Assembly (NCBI GenBank): GCA_022600195.1
Contig: JAHZKX010000032.1
Span: 62,001 to 126,000, forward strand
DNA: 64,000 nt
Reading direction: 5' to 3'
From: Planctomycetota bacterium
Lineage (GTDB): Bacteria; Planctomycetota; Planctomycetia; Planctomycetales; Planctomycetaceae
The position numbers and the translations under genes were made by a program. Below are positions 1-64,000 of this stretch, in pieces (the first letter of the stretch is position 1; every line of letters begins with the position of its first letter). The notes under the pieces are model-generated. The model had not been told where the DNA came from. It made no database searches and saw only the letters and a program-made list of their open reading frames with translations.

Positions 1-2
1 GA

Positions 3-134
3 TTCCTGGGAATGACCACACTGAATGAAGATCAACAGGAGGAATTAAATCCTCCCGACTGGGCTGCTTTTAGCCTAATGTCAATTGGTGCCGTGACAAT
101 GTTGTACGCAGCAGCATTACCCAAGAGACGATAA
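3..134 (+). CDS. C-terminal fragment of a probable membrane protein (truncated by window start)
   Basis: Open frame from base 3 to TAA at 132-134: FLGMTTLNEDQQEELNPPDWAAFSLMSIGAVTMLYAAALPKRR*. Confidence 0.55.
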   Translation, partial: FLGMTTLNEDQQEELNPPDWAAFSLMSIGAVTMLYAAALPKRR

Positions 135-160
135 TCAGCCAAAACGCAAATCGTACAATC

Positions 161-200
161 AAACAGCGATGAATTATTCTGATTCATCGCTGTTTTTTTT
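161..200 (+). terminator. Rho-independent terminator
   Basis: AAACAGCGATGAAT / ATTCATCGCTGTTT perfect 14-bp stem, followed by a T-run. Confidence 0.9.
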
Positions 201-842
201 ATTTAAGGACTCCAATCGCAGCGTTGCCCAAAGGCTTGGATCCTGTTCGAAAGGAAATTCATGATCAACAATCATGAACTGGTCACCTAATTCGGAATCA
301 GAAATGGCATAATATAAACCGAGTTGAGGGGTGAGAGAGGGATCGAACCCATTCAGAACTGAGGCGGGAAACCAGATATCTAATTCATACCCTGTGGACT
401 GAAACTTCGTCCAGAGTTGAATTTTGGAAAGATCGCAGAGAGGTGCATCGGCTTGTGCTCGATGAATGGGGTGTTGCGTACAGGTTGCCTTATTCTGGCC
501 TCGAGATTTTCCCGCCGGATGAAATTCAAATAAATGACAGTATCGATTGGCACGATGAATGGTTTTTGTATCCCTGGTGTCAATCCAAACCTGAAAAGTA
601 TCCGTGGAAGTTGTGGGGTGCTGTTTCTGGTCTACTTTTAATCCTATCCCCAGACCATTCTTGTTCCAGGCAACTTTCACTTTTCCCCAATTACCTGATT
701 CCTGGTCAAATGTTAAATCTGGAATCGAGGCGGATTCCGACAGATTCAGTAATCTGCCTCGTTTATGAGGTAGATTGCTAATCTCTGGAATCAAAATGGA
801 ATGTCGAAATAAGAATGAATATGGGATGATGGGCATTATCAA
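174..842 (-). CDS. Hypothetical protein, CBM9/DOMON-like fold suspected
   Basis: 222 aa ORF; pattern VAWNKNGLGIGLKV...FQVWIDTRDTKTIHRANRYCHLFEF resembles family 9 carbohydrate-binding-like domains. Confidence 0.6.
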   Translation of the reverse strand: MIMPIIPYSFLFRHSILIPEISNLPHKRGRLLNLSESASIPDLTFDQESGNWGKVKVAWNKNGLGIGLKVDQKQHPTTSTDTFQVWIDTRDTKTIHRANRYCHLFEFHPAGKSRGQNKATCTQHPIHRAQADAPLCDLSKIQLWTKFQSTGYELDIWFPASVLNGFDPSLTPQLGLYYAISDSELGDQFMIVDHEFPFEQDPSLWATLRLESLNKKNSDESE

Positions 843-992
843 TAAAGCTCTGGTGTTCTGAGGAACTTTTAAAATAATCAGTGACTGTTAGAATCATAAC
901 AATTGCGAATGTGTGATACCATCAATCCACAAAACATTTATTATAGCTGATTTTCATACATCGAATCTTCATATTTAACATACATGTGACTT

Positions 993-3524
993 ATGCAGCA
1001 TCAGGAATTGATTGAAATTCGCGGCGCGCGTTGCCATAACCTTAAAAATATTAACGTGGACCTTCCCCGTAATCAGCTGATTGTCGTAACGGGGCTCAGT
1101 GGCAGTGGTAAGAGTAGTCTAGTTTTTGACACGCTGTACAGCGAAGGACAGAGGCGTTTCCTGGAAAACCTGGCCCCTGGAACGCGCCAGTTATTCAGCC
1201 AGATGCAACCCGCGGACGTTGATTCGATCAGTGGATTGCCCCCAACTATCAGCATAGATCAAGCACAACGGAATTATTCCCGTCGCAGCACTCTAGCTAC
1301 AATAACGGAGTTACATGAATATTTTCGATTACTTTATGCCAAACTGGGAATCGTCTACTGCGTCGAATGTCATCAGCCACTGCATCAGCAGTCTGCCAAA
1401 CAGATTGTTGATCTGATTCTTGCCTTAGAACAGCGACAAAAAGTAATGATTCTCGCTCCGGTGCGTGCGGCAAAAAAAGGGGATCATCTAGCGACATTGA
1501 ACAAAATTGCAAAAGAGGGATTTCTTCGTGCCAGAATAGATGGCGTTATTGTTGATATCACTCAACCGCAGGAGCTTCAGTCTGATCAATACCACGACAT
1601 TGAAATTATCATCGATCGAATCATTGTAAAAGAGGGGATCAGTGCACGTCTCAAGGAGTCTATTGACCTGGCATTAAAGCATGGTAATGGTACCTGTGTT
1701 GTCAGCCAGCAAACGAATGAAGGCTGGTCAGATCGATTTATGAGTGTCAAGCTTGCCTGCGGAAAGTGTGCCCTTAGTTATCCTGATCCCGAACCGCGCG
1801 GCTTCAGTTTCAACAGTCCCTTTGGAGCATGCGCTGGGTGTCAGGGGTTAGGTGTGATTGATAGTGATGTTGATTCACAATCTGAGCAGGCATGTCCAGA
1901 GTGTCAAGGAACACGACTCAATGCATACACCCGTTCTATTAAGTTAAATGGTCAATCCATAGATCAGTTATTGGATCTGACTTCTCCGGCTCTCTTATCA
2001 TGGTTGGAAGAATGGAAGAGCACTGAGCTGAACCAAAGCGATCTACAAAACCAGAAAGTAGCGGATCAGATTTTACCAGCTATTCAAAGCAAGCTGAATT
2101 ACCTGATTGAGATCGGCTTAAGTTATATAGCACTGAGCCGACCTGCACTCACATTGTCTGGTGGAGAGACTCAAAGGGCGCGACTGGCTTCCTGCCTGGG
2201 TTCAGGGATCACTGGAGCCTGCTATATTCTGGATGAGCCAACAACGGGCTTACATAACAACGAAACAGAAAAATTGTTAAAAATCCTACAACGACTGAAA
2301 GAATCCGGAAATACAATTGTCGTCGTCGAGCATGATCTGGATGTGGTCAGGGCAAGTGATTATATACTTGATCTTGGTCCCAAGGCTGGAGCTCAAGGCG
2401 GCGAGATTGTAGCTTCGGGTACCTATCAGTCAGTCGTTCAGAATAAGCGATCCTATACTTCCCGTGCATTAAATTCCGAATTGAAACTCAATAATCCAGA
2501 TGTAACCAGAACCGTTTCGGAGATTGTCCTCAAGGATGCAAATCTTCACAATTTAAAAAACGTCACACTCAAAGTGCCCTTGCAGAAACTGGTTTGCGTG
2601 ACTGGTGTCAGTGGTTGTGGAAAAAGTACTCTCGTGATCGAAACACTGGTTCCCGCACTTAAGTCAGAAATGAAGGGAAAGCAAGCACGTTCGTTGGAGT
2701 ATCATTCTTTGAGTTTCAATGAATCTGTGCAACAGATCAAAAAAATCGATCAATCGCCGATCGGAAGAAGCGGGCGTTCCAACCCTGCTACCTATTGTGG
2801 AGTGTGGGATGAAATTCGCAAACTTTTTGCAAAAACGAAGTTATCTCGTATGCGGGGATATACAGCCAGGCGTTTTAGCTTTAACGCTAAAGGAGGCCGC
2901 TGTGATTTTTGTCAAGGTCAAGGATCGCGTCGTGTTGAGTTACAATTTCTTCCTACGATTTTTCTTCCCTGTCGAGAATGCAAAACGAAACGTTTTAATA
3001 GACAGACATTATCAATTAAGTATCGAGAAAAAACTGTTAGTGAGATTCTCGAAATGTCCATCAAAGAAGCAGCCATTTTTTTTGATCAGATCCCCAAAAT
3101 CAGAAGTCGGCTGAAACTGCTGGAAGAACTTGGACTGGATTATCTTCAGCTGGGACAACCAGCCTATATGCTTTCAGGAGGCGAAGCGCAAAGGCTAAAA
3201 CTCGCTACAGAACTGGTGACGGGAAGTGCTGGCGGGACACTCTTTGTTCTGGATGAACCGACAAGAGGTCTGCATTCGACAGATATCGATGGATTTCTAA
3301 AAGTGTTATCTCGACTAACACAGGAAGGAAATACTGTTCTGATGATTGAACATCATCCTCAGGCCATTTGTGCCTCTGATTGGATTATCGACATGGGACC
3401 GGATGGGGGAGAGGCTGGTGGATATATCATTGACTGTGGAACTCCTGCAGAAATTGCGGCACGCAGGACAGGGCATACTGGTGAGATGTTGAGTAATCTA
3501 TCTGCAGCAATTAATAAAAGGTGA
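993..3524 (+). CDS. uvrA: UvrA-like excinuclease ABC subunit A paralogue (short form)
   Basis: Two ABC cassettes: GLSGSGKSSL and GVSGCGKSTL Walker A, LSGGETQR and LSGGEAQR signatures, CxxC zinc modules. Confidence 0.93.
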   Translation: MQHQELIEIRGARCHNLKNINVDLPRNQLIVVTGLSGSGKSSLVFDTLYSEGQRRFLENLAPGTRQLFSQMQPADVDSISGLPPTISIDQAQRNYSRRSTLATITELHEYFRLLYAKLGIVYCVECHQPLHQQSAKQIVDLILALEQRQKVMILAPVRAAKKGDHLATLNKIAKEGFLRARIDGVIVDITQPQELQSDQYHDIEIIIDRIIVKEGISARLKESIDLALKHGNGTCVVSQQTNEGWSDRFMSVKLACGKCALSYPDPEPRGFSFNSPFGACAGCQGLGVIDSDVDSQSEQACPECQGTRLNAYTRSIKLNGQSIDQLLDLTSPALLSWLEEWKSTELNQSDLQNQKVADQILPAIQSKLNYLIEIGLSYIALSRPALTLSGGETQRARLASCLGSGITGACYILDEPTTGLHNNETEKLLKILQRLKESGNTIVVVEHDLDVVRASDYILDLGPKAGAQGGEIVASGTYQSVVQNKRSYTSRALNSELKLNNPDVTRTVSEIVLKDANLHNLKNVTLKVPLQKLVCVTGVSGCGKSTLVIETLVPALKSEMKGKQARSLEYHSLSFNESVQQIKKIDQSPIGRSGRSNPATYCGVWDEIRKLFAKTKLSRMRGYTARRFSFNAKGGRCDFCQGQGSRRVELQFLPTIFLPCRECKTKRFNRQTLSIKYREKTVSEILEMSIKEAAIFFDQIPKIRSRLKLLEELGLDYLQLGQPAYMLSGGEAQRLKLATELVTGSAGGTLFVLDEPTRGLHSTDIDGFLKVLSRLTQEGNTVLMIEHHPQAICASDWIIDMGPDGGEAGGYIIDCGTPAEIAARRTGHTGEMLSNLSAAINKR

Positions 3525-3648
3525 TAAATTCCTCTAAAAGAACGAATCCGGAATCCTGTCAGCAAAACCTGTTTTCGTTATACTGAAAGCAACAGGAAAC
3601 GCGAGACGTTATACTGAGAACCAAATTTCTTTTAGAATTATAAGACTG

Positions 3649-4128
3649 ATGACCGAAACAGAAAAACCACTGAAATATTTTAATGAATACGGAATCTCGT
3701 TTGAATATCCCAGTGACTGGGAGTTGACAAAAGAGGTTGATGAAACCAATAGCGAAATACAAATCAATATCGCTGCAGGAGATTCTTCGTTTTGGTTAAT
3801 TTCTTTATATTTTGCAGATATTTCCGTGGAAGAATTATATAATCAATCAATAAAAGTGTTTCAGGAAGAATACCCGGAACTTGATATTTACAAGGTCAAT
3901 ACGGAGTTGGCTGGGAATAAATGCCTTGGTTGTGATATCGAATTTGTTTGCTCTGAATTGATCAATAGCGCTTATTTGAGACTGTTTCAAACGGAGTTAT
4001 TCACGGCTCTTGTCCTTTATCAAGGGACTGATCAGGATTTAAAAACAACTCTGACCGATCTTGAAGCAATCTCGAACAGTCTGGATTGTTTTGGTAGCGA
4101 CTATCAAGGATATTTAGATATCATTTAA
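3649..4128 (+). CDS. Hypothetical protein (PsbP/DUF1795-like)
   Basis: 159 aa; starts YFNEYGISFEYPSDWEL, a motif typical of this fold. Confidence 0.55.
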   Translation: MTETEKPLKYFNEYGISFEYPSDWELTKEVDETNSEIQINIAAGDSSFWLISLYFADISVEELYNQSIKVFQEEYPELDIYKVNTELAGNKCLGCDIEFVCSELINSAYLRLFQTELFTALVLYQGTDQDLKTTLTDLEAISNSLDCFGSDYQGYLDII

Positions 4129-4305
4129 ACAAAATGTCCCAGACTAAAACCTGGAAAATCAAAGATTGATTCTCAAAGTGATTCGACTTTATAATGTTGG
4201 TGACCGAAATTATTTGAAATGAACGATCAAGTATGATACGTATCTGTAGTACAATTGTCTAAACGCGTTCTATTACCGAAATCTGCGGGTTTATAGTTCA
4301 GGAGC

Positions 4306-4539
4306 ATGCCAATGTCAGCGGAAATTGAATCACATGAAGTCGAGAGCATTGGAGTTGTTGCAGGGGTTGTCTGGAAATATTTGAGTGAACATGATCCTGT
4401 AACATTAAGTAAATTATCTCGGGAAATAGATGCACCACGTGATCTTGTGATGCAAGCAGTTGGCTGGCTTGGTAGAGAAGGTAAAATTGAATTTCAAAAA
4501 GGCGCAAGGAGTAAACTAATATCACTTACCAGTGAATAG
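4306..4539 (+). CDS. Small winged helix-turn-helix protein (DUF2582-like)
   Basis: 77 aa: VAGVVWKYLSEHDPVTLSKLSREIDAPRDLVMQAVGWLGREGKIEFQKG. Confidence 0.75.
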   Translation: MPMSAEIESHEVESIGVVAGVVWKYLSEHDPVTLSKLSREIDAPRDLVMQAVGWLGREGKIEFQKGARSKLISLTSE

Positions 4540-4650
4540 AACTGATATGAATGAATTCGTTTCTGAGTATTCAAAGCTCAGAATGGATTTCTGCTGATAC
4601 CGAGTCAACCAATTATTTCTGGATTGCCTTTAAGAAAGAATTTCACACTA

Positions 4651-5604
4651 ATGAATGACTCAAATCTCGTAGAATTATTGCAACAGGCACGCCAATATTT
4701 AAAAGCACAAGATATTGACAAGGCAATTGAGACTTATCAAAGAGTCATTAATATCAAACCTGGTGAGAAAAAAGCACATACTGGTATTGCTGCTGCTTAT
4801 TTTCAATTAAAGCAATACCCTGAAGCGATAACGCATTTTGAGGAACTCACTCGATTAGCACCTGCAGAACCGTCACCCTATATTAATATAGGTGCCATCT
4901 ACAACCGAATGGGAGAATATCAAAAGGCTTTAAGTATTCTACGAAAAGCAATCCAGAAAGATAAAAAATCAGCTGATGCCTTCTATAACATGGGAATCGC
5001 TCATAAAGGATTAAATCAATTAAGCATGGCAGTGACTGCCTACAAGCAGTCTGTGATATTTGATCCTGAAATGGTTGATGCTCATTTTAATCTGGGCAAT
5101 GTTTATCTGGAAATGAAAAATTATACACAGGCACAATTGAGTTTTTCTAAAGCACTCGAAATTTCGCCCGGGTTCCAAAAAGCAATCAATGCATTAAATA
5201 AACTGGATGAGGAATCGGAGAAAGCCAAACAAAAAATCAATCCTTTTGGACGACTGGTTAATGAATCAACCTTAAGGAAAAAAGATATTACAATATCCAG
5301 CCGCAAACTCACTGCCGAAGAACGTGAGAAAGATCGTCGTGAACTTCATAGTCTCTGTGAAGAGGTTAAAGAAATATCCCAATTAATTGTTGGCGATTTG
5401 AAAGAGGAGGTCGTGCCCAGTTTACTAAACTTAAATCGTTGTATTTCTCAAGGCGAGAAGCACTATTCGGAGCTTGATGAATCGAACAATCGGTTTTTGG
5501 GTCGTGTAAAAATCATGAGGGAAGTACGGAAGCAGCTCAAGAAAAAAATACTGGAAATCCGGGCGCATGAAGAAATGGTCAACACAACTACATTGGAGAA
5601 CTAA
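4651..5604 (+). CDS. TPR repeat protein
   Basis: Tandem TPR motifs (AYFQLKQYPEAITHFEELTRLAPAEP etc.); ATG at 4651 preferred over TTG at 4624. Confidence 0.85.
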   Translation: MNDSNLVELLQQARQYLKAQDIDKAIETYQRVINIKPGEKKAHTGIAAAYFQLKQYPEAITHFEELTRLAPAEPSPYINIGAIYNRMGEYQKALSILRKAIQKDKKSADAFYNMGIAHKGLNQLSMAVTAYKQSVIFDPEMVDAHFNLGNVYLEMKNYTQAQLSFSKALEISPGFQKAINALNKLDEESEKAKQKINPFGRLVNESTLRKKDITISSRKLTAEEREKDRRELHSLCEEVKEISQLIVGDLKEEVVPSLLNLNRCISQGEKHYSELDESNNRFLGRVKIMREVRKQLKKKILEIRAHEEMVNTTTLEN

Positions 5605-5621
5605 AACATAATGCTTCATAA

Positions 5622-8237
5622 TTATTCCTGGTGGAGAAAAGGAATCACTTCGAGTTTTCCTTTATGATCGATCCGACAGGTGATGGCACCATGTTTGTAG
5701 GTTGTGAATAATTGAGTTTCAGATGAATAAATATTTTGCAACTTTGAATTCGCCACTTTTTTACCACAACTGACGATGACATAGTCAGGATTGGCCCAAT
5801 GAGCCAGTTCAGCCGTATTTGCAGTAAGACTGCCATGGTGCGGAGAAAGTAGCACGTCTACTGGATCTATCACGGTTTCTCTCAGTAGCTTTTCTAGTCC
5901 TTCCCCTTCTAAATCGCCTGTCAGAAGTATTCTACGTCCCTTAAATGAGAGCAGAATCGTTAAGCTGGCTGCGTTATCTGTCTCGTATTTTTTTGAAAAA
6001 TCGGGATGCAATACTTCAATCGTCACTTCTTGATCTAAATGGATGTAATCTCCCCGGCCAATTATTTTCACTGGCACATGGTGTTGTTCTGCTATATTGC
6101 ATAGAAGCAGTGTCCCATATTGTTTTTGATCAAGAAAAGATTGTGGAAAAGCCAGTTCGCGCACGTACTGATCTGCAACCAGCTTTGAGGCTGCGTTGAA
6201 GTGATCACGATCTGCATGAGATATCAAAAGCAAATCAACTCGTCGAATTCCACGAGCTAACAAAGTGTTCTTGATTTTGGGATATGTGTTTTTAACAGGT
6301 GACATTGATCCTGCGTCATAAAGTATTGACTGCCCCTGGGGAGTTTCTATTAAAATTGAGACACCGTGATTGACAGCAATAAAAGTGCATTGCAAGGAAG
6401 CGGAACGAGTTGCAAACAACGGGATCAGGACACCTGTAATGATCCAGGCCGGAATGATTACCAGCCTTAACTTGCGTAGGATCCAGTTCCCACCAAGCAA
6501 TGTGCTAAATTGAAACGGGATGATTGCTGATAAAATCAATAAGTAATATATAACCAGCCACCAGACTGGAGGACTCGGTAACTCAAAATGAGCGAAAGGA
6601 ATTTCAGATGCTGTTTCAACAATCCAGAGCAGGGCACGCAAACTGTAGTCGAAGCAGTACCCAAAAAAAGCGGCAGAAAACGGAATGACTGCTCCGACGA
6701 ATATTAATAAATATCCCAATAATAAAATCAGGAACAAAAATGGAAAAATCAGAGTGTTGATTAACAGGCCAATGGGGGCAAGTAGATTAAAGTGGTAAAG
6801 CACAAGTGGGGCGGTGGCAATCCAAATGAAGAACGTCACAAGAAAGATGCTGTAAAGTAAACGAAAATATCGAATCATGAACCATTGCAGAGCCGACTGT
6901 AAAACCGGGTCACGGGCCAGGATTCGCCATTTTAGTGGAACCCAGTCTTGCTGGAACGGGTTTTGATAAAACCCTTGCTGAATGGTCCAGAGAATTGAAG
7001 ATACGGCAAGAAATGAAAGTTGCGTTCCGACATCAAATAAGTCAGTTGGGTTAATCATCAGAATGATGATCGCGGTAATACATATCAAATTCAATGTGGT
7101 AATGGTTCGCCAGTTGATGAGACCCAACGTAACCAGTCCGCAAAAGGAAGCTGCCCTGAGAATAGGGGGGCGGATTTCTATAATTGATAGATAAAATATG
7201 ATCGCACAGATCAAGAGTATTACGGCAACCGTTCGGGGAGTGTTCAAAAGGTGACAAATACTCCAGACAAATATCGTAAAAAAACCGATATGCAAACCGG
7301 AAATCGCCAAAAAATGAATCAGCCCCGATTGGCTGAACTTTTTACGCAGTTCGGGATTGAGTTCTGAACGATCCCCTAGTAAAAGTGCCAGCCCAAGAGA
7401 CTGGGTTGATTCACTGGTATTATTAATGATTAGTTGGGCCATGAAATCATGTATTTGTTGACGGACCGTGTTTAATGCAATGCCTCCTGATTTAGATACA
7501 ACTTTTATTGCACGCGAGGATTTGACTGTTAAAAAAGCATTAATCTTTTGTTTTCGAAAATGGGTTTGAAGATCGAAATCATTTGGATTGTCTGGCATCG
7601 AAAACAACTTAAGATAACCGACTAGCTCTATCGTATCACCAATTGAAAACCGAGTGTTCTGAATATGAGGTGTTGGATCAAGCGGATCCGTGACTGTAAC
7701 TCGAATTTTCCCTGAAACAGAGGTTTTAGTAGTCTCTTGAATGACTTCCTTGCACTCAAGAATGAAACTGGTTCGTTGTGCAGGCTGATCAGGATTTAGC
7801 TGTTCTTCTTTTGCTGATACTTGAATCAGTGGTTTCGTGCTTATTACGCCTGTAATACGAATCAGTTCAGTTGGTTTATCGAGTTGGTCATGGCCATTAA
7901 GCAATCGAGTAATATGATTGTGAGAGTGTGAGAGCCAGAACTCGTGATGGCGCATCCCCCCCAGGCAGAGAACCATAACTAGTAATAGCATCGTTGAAGA
8001 TGAGTTCCAACGAAGTCGAAAGCTGATAACCCAGCAAATGACGAGTATGATACTGAAAAATATCCAGTGCAATAGCTCCGGCTGAAAACAGGAATCAAAC
8101 AGAATTCCCAGAGAGAAAAAGATCAGTATACTTAGAGCAGGAGAACGTTCTGATGTTTTCAGAACCAGGTCCGGCTTTATCGCAGCAGCATTAATAAGGG
8201 GCGAAGATTCACTCATTGTTAATGGGACCACAATCAA
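5622..8237 (-). CDS. comEC: ComEC/Rec2-family competence protein with C-terminal metallo-beta-lactamase domain
   Basis: Multi-TM competence region (FLAISGLHIGFF) plus LLISHADRDHFNAASKL MBL motif. Confidence 0.9.
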   Translation of the reverse strand: MIVVPLTMSESSPLINAAAIKPDLVLKTSERSPALSILIFFSLGILFDSCFQPELLHWIFFSIILVICWVISFRLRWNSSSTMLLLVMVLCLGGMRHHEFWLSHSHNHITRLLNGHDQLDKPTELIRITGVISTKPLIQVSAKEEQLNPDQPAQRTSFILECKEVIQETTKTSVSGKIRVTVTDPLDPTPHIQNTRFSIGDTIELVGYLKLFSMPDNPNDFDLQTHFRKQKINAFLTVKSSRAIKVVSKSGGIALNTVRQQIHDFMAQLIINNTSESTQSLGLALLLGDRSELNPELRKKFSQSGLIHFLAISGLHIGFFTIFVWSICHLLNTPRTVAVILLICAIIFYLSIIEIRPPILRAASFCGLVTLGLINWRTITTLNLICITAIIILMINPTDLFDVGTQLSFLAVSSILWTIQQGFYQNPFQQDWVPLKWRILARDPVLQSALQWFMIRYFRLLYSIFLVTFFIWIATAPLVLYHFNLLAPIGLLINTLIFPFLFLILLLGYLLIFVGAVIPFSAAFFGYCFDYSLRALLWIVETASEIPFAHFELPSPPVWWLVIYYLLILSAIIPFQFSTLLGGNWILRKLRLVIIPAWIITGVLIPLFATRSASLQCTFIAVNHGVSILIETPQGQSILYDAGSMSPVKNTYPKIKNTLLARGIRRVDLLLISHADRDHFNAASKLVADQYVRELAFPQSFLDQKQYGTLLLCNIAEQHHVPVKIIGRGDYIHLDQEVTIEVLHPDFSKKYETDNAASLTILLSFKGRRILLTGDLEGEGLEKLLRETVIDPVDVLLSPHHGSLTANTAELAHWANPDYVIVSCGKKVANSKLQNIYSSETQLFTTYKHGAITCRIDHKGKLEVIPFLHQE

Positions 8238-8247
8238 AATAAATAGT

Positions 8248-9198
8248 TTACTGTTCCTGTGGTAAATTCAGATCAACTTGATTGTGCATTGTGTATAAGC
8301 GAAACCGATTACCATCTGGGATCAATAGCCCACTAGACTGATTTGCATCGGGTGGGGTGAGTGGGTTACGAGAATATTTAGTCCAATGTATCATATCTTT
8401 CGAGGCTGCAATATTCGTTGTCCACAAAGCAGGCTTTTGAATCGCAGCAGAGCCGTGATAAATCATGTAGTAAGTATTTCGGTATTTGATAATCTGGTTC
8501 ATTGCGATCAACTTCTGGTCGTAAGCTTTCGGTCCGGGCTTCATCACAGGCTGATCATGATTCAGATTCTTCCAGGTTTTTAAATCTGATGAACTCGCCA
8601 GCCAGATACCGGCATCCCGTCTCTCATAAAATAGAAACCAGATTCCATTTTCAAACCAGGCGACCGGCGTCCCGCGCGGACCTTCGGGTATCGGTTCACC
8701 GTTTGACAGTCGAATGTCCAACGGGCCGACTCGCTTCCAGTTAATACCATCGGTAGAAGTCAAGCGTTGTGCAATATCGCCCGCTCCTTCTGCAAACATA
8801 TGATAAGTGTCATCTTGTTTGACGACCATCATATCCTCAACCCAATAATCTTTGTAAATTGGGTTGCAAGGTGATCGGGTCCAATGGATTCCATCACAAG
8901 AAGAAGCATATCCCAGCATTTTCAAGCCGGGTCGAGTTCCGTCATAACCCGTAAACCACATGTGATAAAAATTGCCTTCTTTGAGAATCCATCCACGTTC
9001 ACGTATTTTTACATCCCAATGACCGGGGCCGTTTGCTTCAAAAATCGGATTATTCCTGTACGGGACAAAATGCGTCAACTCTTCAGGGAATTTGATGTCT
9101 TCAGCAGTAGCTGTATTGCTGACACCACAAAACAAGATTGCCAGGAGCAAACACTTTCGAAGCAAAAAAAGAGTTGAATTGAATTGAATTCGGTGCAT
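8248..9198 (-). CDS. Secreted glycosidase-like protein (GH43/five-bladed beta-propeller type)
   Basis: Signal peptide after MHRIQF; repeats like FYHMWFTGYDG, GIHWTRSPCNPIY, TWKNLNHDQPVM; ORF extends to 9243 but ATG at 9198 is better. Confidence 0.7.
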   Translation of the reverse strand: MHRIQFNSTLFLLRKCLLLAILFCGVSNTATAEDIKFPEELTHFVPYRNNPIFEANGPGHWDVKIRERGWILKEGNFYHMWFTGYDGTRPGLKMLGYASSCDGIHWTRSPCNPIYKDYWVEDMMVVKQDDTYHMFAEGAGDIAQRLTSTDGINWKRVGPLDIRLSNGEPIPEGPRGTPVAWFENGIWFLFYERRDAGIWLASSSDLKTWKNLNHDQPVMKPGPKAYDQKLIAMNQIIKYRNTYYMIYHGSAAIQKPALWTTNIAASKDMIHWTKYSRNPLTPPDANQSSGLLIPDGNRFRLYTMHNQVDLNLPQEQ

Positions 9199-9357
9199 TT
9201 TTTTCCAATCATCAGGTTTATAAAATTTTCTCTCCCATCTCACTGAAGTTTCGCTATTATACGCAAATCGATATCAAAAATACAAAGTACGATTACTGAA
9301 TTTGGGTTGCTGCAGAAGTTATCTGTTGACTTGAATTCGATTTTTAAAGGATCTCTC

Positions 9358-11229
9358 ATGACAGATTCAGCTGCGTTACTCGATATACAGGGTTTAAAAA
9401 CCTACTTTCATACTGGTCGTGGTCTTGTGAAGGCTGTTGATGATTTGAGCATTACCATCCAGAAGGGAAAAACGCTTGGCCTTGTTGGTGAATCTGGATC
9501 AGGAAAATCTGTCACGTCTCTTTCAATCATGAAGTTACTTCCCGATACCGCAGCAAAAATCGACGCTGGTTCCATTGCCTTTCTGGGAAAAGACCTTGTG
9601 AAATTATCAGATCCCGAAATGCGAAACATTCGTGGCAGTGACATCAGCATGATATTCCAGGAGCCTGGGACTTCATTAAATCCGGTATTTCGAGTCGGCA
9701 AGCAGGTGATGGAAGCGATCCAATTGCACCAGAAGGTCAGTTCAGAAAAAGCGAAACAGAGGACGATCGAATTATTTAATGAGGTCGGCATTCTTGATCC
9801 GGAGCGACGGTTTTCGAGCTTTCCGCATGAGATGTCTGGAGGCCAGAAACAGCGCGTGATGATCGCGATGGCATTAAGTTGTAATCCGGAACTGTTAATC
9901 GCGGATGAGCCAACCACAGCCCTTGATGTAACGATTCAGGCACAAATATTAAATTTGATCAGAAAGTTACGTGATGAACGTGGTATGTCTGTCTTGTTTA
10001 TTACACATGATTTGGGAGTCATCGCAGAAATTGCAGATGATGTGGCTGTCATGTTTCGTGGAAAATTAGTCGAGTACAAACCAGTCGTCGAAATTTTCGA
10101 AAACCCGGAGCATCCTTACACAAAAGGTTTACTGGCGTGTCGTCCCGCATTGGACACATCATATAAACGGTTACCGACAGTCTCTGATTTCATGGAAATT
10201 GAGGAATTGGATACGGGAGAATACACGATCCAGCAAAAGTCATTTGACGAAGACCAGTTTATGGAGCTAACTGCTCATGCACGCCACCGAATATTACATC
10301 CACGATCGGAACTGGAAAGAATTGGTTATGACTGGAATGACGTAAAAGATCTTCCCGATTCAGAGTTTGTCAAAGAAACCGAAAAACCAATTTTGAGTCT
10401 GGATCAATTGCAGGTCTATTATCCCATAAAAAGTGGTATCTTTCGAAGAACGGTCGATAACGTTAGGGCGGTCGACGGTATGTCTTTGAATATCTATCGG
10501 GGACAAACTTTAGGGCTGGTGGGGGAATCTGGTTGTGGGAAAACAACAACTGGTAAGGCCATCGTGGGCCTCGCTCCCGTCACGAATGGGAAAATTCTCC
10601 TGGAAGGAAATGATCTGGCGCATATGAGTCGTGCCGGCCGAAAGCCATTCCGACGTAAAGTACAAATTATCTTTCAGGATCCGTATAGTTCACTCAATCC
10701 TCGTATGATGGTTTCCACAATCATCACCGAATCAATGATCGCCCATAAATTAGGGAAATCAAAACGGGATCGACGTGATCGAGCTGCTGCATTACTTGAA
10801 GAAGTTGGTTTATCTGTAGAACATTTAGATCGCTATCCACACGAGTTTTCAGGTGGGCAGCGTCAAAGAATTTCGATTGCGCGTGCATTGGCTGTCGAGC
10901 CGGAATTTATTATTTGCGATGAATCCGTTTCCGCTTTAGATGTTTCCGTACAAGCTCAAGTTTTGAATTTACTCAAAGATTTACAGGAACAACATAATCT
11001 AACCTACATTTTTATCAGCCATGATTTGAGTGTCGTTAAGTTTATGTCCGACATGATGGCGGTCATGAATCATGGGAAGTTAATTGAACTGGGGCCTTCA
11101 GAGATGGTCTATCAGTCCCCTCGGGATGACTATACAAGAAAATTGATCGATTCTGTTCCTACTGATGATGTGACGCAAATCAAGAAACGCGTTGAACATA
11201 GGAATACCAAGGCCTTTAAGCATAAATAA
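9358..11229 (+). CDS. Fused double ATPase of peptide ABC transporter (YejF/DppDF-like)
   Basis: Two Walker A (GESGSGKS, GESGCGKT), two LSGGQ-like (MSGGQKQR, FSGGQRQR) motifs in one 623-640 aa ORF. Confidence 0.93.
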   Translation: MTDSAALLDIQGLKTYFHTGRGLVKAVDDLSITIQKGKTLGLVGESGSGKSVTSLSIMKLLPDTAAKIDAGSIAFLGKDLVKLSDPEMRNIRGSDISMIFQEPGTSLNPVFRVGKQVMEAIQLHQKVSSEKAKQRTIELFNEVGILDPERRFSSFPHEMSGGQKQRVMIAMALSCNPELLIADEPTTALDVTIQAQILNLIRKLRDERGMSVLFITHDLGVIAEIADDVAVMFRGKLVEYKPVVEIFENPEHPYTKGLLACRPALDTSYKRLPTVSDFMEIEELDTGEYTIQQKSFDEDQFMELTAHARHRILHPRSELERIGYDWNDVKDLPDSEFVKETEKPILSLDQLQVYYPIKSGIFRRTVDNVRAVDGMSLNIYRGQTLGLVGESGCGKTTTGKAIVGLAPVTNGKILLEGNDLAHMSRAGRKPFRRKVQIIFQDPYSSLNPRMMVSTIITESMIAHKLGKSKRDRRDRAAALLEEVGLSVEHLDRYPHEFSGGQRQRISIARALAVEPEFIICDESVSALDVSVQAQVLNLLKDLQEQHNLTYIFISHDLSVVKFMSDMMAVMNHGKLIELGPSEMVYQSPRDDYTRKLIDSVPTDDVTQIKKRVEHRNTKAFKHK

Positions 11230-11401
11230 AACAAGACATGTAAATTTGTAAATATGAATTAAGAAGCCGATTTTCTACTTTCCGTACAGTAGACTGCCAG
11301 AATTTCCATTGCTAGTCTTTCTTTCGTAGTTTACGGAACCGGCAATCTTTGTGCTGGTGTAACAATTTAACATCCTATACGGAAAGACTAGGAAAAGGAT
11401 C

Positions 11402-11833
11402 ATGACAATAAAACCATCAAGGAACGTCGTTTTAGCAAGTCTATTTTGTCTGTTGTTCATTCAACCAGTTTCATCTGAAGAACAAAAAAAAGGTGAACAT
11501 GACTGGCTGGTCAAACACCCCACGATCCAGAAACTATTGAAGCTGCACAACGAGGAACGAAAGCGAAATGGACTTTCACAACTGACCCTGAACACAAAAA
11601 TGTGTATAAAGGCACAAGATCATGCAAAATGGATGGCCGAAACCGGGTATTACCAGCACAGCAATTTACCCTGGCCTGAAATTATTTTTCAAGGTCCTAC
11701 CACAGCTGCATCAGCCGTCAATGGCTGGATTGCCTCACCAGCACACCATTCCATCATGCTGACGGGTTCACAAGTCGGATTTGGTTACATGGTAATAAAT
11801 GGCAGTCACTACTGGGTTGGTGTCTTTCAATAA
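11402..11833 (+). CDS. Secreted CAP/SCP-domain protein
   Basis: LHNEERKRNGLSQLTLNTKMCIKAQDHAKWMA...HSNL...NGWIASPAHHSIMLTG...GFGYMVINGSHYWVGVF. Confidence 0.85.
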   Translation: MTIKPSRNVVLASLFCLLFIQPVSSEEQKKGEHDWLVKHPTIQKLLKLHNEERKRNGLSQLTLNTKMCIKAQDHAKWMAETGYYQHSNLPWPEIIFQGPTTAASAVNGWIASPAHHSIMLTGSQVGFGYMVINGSHYWVGVFQ

Positions 11834-11883
11834 GAACTAAGGATTCTCTGTGGATGAAACAGGGATCGCCTGTTATTGTCGAT

Positions 11884-11946
11884 AAGGCTGATTTTGGTTA
11901 ATGGTAAGTCTAAACATAACTTGCTTTTAAAACCAAAATCAGCCTT
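11884..11946 (+). terminator. Long inverted repeat downstream of CAP gene, possible terminator or RNA hairpin
   Basis: AAGGCTGATTTTGGTT / AACCAAAATCAGCCTT perfect 16-bp arms, 31-nt loop; only a weak T-tract follows. Confidence 0.55.
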
Positions 11947-12078
11947 GTTCTATTTGCCTCAGTCTGCCACAATCTGAGATCAGTAATCGATGTGCTTTCT
12001 TCTAATTTATTGGAAGAGGCCTCCTAATCTTCAAGTGATTTTTCCGACTTTTCAATGGAGTAAATTGAAGGAATATCC

Positions 12079-14025
12079 ATGTATTTAGTTTCCCGCCTGA
12101 GTCCGTTGCTTTTGACCGTCTTGCTCTCCTTACTTCTCACCGGTTGCCCAGGGCCTTCTACCAAAAATGGGGAAGAGAATTCAGAATCATCTGAAAAATC
12201 TGAATCGACTGACGACACTCCTCCCGAAATACTGTTGGAACCGTTTGATGCACCCAAACTTGCTGACCTGGATGCAGAAGTGGAATGGGAAAAACAACCC
12301 GTTCTTGACAGTATGGATTTATTACGTGAACGACAAAGTAAAGAAAAGCAATTAATCAGTGTCACTGATGCTCTCAAACTCAAGAACACAAATCAGGAGA
12401 TCAATGAAAAGATCCTGAGTGCATTAGGCAGGCTTCCTGAAAATGATGAAGAAGTCAACTGGGGCGCCACCATCAATCGCCATGTCCTGGCTGACATGAA
12501 AAGTACAAATCCGATTATGGGAAGTTCCGCTGTAGAGTTTGAGGTTTCTTCACTGACTGGTTTTGGGTTATTCAGTTTTGATTGGAATTTCATTCCTTTT
12601 GCTGTTTCAGATACAGTGGTTTCATGGCAGTCCAGTAAAGACAAGCTCTATGATAAAGTTGTACTTCGCGATGATCTGACCTGGTCAGATGGTGTGCCAA
12701 TCACGGCACATGATATTGTATTTACTTTTCAGACCATTATGAATCCGAAAGTTCCAGTGCCTGCTGTCAGATCTGGCACCGACCAGATCCGCTGGATTCA
12801 AGCTTATGATGATCAGACCCTGGTCTTTTTTCACAAAGAAGCGCTACCCACTAATGTCTGGAATCTTAACTTTCCAATTATCCCCAAGCACATTTATGAA
12901 AAAGAACTAGAAACAGATCCAACTCTGCAAGATAGTGAATATCATGTGAAGCACGAAAATAATCCTGTTACCGGTGGCCCTTATGAGTTAGAGGAACGAG
13001 TCCGGGGGCAGGAAATTATTTTGAGGCGGCGAGAAAGCTGGTATATGCACAATGGCAAAGAGGTCCGAAAAAGACCCTATTTCGAACGCGTGCGTCTGAG
13101 AATCATTCAGGACCCCAATACGGCCTTATTAGCACTGAAAAAAGGTCAAATTGATGAGATGGCCCTCAATCCTGAATTGTGGAAAACACAAACTGAAAAC
13201 GATGATTTTTATAATAACTGTACCAAAGCAAATGGTTTGGAATGGGTCTATTTCTATTTTGGGTGGAACTGCAAGACATTGTTCTTTGAGGATAAGCGGG
13301 TCCGCCAGGCAATGTCTTATGCCTTTAACCATGACGAAATGCTGAAAGAACTTTGCTATGGTTTATATCAGCCGTGCACTGGCGTTTATCATGAAACGGC
13401 CTGGATGTCACCGAAACCCATGACAAAACCATATAAGCAAGATCTGACTAAAGCCGAAAACTTACTCGATGATGCTGGATGGATTGATCATGATGGTGAT
13501 GGAATCCGTGACAAGGAATTTGATGGAAAAATCATTCCGTTCCAGTTCACGATCATGACTTCAAACAGGCCTTTATCGCTTTCGATTTGTACTTTACTCA
13601 AAGAAAATCTGGAGCAGATTGGCATACTCTGCGATGTCAAACCGACCGAGTTTACCGTCATGCAGGAAAAGTCAAGGAAGCATCAATATCAGGCGATGTT
13701 CGCCGGTTGGGGAACGGGAACTGACCCGGATACTTCTGTGAATTTGTGGAAGACGGACGCAGGTCGTAATTACGGACAATATTCGAACCCTGAAGTCGAT
13801 GCGCTTTTCGAAGAAGGGCGTCGTGAATTTGACAAAGACAAACGCGCCAAGATTTATGGGAAAATTCACCAAATCCTGTATGAAGATCAGCCCTATACAT
13901 GGCTCTATTTCCGCAATTCGTTCTACGGTTTCAATAAAGATCTGAGAGGTTACGTATTCAGTCCTCGTGGTCCTTATGGATACGGACCTGGTTTTGGCAG
14001 TCTTTGGAAACCTGTCAGCAAATAG
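12079..14025 (+). CDS. Peptide ABC transporter substrate-binding lipoprotein (SBP family 5, YejA-like)
   Basis: Lipobox LLLTGC; DDLTWSDGVPITAHDIVFTFQTI, a family 5 hallmark. Confidence 0.9.
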   Translation: MYLVSRLSPLLLTVLLSLLLTGCPGPSTKNGEENSESSEKSESTDDTPPEILLEPFDAPKLADLDAEVEWEKQPVLDSMDLLRERQSKEKQLISVTDALKLKNTNQEINEKILSALGRLPENDEEVNWGATINRHVLADMKSTNPIMGSSAVEFEVSSLTGFGLFSFDWNFIPFAVSDTVVSWQSSKDKLYDKVVLRDDLTWSDGVPITAHDIVFTFQTIMNPKVPVPAVRSGTDQIRWIQAYDDQTLVFFHKEALPTNVWNLNFPIIPKHIYEKELETDPTLQDSEYHVKHENNPVTGGPYELEERVRGQEIILRRRESWYMHNGKEVRKRPYFERVRLRIIQDPNTALLALKKGQIDEMALNPELWKTQTENDDFYNNCTKANGLEWVYFYFGWNCKTLFFEDKRVRQAMSYAFNHDEMLKELCYGLYQPCTGVYHETAWMSPKPMTKPYKQDLTKAENLLDDAGWIDHDGDGIRDKEFDGKIIPFQFTIMTSNRPLSLSICTLLKENLEQIGILCDVKPTEFTVMQEKSRKHQYQAMFAGWGTGTDPDTSVNLWKTDAGRNYGQYSNPEVDALFEEGRREFDKDKRAKIYGKIHQILYEDQPYTWLYFRNSFYGFNKDLRGYVFSPRGPYGYGPGFGSLWKPVSK

Positions 14026-14135
14026 CTGGATGAAACATTTTGTTTCAACACAGAAGGTGGGCCAGTTTCAATTCTGGAACTCCTTGAAAGTCACTACATT
14101 TTTTGTTGATTCTGTTAATGGATTGATTCAAAAGC

Positions 14136-15122
14136 ATGTTCAGCTATTTAGTGCGAAGGCTTTTCATCGGGGTGATTACTCTCGTATTGATTACGTTTAT
14201 CATTTTTGGGTTAATACGCAACATGCCCGGAACTCCAATCTCTGTCAATATGGCAATGATTGATCCGGGTAAAGAGTTAAATACTGCCGACATTAAGCGA
14301 ATGGAAAAAGCCTATGGGTTGGATAAGCCCTGGTACCAATCCTATGGAGTGTGGGTGCGTAATGTACTTCAAATGGACTTTGGGAGATCCATTTCAAGAA
14401 AGCAACCTGTGGCCCGGCTGATCAAAGAACGCATGGGCCCCACATTGATCTTATCATTGAGTTCTTTATTACTCACCTATCTCCTGGCGATTCCCATGGG
14501 CTTGTATTCATCGGCAAGACAGGGAAAACTGGATGAGAGAACTGTCGGCACGATTCTGTACATGCTTTATTCTTTTCCCAGCTTTGTTGCTGCTCTATTT
14601 TTGCAGATCTATCTGGCAAATAAACTGGGTTGGCTACCGTTGTATGGCATGAAAAGTGATGGCTATGCATCCATGACAGCAACTCAACAAGCCTGGGACA
14701 TTTTTAAACATGCTCTGATGCCGGTGATTTGTTACACATATGGCAGTCTGGCATATTACAGTCGTTTTATTCGTGCCAACATGCATGAAGTTTTGAGACA
14801 GGATTATATTCGTACTGCTCGTGCTAAGGGGTTAGGTCCCATTACAGTATTAGTCAAACATGCTTTCCGAAATACATTTATTCCTCTGGTCACATTAATT
14901 GGATTAACACTGCCTTCGTTGTTAGGAGGTTCTGTGATCATCGAACGAATCTTTAGCTGGCCGGGAATGGGCCAACTATATTTTGAATCGATTCTGGAAA
15001 GAGATTACCCCACCATTATGGGGCTGACATTAATGTTTTCCATATTAACATTAGCCGGGCAACTTCTGGCTGATATCTTTTACGCAATGGCTGACCCACG
15101 CGTCAAAATTGCAGATCATTAA
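14136..15122 (+). CDS. Peptide ABC transporter permease (DppB/YejB-like)
   Basis: MFSYLVRRLFIGVITLVLITFIIFGLIRNMPG...; EAA loop RTARAKGLGPITVLVKHAFRNTFIPLVT. Confidence 0.92.
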   Translation: MFSYLVRRLFIGVITLVLITFIIFGLIRNMPGTPISVNMAMIDPGKELNTADIKRMEKAYGLDKPWYQSYGVWVRNVLQMDFGRSISRKQPVARLIKERMGPTLILSLSSLLLTYLLAIPMGLYSSARQGKLDERTVGTILYMLYSFPSFVAALFLQIYLANKLGWLPLYGMKSDGYASMTATQQAWDIFKHALMPVICYTYGSLAYYSRFIRANMHEVLRQDYIRTARAKGLGPITVLVKHAFRNTFIPLVTLIGLTLPSLLGGSVIIERIFSWPGMGQLYFESILERDYPTIMGLTLMFSILTLAGQLLADIFYAMADPRVKIADH

Positions 15123-15184
15123 TCGCGTTTCTGAGTATTATTTATTTGAGCTTTGCCGTGTTCCTGATTTGAATCAAAAAAAAA

Positions 15185-16297
15185 ATGATGCAAGAGCAAT
15201 CTGAAGAAAAATCTGAATCGACTTCACAACAGAAGAGCGTCAAAAAGTCCCCCAACTTCTGGGCTGAAACCTGGCAACGTTTCAAGGGACGAAAAATGGC
15301 CATGCTGGCATTGATTTATATCGGTTTTTTGGGATTTGTGGCCGTCTTTGCACCCGCAATCGCCGGAACAAAGCCAGTCATCTGCAAATATAAGGGGCAT
15401 ATTTATTTTCCCGCATTAGGCTACTTTCGGCGTCAATGGGAAAACCCGATTTTTCAAAAAGATAAATTTCGAAATCGCTATCCAGAAAATTTGGAGAAAA
15501 AAGACGCAGACAGCTGGGCGATCTGGCCATTAGTGTATCAGGACCCGTATCGACGTGTTTATGATGATGAGTGGAAAGGCTTGCCAGGCAATCCAACACA
15601 AGAGACGGGCTCCCCCAGTCTCCGAAACTGGTTTGGAACAGATCAGCGTGGTGTCGACGTATTTGCACAAATGGTGCATGGGACAACGATCGCCTTGTTG
15701 GTTGGTTTTGTCTCCATGGGCATTGCTGGTGTCATCGGAATCATAGTAGGAGCTTTAGCTGGTTTTTATGGAAAATGGATTGATATGGGACTCAGTCGCC
15801 TGATTGAAGTCGTCATGTGTATTCCCACCTTGATTTTGATTCTTGCGATTATTGCCATTATTGACTCACCCACTATCTGGCATATGATGGCTATCATTGG
15901 CTGCACTGGCTGGACGGGTATTGCACGTCTGGCGCGCGCCGAGTTCATGAAGTTGCGAGAAAGTGACTTTGTTCTTGCAGCAAAGACGACGGGGATCGGG
16001 CAATTTCGAATTATCTTCCGCTATATCTTGCCCAATTCATTAGCACCTGTGCTGGTTCCCATTACGTTTGGAATTGCCGCTGCTATTCTCATCGAAAGCG
16101 GCCTCAGCTTTCTGGGATTTGGCGCACCACCACCGAATCCCAGTTGGGGGACGCTTCTCAATCTCGGACGGCAAAACCTGCAGATGTGGTGGTTGATCTT
16201 TTTTCCAGGCATGGCCATTTTTCTGGCAGTTCTGGCTTATAATCTGATTGGCGAAGGCTTACAGGAAGCCTCTGATCCGCGATTGCGGGACGCATAA
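15185..16297 (+). CDS. Peptide ABC transporter permease (DppC/YejE-like, large periplasmic insertion)
   Basis: FGTDQRGVDVFAQMVHGTTIALLVG; EAA loop; insertion KPVICKYKGHIYFPALG...WAIWPLVYQDPYR. Confidence 0.9.
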   Translation: MMQEQSEEKSESTSQQKSVKKSPNFWAETWQRFKGRKMAMLALIYIGFLGFVAVFAPAIAGTKPVICKYKGHIYFPALGYFRRQWENPIFQKDKFRNRYPENLEKKDADSWAIWPLVYQDPYRRVYDDEWKGLPGNPTQETGSPSLRNWFGTDQRGVDVFAQMVHGTTIALLVGFVSMGIAGVIGIIVGALAGFYGKWIDMGLSRLIEVVMCIPTLILILAIIAIIDSPTIWHMMAIIGCTGWTGIARLARAEFMKLRESDFVLAAKTTGIGQFRIIFRYILPNSLAPVLVPITFGIAAAILIESGLSFLGFGAPPPNPSWGTLLNLGRQNLQMWWLIFFPGMAIFLAVLAYNLIGEGLQEASDPRLRDA

Positions 16298-16305
16298 CCC
16301 TCACT

Positions 16306-18615
16306 TCATTTTTTATGAGATTTTTCGGTCAACAGAACGGATTCCAAGGTTCGTAACTTTTCCTGAATCTCATCGAATTGTTGTTTTTGCAGTGGATGAT
16401 TGCCATATCGGACTTCATAAAACAGCTCTGTAAAGAACTCCGGATACTCAACGATGTGTGATTGACTTAATTCTGCATTCAAGTCAACGAGAATCTGATC
16501 GGCAAACTCTTTTTGTGTTTCAGATCGTGATCTCACAAACCCTTTTGTTGCAAGCAAGGATTGATATTTTTCGTAAAATGCAACATTGGCTGAACTGACA
16601 GCGTCTTGGGATCGCATTTTTTGACGGAAAATCATTCTGGCTAATTTGATACTCATACGTAGCAGCCATTTTACAACAAAAAACAGACCTGTAATGATAA
16701 AAACTGCTGCGCCCCCCTCCCAACTAAACCAGCGACGGGGAGAGAGTAAAAAACGTTTGATTGATGCTAGAAGTTCAGACATTGTTGCCCGAATATAAAT
16801 CAATCTGTTTCCTAGTTTCTTTCCTGTTCTGAGTAACGGATCATAAAAAGAAGTTTTTTGCCGTTGGTAGGAGACTCCAACAACAAATTCAGACCAGAAC
16901 TGGGACATCATATTTGAGACGCCTTTCAGGTTACTCAATGAGGGGGCGTTCTGTGCGACGCTTTCGGCTCTTGCTAAAGTCGGTGTGGCATCCATCGTTA
17001 CCCAATGATAATCGATATATGCTTCCACCCAGGAGTGTGCATAACGCTGTTGTACTTCAAATTGGTGAGATAAATATTTCTGTTCTCCACCTTTGAATCC
17101 AGTGATGACGCGCGTTGGAATATCGATCGCTCTTAGCATGAGTGCCAGGGCAGAAGCATAGTACTCACAGTGCCCTGATTTGCGATTGAAGAGAAAATCT
17201 TCAACCGGGTCTATTGTGGGGTCATGAATTGACATATTCAGTGTATAAGTAAATTCACCTGAATCACGTAAATGTGATTCAATTAATCTGGCTTTTTCAG
17301 ATTTTGATTTTAATTCCGGATGAGATGCTATTAATTCCTTTGTATATCGAATGAGATTTGCAATATCGTCTCGAGGTAGTCTCAAATAATCTATTTCTTC
17401 AAAGAGTATATTCATTCCGAGATTGTCAGCCGCGTTTTTTGCTGTCAGAACAGTATATTTCGTACTTTCTCCTTTTCGAGGTTGTGATTTCTGTCTTACT
17501 ACCAGAGTATCCTGATTGACAATGTTTCCTGAATCACGCGGCATATCCATCCCAACAAACGGCTGCATGATAAATAATACTTTTGTCCCGATCGATTCCA
17601 GATTAATTTCCTGCCGATAGAGTTTGTCTGTATTCAGTTCTCTGGAGTTTAAGAGCCTCCTATCATAATCCATGCTCGCTCTCGTCCAACTGCCATTCTT
17701 ATATGTTGAAAGAATAGAGCCTCGGAAGAGAGGTTCATCCAACCCGAATTTATTAATAAAATCAGTTACAGAAACCGGTTCGTCTGTTTCGTTGTCGTAT
17801 ATCGCCAATTCCAAAACACGTTCAGAACTTTCAAGGATTTCTCCCATTTCACCCAGTTGAACTTTTTCAGAGAAACCAACCATTGGTTGACGACTTGCGG
17901 CGAGAGTTTCATTATCAAAATATGTACGATTTGCCCATAATCGCGGTATGAGTAAAAAGAAACACATTGAAATGAATAAAGCACTAATAGAGCAGGCAAT
18001 CGTTGCGAAGAAAAATTCTCCTGTTAGCCACTGTCGATTTTGGTCAGCTAGAACTCCATTCTTCACCTGACTTGTCAGACGAAATGGCGAAGTATCATCG
18101 CCAGCGACTGTCATTTGTGGAATTGTTCCAGGGGTCTCTTGTTTGTAGAAGGTATTTCGTATTCGGAAGAGTGAAAATACAGAGAGAGTCCAGATCGCCA
18201 AAAACAGATAAACCACAAGCAGAAGGCCGTAATAACCAGATTCGGTCAGAACTGATCCAACCGCAATCTGTAAAAAACCTAATGCAGCAAGCCACCAGTA
18301 TTGTGTCTCTCCTTTTTTTTGCAGGAGAATAATCCAAGTCAAATACACTAAAAAATGTGCACCAGCCAGCAGGCGGCCTTCGATATCTGAGATAAATTCA
18401 TTACACACAACCAGGAATGCTAACAGTCCCAAGACATTGCCCCAGAGCGGGCTCAAACTGAATTTGTTCCAGCGGTCGGTGAAAAAGAGAGTCAACAGGC
18501 CTAAAGGAATCGTCAACAGTTGTGGAAAGACTCCACCTTCCGCCATCATAAACATGATGCTTGATAAGGCGACAAGAAAATAGATACTGAATTGAAACGT
18601 AAATGTTAAATTCAC
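16306..18615 (-). CDS. Transglutaminase-like membrane protein (TgpA/DUF3488 type)
   Basis: N-terminal TMs; SGHCEYYASALALMLRAIDIPTRVITGF...HSWVEAYIDYHWVTMDATP catalytic Cys/His/Asp pattern. Confidence 0.88.
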   Translation of the reverse strand: MNLTFTFQFSIYFLVALSSIMFMMAEGGVFPQLLTIPLGLLTLFFTDRWNKFSLSPLWGNVLGLLAFLVVCNEFISDIEGRLLAGAHFLVYLTWIILLQKKGETQYWWLAALGFLQIAVGSVLTESGYYGLLLVVYLFLAIWTLSVFSLFRIRNTFYKQETPGTIPQMTVAGDDTSPFRLTSQVKNGVLADQNRQWLTGEFFFATIACSISALFISMCFFLLIPRLWANRTYFDNETLAASRQPMVGFSEKVQLGEMGEILESSERVLELAIYDNETDEPVSVTDFINKFGLDEPLFRGSILSTYKNGSWTRASMDYDRRLLNSRELNTDKLYRQEINLESIGTKVLFIMQPFVGMDMPRDSGNIVNQDTLVVRQKSQPRKGESTKYTVLTAKNAADNLGMNILFEEIDYLRLPRDDIANLIRYTKELIASHPELKSKSEKARLIESHLRDSGEFTYTLNMSIHDPTIDPVEDFLFNRKSGHCEYYASALALMLRAIDIPTRVITGFKGGEQKYLSHQFEVQQRYAHSWVEAYIDYHWVTMDATPTLARAESVAQNAPSLSNLKGVSNMMSQFWSEFVVGVSYQRQKTSFYDPLLRTGKKLGNRLIYIRATMSELLASIKRFLLSPRRWFSWEGGAAVFIITGLFFVVKWLLRMSIKLARMIFRQKMRSQDAVSSANVAFYEKYQSLLATKGFVRSRSETQKEFADQILVDLNAELSQSHIVEYPEFFTELFYEVRYGNHPLQKQQFDEIQEKLRTLESVLLTEKSHKK

Positions 18616-18654
18616 AAGCTATGCTCTACTGGATAATAATTCTATCAGGTGAAA

Positions 18655-20067
18655 TCAGTCGATGTCTAAAACGAGCCAGCGCGAAAGAAGTTCTGGATCT
18701 GCTTCGATTGCTCTCCATTGTCCATTCATCTCAAGGCCTCGTTTTTCAAATATTTTGTGTAAATGAGTGCGTTTGCCTGAATTACTTTCTTTTCTGGTTG
18801 TAACCATAACAGTACGTGATCGAGGGGAACTCGCTTGTGAGATCAATTTAGCAAATTCGTCTTCTGTTTGAGACTTACCCGGTTGCAACGTTGAAAGGAA
18901 ATCCAATAAATATTCCAAGCCCATCGATCCCATACCAACTTCCAAATGTTCTAAAGATTTTCCTTGTGAAATAAATGTTAATTTCGTGTCTCGGCTGTAT
19001 TTTAAATGTTCTCTACAAATCGTCCCCACAAAACTGATCGCCCACTCCACAAGTTCTTGCTGATCAAGATCCGGAAACGAGGGCAACCACAAATCAAGAC
19101 CTATGACCAAGTCATAGTTTCGATTTTGATGATATTCCCGAACCATCAATTCCCCCTGACGAGCAGAACTTCTCCAATGGATTGCTCGTTGGCTATCTCC
19201 GGTACGATATTCGCGGATATGATTAAATTCGTCGTCAAAGACACCGCGACGGCTCTGGCTTTGCTGAGCCATTTCTGCGTCGGAGAAAAAGTCATTAGCC
19301 CAATGTGAGCTTAGTTTGCCGATCTGAGGATGTACAATGATTTCATCATACTCAGAAAATACCGCCCCCCGATTTACCAGTCCCAGCGGATACTTTGTTG
19401 ATACTTGCAATGGTCCAAACTGGTAGATTCCGCGGTGCATCAATTTTGCATAATAATGAGCCGATAATTTTTGGCGCGGTCCCACTCTTCGGAAAACAAC
19501 AGATGCTTCCAGTTTTTCATGTCGATTAGTAAAAAAATCGCTCACTTCCATCAGGTAGGCTGCAATCAGTCGTTTATTATTTTCAAGGGTGACTTCCGCG
19601 GTAAATATTTCACCTACCATGACTCTTTGTGGGATCAGTCGTTTTAATTTGATATTTTTCAACATACTGTATGTGATCCATCCATTGAGAACAAATGGGC
19701 CAGTCATCATGGCAAAAACCAGCATTAGCATATTTTCGCGTGAGAGGACTGAGCCTACAAACAGGATAGTCATTATCAACAGATATATTAATCCATCTCG
19801 TGGAAGTGAAACCCGGTTTCGTCCGATACGTTTGAACTGGAATCGTTGCAATGCCGGGATGAATATTATGAGAACTTGAAAAAGTCCCCACAAAAACAAA
19901 GCACTTGCTGCAAACCTCAAGATCGCTGGGAGATTAGGGTGAATTCGACCTAGCGTCAGTGGTGCCTGATAAGTGTAGATAAAAATGAACACGCCGATGA
20001 GCATAGATAAGAACCCCGGTCGCCATTCGGTTCGTGTTCTCCATAATCTGGCTAATATGTTGTTCAT
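18655..20067 (-). CDS. DUF58 domain protein
   Basis: FNHIREYRTGDSQRAIHWRSSARQGELMVREYHQ is the DUF58 core motif. Confidence 0.9.
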   Translation of the reverse strand: MNNILARLWRTRTEWRPGFLSMLIGVFIFIYTYQAPLTLGRIHPNLPAILRFAASALFLWGLFQVLIIFIPALQRFQFKRIGRNRVSLPRDGLIYLLIMTILFVGSVLSRENMLMLVFAMMTGPFVLNGWITYSMLKNIKLKRLIPQRVMVGEIFTAEVTLENNKRLIAAYLMEVSDFFTNRHEKLEASVVFRRVGPRQKLSAHYYAKLMHRGIYQFGPLQVSTKYPLGLVNRGAVFSEYDEIIVHPQIGKLSSHWANDFFSDAEMAQQSQSRRGVFDDEFNHIREYRTGDSQRAIHWRSSARQGELMVREYHQNRNYDLVIGLDLWLPSFPDLDQQELVEWAISFVGTICREHLKYSRDTKLTFISQGKSLEHLEVGMGSMGLEYLLDFLSTLQPGKSQTEDEFAKLISQASSPRSRTVMVTTRKESNSGKRTHLHKIFEKRGLEMNGQWRAIEADPELLSRWLVLDID

Positions 20068-20229
20068 GAATTGCTAACTGGGAAACAATGTGACTCGAAT
20101 TTATGAAGTGTTTAAGAGGATCTGACAATCCCGTGTTACTTCTATTTTAACAGCAATGAGTGAAAGATCTATGATTAAAAAAAGATCATATTAAACTTCA
20201 TTACTCCCACTGAAAACACAAATTAATGC

Positions 20230-20766
20230 TTATTTCAAAGAGTGCAATCCCGATTCGAGTCGTTTTCGATTGATCAGAGCAAGAGCGCGTGGTTCTTTCT
20301 TAAGGAATTTTATAAGCTGTGAAGAAGAACACTGTAAGTATTGGCTTGATGTTTTGATGTCAAATTGAAAATGTGTGATGGCATCAAGTGCTTCTGCGAG
20401 TAAAGCAGGAAAATCAACGTGTTCTGAATTGACTTTAAGTGTGCCATTACAAAGTCTGCGTTGCCAGAGCAAACTGAGTGTTTCTGAAAGTTCTGTCATC
20501 CGATGATCTATTGCCAAATTCACACGCAGCCTAAAGAGTGCCATTGAACGATTACGCCCTTGCTCACGTCTTTCGACTGCTTCGCCCGAAATCTGTGTCG
20601 GAAGATGATTGATTACCACGCCGGTTTCTACTTTATTGCGGTGTTGTCCACCTGGTCCAGATCTTCGTACGTGCTGGATACGACATTCTTTCAGTAATAA
20701 TTCCTGATCAATGCAGGCAGGATGGGTTGACCCCAAATGGAATTTCACAGGATCAGGTGATGTCAT
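20230..20766 (-). CDS. Peptide chain release factor-like protein (RF-1 domain, GGQ)
   Basis: RRSGPGGQHRNKVETGVVINHLPTQISGEAVERREQGRNRSMALFRLRVNL; no codon-recognition domain. Confidence 0.88.
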   Translation of the reverse strand: MTSPDPVKFHLGSTHPACIDQELLLKECRIQHVRRSGPGGQHRNKVETGVVINHLPTQISGEAVERREQGRNRSMALFRLRVNLAIDHRMTELSETLSLLWQRRLCNGTLKVNSEHVDFPALLAEALDAITHFQFDIKTSSQYLQCSSSQLIKFLKKEPRALALINRKRLESGLHSLK

Positions 20767-20937
20767 CGTGGGTCATTCTACTTTGCAAAAGAAGTCCGAA
20801 GAATTCTGAGCGTACTTCACAGGTCAGAGGTAACTGATTATGATAGTGAAACGACTTCTATTATAGATCGTTTCCTTTGTGTTCTGCTATTAAATTCCTG
20901 TACGAATTAATGGCTCTTCCTGCGTCTGGATCTCAAA

Positions 20938-21459
20938 ATGAATTATGACAGAAACCAGGTTCATTCAAAAATCTACTTGGGGTTTTACTTGTCTCTTGTA
21001 TATCTGACTTCAGTGAGCTGTGGGCAAGTTGTTGACCCCAACAGCAGAGCAGTGACAGAACTTGTCCTGAAGGCTGGTGGGAAAGTAATTCCTGTCCACA
21101 GCGAACTGCCGATCGATTCAACAGCAAAGATTCCGGAAAACGGCTTTGCCATTCGTGAGATCGATTTGACAAATGCCAAAATGAAATTAAGTGAGTTCAA
21201 GCAACTTTCTAATTTGCCCTATTTAGAATCACTCAATCTACATCAAACAAATCTGACAAATAAAAGTTTGGCTGAGATTATAGATTTACCAAGACTTCGA
21301 TCACTGGAACTTGCTTATACACAAGTCACTGATGAAGAAGTCAGCAAACTGACACGGTTTCCCCGATTGCAGAAAATTTTTCTTTATGGGACGTCAATCA
21401 AACCTCAAACAATTGAGGACCTAAAATCCAACTTGGGAGGTTGCGTGATTCATAAATAA
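20938..21459 (+). CDS. Leucine-rich repeat protein, exported
   Basis: LPYLESLNLHQTNLTNKSLAEIIDLPRLRSLELAYTQVTDEEVSKL repeats; N-terminal hydrophobic segment. Confidence 0.75.
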   Translation: MNYDRNQVHSKIYLGFYLSLVYLTSVSCGQVVDPNSRAVTELVLKAGGKVIPVHSELPIDSTAKIPENGFAIREIDLTNAKMKLSEFKQLSNLPYLESLNLHQTNLTNKSLAEIIDLPRLRSLELAYTQVTDEEVSKLTRFPRLQKIFLYGTSIKPQTIEDLKSNLGGCVIHK

Positions 21460-21493
21460 TCTGGCTCAAAATGAATCGCTTTATTCTCTCCTC

Positions 21494-22876
21494 TCAGTCA
21501 TGAGCAGGAAGAGCGGGCTTTTGCCAGGGAACGCTTCCATATCTTTGTATTTCTGCTCTCAGCAACGCCGACATTTGATTGAACATTTTTCGATTTGTAT
21601 CTGCCAGATTTTTAGTCTCGAGCGGATCTTCTTTCAAATTGTAAAGTTCAAGTGGAGCAAAGGGAGAGTTCTGTAACAATTTCCAATTTCCACTTCGAAC
21701 TGCTTCAATTGTTTTGCCTCCATAGCGAGTTCCCCCTTCGCGTCTTCGAAAAAACCAGTTTTTTCTTAATGGGGGTTGAGTTTTTCCTTTGAGAGTTGGT
21801 AAAAAACTTACGGCATCCAGTCCAGCGGGAATCTTAATCCCAGCTGCCTCACAGACTGTCGGAAATAGATCCATACTCATCGCCATAAAATCTGATTGAG
21901 ACCGCGGCGCAATTCGATTATTCCAAAAGATTCCAGTCGGCACTTTCAGACCGCCTTCATAAACGCTCTGTTTTCCATCACGTAGATTCCCATTATTGGC
22001 CCCGACATTCAATTGGCCACCATTATCCGAGCTGAAAACGACAATCGTATTTTCGCCGAGACCAGATTCGTCCAAAGTTCTGATTACTTTGCCAATCCCC
22101 GAATCCAGATGCTCAATCAAAGCGACTAGATTCGCCCGCTTTAAATCAATGCCAGGTTCACGTTTCAGTACCTTTTCTACTGATTCTTCCGGAGGTTGAA
22201 TGGGCGTGTGTGGGGCATTGTAAGCCAGGTAAAGGAAAAACGGTTTATCTGATGATGCCTGTTGTTGTAAAAACTGACGGGTCCAATGTGTAAATAGATC
22301 TGTCGCATGCCCCAGGGGTGTGATCGTTTCCTGGTTTAGTCTCATGTAATTCACATCATGCCTGCGATGCTCGTAATAATCATCCATCATGTCGCCCAGG
22401 AATCCCTGAAAGAATTCAAAACCTCGTTTGTTTGGGATATTAGGAGACTGTAATCCCAAGTGCCATTTCCCAATGATGCCGGTGTGATAACCGGCCTGCT
22501 GAAACACGTCTGCCAGTGTCAGAGCTGAAGGTGCCAGATATCCCCAACTATTTTCCGGATGAGTTCGAATGACTCCAGGGACTCCAACCATATCTTGATA
22601 CCGGCCAGTCAATAACGCGGCTCGCGTCGGTGAGCAAACCGGACAGTTCGCATAAAAATTAGTAAACTTCATTCCCCGCCTGATGAGTTTATCAATCTGA
22701 GGAGTTTTCAAATCTTTAGCACCATAGCTACTTAAATCTCCATAACCCAAATCGTCAACCAGGATCACAAGCACATTCGGACGGTCAGTTTTATCAGCCG
22801 CGTAGAGATTCATCTCATTCGAGAACAAAATAACAAGTACAAATAAAACAGATCGCATTGAATTGGAAACACTCAT
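21494..22876 (-). CDS. Sulfatase (arylsulfatase family)
   Basis: CSPTRAALLTGRYQ formylglycine motif; RPNVLVILVDDLGYGD; start MSVSN at 22876 avoids overlap with next gene (ORF to 23002). Confidence 0.93.
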   Translation of the reverse strand: MSVSNSMRSVLFVLVILFSNEMNLYAADKTDRPNVLVILVDDLGYGDLSSYGAKDLKTPQIDKLIRRGMKFTNFYANCPVCSPTRAALLTGRYQDMVGVPGVIRTHPENSWGYLAPSALTLADVFQQAGYHTGIIGKWHLGLQSPNIPNKRGFEFFQGFLGDMMDDYYEHRRHDVNYMRLNQETITPLGHATDLFTHWTRQFLQQQASSDKPFFLYLAYNAPHTPIQPPEESVEKVLKREPGIDLKRANLVALIEHLDSGIGKVIRTLDESGLGENTIVVFSSDNGGQLNVGANNGNLRDGKQSVYEGGLKVPTGIFWNNRIAPRSQSDFMAMSMDLFPTVCEAAGIKIPAGLDAVSFLPTLKGKTQPPLRKNWFFRRREGGTRYGGKTIEAVRSGNWKLLQNSPFAPLELYNLKEDPLETKNLADTNRKMFNQMSALLRAEIQRYGSVPWQKPALPAHD

Positions 22877-22934
22877 CGGACTGATACTTTCTGTATGGTT
22901 GAAGCTATTAAATACATTCTTAAACGGGCAGCTC

Positions 22935-23627
22935 TTAAGTACCATATTCATTCCAGAGTTTTTCAAACTCTGACTCAAATCGCAATAAGAGACCTGGTTC
23001 ATTAGTAATAATCAGATTTTCAGAATTATTTTTTGAAGCACTGCGAGTCCAATTATAACTTCCCGTTAATATAAATTTCGAATCAAATAAGGCAAATTTG
23101 TGATGCATATGATAACTGGTTTGATCAATTCGAACTGAAATCCCAGTCTGGGAAAGGTGTTCTATATCGGAACCCAGATCATATGATTTATCATTATCAG
23201 AAATAATGCGAACTTGCACCTGACGTTGATGAGCGTTTTTGATCGCCCGGGTTACTCGATCATCTGTAATCGTGAAAACGCAGATGTCAATTTGTTTCCT
23301 GGCAGATTCTATCATTCTGCAGATGCGATGTGAACAATCATCTCGAGGACTGAATAATGCTTCTGATTTCAGAGAAGATTCATCGCTGGTGGTATTTGCG
23401 AGTACTTTCATAATGTCTTCCAGCCAGCTCAAGCCTGTATCATTAGGGCCTGCTGTTGGTTTATAATCTCTATAGATCTGAAATGCTTCTTTGCGTATCA
23501 GTGACAAACTGTGTTCAGTCAGGTTAATGTGTGAGAAGATCTGATTCAAAGCCGATCGCTCACTACGTGACATTTGAAAATCTTCAAAAGTTTGTAATAA
23601 CATGTTTCGAATTTGTGCACGGTCCAT
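22935..23627 (-). CDS. Single-HKD phospholipase D-like protein (Nuc/mitoPLD-type nuclease candidate)
   Basis: HHKFALFDSKFILTGSYNWTRSA = HxKx4D...GSxN; about 100 aa helical N-terminal region. Confidence 0.85.
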   Translation of the reverse strand: MDRAQIRNMLLQTFEDFQMSRSERSALNQIFSHINLTEHSLSLIRKEAFQIYRDYKPTAGPNDTGLSWLEDIMKVLANTTSDESSLKSEALFSPRDDCSHRICRMIESARKQIDICVFTITDDRVTRAIKNAHQRQVQVRIISDNDKSYDLGSDIEHLSQTGISVRIDQTSYHMHHKFALFDSKFILTGSYNWTRSASKNNSENLIITNEPGLLLRFESEFEKLWNEYGT

Positions 23628-23731
23628 TATTAGATATTGATCCTGTCTGGATAAAATGGAGATTGCAGTAATTTAATCAAAGCGTCCTAAATAATGTTAG
23701 CGTGATTTCTCTTGATGGAAAAGACACTCTG

Positions 23732-24631
23732 ATGAAACTGTTGATATCAGGCAGTTCTGGACTGGTCGGCTCACACTTGTGTCGAGAACTGGAAACTGAT
23801 CCCGTCAATCAAGTAGTACGGCTGGTACGCACGCCGTCTGAGGAACGCCATGGAACTTCACTCGTCTGGCGGCCCTCGGATAATGACTTGCCGGTGGAAG
23901 CGTTGACTGGATTAGATGCGGTGATTCATTTGGGAGGCGCAAATATTGCTGATAAGCGCTGGTCCCCTGAATTAAAAAAAACGATCTATAACAGCCGTGT
24001 ACAATCGACTCAGTTGCTCGCCAATGCATTGGCCTCAATGGAAAAGCCGCCTCGCATTTTCTTGTGTGCGTCTGCAATCGGTTTTTATGGAGATCGTGCG
24101 GAAGAAAGGCTCGATGAACTGAGCAACAGAGGGGATGGATTCCTGTGCGATGTTTGCGAGGCGTGGGAGCATGCCACTGAACCTGCAGTCAGGGCTGGTA
24201 TTCGGGTTGTCAACATGCGGTTTGGAATGATTCTCGATAAAAAGGGAGGTGCTTTATCAAAAATGCTAATCCCATTCAAAATGGGCCTTGGTGGAAGAAT
24301 CGGATCCGGATCCCAGTATTGGAGCTGGATCACATTGGCGGATGTGATTAATGGAATTCAATTCTGTCTACAAAACGAGGCAATAGAAGGGCCGGTCAAT
24401 TTTGTGGCTCCCGAAGAATTGACCAACCTGAACTTTACAAAAACGATGGGAAATGTATTGTCGCGTCCAACCGTATTGCCGGTCCCCGCCTGGGTCATCA
24501 AGACCTTGTTTGGCGAAATGGGACAAGCTCTGATGTTATGCAGTGCACGGGTCACCCCACATCGATTACAGTCGGCTGGCTTTGAATTTCAACACGCGCG
24601 GCTGGATGATGCGCTTCGAGCAATTCTATAA
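23732..24631 (+). CDS. TIGR01777-family NAD(P)-dependent epimerase (SDR39U1-like)
   Basis: MKLLISGSSGLVGSHLCREL, CASAIGFYGDRAEERLDE, NFVAPEELTNLNFTKTM. Confidence 0.9.
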   Translation: MKLLISGSSGLVGSHLCRELETDPVNQVVRLVRTPSEERHGTSLVWRPSDNDLPVEALTGLDAVIHLGGANIADKRWSPELKKTIYNSRVQSTQLLANALASMEKPPRIFLCASAIGFYGDRAEERLDELSNRGDGFLCDVCEAWEHATEPAVRAGIRVVNMRFGMILDKKGGALSKMLIPFKMGLGGRIGSGSQYWSWITLADVINGIQFCLQNEAIEGPVNFVAPEELTNLNFTKTMGNVLSRPTVLPVPAWVIKTLFGEMGQALMLCSARVTPHRLQSAGFEFQHARLDDALRAIL

Positions 24632-24656
24632 CTTTTGAAGTGATGCCTCTTCATTA

Positions 24657-26198
24657 TTACTGAAGAATGGGCAGAGATGATCCCAGCTGATGCTGATACT
24701 CTTTTGTGACAATGGAACCAATTAACGTTGTTGGCGTCACATCAAAAATTTCAACATGTGCGATCGATCCGGCCAGACGCAAACTGCCATCAAAAACGAC
24801 AATGCGATCACAATTCGACCGTCCTACTAATTGTTCTGCGAGGGTATCACTTGAAGCATCGGCGGCTTTCTGTGCAGACTTACTGGGACCTTCAACCAGA
24901 ACTGCCAGCTGCTTACCAATAAATTCGGCATTGTCTTCTTCGCTAATTTCGTTCTGTACCTTCAGCATCTCATTGTTACGACGTTTTTTGATTTTGTCTG
25001 ATATTTCATCCGGAAAACGTTCTGCAGCTTTTGTACCTGGCCGTTCGCTGTATTTGAAAATAAAGCTGTTTTTGAAGCGAAACTCGCGTATTGACTCCAG
25101 GCTTTTTTGGTGCGATTCTTCTGTTTCACCAGGATGCCCCACAATGAAGTCGCTTGAAACAGAACAGCCAGGAAGAATTTCGTTAATTCGCTGCATCATT
25201 TCCCGGTAATCTTCGACCGTGTAGCCGCGTTTCATATATTTCAATACATCATTGCAGCCGTGCTGCAAAGGGACGTGCAAATAACGAGTGGCTTTGGGGA
25301 GATCACGGATTGCTTCCAGAAGATCGTTTGTCATGTCTTTGGGGTAACTGGTGACAAACTTGATTCGATCGATTCCCTCAATGTCATGAATCAGATAAAG
25401 CAAATCTGACAAGCGAAACAGTTTTCCATCCTGGGTGTGTTTGTAACTGTTAACGGTTTGACCTAAGAGCGTGACTTCTTTTACTCCCTGGTTGGCGAGT
25501 ACTTTGACTTCAGAGAGAATTTCGCGGGGAGAACGGCTTTGTTCTGGTCCTCGCGTTGAAGGAACAACGCAATAAGAACAGAACTTATCACAGCCAATCA
25601 TGATACGCACAAATGCCTGATAAGGCGAGGGGCGCATTTCCGGGTCGCGTAAGGGGTCATAGCTTTGAAAACTGTTCGTGATTTCTGCATGTTTTCCATC
25701 TTTGCGACCTAAGCCGACAGCAAGTTCGCGGCTACGTTCATTTTTGCTGTGATGGATGCGAGCTTTTTCGATTAACTCTGACACCTGAGCAAGTTGGCCT
25801 GTTCCTACTACGAAGTCAACTTGAGGTGCTTTTTGAAAAATCAGTTTTTGATCTTTCTGAGCCATACATCCCATGACACCAATTACTTTTCTGGGATTTT
25901 TTCGGGCTCCGTATCTGAGTCTACCCAGTGAACTATAAATTTTATGCTCTGCATGCTCGCGAACGCTGCATGTATTAAAGAGAATTGTTTCAGCCTCTTT
26001 AATATTTTGTGTAAGTTCATAACCCCGTTTTCGCAGGTCGGCCACCACAAGCTCGCTGTCCAGCATATTCATCTGACAGCCGACAGTCTCAATATAGAGC
26101 TTATGATTATGGTCTGTTACGACATCCGCTGGCAGTTCACCCAAGTCGGTAGAGCTGATCTCTGCATCAAGGTTAGTTGTTTTATTGACGTGAGGCAT
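24657..26198 (-). CDS. miaB: tRNA-2-methylthio-N6-dimethylallyladenosine synthase
   Basis: YIETVGCQMNMLDSE, MIGCDKFCSYCVVPSTRGPEQSRSP radical SAM motif, C-terminal TRAM region. Confidence 0.95.
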   Translation of the reverse strand: MPHVNKTTNLDAEISSTDLGELPADVVTDHNHKLYIETVGCQMNMLDSELVVADLRKRGYELTQNIKEAETILFNTCSVREHAEHKIYSSLGRLRYGARKNPRKVIGVMGCMAQKDQKLIFQKAPQVDFVVGTGQLAQVSELIEKARIHHSKNERSRELAVGLGRKDGKHAEITNSFQSYDPLRDPEMRPSPYQAFVRIMIGCDKFCSYCVVPSTRGPEQSRSPREILSEVKVLANQGVKEVTLLGQTVNSYKHTQDGKLFRLSDLLYLIHDIEGIDRIKFVTSYPKDMTNDLLEAIRDLPKATRYLHVPLQHGCNDVLKYMKRGYTVEDYREMMQRINEILPGCSVSSDFIVGHPGETEESHQKSLESIREFRFKNSFIFKYSERPGTKAAERFPDEISDKIKKRRNNEMLKVQNEISEEDNAEFIGKQLAVLVEGPSKSAQKAADASSDTLAEQLVGRSNCDRIVVFDGSLRLAGSIAHVEIFDVTPTTLIGSIVTKEYQHQLGSSLPILQ

Positions 26199-26302
26199 AA
26201 ACAGTTTTAACTACTCAGAATAAATGAAAATAAACATTACAAGGACCGCGGTCTGAATTCGATTCAGGCGATCCATCATTTGTTGACTCAACTCGAACCA
26301 TC

Positions 26303-26521
26303 TTAAGCTGCAGGCATTTTTAATTCTTCAGAAGCGTTTTCTTCCTGCTGGTCTGAAGAATCAGAATGGGGGACAGTATTCCCATTCTGGCCTGTTTCCT
26401 GAGTGTACTCAATGGCCAATTGCTGGACGACTACTTTTTTGTGATGTGTCATTAGTGAAGCCAATGACTTCAACGCTAAGACCGATGCGACCACATACAA
26501 AATCAGATTCCAGACATCCAT
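26303..26521 (-). CDS. Small membrane protein, unknown function
   Basis: 72 aa; one N-terminal TM then acidic tail. Confidence 0.55.
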   Translation of the reverse strand: MDVWNLILYVVASVLALKSLASLMTHHKKVVVQQLAIEYTQETGQNGNTVPHSDSSDQQEENASEELKMPAA

Positions 26522-26782
26522 GTCAATCCTCCTTGAGATCCATGGTGGTACAACTAGTGATTTCGGTTACAACCTGATGTAAGCAACTCCCTTAAACTCG
26601 TCGCTAACAAGCTGATACGAATTTCGTACTGGTATTTTTGGTAACGCCTGCAGAAAATTCAATATCAGATCCCCAGATTCACGAAACCTAAGCCAAAGAA
26701 TCATCAATTTGACTATCGATTGCATGAAATCGAGGTTGAAATACGAAGAATGCGCAACTCATTTCAGGATGTTTCCTTCATA

Positions 26783-27355
26783 TTAGTCGCGGATTCGTTC
26801 GACATAGGCCCCGGTGGCTGTATCGACTTTGATTTTTTCTCCCACATTGATAAAGGCCGGTACATTCACGGTGGCCCCGGTTTGAATGGTGGCAGGCTTG
26901 GTTACATTGGTAGCGGTGTTCCCTTTGGCGGCAGGTTCAGTATAGGTTACTTCAACAATTACCTGTTGTGGAGGATCCATGCCTATCAGTTGATCATTCC
27001 AAAACAGGAGACTACAAATGGCGCCATCCAGAAGATAGTTCGCGGCATCGCCACAAACGGCTTCACCGATGGAATATTGTTCATAAGTTTCGTTGTCCAT
27101 AAAGTGCAGACCAGTCGCATCTTTATAGAGATATTGGCCGTCTCCTTTTCGAATATCGGCCTGTTCCAGGCTTTCACCACCACTCTTATAAGTACGATCG
27201 AGAATCGTGCCTTTAAGCAAATTCCGCAGTTTTGTTTTATATAATGCTTGCCCTTTACCCGGTTTGACGAAATTTACTTCAAACATTTCATAAGGCTCAC
27301 CTTCAACAATAACCTTAAGCCCTTTACGAAAGTCACCTGTATTGATTTGTGGCAT
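26783..27355 (-). CDS. efp: Elongation factor P
   Basis: [32 protein letters not shown]; candidate beta-lysylation Lys in PGKGQ. Confidence 0.96.
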   Translation of the reverse strand: [190 protein letters not shown]

Positions 27356-27614
27356 CGCTCAATTTCTCTGATTATAAGAGTGTTATGATTAACTACATTT
27401 GCGTTTTGTTTCCCTGGTCGAAAGAATAACATATCTTATATCTGTTGCAAACGGAGAGCGTGTGATTTGTTAACCAATTCGATCTGTCATTTCATCAGAT
27501 AGATTCCTTCTCCTTATTTCTACTTCGCTGCCAGTTTAATAATTCTGGATAGTCACACGAATTTGGTTTTATATCACTTTCTGCAAAAAAACTAATTAGA
27601 AAAATGCCTTAATT

Positions 27615-28622
27615 ATGTCATTATCCCTTTCAGAAGTCACCTGGCAAAAGTCGCTCTCACAAGCCATTCGTGACCCGAAAGAGCTCATTTCCCGGTTAAA
27701 GCTACCCGAAAATCTGCTGAAACCGGCCATGAAGTCTGTTCAATTGTTTCCGCTCATGGTTCCCGAAAGTTACTTAAACCGCATGGAACCAGGTAATCCT
27801 GAAGACCCGTTACTGAAACAGATTCTGCCACTTGAACTCGAAAACGAAACCGTTCAGGGCTTCAGTGATGATGCTGTTGGTGATTTGAATGTTCGCCACA
27901 CTCCCGGACTTTTACATAAATATCAAGGCAGGGCACTATTGATGGTGAGTGGTGCTTGCGCCGTTCACTGTCGCTATTGTTTCCGCCGACACTATCCGTA
28001 TGGTGAGGAACCGCGTACTCTGGCTGAGTGGGAACCGGTCTGGGAAGCACTTCATTCCGACACATCGATTCAGGAAATCATTCTTAGTGGTGGAGATCCG
28101 CTGTTATTAACTGATATTCGATTACAGGAGCTTTGTAAGCGAATTTCTGAAATTCCACATGTAAAGCGATTACGAATTCATAGCCGTCTGCCCGTTGTTC
28201 TTCCCGATCGAATACACGCTGGTTTGCTGGAACTATTTCAGCAACTTACGGCAGGCGGAGTGATTGTCTGGATGGTCATACACGCGAACCATCCGAATGA
28301 AATTGCCGGTGATGCGGAAATTGCTATTCGAAACATGTTGCAGGCGGGCATACCCACTCTGAATCAAACCGTGTTACTAAAAGGCATTAATGACAACGCC
28401 GACACACTGGTCAAACTCTCTGAAAAACTAATCAATCTGGGCGTGGTACCCTATTATTTACATCAATTGGATCGTGTTACTGGTGTTGCGCACTTTGAGG
28501 TTGCAGAAGAGCAGGGGAGAGCACTGGTTCGTGAATTACGTACCCGATTGCCCGGCTATGCAGTTCCGCAATACGTCAGAGAAATAGCCGGTGAGTCTCA
28601 CAAAATTTCACTTTTGGGCTGA
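27615..28622 (+). CDS. epmB: EF-P beta-lysylation protein / lysine 2,3-aminomutase family
   Basis: CAVHCRYCFRRHYPYGEE radical SAM CxxxCxxC; EpmB-like length and N-terminus. Confidence 0.92.
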   Translation: MSLSLSEVTWQKSLSQAIRDPKELISRLKLPENLLKPAMKSVQLFPLMVPESYLNRMEPGNPEDPLLKQILPLELENETVQGFSDDAVGDLNVRHTPGLLHKYQGRALLMVSGACAVHCRYCFRRHYPYGEEPRTLAEWEPVWEALHSDTSIQEIILSGGDPLLLTDIRLQELCKRISEIPHVKRLRIHSRLPVVLPDRIHAGLLELFQQLTAGGVIVWMVIHANHPNEIAGDAEIAIRNMLQAGIPTLNQTVLLKGINDNADTLVKLSEKLINLGVVPYYLHQLDRVTGVAHFEVAEEQGRALVRELRTRLPGYAVPQYVREIAGESHKISLLG

Positions 28623-30041
28623 GTCATCGATTCTGCCTGAAAGACGTCGAAATAAGTTGATAAACTGCTCTCCCCGCTCGACAAAGCTGGAAAACCAATC
28701 ATAACTGGCGCAACCTGGCGAAAGTAAAATCAGATCACCGGGGTCAGATTGTCGATATGCCCAGTCAAATGCTTCCGCAAATGTAGTGTGAGGCTGAGAA
28801 ATCATCGCGAAAGCATTCTCATTTGATCTAGCCGATTGTTTCTCCAAAATATTCGCGATGATGGGCCCTGTTTCTCCCATCAATGCTGTTGCTTTTGTGC
28901 GTTCGTGGAGCAGTCTGGCGAACTGAGTCAGGTCTATTTTTTTATCAGAGCCACCGGCCATCAGGATAATGGGTGCATTCTCAAACGCATCCAGCGCACA
29001 GATGGCCGATTCCGGCGTGGTTGCCAGAGAATCGTTGAAAAATCGACGTTTCTGGAATTCACCGACAAACTGCAATCGATGGGGCAATCCCTGGAATTTT
29101 TCTAATCCCTTTTGAATCGTCGTCAGATCAATGTCCGCACAGAGGCAAGCGGAAATTGCTGCTGCCGCATTCAAACGATTGTGCATGCCAGGAACATTGA
29201 TTTGAGGTTGAAGCGCCTGTTCTTGGCCTTTGATTACAATTTCAGATCGATCTGCCAACACATCGGGGTTGAGACTCCGATTTGCTCCAAATGTCGAGAG
29301 ACGCCCGGTCCTATTCCAGTTTGCCAACTCAAGATCATCCGCATTGATCACAGCGAAATCAGTTTCTGTCTGCCATCTACAGATGGTTTGTTTGGAGTGA
29401 CGATAGTGTTCGACAGATTGATGCCAGTCAAGATGATTCGGACTGAAATTCGTAACGACTGCAATCTGAGGGCTCACCTGAATGCGGTTCAGCGCTGCGA
29501 GTTGAAAGCTGCTTAATTCGAGAATAACCCAATCTTCTGGTTGAATCTGATCAATCACGGGCAATAGACTGATGCCAATATTTCCCCCTAACCAGCAGCG
29601 TGCACCTGAAACTTCGATGATGGAGTGAATCATGGCTGTTGTCGTCGATTTGCCATTACTACCCGTAACGCCTATGACTGTGCCACGATTTAACTGCCAG
29701 AATAGTTCTATTTCACTGGTTACGGGAATATGCTGTTCCAGGGCACTCTTCAGAAGACTGTGATGGGGGGGGATCGCGGGATTTGCAACCAGGAAATCGG
29801 TTTCTGGTAATTGTGTTCCTGAATTCCCTAACTCAAATTTGATATCAGGATAAGAAGCAAGCTGACTTAGCGATTCTGTCAGGTCTTCTTCTGATTTGTT
29901 GTCAATCACTGTGATCTCAGCATCTCGATCAGCCAGATATTCAATGACTGCAATGCTTCCACCAAACCGTCCCAGCCCCAGTATCGTTGCGCGACTGCCT
30001 TTGAAATCAAAATTTTGGAGTCGAAATGGTTTTAGAGGCAT
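28608..30041 (-). CDS. murD: UDP-N-acetylmuramoylalanine--D-glutamate ligase
   Basis: VIGVTGSNGKSTTTAMI, VVTNFSPNHLDWHQSVEHYR, FFNDSLATTPESAICAL. Confidence 0.95.
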   Translation of the reverse strand: MPLKPFRLQNFDFKGSRATILGLGRFGGSIAVIEYLADRDAEITVIDNKSEEDLTESLSQLASYPDIKFELGNSGTQLPETDFLVANPAIPPHHSLLKSALEQHIPVTSEIELFWQLNRGTVIGVTGSNGKSTTTAMIHSIIEVSGARCWLGGNIGISLLPVIDQIQPEDWVILELSSFQLAALNRIQVSPQIAVVTNFSPNHLDWHQSVEHYRHSKQTICRWQTETDFAVINADDLELANWNRTGRLSTFGANRSLNPDVLADRSEIVIKGQEQALQPQINVPGMHNRLNAAAAISACLCADIDLTTIQKGLEKFQGLPHRLQFVGEFQKRRFFNDSLATTPESAICALDAFENAPIILMAGGSDKKIDLTQFARLLHERTKATALMGETGPIIANILEKQSARSNENAFAMISQPHTTFAEAFDWAYRQSDPGDLILLSPGCASYDWFSSFVERGEQFINLFRRLSGRIDDSAQK

Positions 30042-30194
30042 GGTTTAACTGGTATTTGTATCAAAAAGTTATAAATCATGTAATTTGCAGTACTGGTAAT
30101 CATTGCATCAGTAGGTTTGCATATTTGGATGATCCTCGGTAGTCTGATTTTGGAATAATGTCCATGAAACATCAATCATTATGAGGATCAGGCA

Positions 30195-32171
30195 ATGATA
30201 CTCGCTGCTGAAAAGACTCTCTGGTTAGGACTTCACACAGCTGACTGGATTGTATTGGCTCTCTATTTCGTCGTCATTCTTGCCATTGGCTTCTGGTCAA
30301 TCAAGAAAGTAAAAGATATGACGGACTTCTTTATGGGAGGCCGCCGGTTCGGCAAAATTTTCATGATGTTTTTTGCCTTTGGTTCAGGCACAAGCAGCGA
30401 ACAGGCCATCAGTGTGGTTGCTGGTACCTGGCGAGCGGGTCTAGCAGGGATCTGGTGGCAGTTTCTCTGGCTCTGGGCGACTCCCTTTTATTGGATTGTT
30501 GCTCCTATCATGCGGCGTATGCGGGCCTTGACCACAGCAGATTTCTTTGAGACCCGCTTTAATGGCCCCACTGCCGTCCTGTATTCTTTTTATGGGATTG
30601 CGATTTCGATCACTTTTATTGCCGGTGGTCTGTTCGGCACCGGAAAGATGGTTGATGCGTTAACAGGTAATGAACTGGACCGTATCTCCATTGAAGCCAA
30701 CATTATGGTTCCTGCTGCCCAATGGGACGCCGCAGAAAAGACATTTAGTATTACGGAACGTCGTCTACAGGGTTATGAATTTGCCATCCTGGCGGTGACA
30801 GTAATGTTTGTCATTTATGGAATGGCGGGCGGGTTAGGCGCTGCCATTATCACGGACTTCATCCAGGGAATACTGACCATTATATTCTCATTTTTATTGC
30901 TACCTTTTGTCTTTTATCAGATTGGAGGTTTTGGCGAATTGCATAAACAGGCAGACCTCAAAAAAGGCATGCTTGATCTATTCGCCAGCGATGAACTGGC
31001 CGCTACCATGGGCGAACCAATTACCGTCTTTTATGTTTTTATGCTGTCGGTCACCGCACTGGCAGGAATTGTGATTCAACCTCATATCATGGGAGTTTGT
31101 GGAGCAGGGAAGACCGAATATGAAGGACGATTTGGTTTCACCGTCGGGAACTTTCTCAAACGCTTTTGTACTGTTGCCTGGACCTTTACCGGGCTGGCAT
31201 GCATTATCTGGTATATGGGTGATAATAGCCCCTTGAAAACATCACCTGACCCTGCAGATCAGGCCATTTATCAATCATTACGTATGAAGGCCAGTCCTGA
31301 ATACCAGAAACTCCCCGCAGAGGAAAAAGCAAAGATTGATACCACGGATCGCAATTTTGCAGACCAACTCTTTGGTTTGGCGGCCCATGACATTCTCCCC
31401 ACGATTGCCCCCGGATTGATTGGGTTATTGCTTGCTTCACTTTTGGCGGCTGTCATGAGCACCAGCGATGCCCAAATGATTATCTCCAGTGGTTTATTCA
31501 CAGAAAATATTTACCGTAAATGTATAGTAAAAGATCGTTCCCAGCGCCACTATCTCTGGGTCGGTCGTTTATCAGGTTTAGTGATTGTGATTCTGGCGCT
31601 TGTTTTACAGACGACTTTTACCGATATCATTGCTGCGCTCAAAGTCATTGTAAAAACCCCCGCGTGCATCGGCATCAGCCTCTGGTTTGGTATTTCCTGG
31701 AGACGCTGGAATGTAGTCTCCGTCTGGACCTCTACAGTCACTGGAATTCTTGTCTGGATTGCCGTCGCCTTTTATCCTGATGTGATTTACAAAACAGGAT
31801 TTCTGCCAGAGCAGATGTTCAAAGTTGATGGTACGACGGTAAAAATGTTAGACGTCTGGCAGATGTTTTCATTCATGGGCGTTGCAATATTAAGTGGTAT
31901 CATCGTCAGTTTTTTGACGCCACGACAATCAAAAGAAAAACTGGACCATTTCTATACCTTAATGCACACACCAGTTACTCTGAACGAAGTGATTGAGTCC
32001 CCTTGCACATTACCAAAAGACCCAGCTCCCGTTGGTAAAAGGCTCTTTCCCAATTCAAAGGATATTGAAATCCCCAAGCCGACTTTTCAGGATCTGAGTG
32101 GTTTTATCCTCGCCTGGTGTGCCGTCGGAGCGATTATCTACTTGACGAAATATCTATCTGAAGTGGCATAA
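30195..32171 (+). CDS. Sodium:solute symporter (SSS family)
   Basis: 658 aa multi-TM; KDMTDFFMGGRRFG, LLASLLAAVMSTSDAQMIISSGLF. Confidence 0.9.
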   Translation: MILAAEKTLWLGLHTADWIVLALYFVVILAIGFWSIKKVKDMTDFFMGGRRFGKIFMMFFAFGSGTSSEQAISVVAGTWRAGLAGIWWQFLWLWATPFYWIVAPIMRRMRALTTADFFETRFNGPTAVLYSFYGIAISITFIAGGLFGTGKMVDALTGNELDRISIEANIMVPAAQWDAAEKTFSITERRLQGYEFAILAVTVMFVIYGMAGGLGAAIITDFIQGILTIIFSFLLLPFVFYQIGGFGELHKQADLKKGMLDLFASDELAATMGEPITVFYVFMLSVTALAGIVIQPHIMGVCGAGKTEYEGRFGFTVGNFLKRFCTVAWTFTGLACIIWYMGDNSPLKTSPDPADQAIYQSLRMKASPEYQKLPAEEKAKIDTTDRNFADQLFGLAAHDILPTIAPGLIGLLLASLLAAVMSTSDAQMIISSGLFTENIYRKCIVKDRSQRHYLWVGRLSGLVIVILALVLQTTFTDIIAALKVIVKTPACIGISLWFGISWRRWNVVSVWTSTVTGILVWIAVAFYPDVIYKTGFLPEQMFKVDGTTVKMLDVWQMFSFMGVAILSGIIVSFLTPRQSKEKLDHFYTLMHTPVTLNEVIESPCTLPKDPAPVGKRLFPNSKDIEIPKPTFQDLSGFILAWCAVGAIIYLTKYLSEVA

Positions 32172-32244
32172 TTTCAGGAGAGTAGAACTCTTTCTTCGAA
32201 CTGACGCGTTCAATCAGCCTCATTCGGCTTGCTTTTAAGACAAA

Positions 32245-32281
32245 AAAACAGCCAAAAACAAAAACTGTTTCTGGCTGTTTT
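32245..32281. terminator. Intergenic hairpin between convergent genes
   Basis: AAAACAGCCA / TGGCTGTTTT arms with A and T tracts on both sides. Confidence 0.75.
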
Positions 32282-32310
32282 AAATTGTGATGAAGCTTTT
32301 TAAGTCTCAA

Positions 32311-32787
32311 TTAACTGCGGTAAGTCACAGTTACTTTTCCGTTGTGTGAATGAACAACCACACTGTATTTTCCATAATCAAATACTTTGCGGCGTCCATC
32401 TCTGCTGCAGCGGACACACTCGCAGGCACAATCTGGAGCACAAATTTCCACAGCAACACATCCCGGCTCACAACAACTGCGTTTGGGAGCACAAGGATCA
32501 ACAATCATTACCATTTTCGGACTTGAACACGGTGCCACTTTACAATGCCGCTTGTAACGAACATTCTCGAACACAGGAATTTCGCCTGAAGCAACGTGCT
32601 GTCCATAAGGTTGCGGCGACAACTCAGGCATTGGTTCAGGAACCACTGTAGATGCAGGCGGTGCTGCTGTTGTCTGGCTTAAAAGAAATCCTTGCCCTAA
32701 ATTAAATGCAGGACCTTCTGCCTGAACTGCTGTAACGGATAGGGCAATAAATCCCAACGTGTAACAAACAATCTTGTTCATCTTCAC
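32311..32787 (-). CDS. Secreted cysteine-rich protein, unknown function
   Basis: Signal peptide; CKVAPC...DPCAPKRSCCEPGCVAVEICAPDCACECVRC. Confidence 0.7.
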   Translation of the reverse strand: MKMNKIVCYTLGFIALSVTAVQAEGPAFNLGQGFLLSQTTAAPPASTVVPEPMPELSPQPYGQHVASGEIPVFENVRYKRHCKVAPCSSPKMVMIVDPCAPKRSCCEPGCVAVEICAPDCACECVRCSRDGRRKVFDYGKYSVVVHSHNGKVTVTYRS

Positions 32788-32992
32788 ATACTCCTTTTTG
32801 CTACCCTGGTGAACTCCATTTAGGTAGCGGATTGACTAAAATCAATTGTATCTTTCCCTGACGGCTTGTTTGTGGCATTCTCCAGAATGCGAAAAGTTAA
32901 ACAGTTGAATGGCCAGAGATGTTTCGTGGCTGCTCACCACCCAAATTATACTCTATTTCCTGGCTGAGTCGGTATTTTTCAGTTGAGCAGAG

Positions 32993-33027
32993 AAAAAACC
33001 CATGTCAGTTACATGACTGATATGGGT
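32993..33027 (-). terminator. Minus-strand intrinsic terminator-like hairpin
   Basis: ACCCATgTCAGT-TACATG-ACTGAtATGGGT; on minus strand the hairpin is followed by TTTTTT (A-run at 32993-32998). Confidence 0.65.
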
Positions 33028-33354
33028 CAGAGATAATAAGTCGACCTTTAGTTGACAAGGTTCGTTTACACTTTTTTTACGCAAACATCCAAATAGCCCC
33101 GTTTTGCCTGACAGGAATATTGTTACAGTAGAGACAAGAATGTGAGTGAAAGATGTTCAGAATGCATGATATCGACACGTGGTATTTTTGAAATTGCTCT
33201 CTATCTCTCAGGTAGCTGAGGTGGTCACATTTGTGGGTAATCAAAAATCACGTGTAAAAAGCATTTAATAATCAGTGCAAGCTTCTGTTGCATCAGAGGC
33301 TTCGATCCCACATAATCTAATCGGTTTAATTTCAAGGACTTGAGGGAGATCTCC

Positions 33355-34452
33355 ATGAACAAGCCGGAACCCCGGTTGAGCAGAAATCGAATCTTGACAT
33401 TTGTTTCACCGATTTGTGCCTGTGTGTCTGTTGCAATATTCACAGGCTGTGGAGGGAGTGCACCAGCTCCTGCACCCGCACAACCCCAAACAACCACAGT
33501 TGCTCCAACTACCCCCGCGACACAGGTAGCACAAAGCACACAATCTCAACCAGCTGAACCAGCGGAAAAAAAAGATGACCGCAAGATGCTTGATGGCATC
33601 CCCTATGATGTCTGGTTCGATAATCCTCTGGCTGTGGCGGGGAATAATCAGGCGGTGGCACCAGTCTCATTGCCAGGCAATAAGATTGCAGCTACTCCTG
33701 CAAATGGCAAAATGAAACCACCGGCTGGAGAAAGTCCGACTCCCGCAGCCACTGATGGAATCGATTGGAAAACAATCATCCCGATGCCCATTCTGGAATC
33801 GCAGGTCAAGAATGTACGTAATCGTTTAACTAAAAATATGCAGTCGGTCGGCACTTATAATACCTCATACCTGGAACTTCCCACTTTTACATCTACTTTG
33901 GCTGCACTGGCCTGTATTGCGACCGAACATTCTGAAGATGTGGGCTGGAAAAAAAATGCGAAATTTCTTCGCGACCTGGCTTCCAGCATCTCTTCAGAGA
34001 CACTTATGCGTGGTCCCAAATCTTATAAAAAAATCCAAATCCCTTACGAACAGATGATTGATATCCTAAATGGCAGCGCTCCTGCAGGTCTTCCAGAATC
34101 ACCTGAGAAAAAGCCTCTCTCAGAAGTGGCTTCGATGGGGGATTTAATGAAACGAGCAGACATCGCTTACAATTGGTTGAAATCTAATGTTGGTAATGCT
34201 GATGCATTGAAATCTGAAAAAGAAAAAGTGATCCAGGAAACACATCTCTTAGCTGCCATAGCAAAAATCACGACGACCGAGGGTTACGGTTATGTTGACG
34301 ATGAAGGATTTTTAGGTCATGCCAATCCAATGTCAAAGGCCTGTCTGGAAATGGTCGAAGCAGCTAACAGCGACAATTTTGATGAATTCGATAAAGGTTT
34401 AACAAGAATCTATAAATCCTGCACGGAATGCCATAGCGAATATAAGGAGTGA
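33355..34452 (+). CDS. Exported lipoprotein with C-terminal single CxxCH heme motif
   Basis: Lipobox-like IFTGC; Pro/Ala/Thr/Gln-rich linker; C-terminal YKSCTECHSEYKE. Confidence 0.75.
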   Translation: MNKPEPRLSRNRILTFVSPICACVSVAIFTGCGGSAPAPAPAQPQTTTVAPTTPATQVAQSTQSQPAEPAEKKDDRKMLDGIPYDVWFDNPLAVAGNNQAVAPVSLPGNKIAATPANGKMKPPAGESPTPAATDGIDWKTIIPMPILESQVKNVRNRLTKNMQSVGTYNTSYLELPTFTSTLAALACIATEHSEDVGWKKNAKFLRDLASSISSETLMRGPKSYKKIQIPYEQMIDILNGSAPAGLPESPEKKPLSEVASMGDLMKRADIAYNWLKSNVGNADALKSEKEKVIQETHLLAAIAKITTTEGYGYVDDEGFLGHANPMSKACLEMVEAANSDNFDEFDKGLTRIYKSCTECHSEYKE

Positions 34453-34532
34453 AGGCGTAACGCGAATGCCATTGACGTCTTTACTTAAAGACTTGAAATC
34501 TGGAACCTGCTGTTAGAGAGGAAATCGAGGGA

Positions 34533-35492
34533 ATGATACATAATCGATGCAGCTTAGTGGGCAAAATCTGCTTGGTGTTTTTCATTCTGGGTTTTTCAAA
34601 CTATGTCTCTGCTGATTGGATTGAACTGGTCAGCGGACATAAAATCCAGGGAGAAGTTCTGAAACAAAACAACACCCACTTATTGGTTGATATTGGAATT
34701 GAGGTATTGCGCATTCCCGTTGAGCAGATTCGATCGAGAACGAAATCGGAACAAGCCCCCAACGGTAAAGTACCGATTTCTAAAAGCAAAGATGACATTT
34801 ATTCGATTGCAGAGCTACCAGTCAAAAGCATCAAAGAGCTGGCTCGCACCTATGGAGAGGCGGTGACATTAGTCCAAACATCCAGCGGGCTTGGTTCAGG
34901 CTTTATTATTAGCGAACGTGGTTATTGTGTCACAAACTACCATGTTGTAGAGAAGGAAACCCGTATTGCGGTGACAATCTTTCACCGAACAAAAAGTGGT
35001 GAATTTCAACGCCGTCAAATTAAAGATGTCGAAATCGTAGCTTTGAATCCCTTTTTTGACTTAGCATTATTGCGGATTCCTTTACAAAAAGACCTTTCAT
35101 TTCGCACTGTTTATTTAGCTGAGAATGATAAACAGCGCGAAGGTGAGGAAGTCTTTGCCATCGGAAATCCACTCGGACTGGAACGATCCGTTTCACGCGG
35201 AATCGTCAGTACACGAAACCGAAACATGCAAGGTATTGTGTATATTCAAACAACCACGCAGATCAACCCGGGGAACAGTGGTGGCCCCTTGTTTAATTCT
35301 CGCGGAGAAGTAATCGGTGTCACAAATATGAAACTTATTCTTGGTGAGGGCTTGGGTTTTGCAATTCCGATTACCTACGTAAAACACTTTCTGAACAATC
35401 GAGATGCATTTGCATTTGACAAAACGAGTCCCAATACGGGCTATCGCTATTTTGATGCACCTAAAAGAAAAACTTCGGATATTGAAAAGTAA
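34533..35492 (+). CDS. Exported S1C (HtrA/trypsin-like) serine protease without PDZ domain
   Basis: CVTNYHVVEKE, NPFFDLALLRI, QINPGNSGGPLFN catalytic motifs. Confidence 0.9.
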   Translation: MIHNRCSLVGKICLVFFILGFSNYVSADWIELVSGHKIQGEVLKQNNTHLLVDIGIEVLRIPVEQIRSRTKSEQAPNGKVPISKSKDDIYSIAELPVKSIKELARTYGEAVTLVQTSSGLGSGFIISERGYCVTNYHVVEKETRIAVTIFHRTKSGEFQRRQIKDVEIVALNPFFDLALLRIPLQKDLSFRTVYLAENDKQREGEEVFAIGNPLGLERSVSRGIVSTRNRNMQGIVYIQTTTQINPGNSGGPLFNSRGEVIGVTNMKLILGEGLGFAIPITYVKHFLNNRDAFAFDKTSPNTGYRYFDAPKRKTSDIEK

Positions 35493-35718
35493 TCTGAGAA
35501 AGTTGCAACCAGCGTTGTTTTTTTCAGGTACACCCAAGTAAGTATTGCTCTTCTGTAAATCTGGCAGACTCACAAGTTCAATAGCGAGTTGGGGTTGCCA
35601 GAAAAAGTAGAATTGCTACAAATAACAAAACCAGTCATCGTTACACTGAATTCCTTTGCTATGGCCTCTAAGTTGAAGCAATCGCGAAGTATCTTTAATC
35701 CCCAGCGAGAGAGAAAGA

Positions 35719-37482
35719 ATGAAGGCTCTAATGCGAAAGCCACTTTTCATATGCACTTTGATCCTCATGCAGGCAATGGTCCTGCTGACTGCACAGACCA
35801 GCCATGCACAGAATCGAGTACAGGCTGCCCAGCGGATTCCCGCAGATTCACTCTTATATTTTTCGATTCCTGATGTCGAAACTCTAGGTGAAAAGTGGAG
35901 TCAGTGCTCAATGGGGCAAATGACTCATGATGCTGCATTTGCAGACCTGAAAAAGGATCTGATAAAGCAGATTGAAAAATTCTCTGAAAAGTTCGAAGAA
36001 GAAACAGACTTGAGCCTCAGTAATGTACTCAGTATTCCCAGTGGGGAAGTCTGTTTTGCTTTTGTGAAAAGTGAATCCAATAAATTTGGCGGGTTGGCTT
36101 TTATGGAATATGGTGAAAGCGGTGAAATCCTCGAAAAGATATTAGCAAAAGTTGAAGAGAGTCTGGACAAGAAAGGAGCAAAGCGTTCCATTCTGAGTGT
36201 GGATGGAACAAAGGTCATCGTGTATTCTTTCGGGGATGAATCGGAAGAAGGACCTGTAGAAATTCCACTCGAGAAAAAATTTGCGTATTTCCTGAAAGAC
36301 AAAACTTTTGTTGCTTCAAATGATGACAAAATTCTAGAGTCGGTTTTAGCAAAGTGGGATGGCCAGGATCAGGGCACTCTCTCAAGTAAAAAAGAATACC
36401 AATATATTATTGACAAGTGTGTTGATCCGACTGCACCAGCTGTCATGCATTGGTACATGAATCCCATCGGTGCGCTCCAGTCAGTTCTGACTGTTGCCAG
36501 TCGCGTCAACCCACAGGTTGGGATGGTTCAAGGATTTCTCCCTGCATTAGGCATTACAAATCTCAAAGCCGTAGGTGGTGCCAGTTATCTGGCTACTAAG
36601 GAATACGATTCGATTTCCAAAACTTTCACGTTTGTTGAGATGCCGACTTCCGGAGTGATCGATATGTTTAAATGCCCTGCTGTGGCTCAACAGCCACCAG
36701 TATGGGTTTCTGACAAAGTATCAACCTATTATTCGATCAACTGGGGAATCAACAGTGCCTATGATTCTATCGAGACACTCTTTGATGGTTTTCAAGGACG
36801 ACCGGGGGCGCTGGCTGCAATTATCGATGAAATGGCAGACAACCCCGATGGCCCCAAGATCCACATCAAAAAAGATATTGTGGATAACATGAGTGGTCGA
36901 ATTCAGGTCGCAACGGAAATTACCGATGGCGAACAAATTGATTTCACTAAAATGTCCGGTCAGTTTACGGTTGCATTAGGATTGAAGAACTCTGATGCAT
37001 TTCAAAAATTGATTGCCTCATTGACATCCCGTGATGACTTTCCTGGTCAGTCGCGAGAGTTTCAAGGGGTCACTCTATATGAACTCCCTGGAAACTTAAT
37101 TAATTCTCCTACGGATGCCGCCTTCTGTATCACAGAAAACCAGCTCTTTATTGCTAATGATGTCAAGCAAATTGAAAATATATTGAGGAAAGATAGAGGT
37201 GTCGGGTCACTGTTGAATAATGAAAACTATAAACGTCTTTCAGAAAAGTTTCCGGAGAAGACTTCCGTTATCACGTATCAGAATTCAGATGCACAAATTC
37301 ATGCTCTGTATGAATTACTGAGAAAAAATCAGGACAACGTGAATTTACAAGGCCTTGATTTGTCAAAACTGCCACCATTTACCGTCATACAAAAGTATTT
37401 ACCTATTTCTGGTGGATACACGGTTCCTGATGACCAGGGTTTCTTTACATCGACTTTTACGGTCAAAAAAGCCACACCTTGA
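35719..37482 (+). CDS. Large exported hypothetical protein (DUF3352-like)
   Basis: Signal peptide; RIPADSLLYFSIPDVETLGEKW opening. Confidence 0.65.
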   Translation: MKALMRKPLFICTLILMQAMVLLTAQTSHAQNRVQAAQRIPADSLLYFSIPDVETLGEKWSQCSMGQMTHDAAFADLKKDLIKQIEKFSEKFEEETDLSLSNVLSIPSGEVCFAFVKSESNKFGGLAFMEYGESGEILEKILAKVEESLDKKGAKRSILSVDGTKVIVYSFGDESEEGPVEIPLEKKFAYFLKDKTFVASNDDKILESVLAKWDGQDQGTLSSKKEYQYIIDKCVDPTAPAVMHWYMNPIGALQSVLTVASRVNPQVGMVQGFLPALGITNLKAVGGASYLATKEYDSISKTFTFVEMPTSGVIDMFKCPAVAQQPPVWVSDKVSTYYSINWGINSAYDSIETLFDGFQGRPGALAAIIDEMADNPDGPKIHIKKDIVDNMSGRIQVATEITDGEQIDFTKMSGQFTVALGLKNSDAFQKLIASLTSRDDFPGQSREFQGVTLYELPGNLINSPTDAAFCITENQLFIANDVKQIENILRKDRGVGSLLNNENYKRLSEKFPEKTSVITYQNSDAQIHALYELLRKNQDNVNLQGLDLSKLPPFTVIQKYLPISGGYTVPDDQGFFTSTFTVKKATP

Positions 37483-37510
37483 AAGCCAAGACCTTCATTG
37501 AGAGACTAGA

Positions 37511-37543
37511 AAAACCCGGTGAATTTGCTCACCGGGTTTTTTT
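37511..37543 (+). terminator. Rho-independent terminator
   Basis: AAAACCCGGTGA-ATTTGC-TCACCGGGTTTT then TTT. Confidence 0.93.
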
Positions 37544-37676
37544 CGTAATGCTGTAAATATTTCTGAATCGTCCAATACTTTTCGATTTATTTTGTGTTAA
37601 ATATAGTAATCACTGTTTCGATTCACAGTTTTCAGGCACTTACCTCTGTTACAACACTCCCACGAAAGGGGCTGTT

Positions 37677-38738
37677 ATGCAACGATTAGTTCAGTTTATG
37701 ACTGTAATGTTGATTCTTTTCTTTTCTGTTCATGCTCTTTTTGCAGAGCCGGATGAAGGGAAATCGAAGCCGCAAAACATTTTCCAGCAACTTGATAAGA
37801 ATTCTGATGGAATTATCACTGCTGACGAAGTGCCAGAAGGCAAAGATCGTTTCTTTGACCACCTCATCCGTTCAAGTGACAAGAATAAGGATGGGAAACT
37901 GACTCAGGACGAATTTCAATCCGGAGTAAAAAAAGAAGAACAGAAGTTTCCTGCCGGAGAAGGTCCCAATCGAAATCGCGATCCACGTGCTTTTCAAATG
38001 ATGTTGAAACGCCTGGACAAAAATGGGGATCAAAAGATTTCCAAAGAGGAACTTCCTGAGCCTTTACGAAATCGCCTTGAACCGCTCTTCGAACGGCTGA
38101 ACAAAGAAGAAATTTCCATTGAAGAATTTGGTCGCTATGTTAGCAAGTTCCGTGGAAAACCGGATGGGGGTAAAAAAGAAGGTAACCCTCAGCCTCAGGA
38201 AAAAAGAAAGATCGAAGGCGCAGAACGATTTTTCAGTACCCTGGATACAAACAAGGACGGAAAATTGACTATAGATGAAGCGCCTGAACGTGGGAAGCAA
38301 ATTCTTCGTCGTATTCTGGAACGAGCAGGAAAAGATCAAGACGCTGAACTTTCTAAAAAAGAATTCATGGAAACTATGATGACATTTCGTCCTGGCCGAC
38401 GTCCAGAAGGACGCGATGGTGATAAAGCAAAAAAACAATCAGCAGGAGATCGTGATAAGAACCGTGGTGAAAAATCAACCAGAAACCGTCCTGTTCCTGC
38501 ATTGATGAAGGTCTTAGATACAAACCGAGATGGCAGACTTAGTAAGGACGAGTTGCAAAAGATTGGGCAGGTTTTTGATCAACTGGACCAGAACAAGGAT
38601 GGTTCTTTGGATTTAAGCGAAATGTTTATGCGAAGAGATCAAGGCGGAAACGCATCTCGTTTCCGAGGCGAGCAGGGAAGAAACCGATCCAAAAGTGAGA
38701 ACAAAAAATCTGATGCAAAGAATAAAGACTCCGAGTAA
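37677..38738 (+). CDS. Secreted EF-hand repeat protein
   Basis: DKNSDGIITADE, DKNKDGKLTQDE, DKNGDQKISKEE, DTNKDGKLTIDE, DTNRDGRLSKDE, DQNKDGSLDLSE. Confidence 0.88.
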   Translation: MQRLVQFMTVMLILFFSVHALFAEPDEGKSKPQNIFQQLDKNSDGIITADEVPEGKDRFFDHLIRSSDKNKDGKLTQDEFQSGVKKEEQKFPAGEGPNRNRDPRAFQMMLKRLDKNGDQKISKEELPEPLRNRLEPLFERLNKEEISIEEFGRYVSKFRGKPDGGKKEGNPQPQEKRKIEGAERFFSTLDTNKDGKLTIDEAPERGKQILRRILERAGKDQDAELSKKEFMETMMTFRPGRRPEGRDGDKAKKQSAGDRDKNRGEKSTRNRPVPALMKVLDTNRDGRLSKDELQKIGQVFDQLDQNKDGSLDLSEMFMRRDQGGNASRFRGEQGRNRSKSENKKSDAKNKDSE

Positions 38739-38785
38739 TAAAGACACTGCTTCTATTACCAGGTGAATTTTCTTTAGGGCTCCAG

Positions 38786-39571
38786 TTATTTTGAGGCAGC
38801 TTGCTCTTCTACAAGAGGAGCACTGCCTTTTTCTTTTTGCAGATGTTGTACCCATGCGGGGGGAAGGTTAAGCCAGACCCAATCAGTCTGAATTCGGTAT
38901 TCTCGGGTATAATTCGCCATGATCGAATCAATTTGACGAATACGTTGATTTTCTTCTCCCCTTGATATTACTTTGCGGACGGGCCTGACATACATATATT
39001 CAAAGTAGGATAATACTCCGCCAGGTTTGAGCAGACGAAAATAGGCTTTGAATATTTCACCTACCAGTTCAGTCGGAAAGTTATTGAGAGGTAAGCCAGA
39101 GACAATGTAATCATATTCCTGGCCAGCCCCATAGTCTTGCAGGGGGCAGTTATGGATGGAAGTCTGATGTTTGATCTCTTGAAACCCCTTTTCCTTATCA
39201 AATCGTTGATGCAAAATCTCGACAAATTTTTCATTCAATTCTACCAGATCAAGCTGGTCTCCCGGTTGAATCTGTTTCACAATCTGGCGCGTGACCGCTC
39301 CAGTTCCCGGTCCAATCTCCAAAACCTGTTTTGGTCCTTGATGCTGCCTCATCGGCCCCGCCATATCCGATGCCAGAAAACGACTGCTGGGAGCAATGGC
39401 TCCAGTCGTTTCAAATGTGGAACGAAACTGTTTGAAAAATTCCAGATAATGCGACACGTGTGAGGTTCCTGGTATTAAATCGAAACGACTTGAAAGATGA
39501 AATTGAATGTTGCTATGAGGGTGCGTTCCGTCTTGCTTCTCCCCGGTGTTGAGCCTGCTGAACGATATCAA
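38786..39571 (-). CDS. Class I SAM methyltransferase (phospholipid N-methyltransferase/rRNA dimethylase-like)
   Basis: VLEIGPGTGAVTRQIVKQI, YDYIVSGLPLNNFP. Confidence 0.85.
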   Translation of the reverse strand: MISFSRLNTGEKQDGTHPHSNIQFHLSSRFDLIPGTSHVSHYLEFFKQFRSTFETTGAIAPSSRFLASDMAGPMRQHQGPKQVLEIGPGTGAVTRQIVKQIQPGDQLDLVELNEKFVEILHQRFDKEKGFQEIKHQTSIHNCPLQDYGAGQEYDYIVSGLPLNNFPTELVGEIFKAYFRLLKPGGVLSYFEYMYVRPVRKVISRGEENQRIRQIDSIMANYTREYRIQTDWVWLNLPPAWVQHLQKEKGSAPLVEEQAASK

Positions 39572-40454
39572 CTCCCACCATTTGACTCCAGGCTGAGATC
39601 AACTTTTGAAAGACAGGTCCCGGAAGGCCATCGGATATCACATGGTCACCAAAGCGAGTGACGGGCATCAGACAATATGCGGTAGAGGACGTCAATGCTT
39701 CATTTGCATCCAGAATATCATTTTCTGAAATATCTGTTTCTTCGTAGCGAATTCCCAACTGTTTCGCTAAGTGGACAACCATCATCTGGCTGATTCCCCC
39801 GAGAATATTTTCCGGACGCGGTGATTGAATCACATCATCTTTGACAAGATAAAAGTTGCCGATAGTCGTTTCCGAAACAAATCCAGACTGATCAAACAAA
39901 AGCGCACTGGCTTTTGGCTCCTGCATCCGAACCTGTTTATCGGCTCGATACAGGTGAATACGACTGCGAGATTTAATTCTGGGATCAAAAATGTTTGCAT
40001 TAAGCTGTTGGCCTTTGGCACGCATTAAATGCTGCCCGGTCATATATTTTGAATCCCAAAGCTCAAACGCGAGTGGAAACGTATGTACGCAAACTGTGGG
40101 AGTTTGGCATGTTTCCAGTTCCGTCAGTCCGAGATATGGCAGATTGTGACCTGCCGTAATAAATATGGTTAAGCCCAAGTCCTGTTCGGATGGCAGTAAT
40201 TTTGAGTTGTGCTCGACAACAGATTCACAGACTTCCTTGAGTTCGGCTTTCTCCAGAGCAGGTTCAATAAAAACATAGTCCAGGGCAGAAAACAGGCGGT
40301 CAATATGCTCGTCCAGCTTAAATAAGCGATGTGCGAAAGTACGTACCACCTCTGTGATGGATGCTCCGTAGACAATGCCCAGATCAGTCACAGCCAGTTT
40401 TGCATCTGAGAAAGGAATCATAGAGCCGTTCAGATACGCCCGAGGTTCAGTCAT
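39513..40454 (-). CDS. Class IV (branched-chain/D-amino acid) PLP aminotransferase
   Basis: MTEPRAYLNGSMIPFSDAKLAVTDLGIVYG; SRSRIHLYRAD; GFVSETTIGNFYLVKD. Confidence 0.9.
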   Translation of the reverse strand: MTEPRAYLNGSMIPFSDAKLAVTDLGIVYGASITEVVRTFAHRLFKLDEHIDRLFSALDYVFIEPALEKAELKEVCESVVEHNSKLLPSEQDLGLTIFITAGHNLPYLGLTELETCQTPTVCVHTFPLAFELWDSKYMTGQHLMRAKGQQLNANIFDPRIKSRSRIHLYRADKQVRMQEPKASALLFDQSGFVSETTIGNFYLVKDDVIQSPRPENILGGISQMMVVHLAKQLGIRYEETDISENDILDANEALTSSTAYCLMPVTRFGDHVISDGLPGPVFQKLISAWSQMVGVDIVQQAQHRGEARRNAPS

Positions 40455-40878
40455 ACAGAGATTTCATTTGAAAGTGATTATGGGAAACAGTATGGAAAAA
40501 ACACTAATATCAACTGGAAGATTACGGGAAACGTCATCGATTTATGTGAAAATTAGTCAACCAGCATCTGAATGAGTTAAACAAGAGGCTACTTGCAGCA
40601 CAAATCATGATTTTCCCTACTTGTCGTTCGAATCGCAAGTTTCGACTAGCTCCACTCTTAAATTCAATCAACAAAAGGGCAAATCAGCGGCGATTGTTGT
40701 CAAAAAAAATGAACCAGTGGTATGACTTCTGAGTCACTGCTCGATATACTGCCAAAGAGAAAGATTGCGCTAACTTGAGATATAGCAGTCTTTTTTTTAC
40801 GATTTGCAATGAGATAATAACACTTGCTTTTTGAGTGATTTGAATTTTTTAACTGCATGACTAAAGGGATGAGATATT

Positions 40879-41799
40879 ATGGCGACTCCAACAATTCAAC
40901 CAGGAACAACGAAAATCGGCTGGATTGGAACGGGAGTCATGGGTGCCAGCATGGTGGGTCACCTGATGGATGCTGGATTTTCTGCAACCGTTTATAATCG
41001 CAGTCAATCGAAAGCAGAAACACTGCTAAAAAAAGGGGCCAGTTGGGCCGATTCTCCCAAAGCAGTCGCCGAAAAATCTGACGTCATTTTCTCAATCGTT
41101 GGATTTCCCGCTGATGTACGAGAAGTTCTTTTGGGAGAGCAGGGGGCTTTGGCCGGCGCCTCAGCAGACAAAATTCTGGTAGATATGACAACCAGCGATC
41201 CTTCACTGGCAGTTGAGATTGCAGAGGCTGCTGCAACAAAAGGCGTGCACAGTATTGATGCCCCCGTTTCTGGTGGAGATGTGGGCGCAAAAAATGGAAC
41301 ATTGTCCATCATGATTGGTGGAGATGAACAGGTTGTTGATGCACTGAAACCCTGCTGGAACGCCATGGGCAAGACAATTGTGTATCAGGGTGGCCCCGGT
41401 TCCGGTCAACACACGAAAATGGTGAATCAAATTCTGATTGCAACCAATATGATCGGAGTCTGTGAAGCCTTGCTCTATGGCTATAAAGCAGGGTTGGATC
41501 TGCCAACGGTATTGGAATCGGTGGGGAGTGGGGCGGCTGGCAGCTGGTCACTCTCAAATCTTGGCCCTAGAATTATGGATAACAACTTCGATCCCGGTTT
41601 TTTCGTCGAGCATTTTATTAAAGATATGGGAATTGCGTTAGCAGAAGCGAAAGCGATGAATTTGAGTCTGCCCGGTCTGGCGCTGGGGCATCAACTTTAT
41701 CTTGCGGTTCAAGCTCAAGGACATGGCCGAGATGGAACACATGCATTGCAATTAGCACTGGCATCATTATCCAATGTCGATTGGGAAAGTCGTACTTAG
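40879..41799 (+). CDS. NAD(P)-dependent beta-hydroxyacid dehydrogenase
   Basis: [55 protein letters not shown]. Confidence 0.93.
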
Positions 41800-41893
41800 T
41801 TTTCATTTTCTGTCAATCTACAGCATTGATCAAGCGGGAATGTCTCAAGTGAATCGGGACTGATTCCCAAATTTGTTTTAAGGTATTGAAAGC

Positions 41894-42781
41894 ATGGCAA
41901 ATCAAAATGACCTGTTTGCAGGTCTTTCTGTGGCAATGATCACGCCCTTCAAAAATGGGGAAATCGACGAAACCGCGCTGCGTGGCCTTGTCGATTATCA
42001 CATCGAGCAAGGGACTGATACTTTGTGTCCTGTGGGAACAACAGGTGAATCACCAACACTCTCCCACGAAGAGCATAAACAGGTCATTTCCATTGTTTGT
42101 AACCAGGCTGCAGGCCGCATCAAGGTGATGGCGGGGACAGGTTCAAACAGTACAAAGGAGGCAATAGAGCTCACCAAATTTGCACAAGATGCCGGTGCCG
42201 ATGGTGGACTGCATGTGGCTCCTTATTATAACAAACCGACACAGGAAGGATTCTTTCAGCATTACCAGGCAATTGCCGAAGCTGTCGAGATCCCCATTGT
42301 GATCTATAATATTCCCGCACGCACTGCCAAAAATATTGAGCCGGAAACCATCATCCGTCTGGCTGAAATCCCCAATATAGTGGCCGTGAAGGAATCGACA
42401 GGTTCAATGGATCAGGCATCGCATATTCTTTCTGCGTGCGATTTGACGGTACTTTCTGGCGATGACAGCCTGACGCTGCCTCTCATGGCGTTGGGAGGAA
42501 AGGGAGTCGTCTCAGTTGTCGGAAATATTGTTCCCGGTGATGTTAAAAATATGCTAAATGCCTTTAATGCAGGTGATTTGAAATTAGCCCGAGAATGGCA
42601 CTATAAATTGTTTGGGCTCTGCAGGAACCTTCTGGGACTGGCAACCAACCCCATTCCGATCAAAGCAGCAATGCAGTTGCTCGGACGTGATAATGGTGAA
42701 GTTCGACTTCCGATGACGCAGCTCGATAACGCATCCATGACAGTTCTGGAGAAGACATTGCAGGATTATGGCCTGCTTTAA
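41894..42781 (+). CDS. dapA: 4-hydroxy-tetrahydrodipicolinate synthase
   Basis: [50 protein letters not shown]. Confidence 0.95.
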
Positions 42782-42866
42782 AAAACATTGAAGCGGCTAC
42801 TGACAATAGAGATAAAACAGAGAGATTATCAGGCACATACTTAACCCTTTTTAAGAGGTATCTCTT

Positions 42867-44171
42867 GTGATATTTGGTTTTGGAAAATCTCGTGAAGAAG
42901 AGGAAGAAGAGGAAGAAGAGATTGAACCGGTCTCTTTTCAAGGCGCACTCAATGGTCAGCCAGCAAATCTGAAAGAAAACGCCCGGCTGGTAAAAGCCGG
43001 TTTGATGCCTGCCAAGAACATTATTACCGATGGTCTGGCAATCCGAGCAGAATTTATGCGTTTTGAACCCAAAGGGGAACGGTACCAGGTTGTCTTTTAT
43101 GTTGACGGTGTTGCAAATCCTGGTCCCCGTTTATCGAAACAGCAGGGGATGGCTGTTGTTCAGATCATCAAGCTTTTATCGGGACTGAATATTCAGGAAC
43201 GAAAACGCCCTCAATCCGGCGGTGTCTTTGCTGAACTGGAAGAAGTTTCCTATCAGCTCAGGGTTTCCACAAGCCCGGCAGAGGGGGGGGAACGCCTCTC
43301 TATCAAAGCGATTAATGTCAAAGAACCACTGGACCGCGCTGATGACATTGGGATCACAGAGGAGAACAAAGAAAAAATTCGAGAGTTGAGCAAAGGGCGT
43401 AACGGATTGATCCTTGTCAGCGGTGCGCCAAACTCTGGTACAACAACAACTACTTTTGGAGTTGTACGTTCAGTCGACGCTTATCAATACACTATTTTCT
43501 CAATTGCTGATCCAGAGCACCGTGATTTTAGTCACATAGCAACACTCGAGAGAAAAGAAGGAGATACGTTTGACGATGAGTTGCGACGAATTATTCGCAT
43601 GGAAGCTGATATCATTTATTTGTATCCCATCAAAGATGAAGAGTATGTCAAGAGTGTACTGAATGTCAAAGATGACATTTCTATGATCGCAGAAATTGCC
43701 GCCAAGGATTCGGTAGCAGGATTGATTAAATTCTGTAAATTAGCCGGTGGAGTGGAAGCAGGCGTCAATGCGCTCCGCTGTGTGATTGGGCACAAATTGA
43801 TTCGTACACTCTGCGATGAATGTAAGGAAGCCTTCCGCCCGAATCCCAAAATGATTGAAAAAATGGGTCTGCCCAAATCCACTAAAATGCTCTATCGCCC
43901 TCCCCGCCAAACCGTGGATGAGGAAGGAAACGAAATCGAACCTTGCGAGAAGTGTGATGGCCTGGGTTACTATGGCAGGACCTTGATGTTGGAGATCATC
44001 GAAATGACTGATGAAATGAAGCAATTGATCATCGGCGGGGCAGAACCGGGGAAAATCAGGGCATTCGCCAAAAAACAGGGTATGCCAACCTTTCAGAAAG
44101 ATGGCATTCGTTTAGTCGCGGAAGGGAAAGTCTCGCTGGATGAGTTACAAAGGGTGTTCAAATCTTCCTGA
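42867..44171 (+). CDS. GspE/PilB-family protein with degenerate ATPase motifs
   Basis: GTG start; GLILVSGAPNSGTTTTTFG aligns with GspE Walker A; CDEC...CEKC Zn motif; C-terminal GspE-like tail. Confidence 0.85.
   Translation: MIFGFGKSREEEEEEEEEIEPVSFQGALNGQPANLKENARLVKAGLMPAKNIITDGLAIRAEFMRFEPKGERYQVVFYVDGVANPGPRLSKQQGMAVVQIIKLLSGLNIQERKRPQSGGVFAELEEVSYQLRVSTSPAEGGERLSIKAINVKEPLDRADDIGITEENKEKIRELSKGRNGLILVSGAPNSGTTTTTFGVVRSVDAYQYTIFSIADPEHRDFSHIATLERKEGDTFDDELRRIIRMEADIIYLYPIKDEEYVKSVLNVKDDISMIAEIAAKDSVAGLIKFCKLAGGVEAGVNALRCVIGHKLIRTLCDECKEAFRPNPKMIEKMGLPKSTKMLYRPPRQTVDEEGNEIEPCEKCDGLGYYGRTLMLEIIEMTDEMKQLIIGGAEPGKIRAFAKKQGMPTFQKDGIRLVAEGKVSLDELQRVFKSS
42894..42920 (+). repeat. Tandem repeat (GAAGAAGAG)x3 encoding Glu9
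   Basis: Three exact 9-bp copies at the 5' end of the GspE-like gene. Confidence 0.95.
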
Positions 44172-44436
44172 ACTGCCATATCTATGCACTGAAGGCTTTC
44201 TTTATACAAAATATTGTCCGATTAGGTAAAATATTCCGAAGATTCCGGTTTTGAATGTCGATAAATAGAGTACATGCTTTGTACTACTGTGTGGCCTTGT
44301 ATGTCACTTCCTGATGAAGTTGGCTGGATTTAGTAAACGGACAGACTAATCCCAAGGTGTTCCCGGCTCCTGTCTTATGCTGTTTTCATGTCCCTCAGCA
44401 GGTGCCTTTCGACAACTTTTCAATCCGAGGATAATC

Positions 44437-44670
44437 ATGGTGATTCGCCAGTTTAAGAATTGGTCAAGTGTAGGAATTCTGGGTTTAGCATTAATCGGTT
44501 TGACCAGCACCGGTTGCCAATCCAGTATCGGTGGTCAGACTTTACCATCTGCTTACTACTTGAATGATGATGTACAGTTCTACCCAGCCGGGCCTGAGGA
44601 ACAACTCTACAATCAGCGTGAAGTCCTTGAGCAATACAAACTGGAACGAAAACTCCAGGATGATCAATAG
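44437..44670 (+). CDS. Small lipoprotein
   Basis: MVIRQFKNWSSVGILGLALIGLTSTGCQSS lipobox; start at 44437 preferred over 44377. Confidence 0.7.
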   Translation: MVIRQFKNWSSVGILGLALIGLTSTGCQSSIGGQTLPSAYYLNDDVQFYPAGPEEQLYNQREVLEQYKLERKLQDDQ

Positions 44671-44766
44671 TCATTAGACGTGAAATTAACGAGTCGGCCA
44701 TAGTCGTTTTGAGGCTAAAACAGGCATTTGACTGATTCCATTAATTTCCAATAAAACAGGGGGGAC

Positions 44767-44826
44767 CCTTTCGCATAAAACATTGCAGTTTTTATTAGCT
44801 GGACAATAAAAACTGCAAGCGAAAGG
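44767..44826 (+). other. Compound hairpin (8 + 14 bp stem with 8-nt one-sided bulge)
   Basis: CCTTTCGC-(ATAAAACA)-TTGCAGTTTTTATT-AGCTGGAC-AATAAAAACTGCAA-GCGAAAGG, all pairs perfect. Confidence 0.9.
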
Positions 44827-44834
44827 AAAAAATT

Positions 44835-44872
44835 CCGGATGTAGAGAACGGGACTCTCATCCGGTTTTTTTT
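44835..44872 (+). terminator. Rho-independent terminator
   Basis: CCGGATG-t-AGAG-AACGGGA-CTCT-CATCCGG then T8. Confidence 0.93.
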
Positions 44873-44896
44873 ATAGCTCGGTCGCAAGAACGCTGG

Positions 44897-46627
44897 CTAA
44901 AGCGATTTCGACATCTTCTCAGCCAAACGAGTCAAAGCTGGACTAACGTCTGTTGGTTCGAGGTGCACGTTAATCACACTCAAGCTGTCTTTATTCGCCA
45001 ATGCTGCTTTGATGGCTTTTTCGAGGTCTCCTTCCGTGCTCACTTCAAAGCCCCATCCACCACCAATGAGATCAGTGATATTATGATATTTCCAATCGGG
45101 AATATCATTAAACGGCCCTTCCTGCAGGAAACGTTCCGTTGTGTAGCCTTTATTATTCAAGACGATCACAATTGGGTTATATCCCAGCTTAAGCGCGGTA
45201 GAAAGCTCGAGGCATGTCATTTGAAAGGCCCCATCACCCACCAGGACAATTGGTCGTAAACTTTGATTGGCGACCTGGGCCCCAATAGAAGCCGGTATTG
45301 CAAAGCCCATTGAGGTATAATAAGCCGGGCTGAGGAATTTGGTATGTGTGCTGATCATCAAATCGACGGCACCAAACAGGCAGTCTCCTACATCGGTTAC
45401 CACAACGGTCTGATCAGTAAGAATCTGGTTGATGCTTTCAAACAGGTGCTTTGTTGTCACGGGTTCTGCTGGATTCACTTCATAGTTGACAGGCTGTGGA
45501 CGAACATCATCCGGTATTTTACGAATGGTTACCTTCATTTTTTGTTTTTCCAGCGCTGTGACAAAATCAGAAAATACAACATCATGAAAATGATGATAGC
45601 TGATCCGCAGTTTTTCACTGGTAGCATAAATACATTTGCCAGGATCGAGATGGGCTGTATATATCCCCAAATTAATATCTGTCATGAATGTACCTAGAAG
45701 AATGACACAGTCACTTTCTTCCACATAACGCTGGACTTCGTTTCGACCCATCGCTCCTTCATACACGCCCAGATAAAGTGGATGAGATTCACTCACGACT
45801 GATTTGCCTAAGATCGTCGCACACATGGGTATCTTGTGCTTTTCAGCAAACTTCAGAACCTCTTCTCTTAATCCAAACCGATGGATTTCCACGCCAGCAA
45901 TAATTACAGGTTTTTTACTTGCCTGAATCAATTCGGCAGCTTCATCAAGCGATTCCCGTAAGGCATTTTTATTGCTTGCTGGCTGACTATCATCGGGTAT
46001 ATGTGGAATGATTGCTTTAGTGTGAACACAATCGCGGGGCAGTTCCAGATAAACCGGACGCTTATATTGGACGCAGGCTTCCAGACACCGATCAATTTCC
46101 TGAAAAGCCGTTATTGGATCATCCAGCAATGCGGTCGCCACTGTGATTTTTTCAAAGACATCACGTTGCGTTTGAAAGTCTTTCACGCGATGGTGGAGCA
46201 GGGGGTCAGTTTCCCTCTCGGTCATCCCTGGGGCACCACTGATTACGACGACAGGTGATTTTTCTGCATAGGCTCCAGCGATGGAATTGCACAAACTCAG
46301 ACCGCCAACACAATATGTGACACAGACAGCACCGATTCCATTGACCCGTGCATAGCCATCTGCTGCGTAGCCGGCATTATCCTCACGTGTTGTCCCTATG
46401 ATTCGAATAGGACTTTCTTCGAGCATGCCATAAAATTGCAATACGAAATCGCCAGGAATTCCGAACATATCACTGATGCCATAATCCTGTAATCGCTGAA
46501 TCAAATAGCTTCCGATAGTGTGTACTTTGCCGTTATTCTTGCCGGAAACATTCGTGGATGTTTGCTTTGTGGCAGAACGTTTTTTAACACCTTCTGATTT
46601 TGATTTGGAAATTGTTTTTCGCGCCAT
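44897..46627 (-). CDS. TPP-dependent alpha-keto acid decarboxylase (pyruvate/indolepyruvate decarboxylase-like)
   Basis: [84 protein letters not shown]. Confidence 0.9.
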
Positions 46628-46809
46628 TATCTCAGATCCTTCCCTAAAGAAAGTACATGGAATCAGCGTAAAAGATTTGAATAAACTTCCATAACCATTA
46701 TATCATCTTCAATGGCCCCGACTGAAGAATTCCCATAAGCCATAGACCCAAAAGAGTTTATGGCTTGGTCGACAACTGCGTTTTTGAAAAAACGAGTACT
46801 CGAAGAGAA

Positions 46810-49800
46810 TTAGCGGCGAATCAATTTGCGAATCCCGCGACGTTCGGCCTGTTTGGCAGGGGATGTGTGCTGAGTGGGCGGAGACTGAGTTGAATCAGAT
46901 TCATTTCCAAATTGGCCCCAGTAACTGTCCAGCAATCGATAGCAATCCAGATAACGTTGGGCCCCCCAGGCGAATGAGAGTGTCGAGACCAGTTTGGTCA
47001 ATTGGCGGTCGTCTTCTGGCGAAATTTGATGTATCTGCAAATCGACATCATCAATCCAGAGTTTCCCGGAGCCCAGTTTTTCAATCATGATATGTGCATT
47101 TTGGATTTGATCAGAGGGGATATCTTTCACTCGAAACAAATATTTTCGCCATTGGCGGTCAACTGAAATCATCGCTGATTGTGTTTTTAATTTTCCATTC
47201 TGCTCTGCTTCTAAAGCAATCCTGACTTGCATCTCTTTGGTGTTCGTTTTTAACCAGACACTCATGTTCAAATATCGAGACTGATGTAAGGGGATTTCAT
47301 TCGTTTTTAAAGAACTGTTTCCCTGCTTGAGTCCCAGGAGCAACGAGGACTTGCCGGAATGTGACTCCGTGCTATCCAGATTCCATGCTATCTGATTTTG
47401 ATTTTTCGATTCCCAACCTGCCAGAATATAGTCACGGGAGTTATGACTTTCAAAATCTGCCTGAAAGACGATGGTACTGTCATCATCTTTCGATCGATGT
47501 AAATCAAGTAATTGATGTCTCTTCTGGTCAATTTGTGCCTGTAGATGTGCCAAATCACTTTGATTAACTCTACATTTCACAGACTTTATTTGTACCTGAG
47601 AATCTTGAACTTCGAATGCCTGAAAATCAAAAGCGTCCAGGGAAACCAGGTAGGATTTTGTGCCGTTTGAAGAAATGTCAGTCTTCACATTTTCATTTGT
47701 CTCCAGATCAATGATGTCAGCAGCATTGGTAATGGCGACCTCGACAGTAAGCTGGCAGGGATAAGGAAAGTCATTGATCAGATAGAAATACGTTTTATCT
47801 TTTCCACGCGACAAGCGTGCAATCACTGGTTGTTCTGCATTTTTGATTGTTTGAAATGGTCGCGCGGGTAACTTTTGAAGTTGCGTGCGAATCGATTGGG
47901 TTGCCTGTTCCTGGCCAAAAGGAATCGTCCACCCCCCATCAAAAATAAGATAAGGGTCCATGGTGGCAATGGTGTGAATATACCTTTGACGGTTAGCGAG
48001 TCCTGCTGGAGAAGCTTGTGAAACAAGCCAGGTAAAGGCAGGCTGCCAGGGGGAAATTTCATCAAACTCTGAAATACGAAGTTCTACAGGATGATGATAA
48101 TACAAAGCACCGTTCTCTCTGGTTTTAAAGGCATCATCAATTGTAGGGTGATTGTTTTTTATATTTGCTACCGATGCCTTATGCTGTTCAGAATAAAATT
48201 GCCCCGGCCTTAAAATGATACTATTACCGAATTGATCATAATCTGAAAAATCAAGCCCCATCTCTTTCAGGACTGGTCGAAATTGAGCACCGGAGTTCAA
48301 TGAAGAAACGACATCGCCTGCTTTACTTTGAGCTGGTAACAGTTCACTGGCTGAAAAGATGAGTTGTGTATCAGGTCGTTCTTTTGACAATATTTCCGCA
48401 AGCCTCTGATGCAGTTCTCTGATTTTTCTACATCGCCACTTAGTCCATTGGGGAAGACCTTTTGTTGTGAGGAACTGATATCGTGCTTCATATTTCAACG
48501 ATTCAGGTGCGACAGGGACCCTGACTCCGGTCTCTTTTTCAAATTGTGAAACCGTGAGGTCATCGTATCCCCATTTCAATCCGGGTAACTGCAAGTAACC
48601 GTTTAAGGTCAACTGGACCGCTACACCCTGAAACGATGAGTGCGATTTGTAGCGATTGACTAATTCCTGGAATATCTTGGCGATTTCAAGCTGTACTGTG
48701 GGATTCAGAGGATTATAAAAAGGCGCCTGTCCTCTGGAAGCAACCTTAGTATCGCGCCAGGATTGACCATGATGGTTTACCAGTTCGATTCCGACGGCTT
48801 TTTCTGGTTGCCCACGAATTTCTTGTTCCAGATTTGTGAGAATCGAAGAAAATTGCAATTCTGGAATCAGAGCCATCTGTTCCCGGTCAAAAATCCGAAA
48901 GAGCATTTCCAGGATATCTTTTCGGGCAGTGTCCTGGCCGGAAGAATGATAGATACCGGAATCATAACGCGGAGTGGGAGACAGGAAACGCGATGGATAA
49001 ATTGAGCTTCCGTCGGCTGAAACAGCAAGTAGAACACTGTTAAAATGATGGTAATTCAGATAATAAGCCAGCCGAGTACCGGCTTCATAAAATGTTTGCC
49101 AATCGTCAAGACTGCGATTACTAATAGAATCGAGTACTTGAGTCGCACCGAATATTTCAGGCAAGAGCGGCTTTTGCATATAAGGGCCGACCATCCTTTT
49201 CTTTTCAGGCTGAGAATTCTTCTGAATGGAAGGCGGTTTGGCTGAAGCGGGAAGTTCATAGACTTGCACGCGTGTAATCTCAGCCGGCACTGATGTTCCC
49301 AGGCCATGAAATAACAGAATAGGATTAGTGACCCGCGGCCAGAAAAGTATTTCTGTCGACAATTCCTGCGAGTCAGTTTGTAAAACCTCAGATAGACCAG
49401 AATTCGTTTGATAAACCCCTGAATCGACACCAACGGGTACTAACTGTCCCGCTGCATCAGGCTCAAGAATACTGAAACCCAATTGAGTCTGGGAACGCTG
49501 TGGATAGGTGACAACCAGTTTATGAGGTTGATTACGGTTTCTGATCTTTAGATGATAAGCCGACCATGGCGGGAATTGGCTACTTGTTTCTTCTGCTTGT
49601 GGCACTGCCTTAAAGAGAGACTTGAATGACTTTCGAATACGAGTACGTGGCCGCCGTGCCACCAGCGTATGGTGCGATTGAAATCCACTGAGTTCTATCG
49701 CATCCACCAACTGTAAAGTATTATCACTTTGAACCAGGTGGGATGAGTGATTTGCTTGTGGAGAGACGACAACAAACTGTACTACCGCCTGTTGGCCGGT

Positions 49801-50529
49801 TTGCATGTTTACTTCCAGGTCATACACCCCTTCCACAGGCGCATTAATAGAAATAGGGATCCCCTGTTTTACCAGATCATTCTGATTGAGCTGTGGTATT
49901 TTGTTGGACCCCGAAGAAATCACATCCCTGCTGCGAGACCGATAAAGGGTCCAGTAAATCTCAGTTCCCGCAGAGGAACCAGTGACAAGCAGGTACTTGG
50001 GAAATGCCCGGAGATGCATCATTTCATTCGGGGTAAAGACCAAATGTGGATGCTCCATTTTCAATGCGAAGGAATCACCGGGAGCCTGCTGGACCATTAA
50101 TTGAGAATTTGTCTGGTGAATGGGCAGGATTTTTTTTTGTTTCAGAATATCAGTCAGGGAATACTGATGTTTCACTGAAATGTGTGAGTCATTCTGGTCC
50201 TGTATGAAAACGTGTAGTTTTGTAGTTGAGTCCCCCTCAATCTGAAATTCGATACTGTTAAACACCCGGTTGGTGCGTGGCTGGTAGAGAACTTTTTGCC
50301 CTGCCTGAGAGATCACAGCTGCTTCATCGGCATCAACGCCTAGAGACCGGACGGCTCTGATCTTGCCACCGGTCAAATCAAAACGAGCATTCCAGAGACG
50401 AGGGGTTTGTTCCCCCCATTCAACTCGTAACTTGAGTGTTAGAGGACGTTTCATCTCTGCCAAGGCAGAATGATGTGATTGAAAAACACACAAAATAATA
50501 AGTACGGTCAGTAACCACAAACGTTTCAC
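46810..50529 (-). CDS. Very large exported protein, GHL10-like glycosidase core suspected, C-terminal carbohydrate-binding-like module
   Basis: 1239 aa with signal peptide; central TIM-barrel-like region; VFQADFESHNSRDYILAGWESKN...GKLWIDDVDLQI. Confidence 0.65.
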   Translation of the reverse strand: MKRLWLLTVLIILCVFQSHHSALAEMKRPLTLKLRVEWGEQTPRLWNARFDLTGGKIRAVRSLGVDADEAAVISQAGQKVLYQPRTNRVFNSIEFQIEGDSTTKLHVFIQDQNDSHISVKHQYSLTDILKQKKILPIHQTNSQLMVQQAPGDSFALKMEHPHLVFTPNEMMHLRAFPKYLLVTGSSAGTEIYWTLYRSRSRDVISSGSNKIPQLNQNDLVKQGIPISINAPVEGVYDLEVNMQTGQQAVVQFVVVSPQANHSSHLVQSDNTLQLVDAIELSGFQSHHTLVARRPRTRIRKSFKSLFKAVPQAEETSSQFPPWSAYHLKIRNRNQPHKLVVTYPQRSQTQLGFSILEPDAAGQLVPVGVDSGVYQTNSGLSEVLQTDSQELSTEILFWPRVTNPILLFHGLGTSVPAEITRVQVYELPASAKPPSIQKNSQPEKKRMVGPYMQKPLLPEIFGATQVLDSISNRSLDDWQTFYEAGTRLAYYLNYHHFNSVLLAVSADGSSIYPSRFLSPTPRYDSGIYHSSGQDTARKDILEMLFRIFDREQMALIPELQFSSILTNLEQEIRGQPEKAVGIELVNHHGQSWRDTKVASRGQAPFYNPLNPTVQLEIAKIFQELVNRYKSHSSFQGVAVQLTLNGYLQLPGLKWGYDDLTVSQFEKETGVRVPVAPESLKYEARYQFLTTKGLPQWTKWRCRKIRELHQRLAEILSKERPDTQLIFSASELLPAQSKAGDVVSSLNSGAQFRPVLKEMGLDFSDYDQFGNSIILRPGQFYSEQHKASVANIKNNHPTIDDAFKTRENGALYYHHPVELRISEFDEISPWQPAFTWLVSQASPAGLANRQRYIHTIATMDPYLIFDGGWTIPFGQEQATQSIRTQLQKLPARPFQTIKNAEQPVIARLSRGKDKTYFYLINDFPYPCQLTVEVAITNAADIIDLETNENVKTDISSNGTKSYLVSLDAFDFQAFEVQDSQVQIKSVKCRVNQSDLAHLQAQIDQKRHQLLDLHRSKDDDSTIVFQADFESHNSRDYILAGWESKNQNQIAWNLDSTESHSGKSSLLLGLKQGNSSLKTNEIPLHQSRYLNMSVWLKTNTKEMQVRIALEAEQNGKLKTQSAMISVDRQWRKYLFRVKDIPSDQIQNAHIMIEKLGSGKLWIDDVDLQIHQISPEDDRQLTKLVSTLSFAWGAQRYLDCYRLLDSYWGQFGNESDSTQSPPTQHTSPAKQAERRGIRKLIRR

Positions 50530-50930
50530 AGAATGTCCACAATTCCATACCTGAGCATTCAGGTACTTAAAGATCTAGGGAAATCTAATTTGAGACAGTA
50601 GGATTGCCAAAACAGGCAGCGAAGAAATGGAACTTTTGAAGTGTTGTTAGATTATAGTTATTTCAGAAAATGAGCCAAGAGCAAATATTTTTCATGACTG
50701 AAGTCGAAAAACAAGTGAATTTTACTCAGAACCCTCTTGACCTGATTGCGAAAAAATGTAAAAAAGCACATCCTCTCTCTGGCAGATCAGTTTGTTTTTC
50801 TCAAATGAAATGACTGCAAATGTTTTGGTGTTAATAATGCTGGTTAACGACTCAAGGCGAACCATAAACTATTAACAGTGAAACGAAAACTCCTCTCGTC
50901 TCTCAAACTTTATACCTACCTGGGCTAATC

Positions 50931-52844
50931 ATGATGCTAAAAAACGGTTTTTCTCTGGTGAGCGGTGCATTCATTCTCGTAATGGCAACCGGCTGTGCCT
51001 CTTTTGTTGAAACAAAAGCCATCGAACAGTTTTCAAAAGCGATTGAAAATGACGACCTGAAACAGTTAAAGCACCACACAACGATGAGTTTTTCGAAAGT
51101 GGTTCTACGAGACAAATCTTCGATGGATGACCTGAAGATCCTCAAGATTCCTACTGGTGAAACTACGATTATCAAAATAGAAGACATCTCTGACAATCAT
51201 AAAAAAGTGGTTGCAGAAGTCGGAAAAAACAAAAAGAAAATCCTTTATGAACTCAGAAAAGTCAGTAAATCTGGTGACTGGGTTGTCGACGACCTGTATA
51301 TCAAACAAAAACAAAAAAACCTGACCGTCATGAAATCTGTGACGGAGCAGATGGATTTATTACTGACAGTTCGGGAGTTTCTTGAAGCCTGGGAAACGGG
51401 GAATCGTGAAGATATTATCGCTTCCACGGATGGTGAATTCAAAGAAACGCTTGAAGAGTTGCACCCGGCATTTCTGGCTAAACTTTCCCGAAAAATTGCC
51501 GGCGAAGCGCGGAGCACAAAAAAGAAGAAGCCTGATGCTCAGTTAGATAAAGATATTGCCATCATCAGAATCCCCCGTCGGTCGGGTCAAATGATTATTT
51601 CGATGAAACTGAAATCAGGAAAATGGAAAGCGACCGATGTTGCCGTCGAATCAAAGCAGGATGGTGATCATATTAAATCTGCTAAAAAACAAGCAAAGAT
51701 GTTATTGGCAGTCAGCAACTTCCTGAATACCTACAATGAAAACAACAAAGAACAAATTAAAAACTACACCACAGATCAATTTTACCGAGGCAGCCTGGAT
51801 TTTGGGGACCTCACTTTAGCAGCTTTACCAGAAACTCATTCTGCTGCCACGGATTACGAACTCAAGATTGAAGGAAATCTTGCCAATTTTATCACACATG
51901 TCGAAGGGCAGATGGTTAATTTATCCATTGTGAAAATTGAATCAGATGAGATTGATATACCCGAAAAATATCTGATCGAAGAAGTCACGCTTTTTCAAGA
52001 TCAGGGCAAAGAGCAAATTACATTGACGGCATTATTTTCCTCACGTGCGATTACGATGTTATTCAGTGGCGCATTGGCTGAACGTGACATGAAGATTCTC
52101 GACTACAGTTCTACACCAGATTTCTCAACACGAGTCTGGAAACAAGTGAAACCGGACATCGTATCACATCTACCGATTGGTGAAATATCAGGATCTGACT
52201 TTAAAATTCTTGATATCAAATTTAACGGTGCTGTCACCAAGGTACTTGCAAGGCAGGGGAATTTATCTTTAACCTATATTTTACGCGAGCATCTGGGGCA
52301 ATTACTGGTTGATGACATTCAGTTGAACCTGAAAAACAGACCCGCCTCAATAAAAGAGACACTGGCACTCATGGTTCAAGTCCAAAACTATGCTTACCAC
52401 ATGCACAAACAAAACATTCGTAACCTGCAACGACATTCCTCACGTGATTTTAACGAAATGGTTTGGCGACAGGTTGATCAGATTCCCAAAACATCATACT
52501 CAATCCCCGAATTATTAATGACCAAATTGGAAAGCCTGGAACTTAATGAAAACGAAGGTTACGCACGTATTCAATTAGGCGACAAATACCGGGGAGCAAC
52601 CGTTCTTCTCGAGAAGCAGCACGACCATTACGTAGTAGATGATATTATGGTCAATAGTGGCAACGTTGCTTCCCGATACGTGTCGATGAAAAAAGAGCTT
52701 CGACTAGCAATGGCTGTAACGACAGGGACACTCAGACCAAAAGCCGATCAGGCAGTCTATACAATCTCTAGTGATGCGACTGCTCAACCCGCGGTGCCGG
52801 TTATCGAGCCTGCTGCTTTTGAGGAGCCTCAACAAGAGCCTTGA
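50931..52844 (+). CDS. Lipoprotein with about five divergent NTF2-like repeats
   Basis: Lipobox VMATGC; repeated pattern (helix - stalk - W.VDDi.i strand). Confidence 0.7.
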   Translation: MMLKNGFSLVSGAFILVMATGCASFVETKAIEQFSKAIENDDLKQLKHHTTMSFSKVVLRDKSSMDDLKILKIPTGETTIIKIEDISDNHKKVVAEVGKNKKKILYELRKVSKSGDWVVDDLYIKQKQKNLTVMKSVTEQMDLLLTVREFLEAWETGNREDIIASTDGEFKETLEELHPAFLAKLSRKIAGEARSTKKKKPDAQLDKDIAIIRIPRRSGQMIISMKLKSGKWKATDVAVESKQDGDHIKSAKKQAKMLLAVSNFLNTYNENNKEQIKNYTTDQFYRGSLDFGDLTLAALPETHSAATDYELKIEGNLANFITHVEGQMVNLSIVKIESDEIDIPEKYLIEEVTLFQDQGKEQITLTALFSSRAITMLFSGALAERDMKILDYSSTPDFSTRVWKQVKPDIVSHLPIGEISGSDFKILDIKFNGAVTKVLARQGNLSLTYILREHLGQLLVDDIQLNLKNRPASIKETLALMVQVQNYAYHMHKQNIRNLQRHSSRDFNEMVWRQVDQIPKTSYSIPELLMTKLESLELNENEGYARIQLGDKYRGATVLLEKQHDHYVVDDIMVNSGNVASRYVSMKKELRLAMAVTTGTLRPKADQAVYTISSDATAQPAVPVIEPAAFEEPQQEP

Positions 52845-53218
52845 ACCTGACTCATAAAACATCTTCTTGTTCGTGATTGAACTTCAAGTAACGAATATGT
52901 TTGTGAATACGCACATTCACACTTTGATATCTGCTTTTTAAATGAACAGAATCAAAAGAGGCATGTAGCGGTCGAGGGGAATTCCTATTTACGAATCAGA
53001 AAGATTTGTGATAATAGGTTAGTGGATTTCTGTCAGCTGATTCAATATAGCGTCGTCAGGAAGTAATCTGGTACTGATTTCAGGTATTGTTACTTCCAGA
53101 TGGTACAGGAATCCCTTGCAAAAACTCTTGCATTCTTTTTCAATTAATGCAGAGTACAAGCACCTGGACGTTCCGTTTCATCCAAATTCCTTGAGTTTTG
53201 TTTCATGTGAGGTTTAAC

Positions 53219-54436
53219 ATGAAATATGTATTTAGTTGTTTTTTCTCCGCAGTTATTGGCGGTCTGATCGTCGCATCGGTTGACTCTCCTTCTTCAGGCT
53301 TGCTTCACTTGTCAGAGGCACAGCTGCAACCGAAATTAAAAGGGCCGCGGATTTTACCACCCACTGCTCTTGATCCCTCATCCACAAAAAAAGCACCAAA
53401 AAACTCTGTCACTGTACAGCCAAATAAAATATTTAATGAGCTTGGTTTGACGGCTGAAGAGCAAATTAATGTGAGTGTCTATGAGAATTTAAACAAAAGT
53501 GTCGCTCATATCACAACTAAAAGTACAAGAACAGATGGCTTTTTCTTACTCGAACATGACACTGAGGGTGCTGGCTCTGGCGCTATCATCGATAAAACAG
53601 GGCACATTTTGACGAACTATCATGTGGTCGAGAACGCCCAGCAAGTCAATGTGACGTTATTTAATGGTAAGTCTTATCCAGCCACATTTGTTGGGGGTGA
53701 TATTATCAATGATATCGCCATTATCAAAATTGAAGAAGATCCCGAAATTTTAAACCCAGTCGTTATGGGAGATTCCAGTCGATTAAAAGTGGGGCAGAAA
53801 GTTTTTGCGATTGGAAACCCTTTTGGTCTGGAACGCACAATGACTTGCGGCATTATATCCAGTCTCAATCGTTCATTGAAGCTCCGTGGAAACCGAACGA
53901 TCAAATCGATCATTCAGATTGATGCCGCAGTTAATCCGGGAAACTCGGGTGGGCCCTTGCTCAATTCACGAGGTCAATTGATTGGGATTAATACTGCGAT
54001 CGCCAGTAGCACTGGCCAGAGCTCTGGTGTGGGCTTTGCCATTCCCTCAAATCTGGTCGCCCGTGTTGTTCCACAACTTGTGGCACATGGGCATATGATT
54101 CATCCGGAAATCGGTATTCAACGTGTTTATGAAACCGAACAGGGATTACTCGTCGCCAAACTGACTCCTGGTGGCCCGGCTGAAAAAGCTGGTATACGAG
54201 GGCCAGAAATCATACGCCAGAGAAGGGGGCTCATCATTATCGAACGAGTCGATCGTCGGGCTGCTGATCTGATTGTTGCCGTCGATCAGAAAAAAATTAA
54301 GTCAGCCTCTGACTTTTTGGACTACATTGAAAGTAAAAAGCCGAGCGATACCGTCATTGTGACTGTCTTAAGAGGAAAAGAACAGACGCCCATAAAAATA
54401 TCAGTCACACTCACAGGCAGCCATCCAACGCGTTAA
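53219..54436 (+). CDS. HtrA/DegP-like serine protease with one PDZ domain
   Basis: ILTNYHVVENA, NDIAIIKIEED, VNPGNSGGPLLNSRGQLIGINTAI, C-terminal PDZ; start ATG 53219. Confidence 0.93.
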   Translation: MKYVFSCFFSAVIGGLIVASVDSPSSGLLHLSEAQLQPKLKGPRILPPTALDPSSTKKAPKNSVTVQPNKIFNELGLTAEEQINVSVYENLNKSVAHITTKSTRTDGFFLLEHDTEGAGSGAIIDKTGHILTNYHVVENAQQVNVTLFNGKSYPATFVGGDIINDIAIIKIEEDPEILNPVVMGDSSRLKVGQKVFAIGNPFGLERTMTCGIISSLNRSLKLRGNRTIKSIIQIDAAVNPGNSGGPLLNSRGQLIGINTAIASSTGQSSGVGFAIPSNLVARVVPQLVAHGHMIHPEIGIQRVYETEQGLLVAKLTPGGPAEKAGIRGPEIIRQRRGLIIIERVDRRAADLIVAVDQKKIKSASDFLDYIESKKPSDTVIVTVLRGKEQTPIKISVTLTGSHPTR

Positions 54437-54437
54437 T

Positions 54438-54480
54438 AAAAAAAGGTTCCCTGAATAAGAATTCAGGGAACCTTTATTAT
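54438..54480. terminator. Bidirectional intrinsic terminator between convergent htrA-like and rpmA
   Basis: AAAGGTTCCCTGAAT-AAGA-ATTCAGGGAACCTTT (15-bp perfect stem, 54442-54475); T-run on minus strand from A7 at 54438-54444. Confidence 0.95.
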
Positions 54481-54521
54481 TGATCGTATTTAAAAGTCGT
54501 TATGGTTCTATGGGATGAGCT

Positions 54522-54773
54522 TTAGTTTAACGCGGGTTCTACGTTAACACGTCGGCCTTCCTTATCGAAGTAGACTTTTCCTTCAACCAGTGAATAAATG
54601 GTATAGTCTTTTCCCATACCGACATTTTTGCCGGGATGCCATTTCGTACCACACTGGCGGGCAATGATATTTCCAGCCAGAACACTTTCACCGCCAAATT
54701 TTTTGATTCCGCGGCGTTGTGCGTTTGAGTCACGTCCGTTACGGCTGGACCCTTGTCCCTTCTTATGTGCCAT
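54522..54773 (-). CDS. rpmA: 50S ribosomal protein bL27
   Basis: [69 protein letters not shown]. Confidence 0.97.
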
Positions 54774-54913
54774 TGTATTTATCCTCAGGTAGCTAAAAAG
54801 TGCCCGTAAAGTGGGCGTATCATAAAATAACTTGTTGCGCGAGGTCGTATATTGGCGAATCAGGCATTAACTTGCAAGAGATAATCGTATTTCCCACTAT
54901 TTTCCTGAAAGAA

Positions 54914-55780
54914 TCAGGGTTTAGCGGTAGCTGACTCTTCAATTTTCAGCTCTTTTTTCATCTTTGCTGCCATTTGAGGGTCATCGGGTAGATAGACCCA
55001 ATAAGGACTGCCTTTAGGCCGAAATTCCTGTTCCTGCTGGCCAAATTCATCGCCGGGACGCCAATATTGCTGAACCAGCACTTTCCGCAGTGTAATCGTT
55101 TTCCCGTCCGAACCTGGGACGTTTTTATAGCCATTCGAGAGTCCTGAAAACAGGAGTGTAAAATAATCGGTATTGGGGTCCACGCCAGTCCAGACACAAA
55201 CACCAAAAATAGCATTTTCTTTTTTGGAACCAGTGGGGGTCTCTTCAGGCAATTCACCGATAATCTCGACCGCATTTTTGAACTGAGCACGTTCTCTCTT
55301 GTTTATGATCGCTTCGGCTTCCGGGAGTATTTGGTTGGGATAAATTTTCTGTTGACCATTATCGTTAGTAATGAGCGTGATTTCGGGAACAAACAGCGGA
55401 GGCCCCAGTGGTGGCACTTTGGCATTTTCCGGTGTGAATTCGTTTTTGTCGTCAGGTCGTTCAATAGGTCGAAGAACGCATTTATACACGATGTACCAAA
55501 CCAGAGTTTTTTCTTTTTTACCTGTTTTGAGATTCGTTAAATCCATACGAACCATTCGCATCGGTTTAAATACGGCATCAAGTACCCACAATGACTTTTG
55601 TGCCGCTCGTTCTTCGCCAGTCGCCGCGATATCTGCTCTGATTGAAAAACCACGATTCAGGCTTTGATTCTGAGCCATCGTCTGATTGCCGGGAACATAC
55701 AGAAAACAACTACAGATGAAGGCTGTAAGAGCAGACTGTTTAAGCGAGTGATACATAGAAGACCTCAGAGTTACTGACAA
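54914..55780 (-). CDS. Exported hypothetical protein
   Basis: 288 aa with signal peptide; no recognised motif. Confidence 0.65.
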   Translation of the reverse strand: MSVTLRSSMYHSLKQSALTAFICSCFLYVPGNQTMAQNQSLNRGFSIRADIAATGEERAAQKSLWVLDAVFKPMRMVRMDLTNLKTGKKEKTLVWYIVYKCVLRPIERPDDKNEFTPENAKVPPLGPPLFVPEITLITNDNGQQKIYPNQILPEAEAIINKRERAQFKNAVEIIGELPEETPTGSKKENAIFGVCVWTGVDPNTDYFTLLFSGLSNGYKNVPGSDGKTITLRKVLVQQYWRPGDEFGQQEQEFRPKGSPYWVYLPDDPQMAAKMKKELKIEESATAKP

Positions 55781-56231
55781 TACAATTTTGAAAACTGTTT
55801 ATCGTAGTAACAGTATATCGACTAAATGAACTAGAATCCCCTACAGAGTTTACCGAACCGCAGAGAAATCTCATTTGGATGAAAACAATATCTTTGGAAA
55901 TAACAGAAAAGTGCGTCCGCACCATAAAACGGGACAAACATACAGACTTATCGTGATTGAGATCGGTTCACCCCTCAAACCTTGACTATATCAGTGGTTT
56001 GAATGGATGGTCAAGCTCTTGATTTAATATCTCAATGATTTCAGCCCATTTCCAGGCTATCACCCGCAATTCAGGCATTTCGACGCAATTCACGAGACAC
56101 TGGGTTCACATAATATTGATCGGGAGATATTTCCCAGGAAATCTTGAGAGCACAGAATGAGTGATTAAACTATAGAATCGCTATAAACGGACTTGAAGCG
56201 ATTGGTAGTATTCCGCGAAGGTGCCTGGTAT

Positions 56232-57851
56232 TTAATGAAAGTCATGGCCGGTGAGTAGTTTTTCAATCTCATCTGCGTGTTGCGCAACCGCAATCACACT
56301 TTTGTAAATGTCTTCCGCATCTACGGAGGAGCGGGGAAATGTATCGACCATTACAAACTTAGACTTGCCATTCACTTCGCGGATTGAAATTCCACCGTGT
56401 GAAATTTCTGCATTCAACCTGAGAGCTTCTTCATAATATTCGGGTTGCGCATCGCAGCATGTACTATAAATCAACAAGAGTCGTTCATGCATCTGATGGT
56501 CGCTTGGCTCAATCAGCACAGTCTGTTTGCGTTCTGCAGACTGTTTGACTTCCAAGGTATACTGCTGGCCGTTTCGGCTCCATGATACGTTCGAAGAATT
56601 ACCAAAAGCTTCATGGAGCAATGCCTCGATATTCTTGACCTGTCCTAAAACAGCCGTCAGGAATTGTGCTGCCATGAAACCATTTTGAAATCGATTGGCC
56701 GGGCTTTTGTCCAGCATTAACGAGACACACTCAGAAATTTCCAATGGAACTTCGGGACATAAATCTCGCACACTTGGTGCAGATTGAGCAGTCACTTTCT
56801 GAATCAGAGAATTAAAATTTTGCCCACGATGGGGAAGTTGTCCTGTTAGCAAAACAAAGAAGCAAACTCCCAGGGAGTAGACATCAGATGTCGCGGTTGC
56901 GGGGGCTCCCTGAAATAATTCTGGTGCCATATAGTTAGGTGTTCCGGACAATTGATGTTGTGACGATGAGCTATCCTCTGCACTAATCCGTTTTGCCAAC
57001 CCAAAGTCAGCGATTTTGGGAATTCCAGAACTGGTTAAAAGAATATTCTCGAGCTTCAAGTCTTGATGAATAATGCCTTTGACATGTGCTGTTCCCAGGC
57101 CCGAGGCAACTTGTGAAATTAAAGACGTGGCATGCATGGGAGACAGTGGACCATCTTCGCGAACAATACGGCTTAACGCTCGCCCTGCAACCAGTTCCAT
57201 CTCCAAAAAACGATATCCTCTTTCTTCTCCAATGGCGTGTGCCGTTACGATATTGGGGTGATTCAAAGTCGCGACCGCCCGTCCTTCATGTAAAAACCGA
57301 TCGACATACTCCGGATCACGTTCGGCCAGCCTTGGCAGAAGTATTTTCAGGGCACATTGTCTTCCCAGATCACGGTGCGTTGCCAGGTAAACCATCCCCA
57401 TACCGCCTCGGCCGATTAATGACTGGCATTGATACACGTGCAGATCCGTACCAATGATGGGGTCGTCGGGTTCGGGTGAGATGTCTGATGTGTGTGGAAT
57501 TTGAGCGACCAGATTATCAAGCACCATTGTTTCTTCTAAATCCGAAACAGAAACGCTATCAACCTTCGCACCACAATCAGGGCAATTCTCAACATCTGGC
57601 TGTAGAAAGAACGTAGAATTACAATTAGCGCAATATTGGAGTTGGCACTGATTTGCCTCTGTGTCAGTATCAGAGTCTTGTTCTGGTAACATTTCAGTAA
57701 TTTGTCCGACGGAAAGACTGGAATTTGCAGATAGAGGCGCAGTCATCAATCTGGCCCTGTTAAGTGTAATATGATACATGGTTTTGAGACAAAAGCGATA
57801 ATGGGTTTTTCCAAAATGAACGGCTGCACTATCTGATTCGCTCAGTGACAT
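56232..57851 (-). CDS. Ser/Thr protein kinase with N-terminal zinc ribbon and C-terminal extra domain
   Basis: CANCNSTFFLQPDVENCPDCGAK; IGRGGMGMVYLATHRDLGRQCALKIL; IIHQDLKLENILL; IADFGLA; true start may be 57746. Confidence 0.92.
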   Translation of the reverse strand: MSLSESDSAAVHFGKTHYRFCLKTMYHITLNRARLMTAPLSANSSLSVGQITEMLPEQDSDTDTEANQCQLQYCANCNSTFFLQPDVENCPDCGAKVDSVSVSDLEETMVLDNLVAQIPHTSDISPEPDDPIIGTDLHVYQCQSLIGRGGMGMVYLATHRDLGRQCALKILLPRLAERDPEYVDRFLHEGRAVATLNHPNIVTAHAIGEERGYRFLEMELVAGRALSRIVREDGPLSPMHATSLISQVASGLGTAHVKGIIHQDLKLENILLTSSGIPKIADFGLAKRISAEDSSSSQHQLSGTPNYMAPELFQGAPATATSDVYSLGVCFFVLLTGQLPHRGQNFNSLIQKVTAQSAPSVRDLCPEVPLEISECVSLMLDKSPANRFQNGFMAAQFLTAVLGQVKNIEALLHEAFGNSSNVSWSRNGQQYTLEVKQSAERKQTVLIEPSDHQMHERLLLIYSTCCDAQPEYYEEALRLNAEISHGGISIREVNGKSKFVMVDTFPRSSVDAEDIYKSVIAVAQHADEIEKLLTGHDFH

Positions 57852-58036
57852 TGATTATTATGCGGGAATCCGGTAATTCCTCAAAAAAACATGAATTCGC
57901 ACTTTTTAACAGAGACGATAAAACCATAGACTTCAGTATCGTCTAAAATATGGTTAAGTATTAACTTACGCCAACTTTTCAATGATCGTTCCATTCGAAC
58001 TGTCATCCCACTATTACTCTGAAATCGAATTGCTTT

Positions 58037-59275
58037 ATGGCTGATTCTGATAATCCCTTTTCTGAAAAACCAGAGCCCGAATCGACAGGCCCGGATTTCT
58101 CTGCGGACTCAAATATCGATCATTCAACAGAGAAAAGCGCATCAGAAATTGATGGGATATTGAACGAAGCGGTTCGGGTTGCCGAAGAGGGGCACAAGCC
58201 ACGTACCGAAAGAGTGCGGCCTCCAGGACCAGGATTATTTGAGTCCATCTGCTGGATGTTTGGTGTCATCGGTGCCCACTTTGCGGGAATCATGATTTTT
58301 ACCGTCGGTGCAATCGTCTATTTGTTACTGACAAGTAATCTTGAACAGAATGCGAAAGCAATTCAAAAACAACTGACTCAGTATTTTGAAGATCACGCAT
58401 TAGAGATGGCAGGTGTGGAACAGGGTATCTTTGTGTTGATTGTAATGCTGGCAGTTGGATTACGATTAGGAAAAGGTGTCTTTGGGAAATTGAATATCCA
58501 ACCGTTTGCGGTTTCAACCGGATTCCTGTTACTCATATCTGTGTTCCCGCTTTCCTTACTTTCAGGAGAACTCTATCGGCTGGCCTTTGAAGTCTGGAGC
58601 GCTTTTGTTGAGCAGGTACCGTCCTTGAAAGCATTTGATGAGATGCAAGCGATGGAAATGGTCAAGCAGATGGCGGAAAACAGTTCATTAGGCGCATTGA
58701 TACTGGTCATTGCCGTTTTCCCTGCGATCGGTGAAGAACTGGTCTTTCGTGGGGCCATCGGGCGTGGACTGATTGCTCGCTGGGGATTAGTCCCCGGAAT
58801 GATCATCACCTCGATCATGTTTGGCCTGGTGCATGTACATCCCGCTCATGTAATGGCAGTGATTCCGTTGGGCATGTTTATGCACTACGTTTACTATGTG
58901 ACCCGCAGTTTCTGGGCTCCCGTTCTGGTGCATTTTATGAACAATGCCTTTGCCGTTACGGTGACCAAATTGCAAGTAATTCTCCCTGAAGAAGCAGTGA
59001 AGCTAGGCGATGAAACACAGGCTGTGCATCCCCTGATTACCTTATCGGCAGCATTATTTGTTACCATTGTTTGCGTTTATTTGTGGAAATCCCGCTCAAA
59101 ATATTTGAATCCAGATGGAAGCGAATGGAGTCCCGGATATATCTCGAACGAAAGCCCGCCACCTGAAAAAGAAATTACATTCGAGCGACAGCGGGTTGCC
59201 TTTGGATTTTATCCCGCTTTGTTACTTCTAATTATTAATTTCGTTGCGATGATGGCTTTCTTTGGCTTTGAATAA
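58037..59275 (+). CDS. CPBP-family intramembrane metalloprotease
   Basis: GEELVFRGAIGRGL, MFGLVHVHP, APVLVHFMNNAFA. Confidence 0.9.
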   Translation: MADSDNPFSEKPEPESTGPDFSADSNIDHSTEKSASEIDGILNEAVRVAEEGHKPRTERVRPPGPGLFESICWMFGVIGAHFAGIMIFTVGAIVYLLLTSNLEQNAKAIQKQLTQYFEDHALEMAGVEQGIFVLIVMLAVGLRLGKGVFGKLNIQPFAVSTGFLLLISVFPLSLLSGELYRLAFEVWSAFVEQVPSLKAFDEMQAMEMVKQMAENSSLGALILVIAVFPAIGEELVFRGAIGRGLIARWGLVPGMIITSIMFGLVHVHPAHVMAVIPLGMFMHYVYYVTRSFWAPVLVHFMNNAFAVTVTKLQVILPEEAVKLGDETQAVHPLITLSAALFVTIVCVYLWKSRSKYLNPDGSEWSPGYISNESPPPEKEITFERQRVAFGFYPALLLLIINFVAMMAFFGFE

Positions 59276-59311
59276 TTTGCTTACGAGCCCTGGTTGGTCA
59301 TATTAAAACAG

Positions 59312-60661
59312 TCAAAGTGTTTTCAGATATTCGAGAACCGCTTGTTTCTGTGACTGATTCAGATCGTTTGGATAAGTATGGCCTGTTGCCTTTTTGCCAA
59401 ACTTCCTTGTATCGAAATACATTCTTTTTTGCATGGTTGATAAGGGAGCAGGCATGACAGAAAACGATTCTATTTCCAACCCCACTTTGTTAACGTCGTA
59501 CCCATTTTCTGTTCGTTTCCAGATTACCGGACGTTCATCCGGATGCAATACATGCCATAACGTCGGCACAGATCCGTTATGAAAATAAGGAGCAGAAGCC
59601 CAAACACCATTCAAGGGGGGCGCCACATATCCCGTGGGAGCTGCCACTACGGGATCTTTTCCATAGCGGGAAAGCCAACTCAGGTTTAACGCGTCTCGAT
59701 ATGCGGGCGGTAACGATTTCAGTCGAACCGAGTCTGTTTTTAATTCTGTAATGGGTACTGTTTTCTCTGGATATGCAGGATTCTCACCATAAGTACCGTG
59801 GCAGCGTGCGCAATTGTCATTGAAAATACGTTTTCCATGCGAAGCGAGTGGTTCATTAATCTCCCAACGATAATGGGGTGCTTTAAGCGATTCAATATAA
59901 GCCAGAATATCGGCGAAGTCGGCTTCCCATTCCTTAATCTTTTGCGCATTGTTCTGGGGGATGAGTATAAACTGCATCAACATTCGATGGTTCTTTGTGA
60001 CGAATCCGTCGGAATAAATTCTCTGTTTTCGTTTGACGTTCCACCAGGCGGGAGGGTCCATATCGTGATGTAGTAAATGAGGGACTGAGCGAGTCTTATC
60101 AAAATTCATATCAGGGTCACGCAGAGAATCCAGGATGACTCCAAATATTACCGAGTTCGTGGTTCCGTGCGTGGTTCCCAAAGGCATGCCCAATGCAGCC
60201 AGATCCATATGACTCAGTTTTTTTAACTGCTGGAGTTTAATCTTACTCACATCTTCCGTCAGAGTATGCAGTGCAACATGGCTGTTTGGTGCCCCGGGGA
60301 TCACAGTGCCTGCTACTTTTCCGCCATGACAGTTGAAACAGTTCATCACCCATTTCTGTTCTGGTGTAACCACATATCCTAAGGGCTCTGATTTGGAATC
60401 GGGGCGTTGCATGATCCCGTAATAGGAATAGATCATTTTTAGCCGCTCATCTGATGATGCCTGTTCGGCTTGTTCTCTCAAGTCTTTGGGCCAGACCTTC
60501 CAGAGATCATTCACTATCTCCTGATCAAAATCTGGCGGCAAATATGCTTTTGAAGTCAACAGCCGATACCCTCGTTCAGCGGCAGTTTCTCCAGCGTGCA
60601 GATGTGATAGACAACAGCATGTCAAAATCAGAAAAGAGATAAACCGGCAGAGAGTTTGCAT
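59312..60661 (-). CDS. Exported c-type cytochrome protein, two CxxCH motifs
   Basis: CFNCHGGKVAG and CARCHGTYGENPAY; signal peptide. Confidence 0.88.
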   Translation of the reverse strand: MQTLCRFISFLILTCCCLSHLHAGETAAERGYRLLTSKAYLPPDFDQEIVNDLWKVWPKDLREQAEQASSDERLKMIYSYYGIMQRPDSKSEPLGYVVTPEQKWVMNCFNCHGGKVAGTVIPGAPNSHVALHTLTEDVSKIKLQQLKKLSHMDLAALGMPLGTTHGTTNSVIFGVILDSLRDPDMNFDKTRSVPHLLHHDMDPPAWWNVKRKQRIYSDGFVTKNHRMLMQFILIPQNNAQKIKEWEADFADILAYIESLKAPHYRWEINEPLASHGKRIFNDNCARCHGTYGENPAYPEKTVPITELKTDSVRLKSLPPAYRDALNLSWLSRYGKDPVVAAPTGYVAPPLNGVWASAPYFHNGSVPTLWHVLHPDERPVIWKRTENGYDVNKVGLEIESFSVMPAPLSTMQKRMYFDTRKFGKKATGHTYPNDLNQSQKQAVLEYLKTL

Positions 60662-60701
60662 TGGTTCTTTACTTTATATTTACGAATCGTTGAATGAGGC
60701 G

Positions 60702-61526
60702 TCAGGGAAGAAAGGGAAACAACTGTCTGGTATTTTCGTCTGTCAAGGATGTTCCATATTCACAGGGTTCGTAGGCTTCGATCCATTGAATTTCTCTGCC
60801 CCGTTTTTCACCATAGGTTTGAATGACCAATTCCCGATAGCGATCTGCCAGAGGAGCAATTCGTTCTTTTATCTTTCCACTCAACCAGTTTTTTCGATCT
60901 GACTTTTTAGTCGGTACTTCACCTTCATAAAAATGATTATAGGCCAGCCAGTCATAAAACTGTGATTGATGACAATCGAGCGCATCGATCAGGCGATCCC
61001 AGACTGGTTCGACATCAATTACGACGGTGGGCGAAAACGGATAAGGACGAGTAAAATCGTCGGATAAATAAGCAATTACGGGATTTTCGCGTAATGCCGG
61101 CACTTCGGGTACGACAGGAGGCACAGTGACCATGTATGCAGCATCACAGACCAGTTGCGAAGTATATCGGTGGTCTGGATGATAGTCATTAGGACGGTGT
61201 GTCAAAATGAGATCCGGTTGAAACGTACGGATCAGTCGAATGATTTCGAAGCGTGCTTCGATGGTCGGTTGTAAATATCCGTCACGATATTGGAGTACAT
61301 CATATTGTACTCCCAGTGCTTTTCCTGCAGCCGCGGCTTCGGCACGTCTGATTTCCGCTAACTCCGGTCCAGAAAGGCTCTGATGGCCTGATTCGCCGTT
61401 TGTGACACTGACGAATTTCACAGTATGACCTGCCTGCTGGTACAAAGCGGCCGTTCCACCTGCTTTGATGTCGCAATCATCCGGATGAGCGCCAATAACC
61501 AGGATTCGTAACGATTGATCTGCCAT
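60702..61526 (-). CDS. PIG-L/LmbE-family deacetylase
   Basis: VIGAHPDDCDIKAGGTAAL, LTHRPNDYHPDHRYTSQLV. Confidence 0.92.
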   Translation of the reverse strand: MADQSLRILVIGAHPDDCDIKAGGTAALYQQAGHTVKFVSVTNGESGHQSLSGPELAEIRRAEAAAAGKALGVQYDVLQYRDGYLQPTIEARFEIIRLIRTFQPDLILTHRPNDYHPDHRYTSQLVCDAAYMVTVPPVVPEVPALRENPVIAYLSDDFTRPYPFSPTVVIDVEPVWDRLIDALDCHQSQFYDWLAYNHFYEGEVPTKKSDRKNWLSGKIKERIAPLADRYRELVIQTYGEKRGREIQWIEAYEPCEYGTSLTDENTRQLFPFLP

Positions 61527-61732
61527 AGAGTTCTAAACCTTTACCGAATTATATAGAATAATCGCAAGTTGACCAGGAGTGAATCCTTTCAACTATAGTA
61601 TCTAAGTTGTACCGCAAGGGTTTCAGATTCTCCAGTAAAAGCGGAATATTGTTATTGAACTATTGACGGGTATTCCGTGTCCTTGGGGCAGGTGATATTC
61701 AGGATATAAAAATTTTCTGAGGATATGAGCAA

Positions 61733-62722
61733 ATGTCGTTGCCAACAATCGATAACAAAGATGAAATCTATGAAGATCCCCTTGATCTGATGGATGAAAT
61801 CGAATCGCTCAAAAAAGAAAAAGATGCAACGCTTTTGGCACATTTTTACATTGATGGAGAAATTCAGGAAATTGCTGATTTCACCGGTGACAGCCTGAAA
61901 CTGGCGCGTGATGCCGTCAATGTAAAAACGTCCACAATTGTATTCTCTGGCGTGCATTTCATGGCCGAGTCGACCAAGATTCTGAGTCCCGAAAAAAAAG
62001 TGCTCTTGCCAGATCTGAACGCTGGCTGCTCTCTCGCTGATAGTTGTCAATTTGGAGATCTGGATCAATTCCAGAAAAAGCTGAGGTCAGAAGGACGCGA
62101 TTTTGAAACAGTCGCTTATATCAATACGACAGCCAAAGTCAAAAGTTTGTGCGACTGGATTGTGACGAGTGGAAATGCACGGGAAATTATCGACCGTGTC
62201 CCAGCCGACAAAGAAATTTTATTCGTCCCAGATCAACACCTGGGACGCTATCTTCAGGAAGTCACGGGGCGAGAAATGATCCTCTGGCCCGGTTCCTGCA
62301 TGGTACATGAAATTTTCAGTATACAGGATCTGATCCGCGCCAAAAAACAGAATCCCGGTTCTCAGGTTTTGGCCCACCCGGAATGTCCCCATAATATTTT
62401 GGATGTTTCTGATTTTGTAGGTGGTACGGAAAAGCTGCGACAGTACGTGATGTCTGTCAAAGAGCCCGGTACTTTTTTAATTGCGACTGAAGCCAACATG
62501 ATTCATCCGTTACAAAAATCGGCACCCCACCATACATACATACCTGTTCCGGGAATCATGTCTTCCACCGGTGAAACCTGTGCTTGTAACCGCTGTCCGC
62601 ATATGGCACGAAATACGTTGCAGAAGGTACGTGACTGCCTGAAATATGGTAAGCCAGAAATTGAGTGGCAACCTTATTTTGATCAGGCGAAAGAAGTCCT
62701 GCAGCGCAGTCTGCTGCAGTAG
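61733..62722 (+). CDS. nadA: Quinolinate synthase A
   Basis: [81 protein letters not shown]. Confidence 0.95.
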
Positions 62723-62835
62723 ACAACAGCTGGGCAGTTGCGCGACTCAATTGCTTAATTCCTAAGCACGCACTCATATTTTCTACGCAGCGCACTCTTT
62801 AGATCACCCGTCTTTTAATATTTTTTGTGTCGGCC

Positions 62836-62868
62836 AAAGTCGTTTTTCACTTACAAAAGTCGACTTTT
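62836..62868. promoter_or_regulatory. Candidate activator-binding sites upstream of sigma-54 promoter
   Basis: Perfect palindrome AAAAGTCGACTTTT (62855-62868) plus related AAAGTCGTTTTT (62836-62847). Confidence 0.5.
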
Positions 62869-62919
62869 CTCAGTTGCATCCTTCAATCCTCACTTTATCA
62901 ATTTCATTGACTTAATTTC

Positions 62920-62935
62920 TGGCACACACTTTGCC
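62920..62935 (+). promoter_or_regulatory. Sigma-54 (-24/-12) promoter
   Basis: TGGCACACACTTTGCC against consensus TGGCACR-N4-TTGCW; GG and GC separated by exactly 10 nt. Confidence 0.75.
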
Positions 62936-63298
62936 TTTAGTTCTCTGCATAGAAAAGTACCTATTCTGTCAGACTATCAGTTTAGGTAGATCCCATGTGA
63001 TCTGAACCGTGCTCTCGCAGGTTCGATTACGCAATTCCAATCGAAGAGAACATCATTCATAAATTGAAAAAATATTGAATCACAATCATTGGTAAAGCAA
63101 GTCAATCGAGTGGCATTACTTCGACCTTGCTAACAAGTTACTGGTGGTCCGTTGGATCATATTCTTTATGACACCCATTATTTCTTACGATAAAGGTGCG
63201 CGCCTCTTTTAGTAATTTTTCAAACTAATTCGCTTTGAATTACCCCGGGATAAAGTTGATTACGCGCGACAAAAACAGCAACAGGAAGCATTCACGAA

Positions 63299-64000
63299 AT
63301 GGAAATTCATAATAAAGCAACCAGAATCACTCTGTTTAACTTTTCAACACCGCAGATGCGTGCATTTCATATGTCCTGGTTTGCATTTTTCCTGTGTTTC
63401 TTTGCCTGGTTTGGAATTGCACCTTTAATGAAGGTGGTCCGGGAAGAAATGCTGCTGACTAAAGATCAAATAGGCTGGTGTATCATCGGCTCGGTTGCGA
63501 TTACTGTGATTGCACGCCTCTTTATAGGCTGGCTCTGTGATCAGATTGGTCCGCGTTTAACATACACCTGGCTGTTGATTCTGGGTTCGCTGCCCGTGAT
63601 GGGAATCAGTCTGGCCCATGACTACACCACATTTCTCATTTTCCGAATTGCGATTGGTGCGATTGGTGCCTCTTTTGTGATTACACAGTACCACACGTCA
63701 GTCATGTTTGCACCCAATTGTGTGGGAACGGCAAATGCCACTACAGCGGGCTGGGGAAACCTGGGAGGAGGTGTCACACAAATTCTGATGCCACTCATCT
63801 TCAGTCTCTTCATTGGAGTCCTCGGTTTCAGTGAATCGCTTGGCTGGCGAGCTTCCATGTTATTGGCTGGAATCGTCTGTGCTTTGATGGGTGTTGCTTA
63901 TTTCTTCCTGACCCAGGATGCCCCTGATGGAAACTTCAAAGATCTGCGTGCAGCAGGAAAGTTGCCTAAGAAAGAACAACATAAAGGAATGTTTTGGGCC
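63299..64000 (+). CDS. Nitrate/nitrite MFS transporter, NarK/NNP family (truncated by window end)
   Basis: My translation from ATG 63299, 234 codons open to the edge: MEIHNKATRITLFNFSTPQMRAFHMSWFAFFLCFFAWFGIAPLMKVVREEMLLTKDQIGW...GWGNLGGGVTQILMP. Confidence 0.88.
   Translation, partial: MEIHNKATRITLFNFSTPQMRAFHMSWFAFFLCFFAWFGIAPLMKVVREEMLLTKDQIGWCIIGSVAITVIARLFIGWLCDQIGPRLTYTWLLILGSLPVMGISLAHDYTTFLIFRIAIGAIGASFVITQYHTSVMFAPNCVGTANATTAGWGNLGGGVTQILMPLIFSLFIGVLGFSESLGWRASMLLAGIVCALMGVAYFFLTQDAPDGNFKDLRAAGKLPKKEQHKGMFWA

Follow-up and report, generated by a model that had tools for sequence, protein, structure and literature searches.

A gene in the 64,000-nucleotide stretch of planctomycete DNA analysed here (the window) encodes a 434-aa protein that is a member of the PilB/GspE superfamily by descent and fold. 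To judge by its sequence it would be a pseudo-ATPase and hardly a motor, because Walker A and the Asp-box Glu, on which ATP binding depends, are gone and the Arg fingers are eroded. Nearly all sampled relatives of the bacterium have the same fixed catalytic loss, and this is therefore a preserved, in all likelihood non-motor protein and not a decaying gene. That the core and Zn module persist suggests that its contacts have been retained. We refer to the protein and its orthologues as the short family.

The open reading frame has a GTG start and encodes 434 aa plus a stop, without internal stops (Table 1). Residues 50-429 match the Pfam T2SSE profile (PF00437) at 156.6 bits (cut-off 24.9, E 9e-46) over profile positions 13-370 of 370, which places the protein by descent in the T2SSE or PilB/GspE superfamily. 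The closest protein in the PDB is Thermus PilF/PilB (phmmer, E 3e-41), and the catalytic motif positions of the two align one to one. An AlphaFold2 model built with 30 orthologues (pLDDT 83.2, pTM 0.75) gave 5oiu as the top Foldseek match (E 7e-31, TM 0.63-0.69), with PilF, PilB and GspE at the top of the list, as expected of a PilB/GspE fold. These results bear out the GspE/PilB-family identity proposed in the original prediction. The N2 domain, the RecA-like C-terminal domain (CTD), the Cys4 Zn module and the fold are held in common with the PilB/GspE/PilF ATPases (PF00437, TIGR02533, TIGR02538), and the tetra-cysteine motif assigns the protein to the PilB/GspE subfamily and not to PilT. Unlike those ATPases it has no N1 domain, and it scores under every GspE/PilB equivalog cut-off in NCBIfam. 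For GspE (TIGR02533) the score is 174.7 vs 630.25 bits, and no gsp or pil neighbours were recognised in 20 related loci, so that the protein does not qualify as a GspE equivalog. There is no membrane segment ahead of the core in the short family, whereas a group of membrane-anchored relatives has 1-4. In the family-specific N-terminus F24 (1.0) and G26 (0.99) are near-invariant in the orthologue alignment.

Table 1. Features of the pseudo-ATPase gene and its upstream neighbours, in window coordinates
Feature	Position	Strand	Basis or remark
3-Hydroxyisobutyrate-dehydrogenase-like gene, conserved upstream with dapA	40879..41799	+	Name by inspection of sequence
dapA-like gene, 85 bp upstream, same strand	41894..42781	+	Name by inspection of sequence
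Purine-rich ribosome-binding-like stretch (aagagg) just 5' of GTG	42851..42866	+	Read directly
Putative pseudo-ATPase gene, short family ('S')	42867..44171	+	ORF, PF00437, PilF/PilB phmmer, AlphaFold/Foldseek
N-terminus specific to short family: M-I/V-FGFGK, acidic run, FQGALNG	42867..42947	+	Alignment
Degenerate Walker A GAPNSGTTTT	43422..43451	+	Lys position 192 = Thr; G186, G191 invariant
Degenerate Asp box ADPEH	43506..43520	+	Mg-coordinating Glu position 214 = Ala
Degenerate Walker B EADIIYLYPIKD	43602..43637	+	Catalytic Glu position 254 = Pro
Replaced His box AEIAAKDS	43689..43712	+	His position 278 lost, Glu276 new
Zn module, first pair CDEC, C316 and C319	43812..43823	+	102/105 conserved
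Zn module, second pair CEKC, C360 and C363	43944..43955	+	101/105 conserved

The motifs quoted in the original prediction, the four degenerate ones and the two cysteine pairs of Table 1, are all present as written. In solved PilB structures Walker A, the Asp-box Glu and two Arg fingers hold ATP between packing units, and ATP turnover powers the motion of the ring (PMC5424180). The same paper reports full conservation of the Walker motifs, the catalytic Glu, the Asp-box Glu and the Arg fingers among PilT/PilB-type ATPases (PMC5424180). The 434-aa protein differs from active PilB/GspE ATPases in all four catalytic residues, the Walker A Lys, the Asp-box Glu, the catalytic Glu and the His-box His. 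Among 105 distinct orthologues the Walker A position has V in 59, T in 24, L in 16, S in 3, I in 2 and A in 1, and never Lys. An orthologue with this Lys, which would have made the loss strain-specific, was looked for and none of the 105 has it; the loss is fixed, and the finding that the original prediction had named as refuting it did not turn up. The remark made there that the Thr codon is one base from AAA is true in the window and has no bearing on the loss, since V, T and L are the usual residues at position 192 in the family. The Mg2+-binding Glu of the Asp box is kept in 1/105, the catalytic Glu in 5/105 (Pro in 81/105) and the His-box His in none, and in 100 of the 105 all four residues are absent together. 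All four are kept in 34/36 proteins of the membrane-anchored group that have the Walker A Lys and in 55/56 other PilB/GspE-type proteins. All these counts depend on a score-based grouping of the proteins.

Other parts of the core have been kept or newly fixed. The P-loop glycines G186 and G191 are present in 105/105 orthologues, T/S193 is kept, and so are D80-G81, Q116, E142, R244 and R313. R241 (103/105) and E276 (104/105) are newly fixed where active relatives have Ser and Thr, respectively, and R65 is found in 79/105 where active relatives have His. The Arg fingers, put at positions 132 and 147 through the PilF alignment and the residue spacing of PilB numbering (PMC5424180), not by superposition, are eroded, with R132 in 29/105 and position 147 occupied by R in 64 and K in 22 (R or K in 86/105). 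These positions are thus partly kept, and a classical hexamer interface is not assured.

A protein search found orthologues in 115/119 genomes of the same family, with the frame open in all 115 copies; in two of the four remaining genomes the gene is split at contig ends. In a class-wide search with the family profile 67/67 own-family genomes score at least 467 bits and 0/180 genomes of other families exceed 332 bits, and a sparser sample of the whole phylum likewise yielded high-scoring copies in the window's own family alone. The short family is therefore, within the sample, restricted to that family. Omega is 0.034 and 0.054 in two unsaturated within-genus pairs; in the other within-genus pairs dS is saturated and dN is 0.10-0.13. 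The short family is under strong purifying selection. The open frame, the family-wide fixation and the omega values agree with the original prediction that this is an intact gene and no decaying pseudogene.

Intact relatives occur in the same genome, which the original prediction had suggested searching for a second, intact GspE/PilB. There are fifteen PF00437 matches, and those read include intact PilB, PilT and GspE-like proteins, the PilB and PilT proteins on contigs C9, C77 and C67. A related-loci search in the genome contigs found distant relatives only, with motifs intact. One of the GspE-like proteins, encoded in a 636-aa open frame (G000:C56:131605), carries membrane-like segments at its N-terminus and retains every motif; its gene is followed by one for a CvpA-like membrane protein (PF02674), and the same contig has a pilT-like gene (pilT*) at a distance of about 10 kb. 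Such membrane-anchored GspE-like ATPases are the closest intact relatives of the short family, being the best non-orthologous matches of its profile and having in common with it D204, unlike canonical PilB. They differ from it in their N-terminal membrane segments and in the catalytic residues counted above.

In other families an intact anchored GspE is found directly behind an intact pilT*, often with hisF upstream of pilT*. Across Planctomycetia loci (L190-L206, own copy L189) we observed a conserved cassette of hisF, pilT-like, anchored GspE-like and CvpA-like genes, whose GspE member is a pseudo-ATPase in several families, with pilT* still intact. No hisF match was found in the window's own genome, which is likely an assembly gap because pilT* is close to a contig end; in two same-genus genomes hisF adjoins pilT*. 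In six own-family genomes (L309-L314, L316-L321) each HisF match is split in two near query residues 138-141 while lying within one longer open frame, which suggests an insertion in HisF there.

The best matches in other Planctomycetia families are mostly anchored GspE-like proteins of 550-800 aa with an APPxGGLTTT-like Walker A (group P). In these long pseudo-ATPases the Walker A Lys and the His-box His are each kept in 0/30 and the Asp-box Glu in 24/30. Group P resembles the short family in the loss of the Walker A Lys and His box and differs from it in usually keeping the Asp-box Glu, in having membrane segments and a pilT* neighbour, and in forming its own clade. Most group P loci examined lie directly behind an intact pilT*, followed in several by a CvpA-like gene. 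Other variants were seen. A protein of family f97 (L071/L198, genome G402) keeps the Walker A Lys and catalytic Glu and has Gln for the His-box His, and is a possible evolutionary intermediate. An otherwise intact anchored GspE of family f94 (L139, genome G437) has the His box TTLQATDA, which looks like another, independent His loss. Pseudo-ATPases of families f2 and f109 (L155, L166, L085), outside the window's own family, have short open frames of 442-479 aa, and may be a second membrane-less version or truncated.

Trees were built after removal of the motif columns. In the careful tree the short family forms one clade (100/100), the long pseudo group another (100/99), and both together with the f97 protein part from the intact proteins (99/98). 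A quicker tree with more long branches has the same main split (SH-aLRT 100), and the short family is separated from canonical PilB in both trees. The joint short-plus-long clade reaches only 69/59 in the careful tree, and in an AU test (p 0.41) a sister relationship between the short family and the intact GspE of the window's family, and with it an origin from that GspE, was not rejected. Because of these two results the losses in the short and long groups may be either one event or two, and long-branch attraction is a live concern.

About half of 20 related loci have, as the window does, the dehydrogenase-like and dapA-like genes ahead of the gene; in the others it lies among unrelated genes, and the dapA-like neighbour is not evidently linked in function. 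Downstream in the window, on the minus strand, is a convergent gene (44897-46627) whose product resembles an enzyme of the thiamine-pyrophosphate pyruvate/indolepyruvate decarboxylase type. No pilus, T2SS or cassette genes were recognised near the gene in the 20 related loci, whose neighbours were judged by clustering and by eye. The pseudo-ATPase of a secretion or pilus system put forward in the original prediction is thus upheld, by sequence, in its first part, while its link to pili or secretion is not. The protein may have a scaffold, regulator or signalling role, as was also proposed there.

Distance co-variation, computed among 17-19 genomes, is the sole pointer to a partner. Short-family distances correlate with those of anchored GspE at r 0.57-0.71 (partial 0.33-0.60 controlling PilB, HisF and/or pilT*), and the co-variation is stronger with anchored GspE than with pilT*. 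We regard this moderate signal as a lead, not proof. Because of it, weighed against the lack of a recognised cassette gene near the gene in the 20 loci, we tentatively suggest that the protein is a nucleotide-free, non-motor partner or regulator, likeliest of a membrane-anchored GspE-like ATPase and pilT* pair, though this may well prove wrong. The fold would be kept for shape and contacts and not for ATP use, and the protein would most likely stay nucleotide-free (apo-like), forming oligomers by way of the N2-CTD surface that it has retained, either by itself or together with a relative. It would act on an anchored GspE-like ATPase, in its own genome the 636-aa copy, which belongs to the presumed ancestral hisF-pilT*-GspE-cvpA cassette. 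R241 and E276, with the mostly conserved R65, may be signs of a pocket or interface that has been rebuilt to be independent of nucleotide. The closest precedent for a nucleotide-free PilB with a function comes from Myxococcus xanthus, in which a PilB mutant in Walker A that is deficient in ATPase activity still signals and the apo form has been proposed as the active signal (PMC5544727). That PilB is likewise a PilB-family protein for which a nucleotide-free form is proposed to signal; it differs in being a working ATPase, the dead form there being a laboratory mutant (PMC5544727).

The protein could instead regulate or scaffold, in trans and without being a motor itself, the canonical motor of a type IV pilus or T2SS-like system, one of the PilB/PilT proteins of contigs C9, C77 or C67. 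Several such paralogues are intact, the Zn module is kept, and the partial correlation with canonical PilB is weaker at 0.28-0.47 depending on controls; controlling HisF, anchored GspE and pilT* it is 0.32 (p 0.065), about as large as the anchored-GspE signal. We nevertheless think this unlikely, given the lack of linkage to recognised pilus genes in the 20 loci, the position of the short family apart from canonical PilB in both trees, and residues such as D204 that are common to the anchored GspE group and not to canonical PilB.

Full exaptation of a PilB/GspE shell to a role that has nothing to do with pili or secretion, such as that of a lone housekeeping or metabolic regulator, would fit the orphan locus with its dapA and dehydrogenase neighbours in about half of the 20 loci, the near-universal presence of the gene in the window's family, and its faster divergence (mean distance 0.91 vs 0.50-0.55 for PilB and anchored GspE). 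Set against these, the whole N2, CTD and Zn architecture is retained and the dapA synteny is not universal, and we consider such a role rather doubtful.

It is also conceivable, if improbable, that an ancient Planctomycetia-wide branch of PilB/GspE proteins became pseudo-ATPases that now serve, without motor activity, as dedicated subunits of an envelope machine not yet described and distinct from both the classical pilus and the T2SS. The branch would include a cytosolic pseudo-ATPase in the window's family and a membrane-anchored one elsewhere; the anchored one is paired with an intact ATPase of the pilT-like kind, and in several genomes its gene is followed by that of a CvpA-like membrane protein.

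Hydrolysis of ATP through unconventional residues would be in keeping with the invariant G186 and G191, the kept T/S193 and the R or K at Arg-finger position 147, but appears highly improbable, varied residues having taken the place of the Lys, the Mg-binding Glu, the catalytic Glu and the His alike. Motif loss by itself could resemble decay, but a decaying pseudogene, like an artefact of sequencing or assembly, is ruled out by the open frames in 115 copies, omega of about 0.03-0.05, the newly fixed residues and the lack of Lys in all 105 orthologues.

We found no description of the short pseudo-ATPase family in the open-access (PMC) literature. A type II secretion-related operon has been discussed among the conserved and essential loci of Planctopirus limnophila (PMC10632474). 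The relatives described here form a large, natural and conserved set without the reportedly fully conserved motifs, within one phylum and alongside working paralogues, and this set offers a natural test of the role that the PilB/GspE shell can have in the absence of ATP. The analysis also brings to light the pilT*/membrane-GspE/CvpA cassette, which deserves its own study. For the window's family, in which the gene is near-universal, an annotation as 'type II secretion ATPase' would be wrong.
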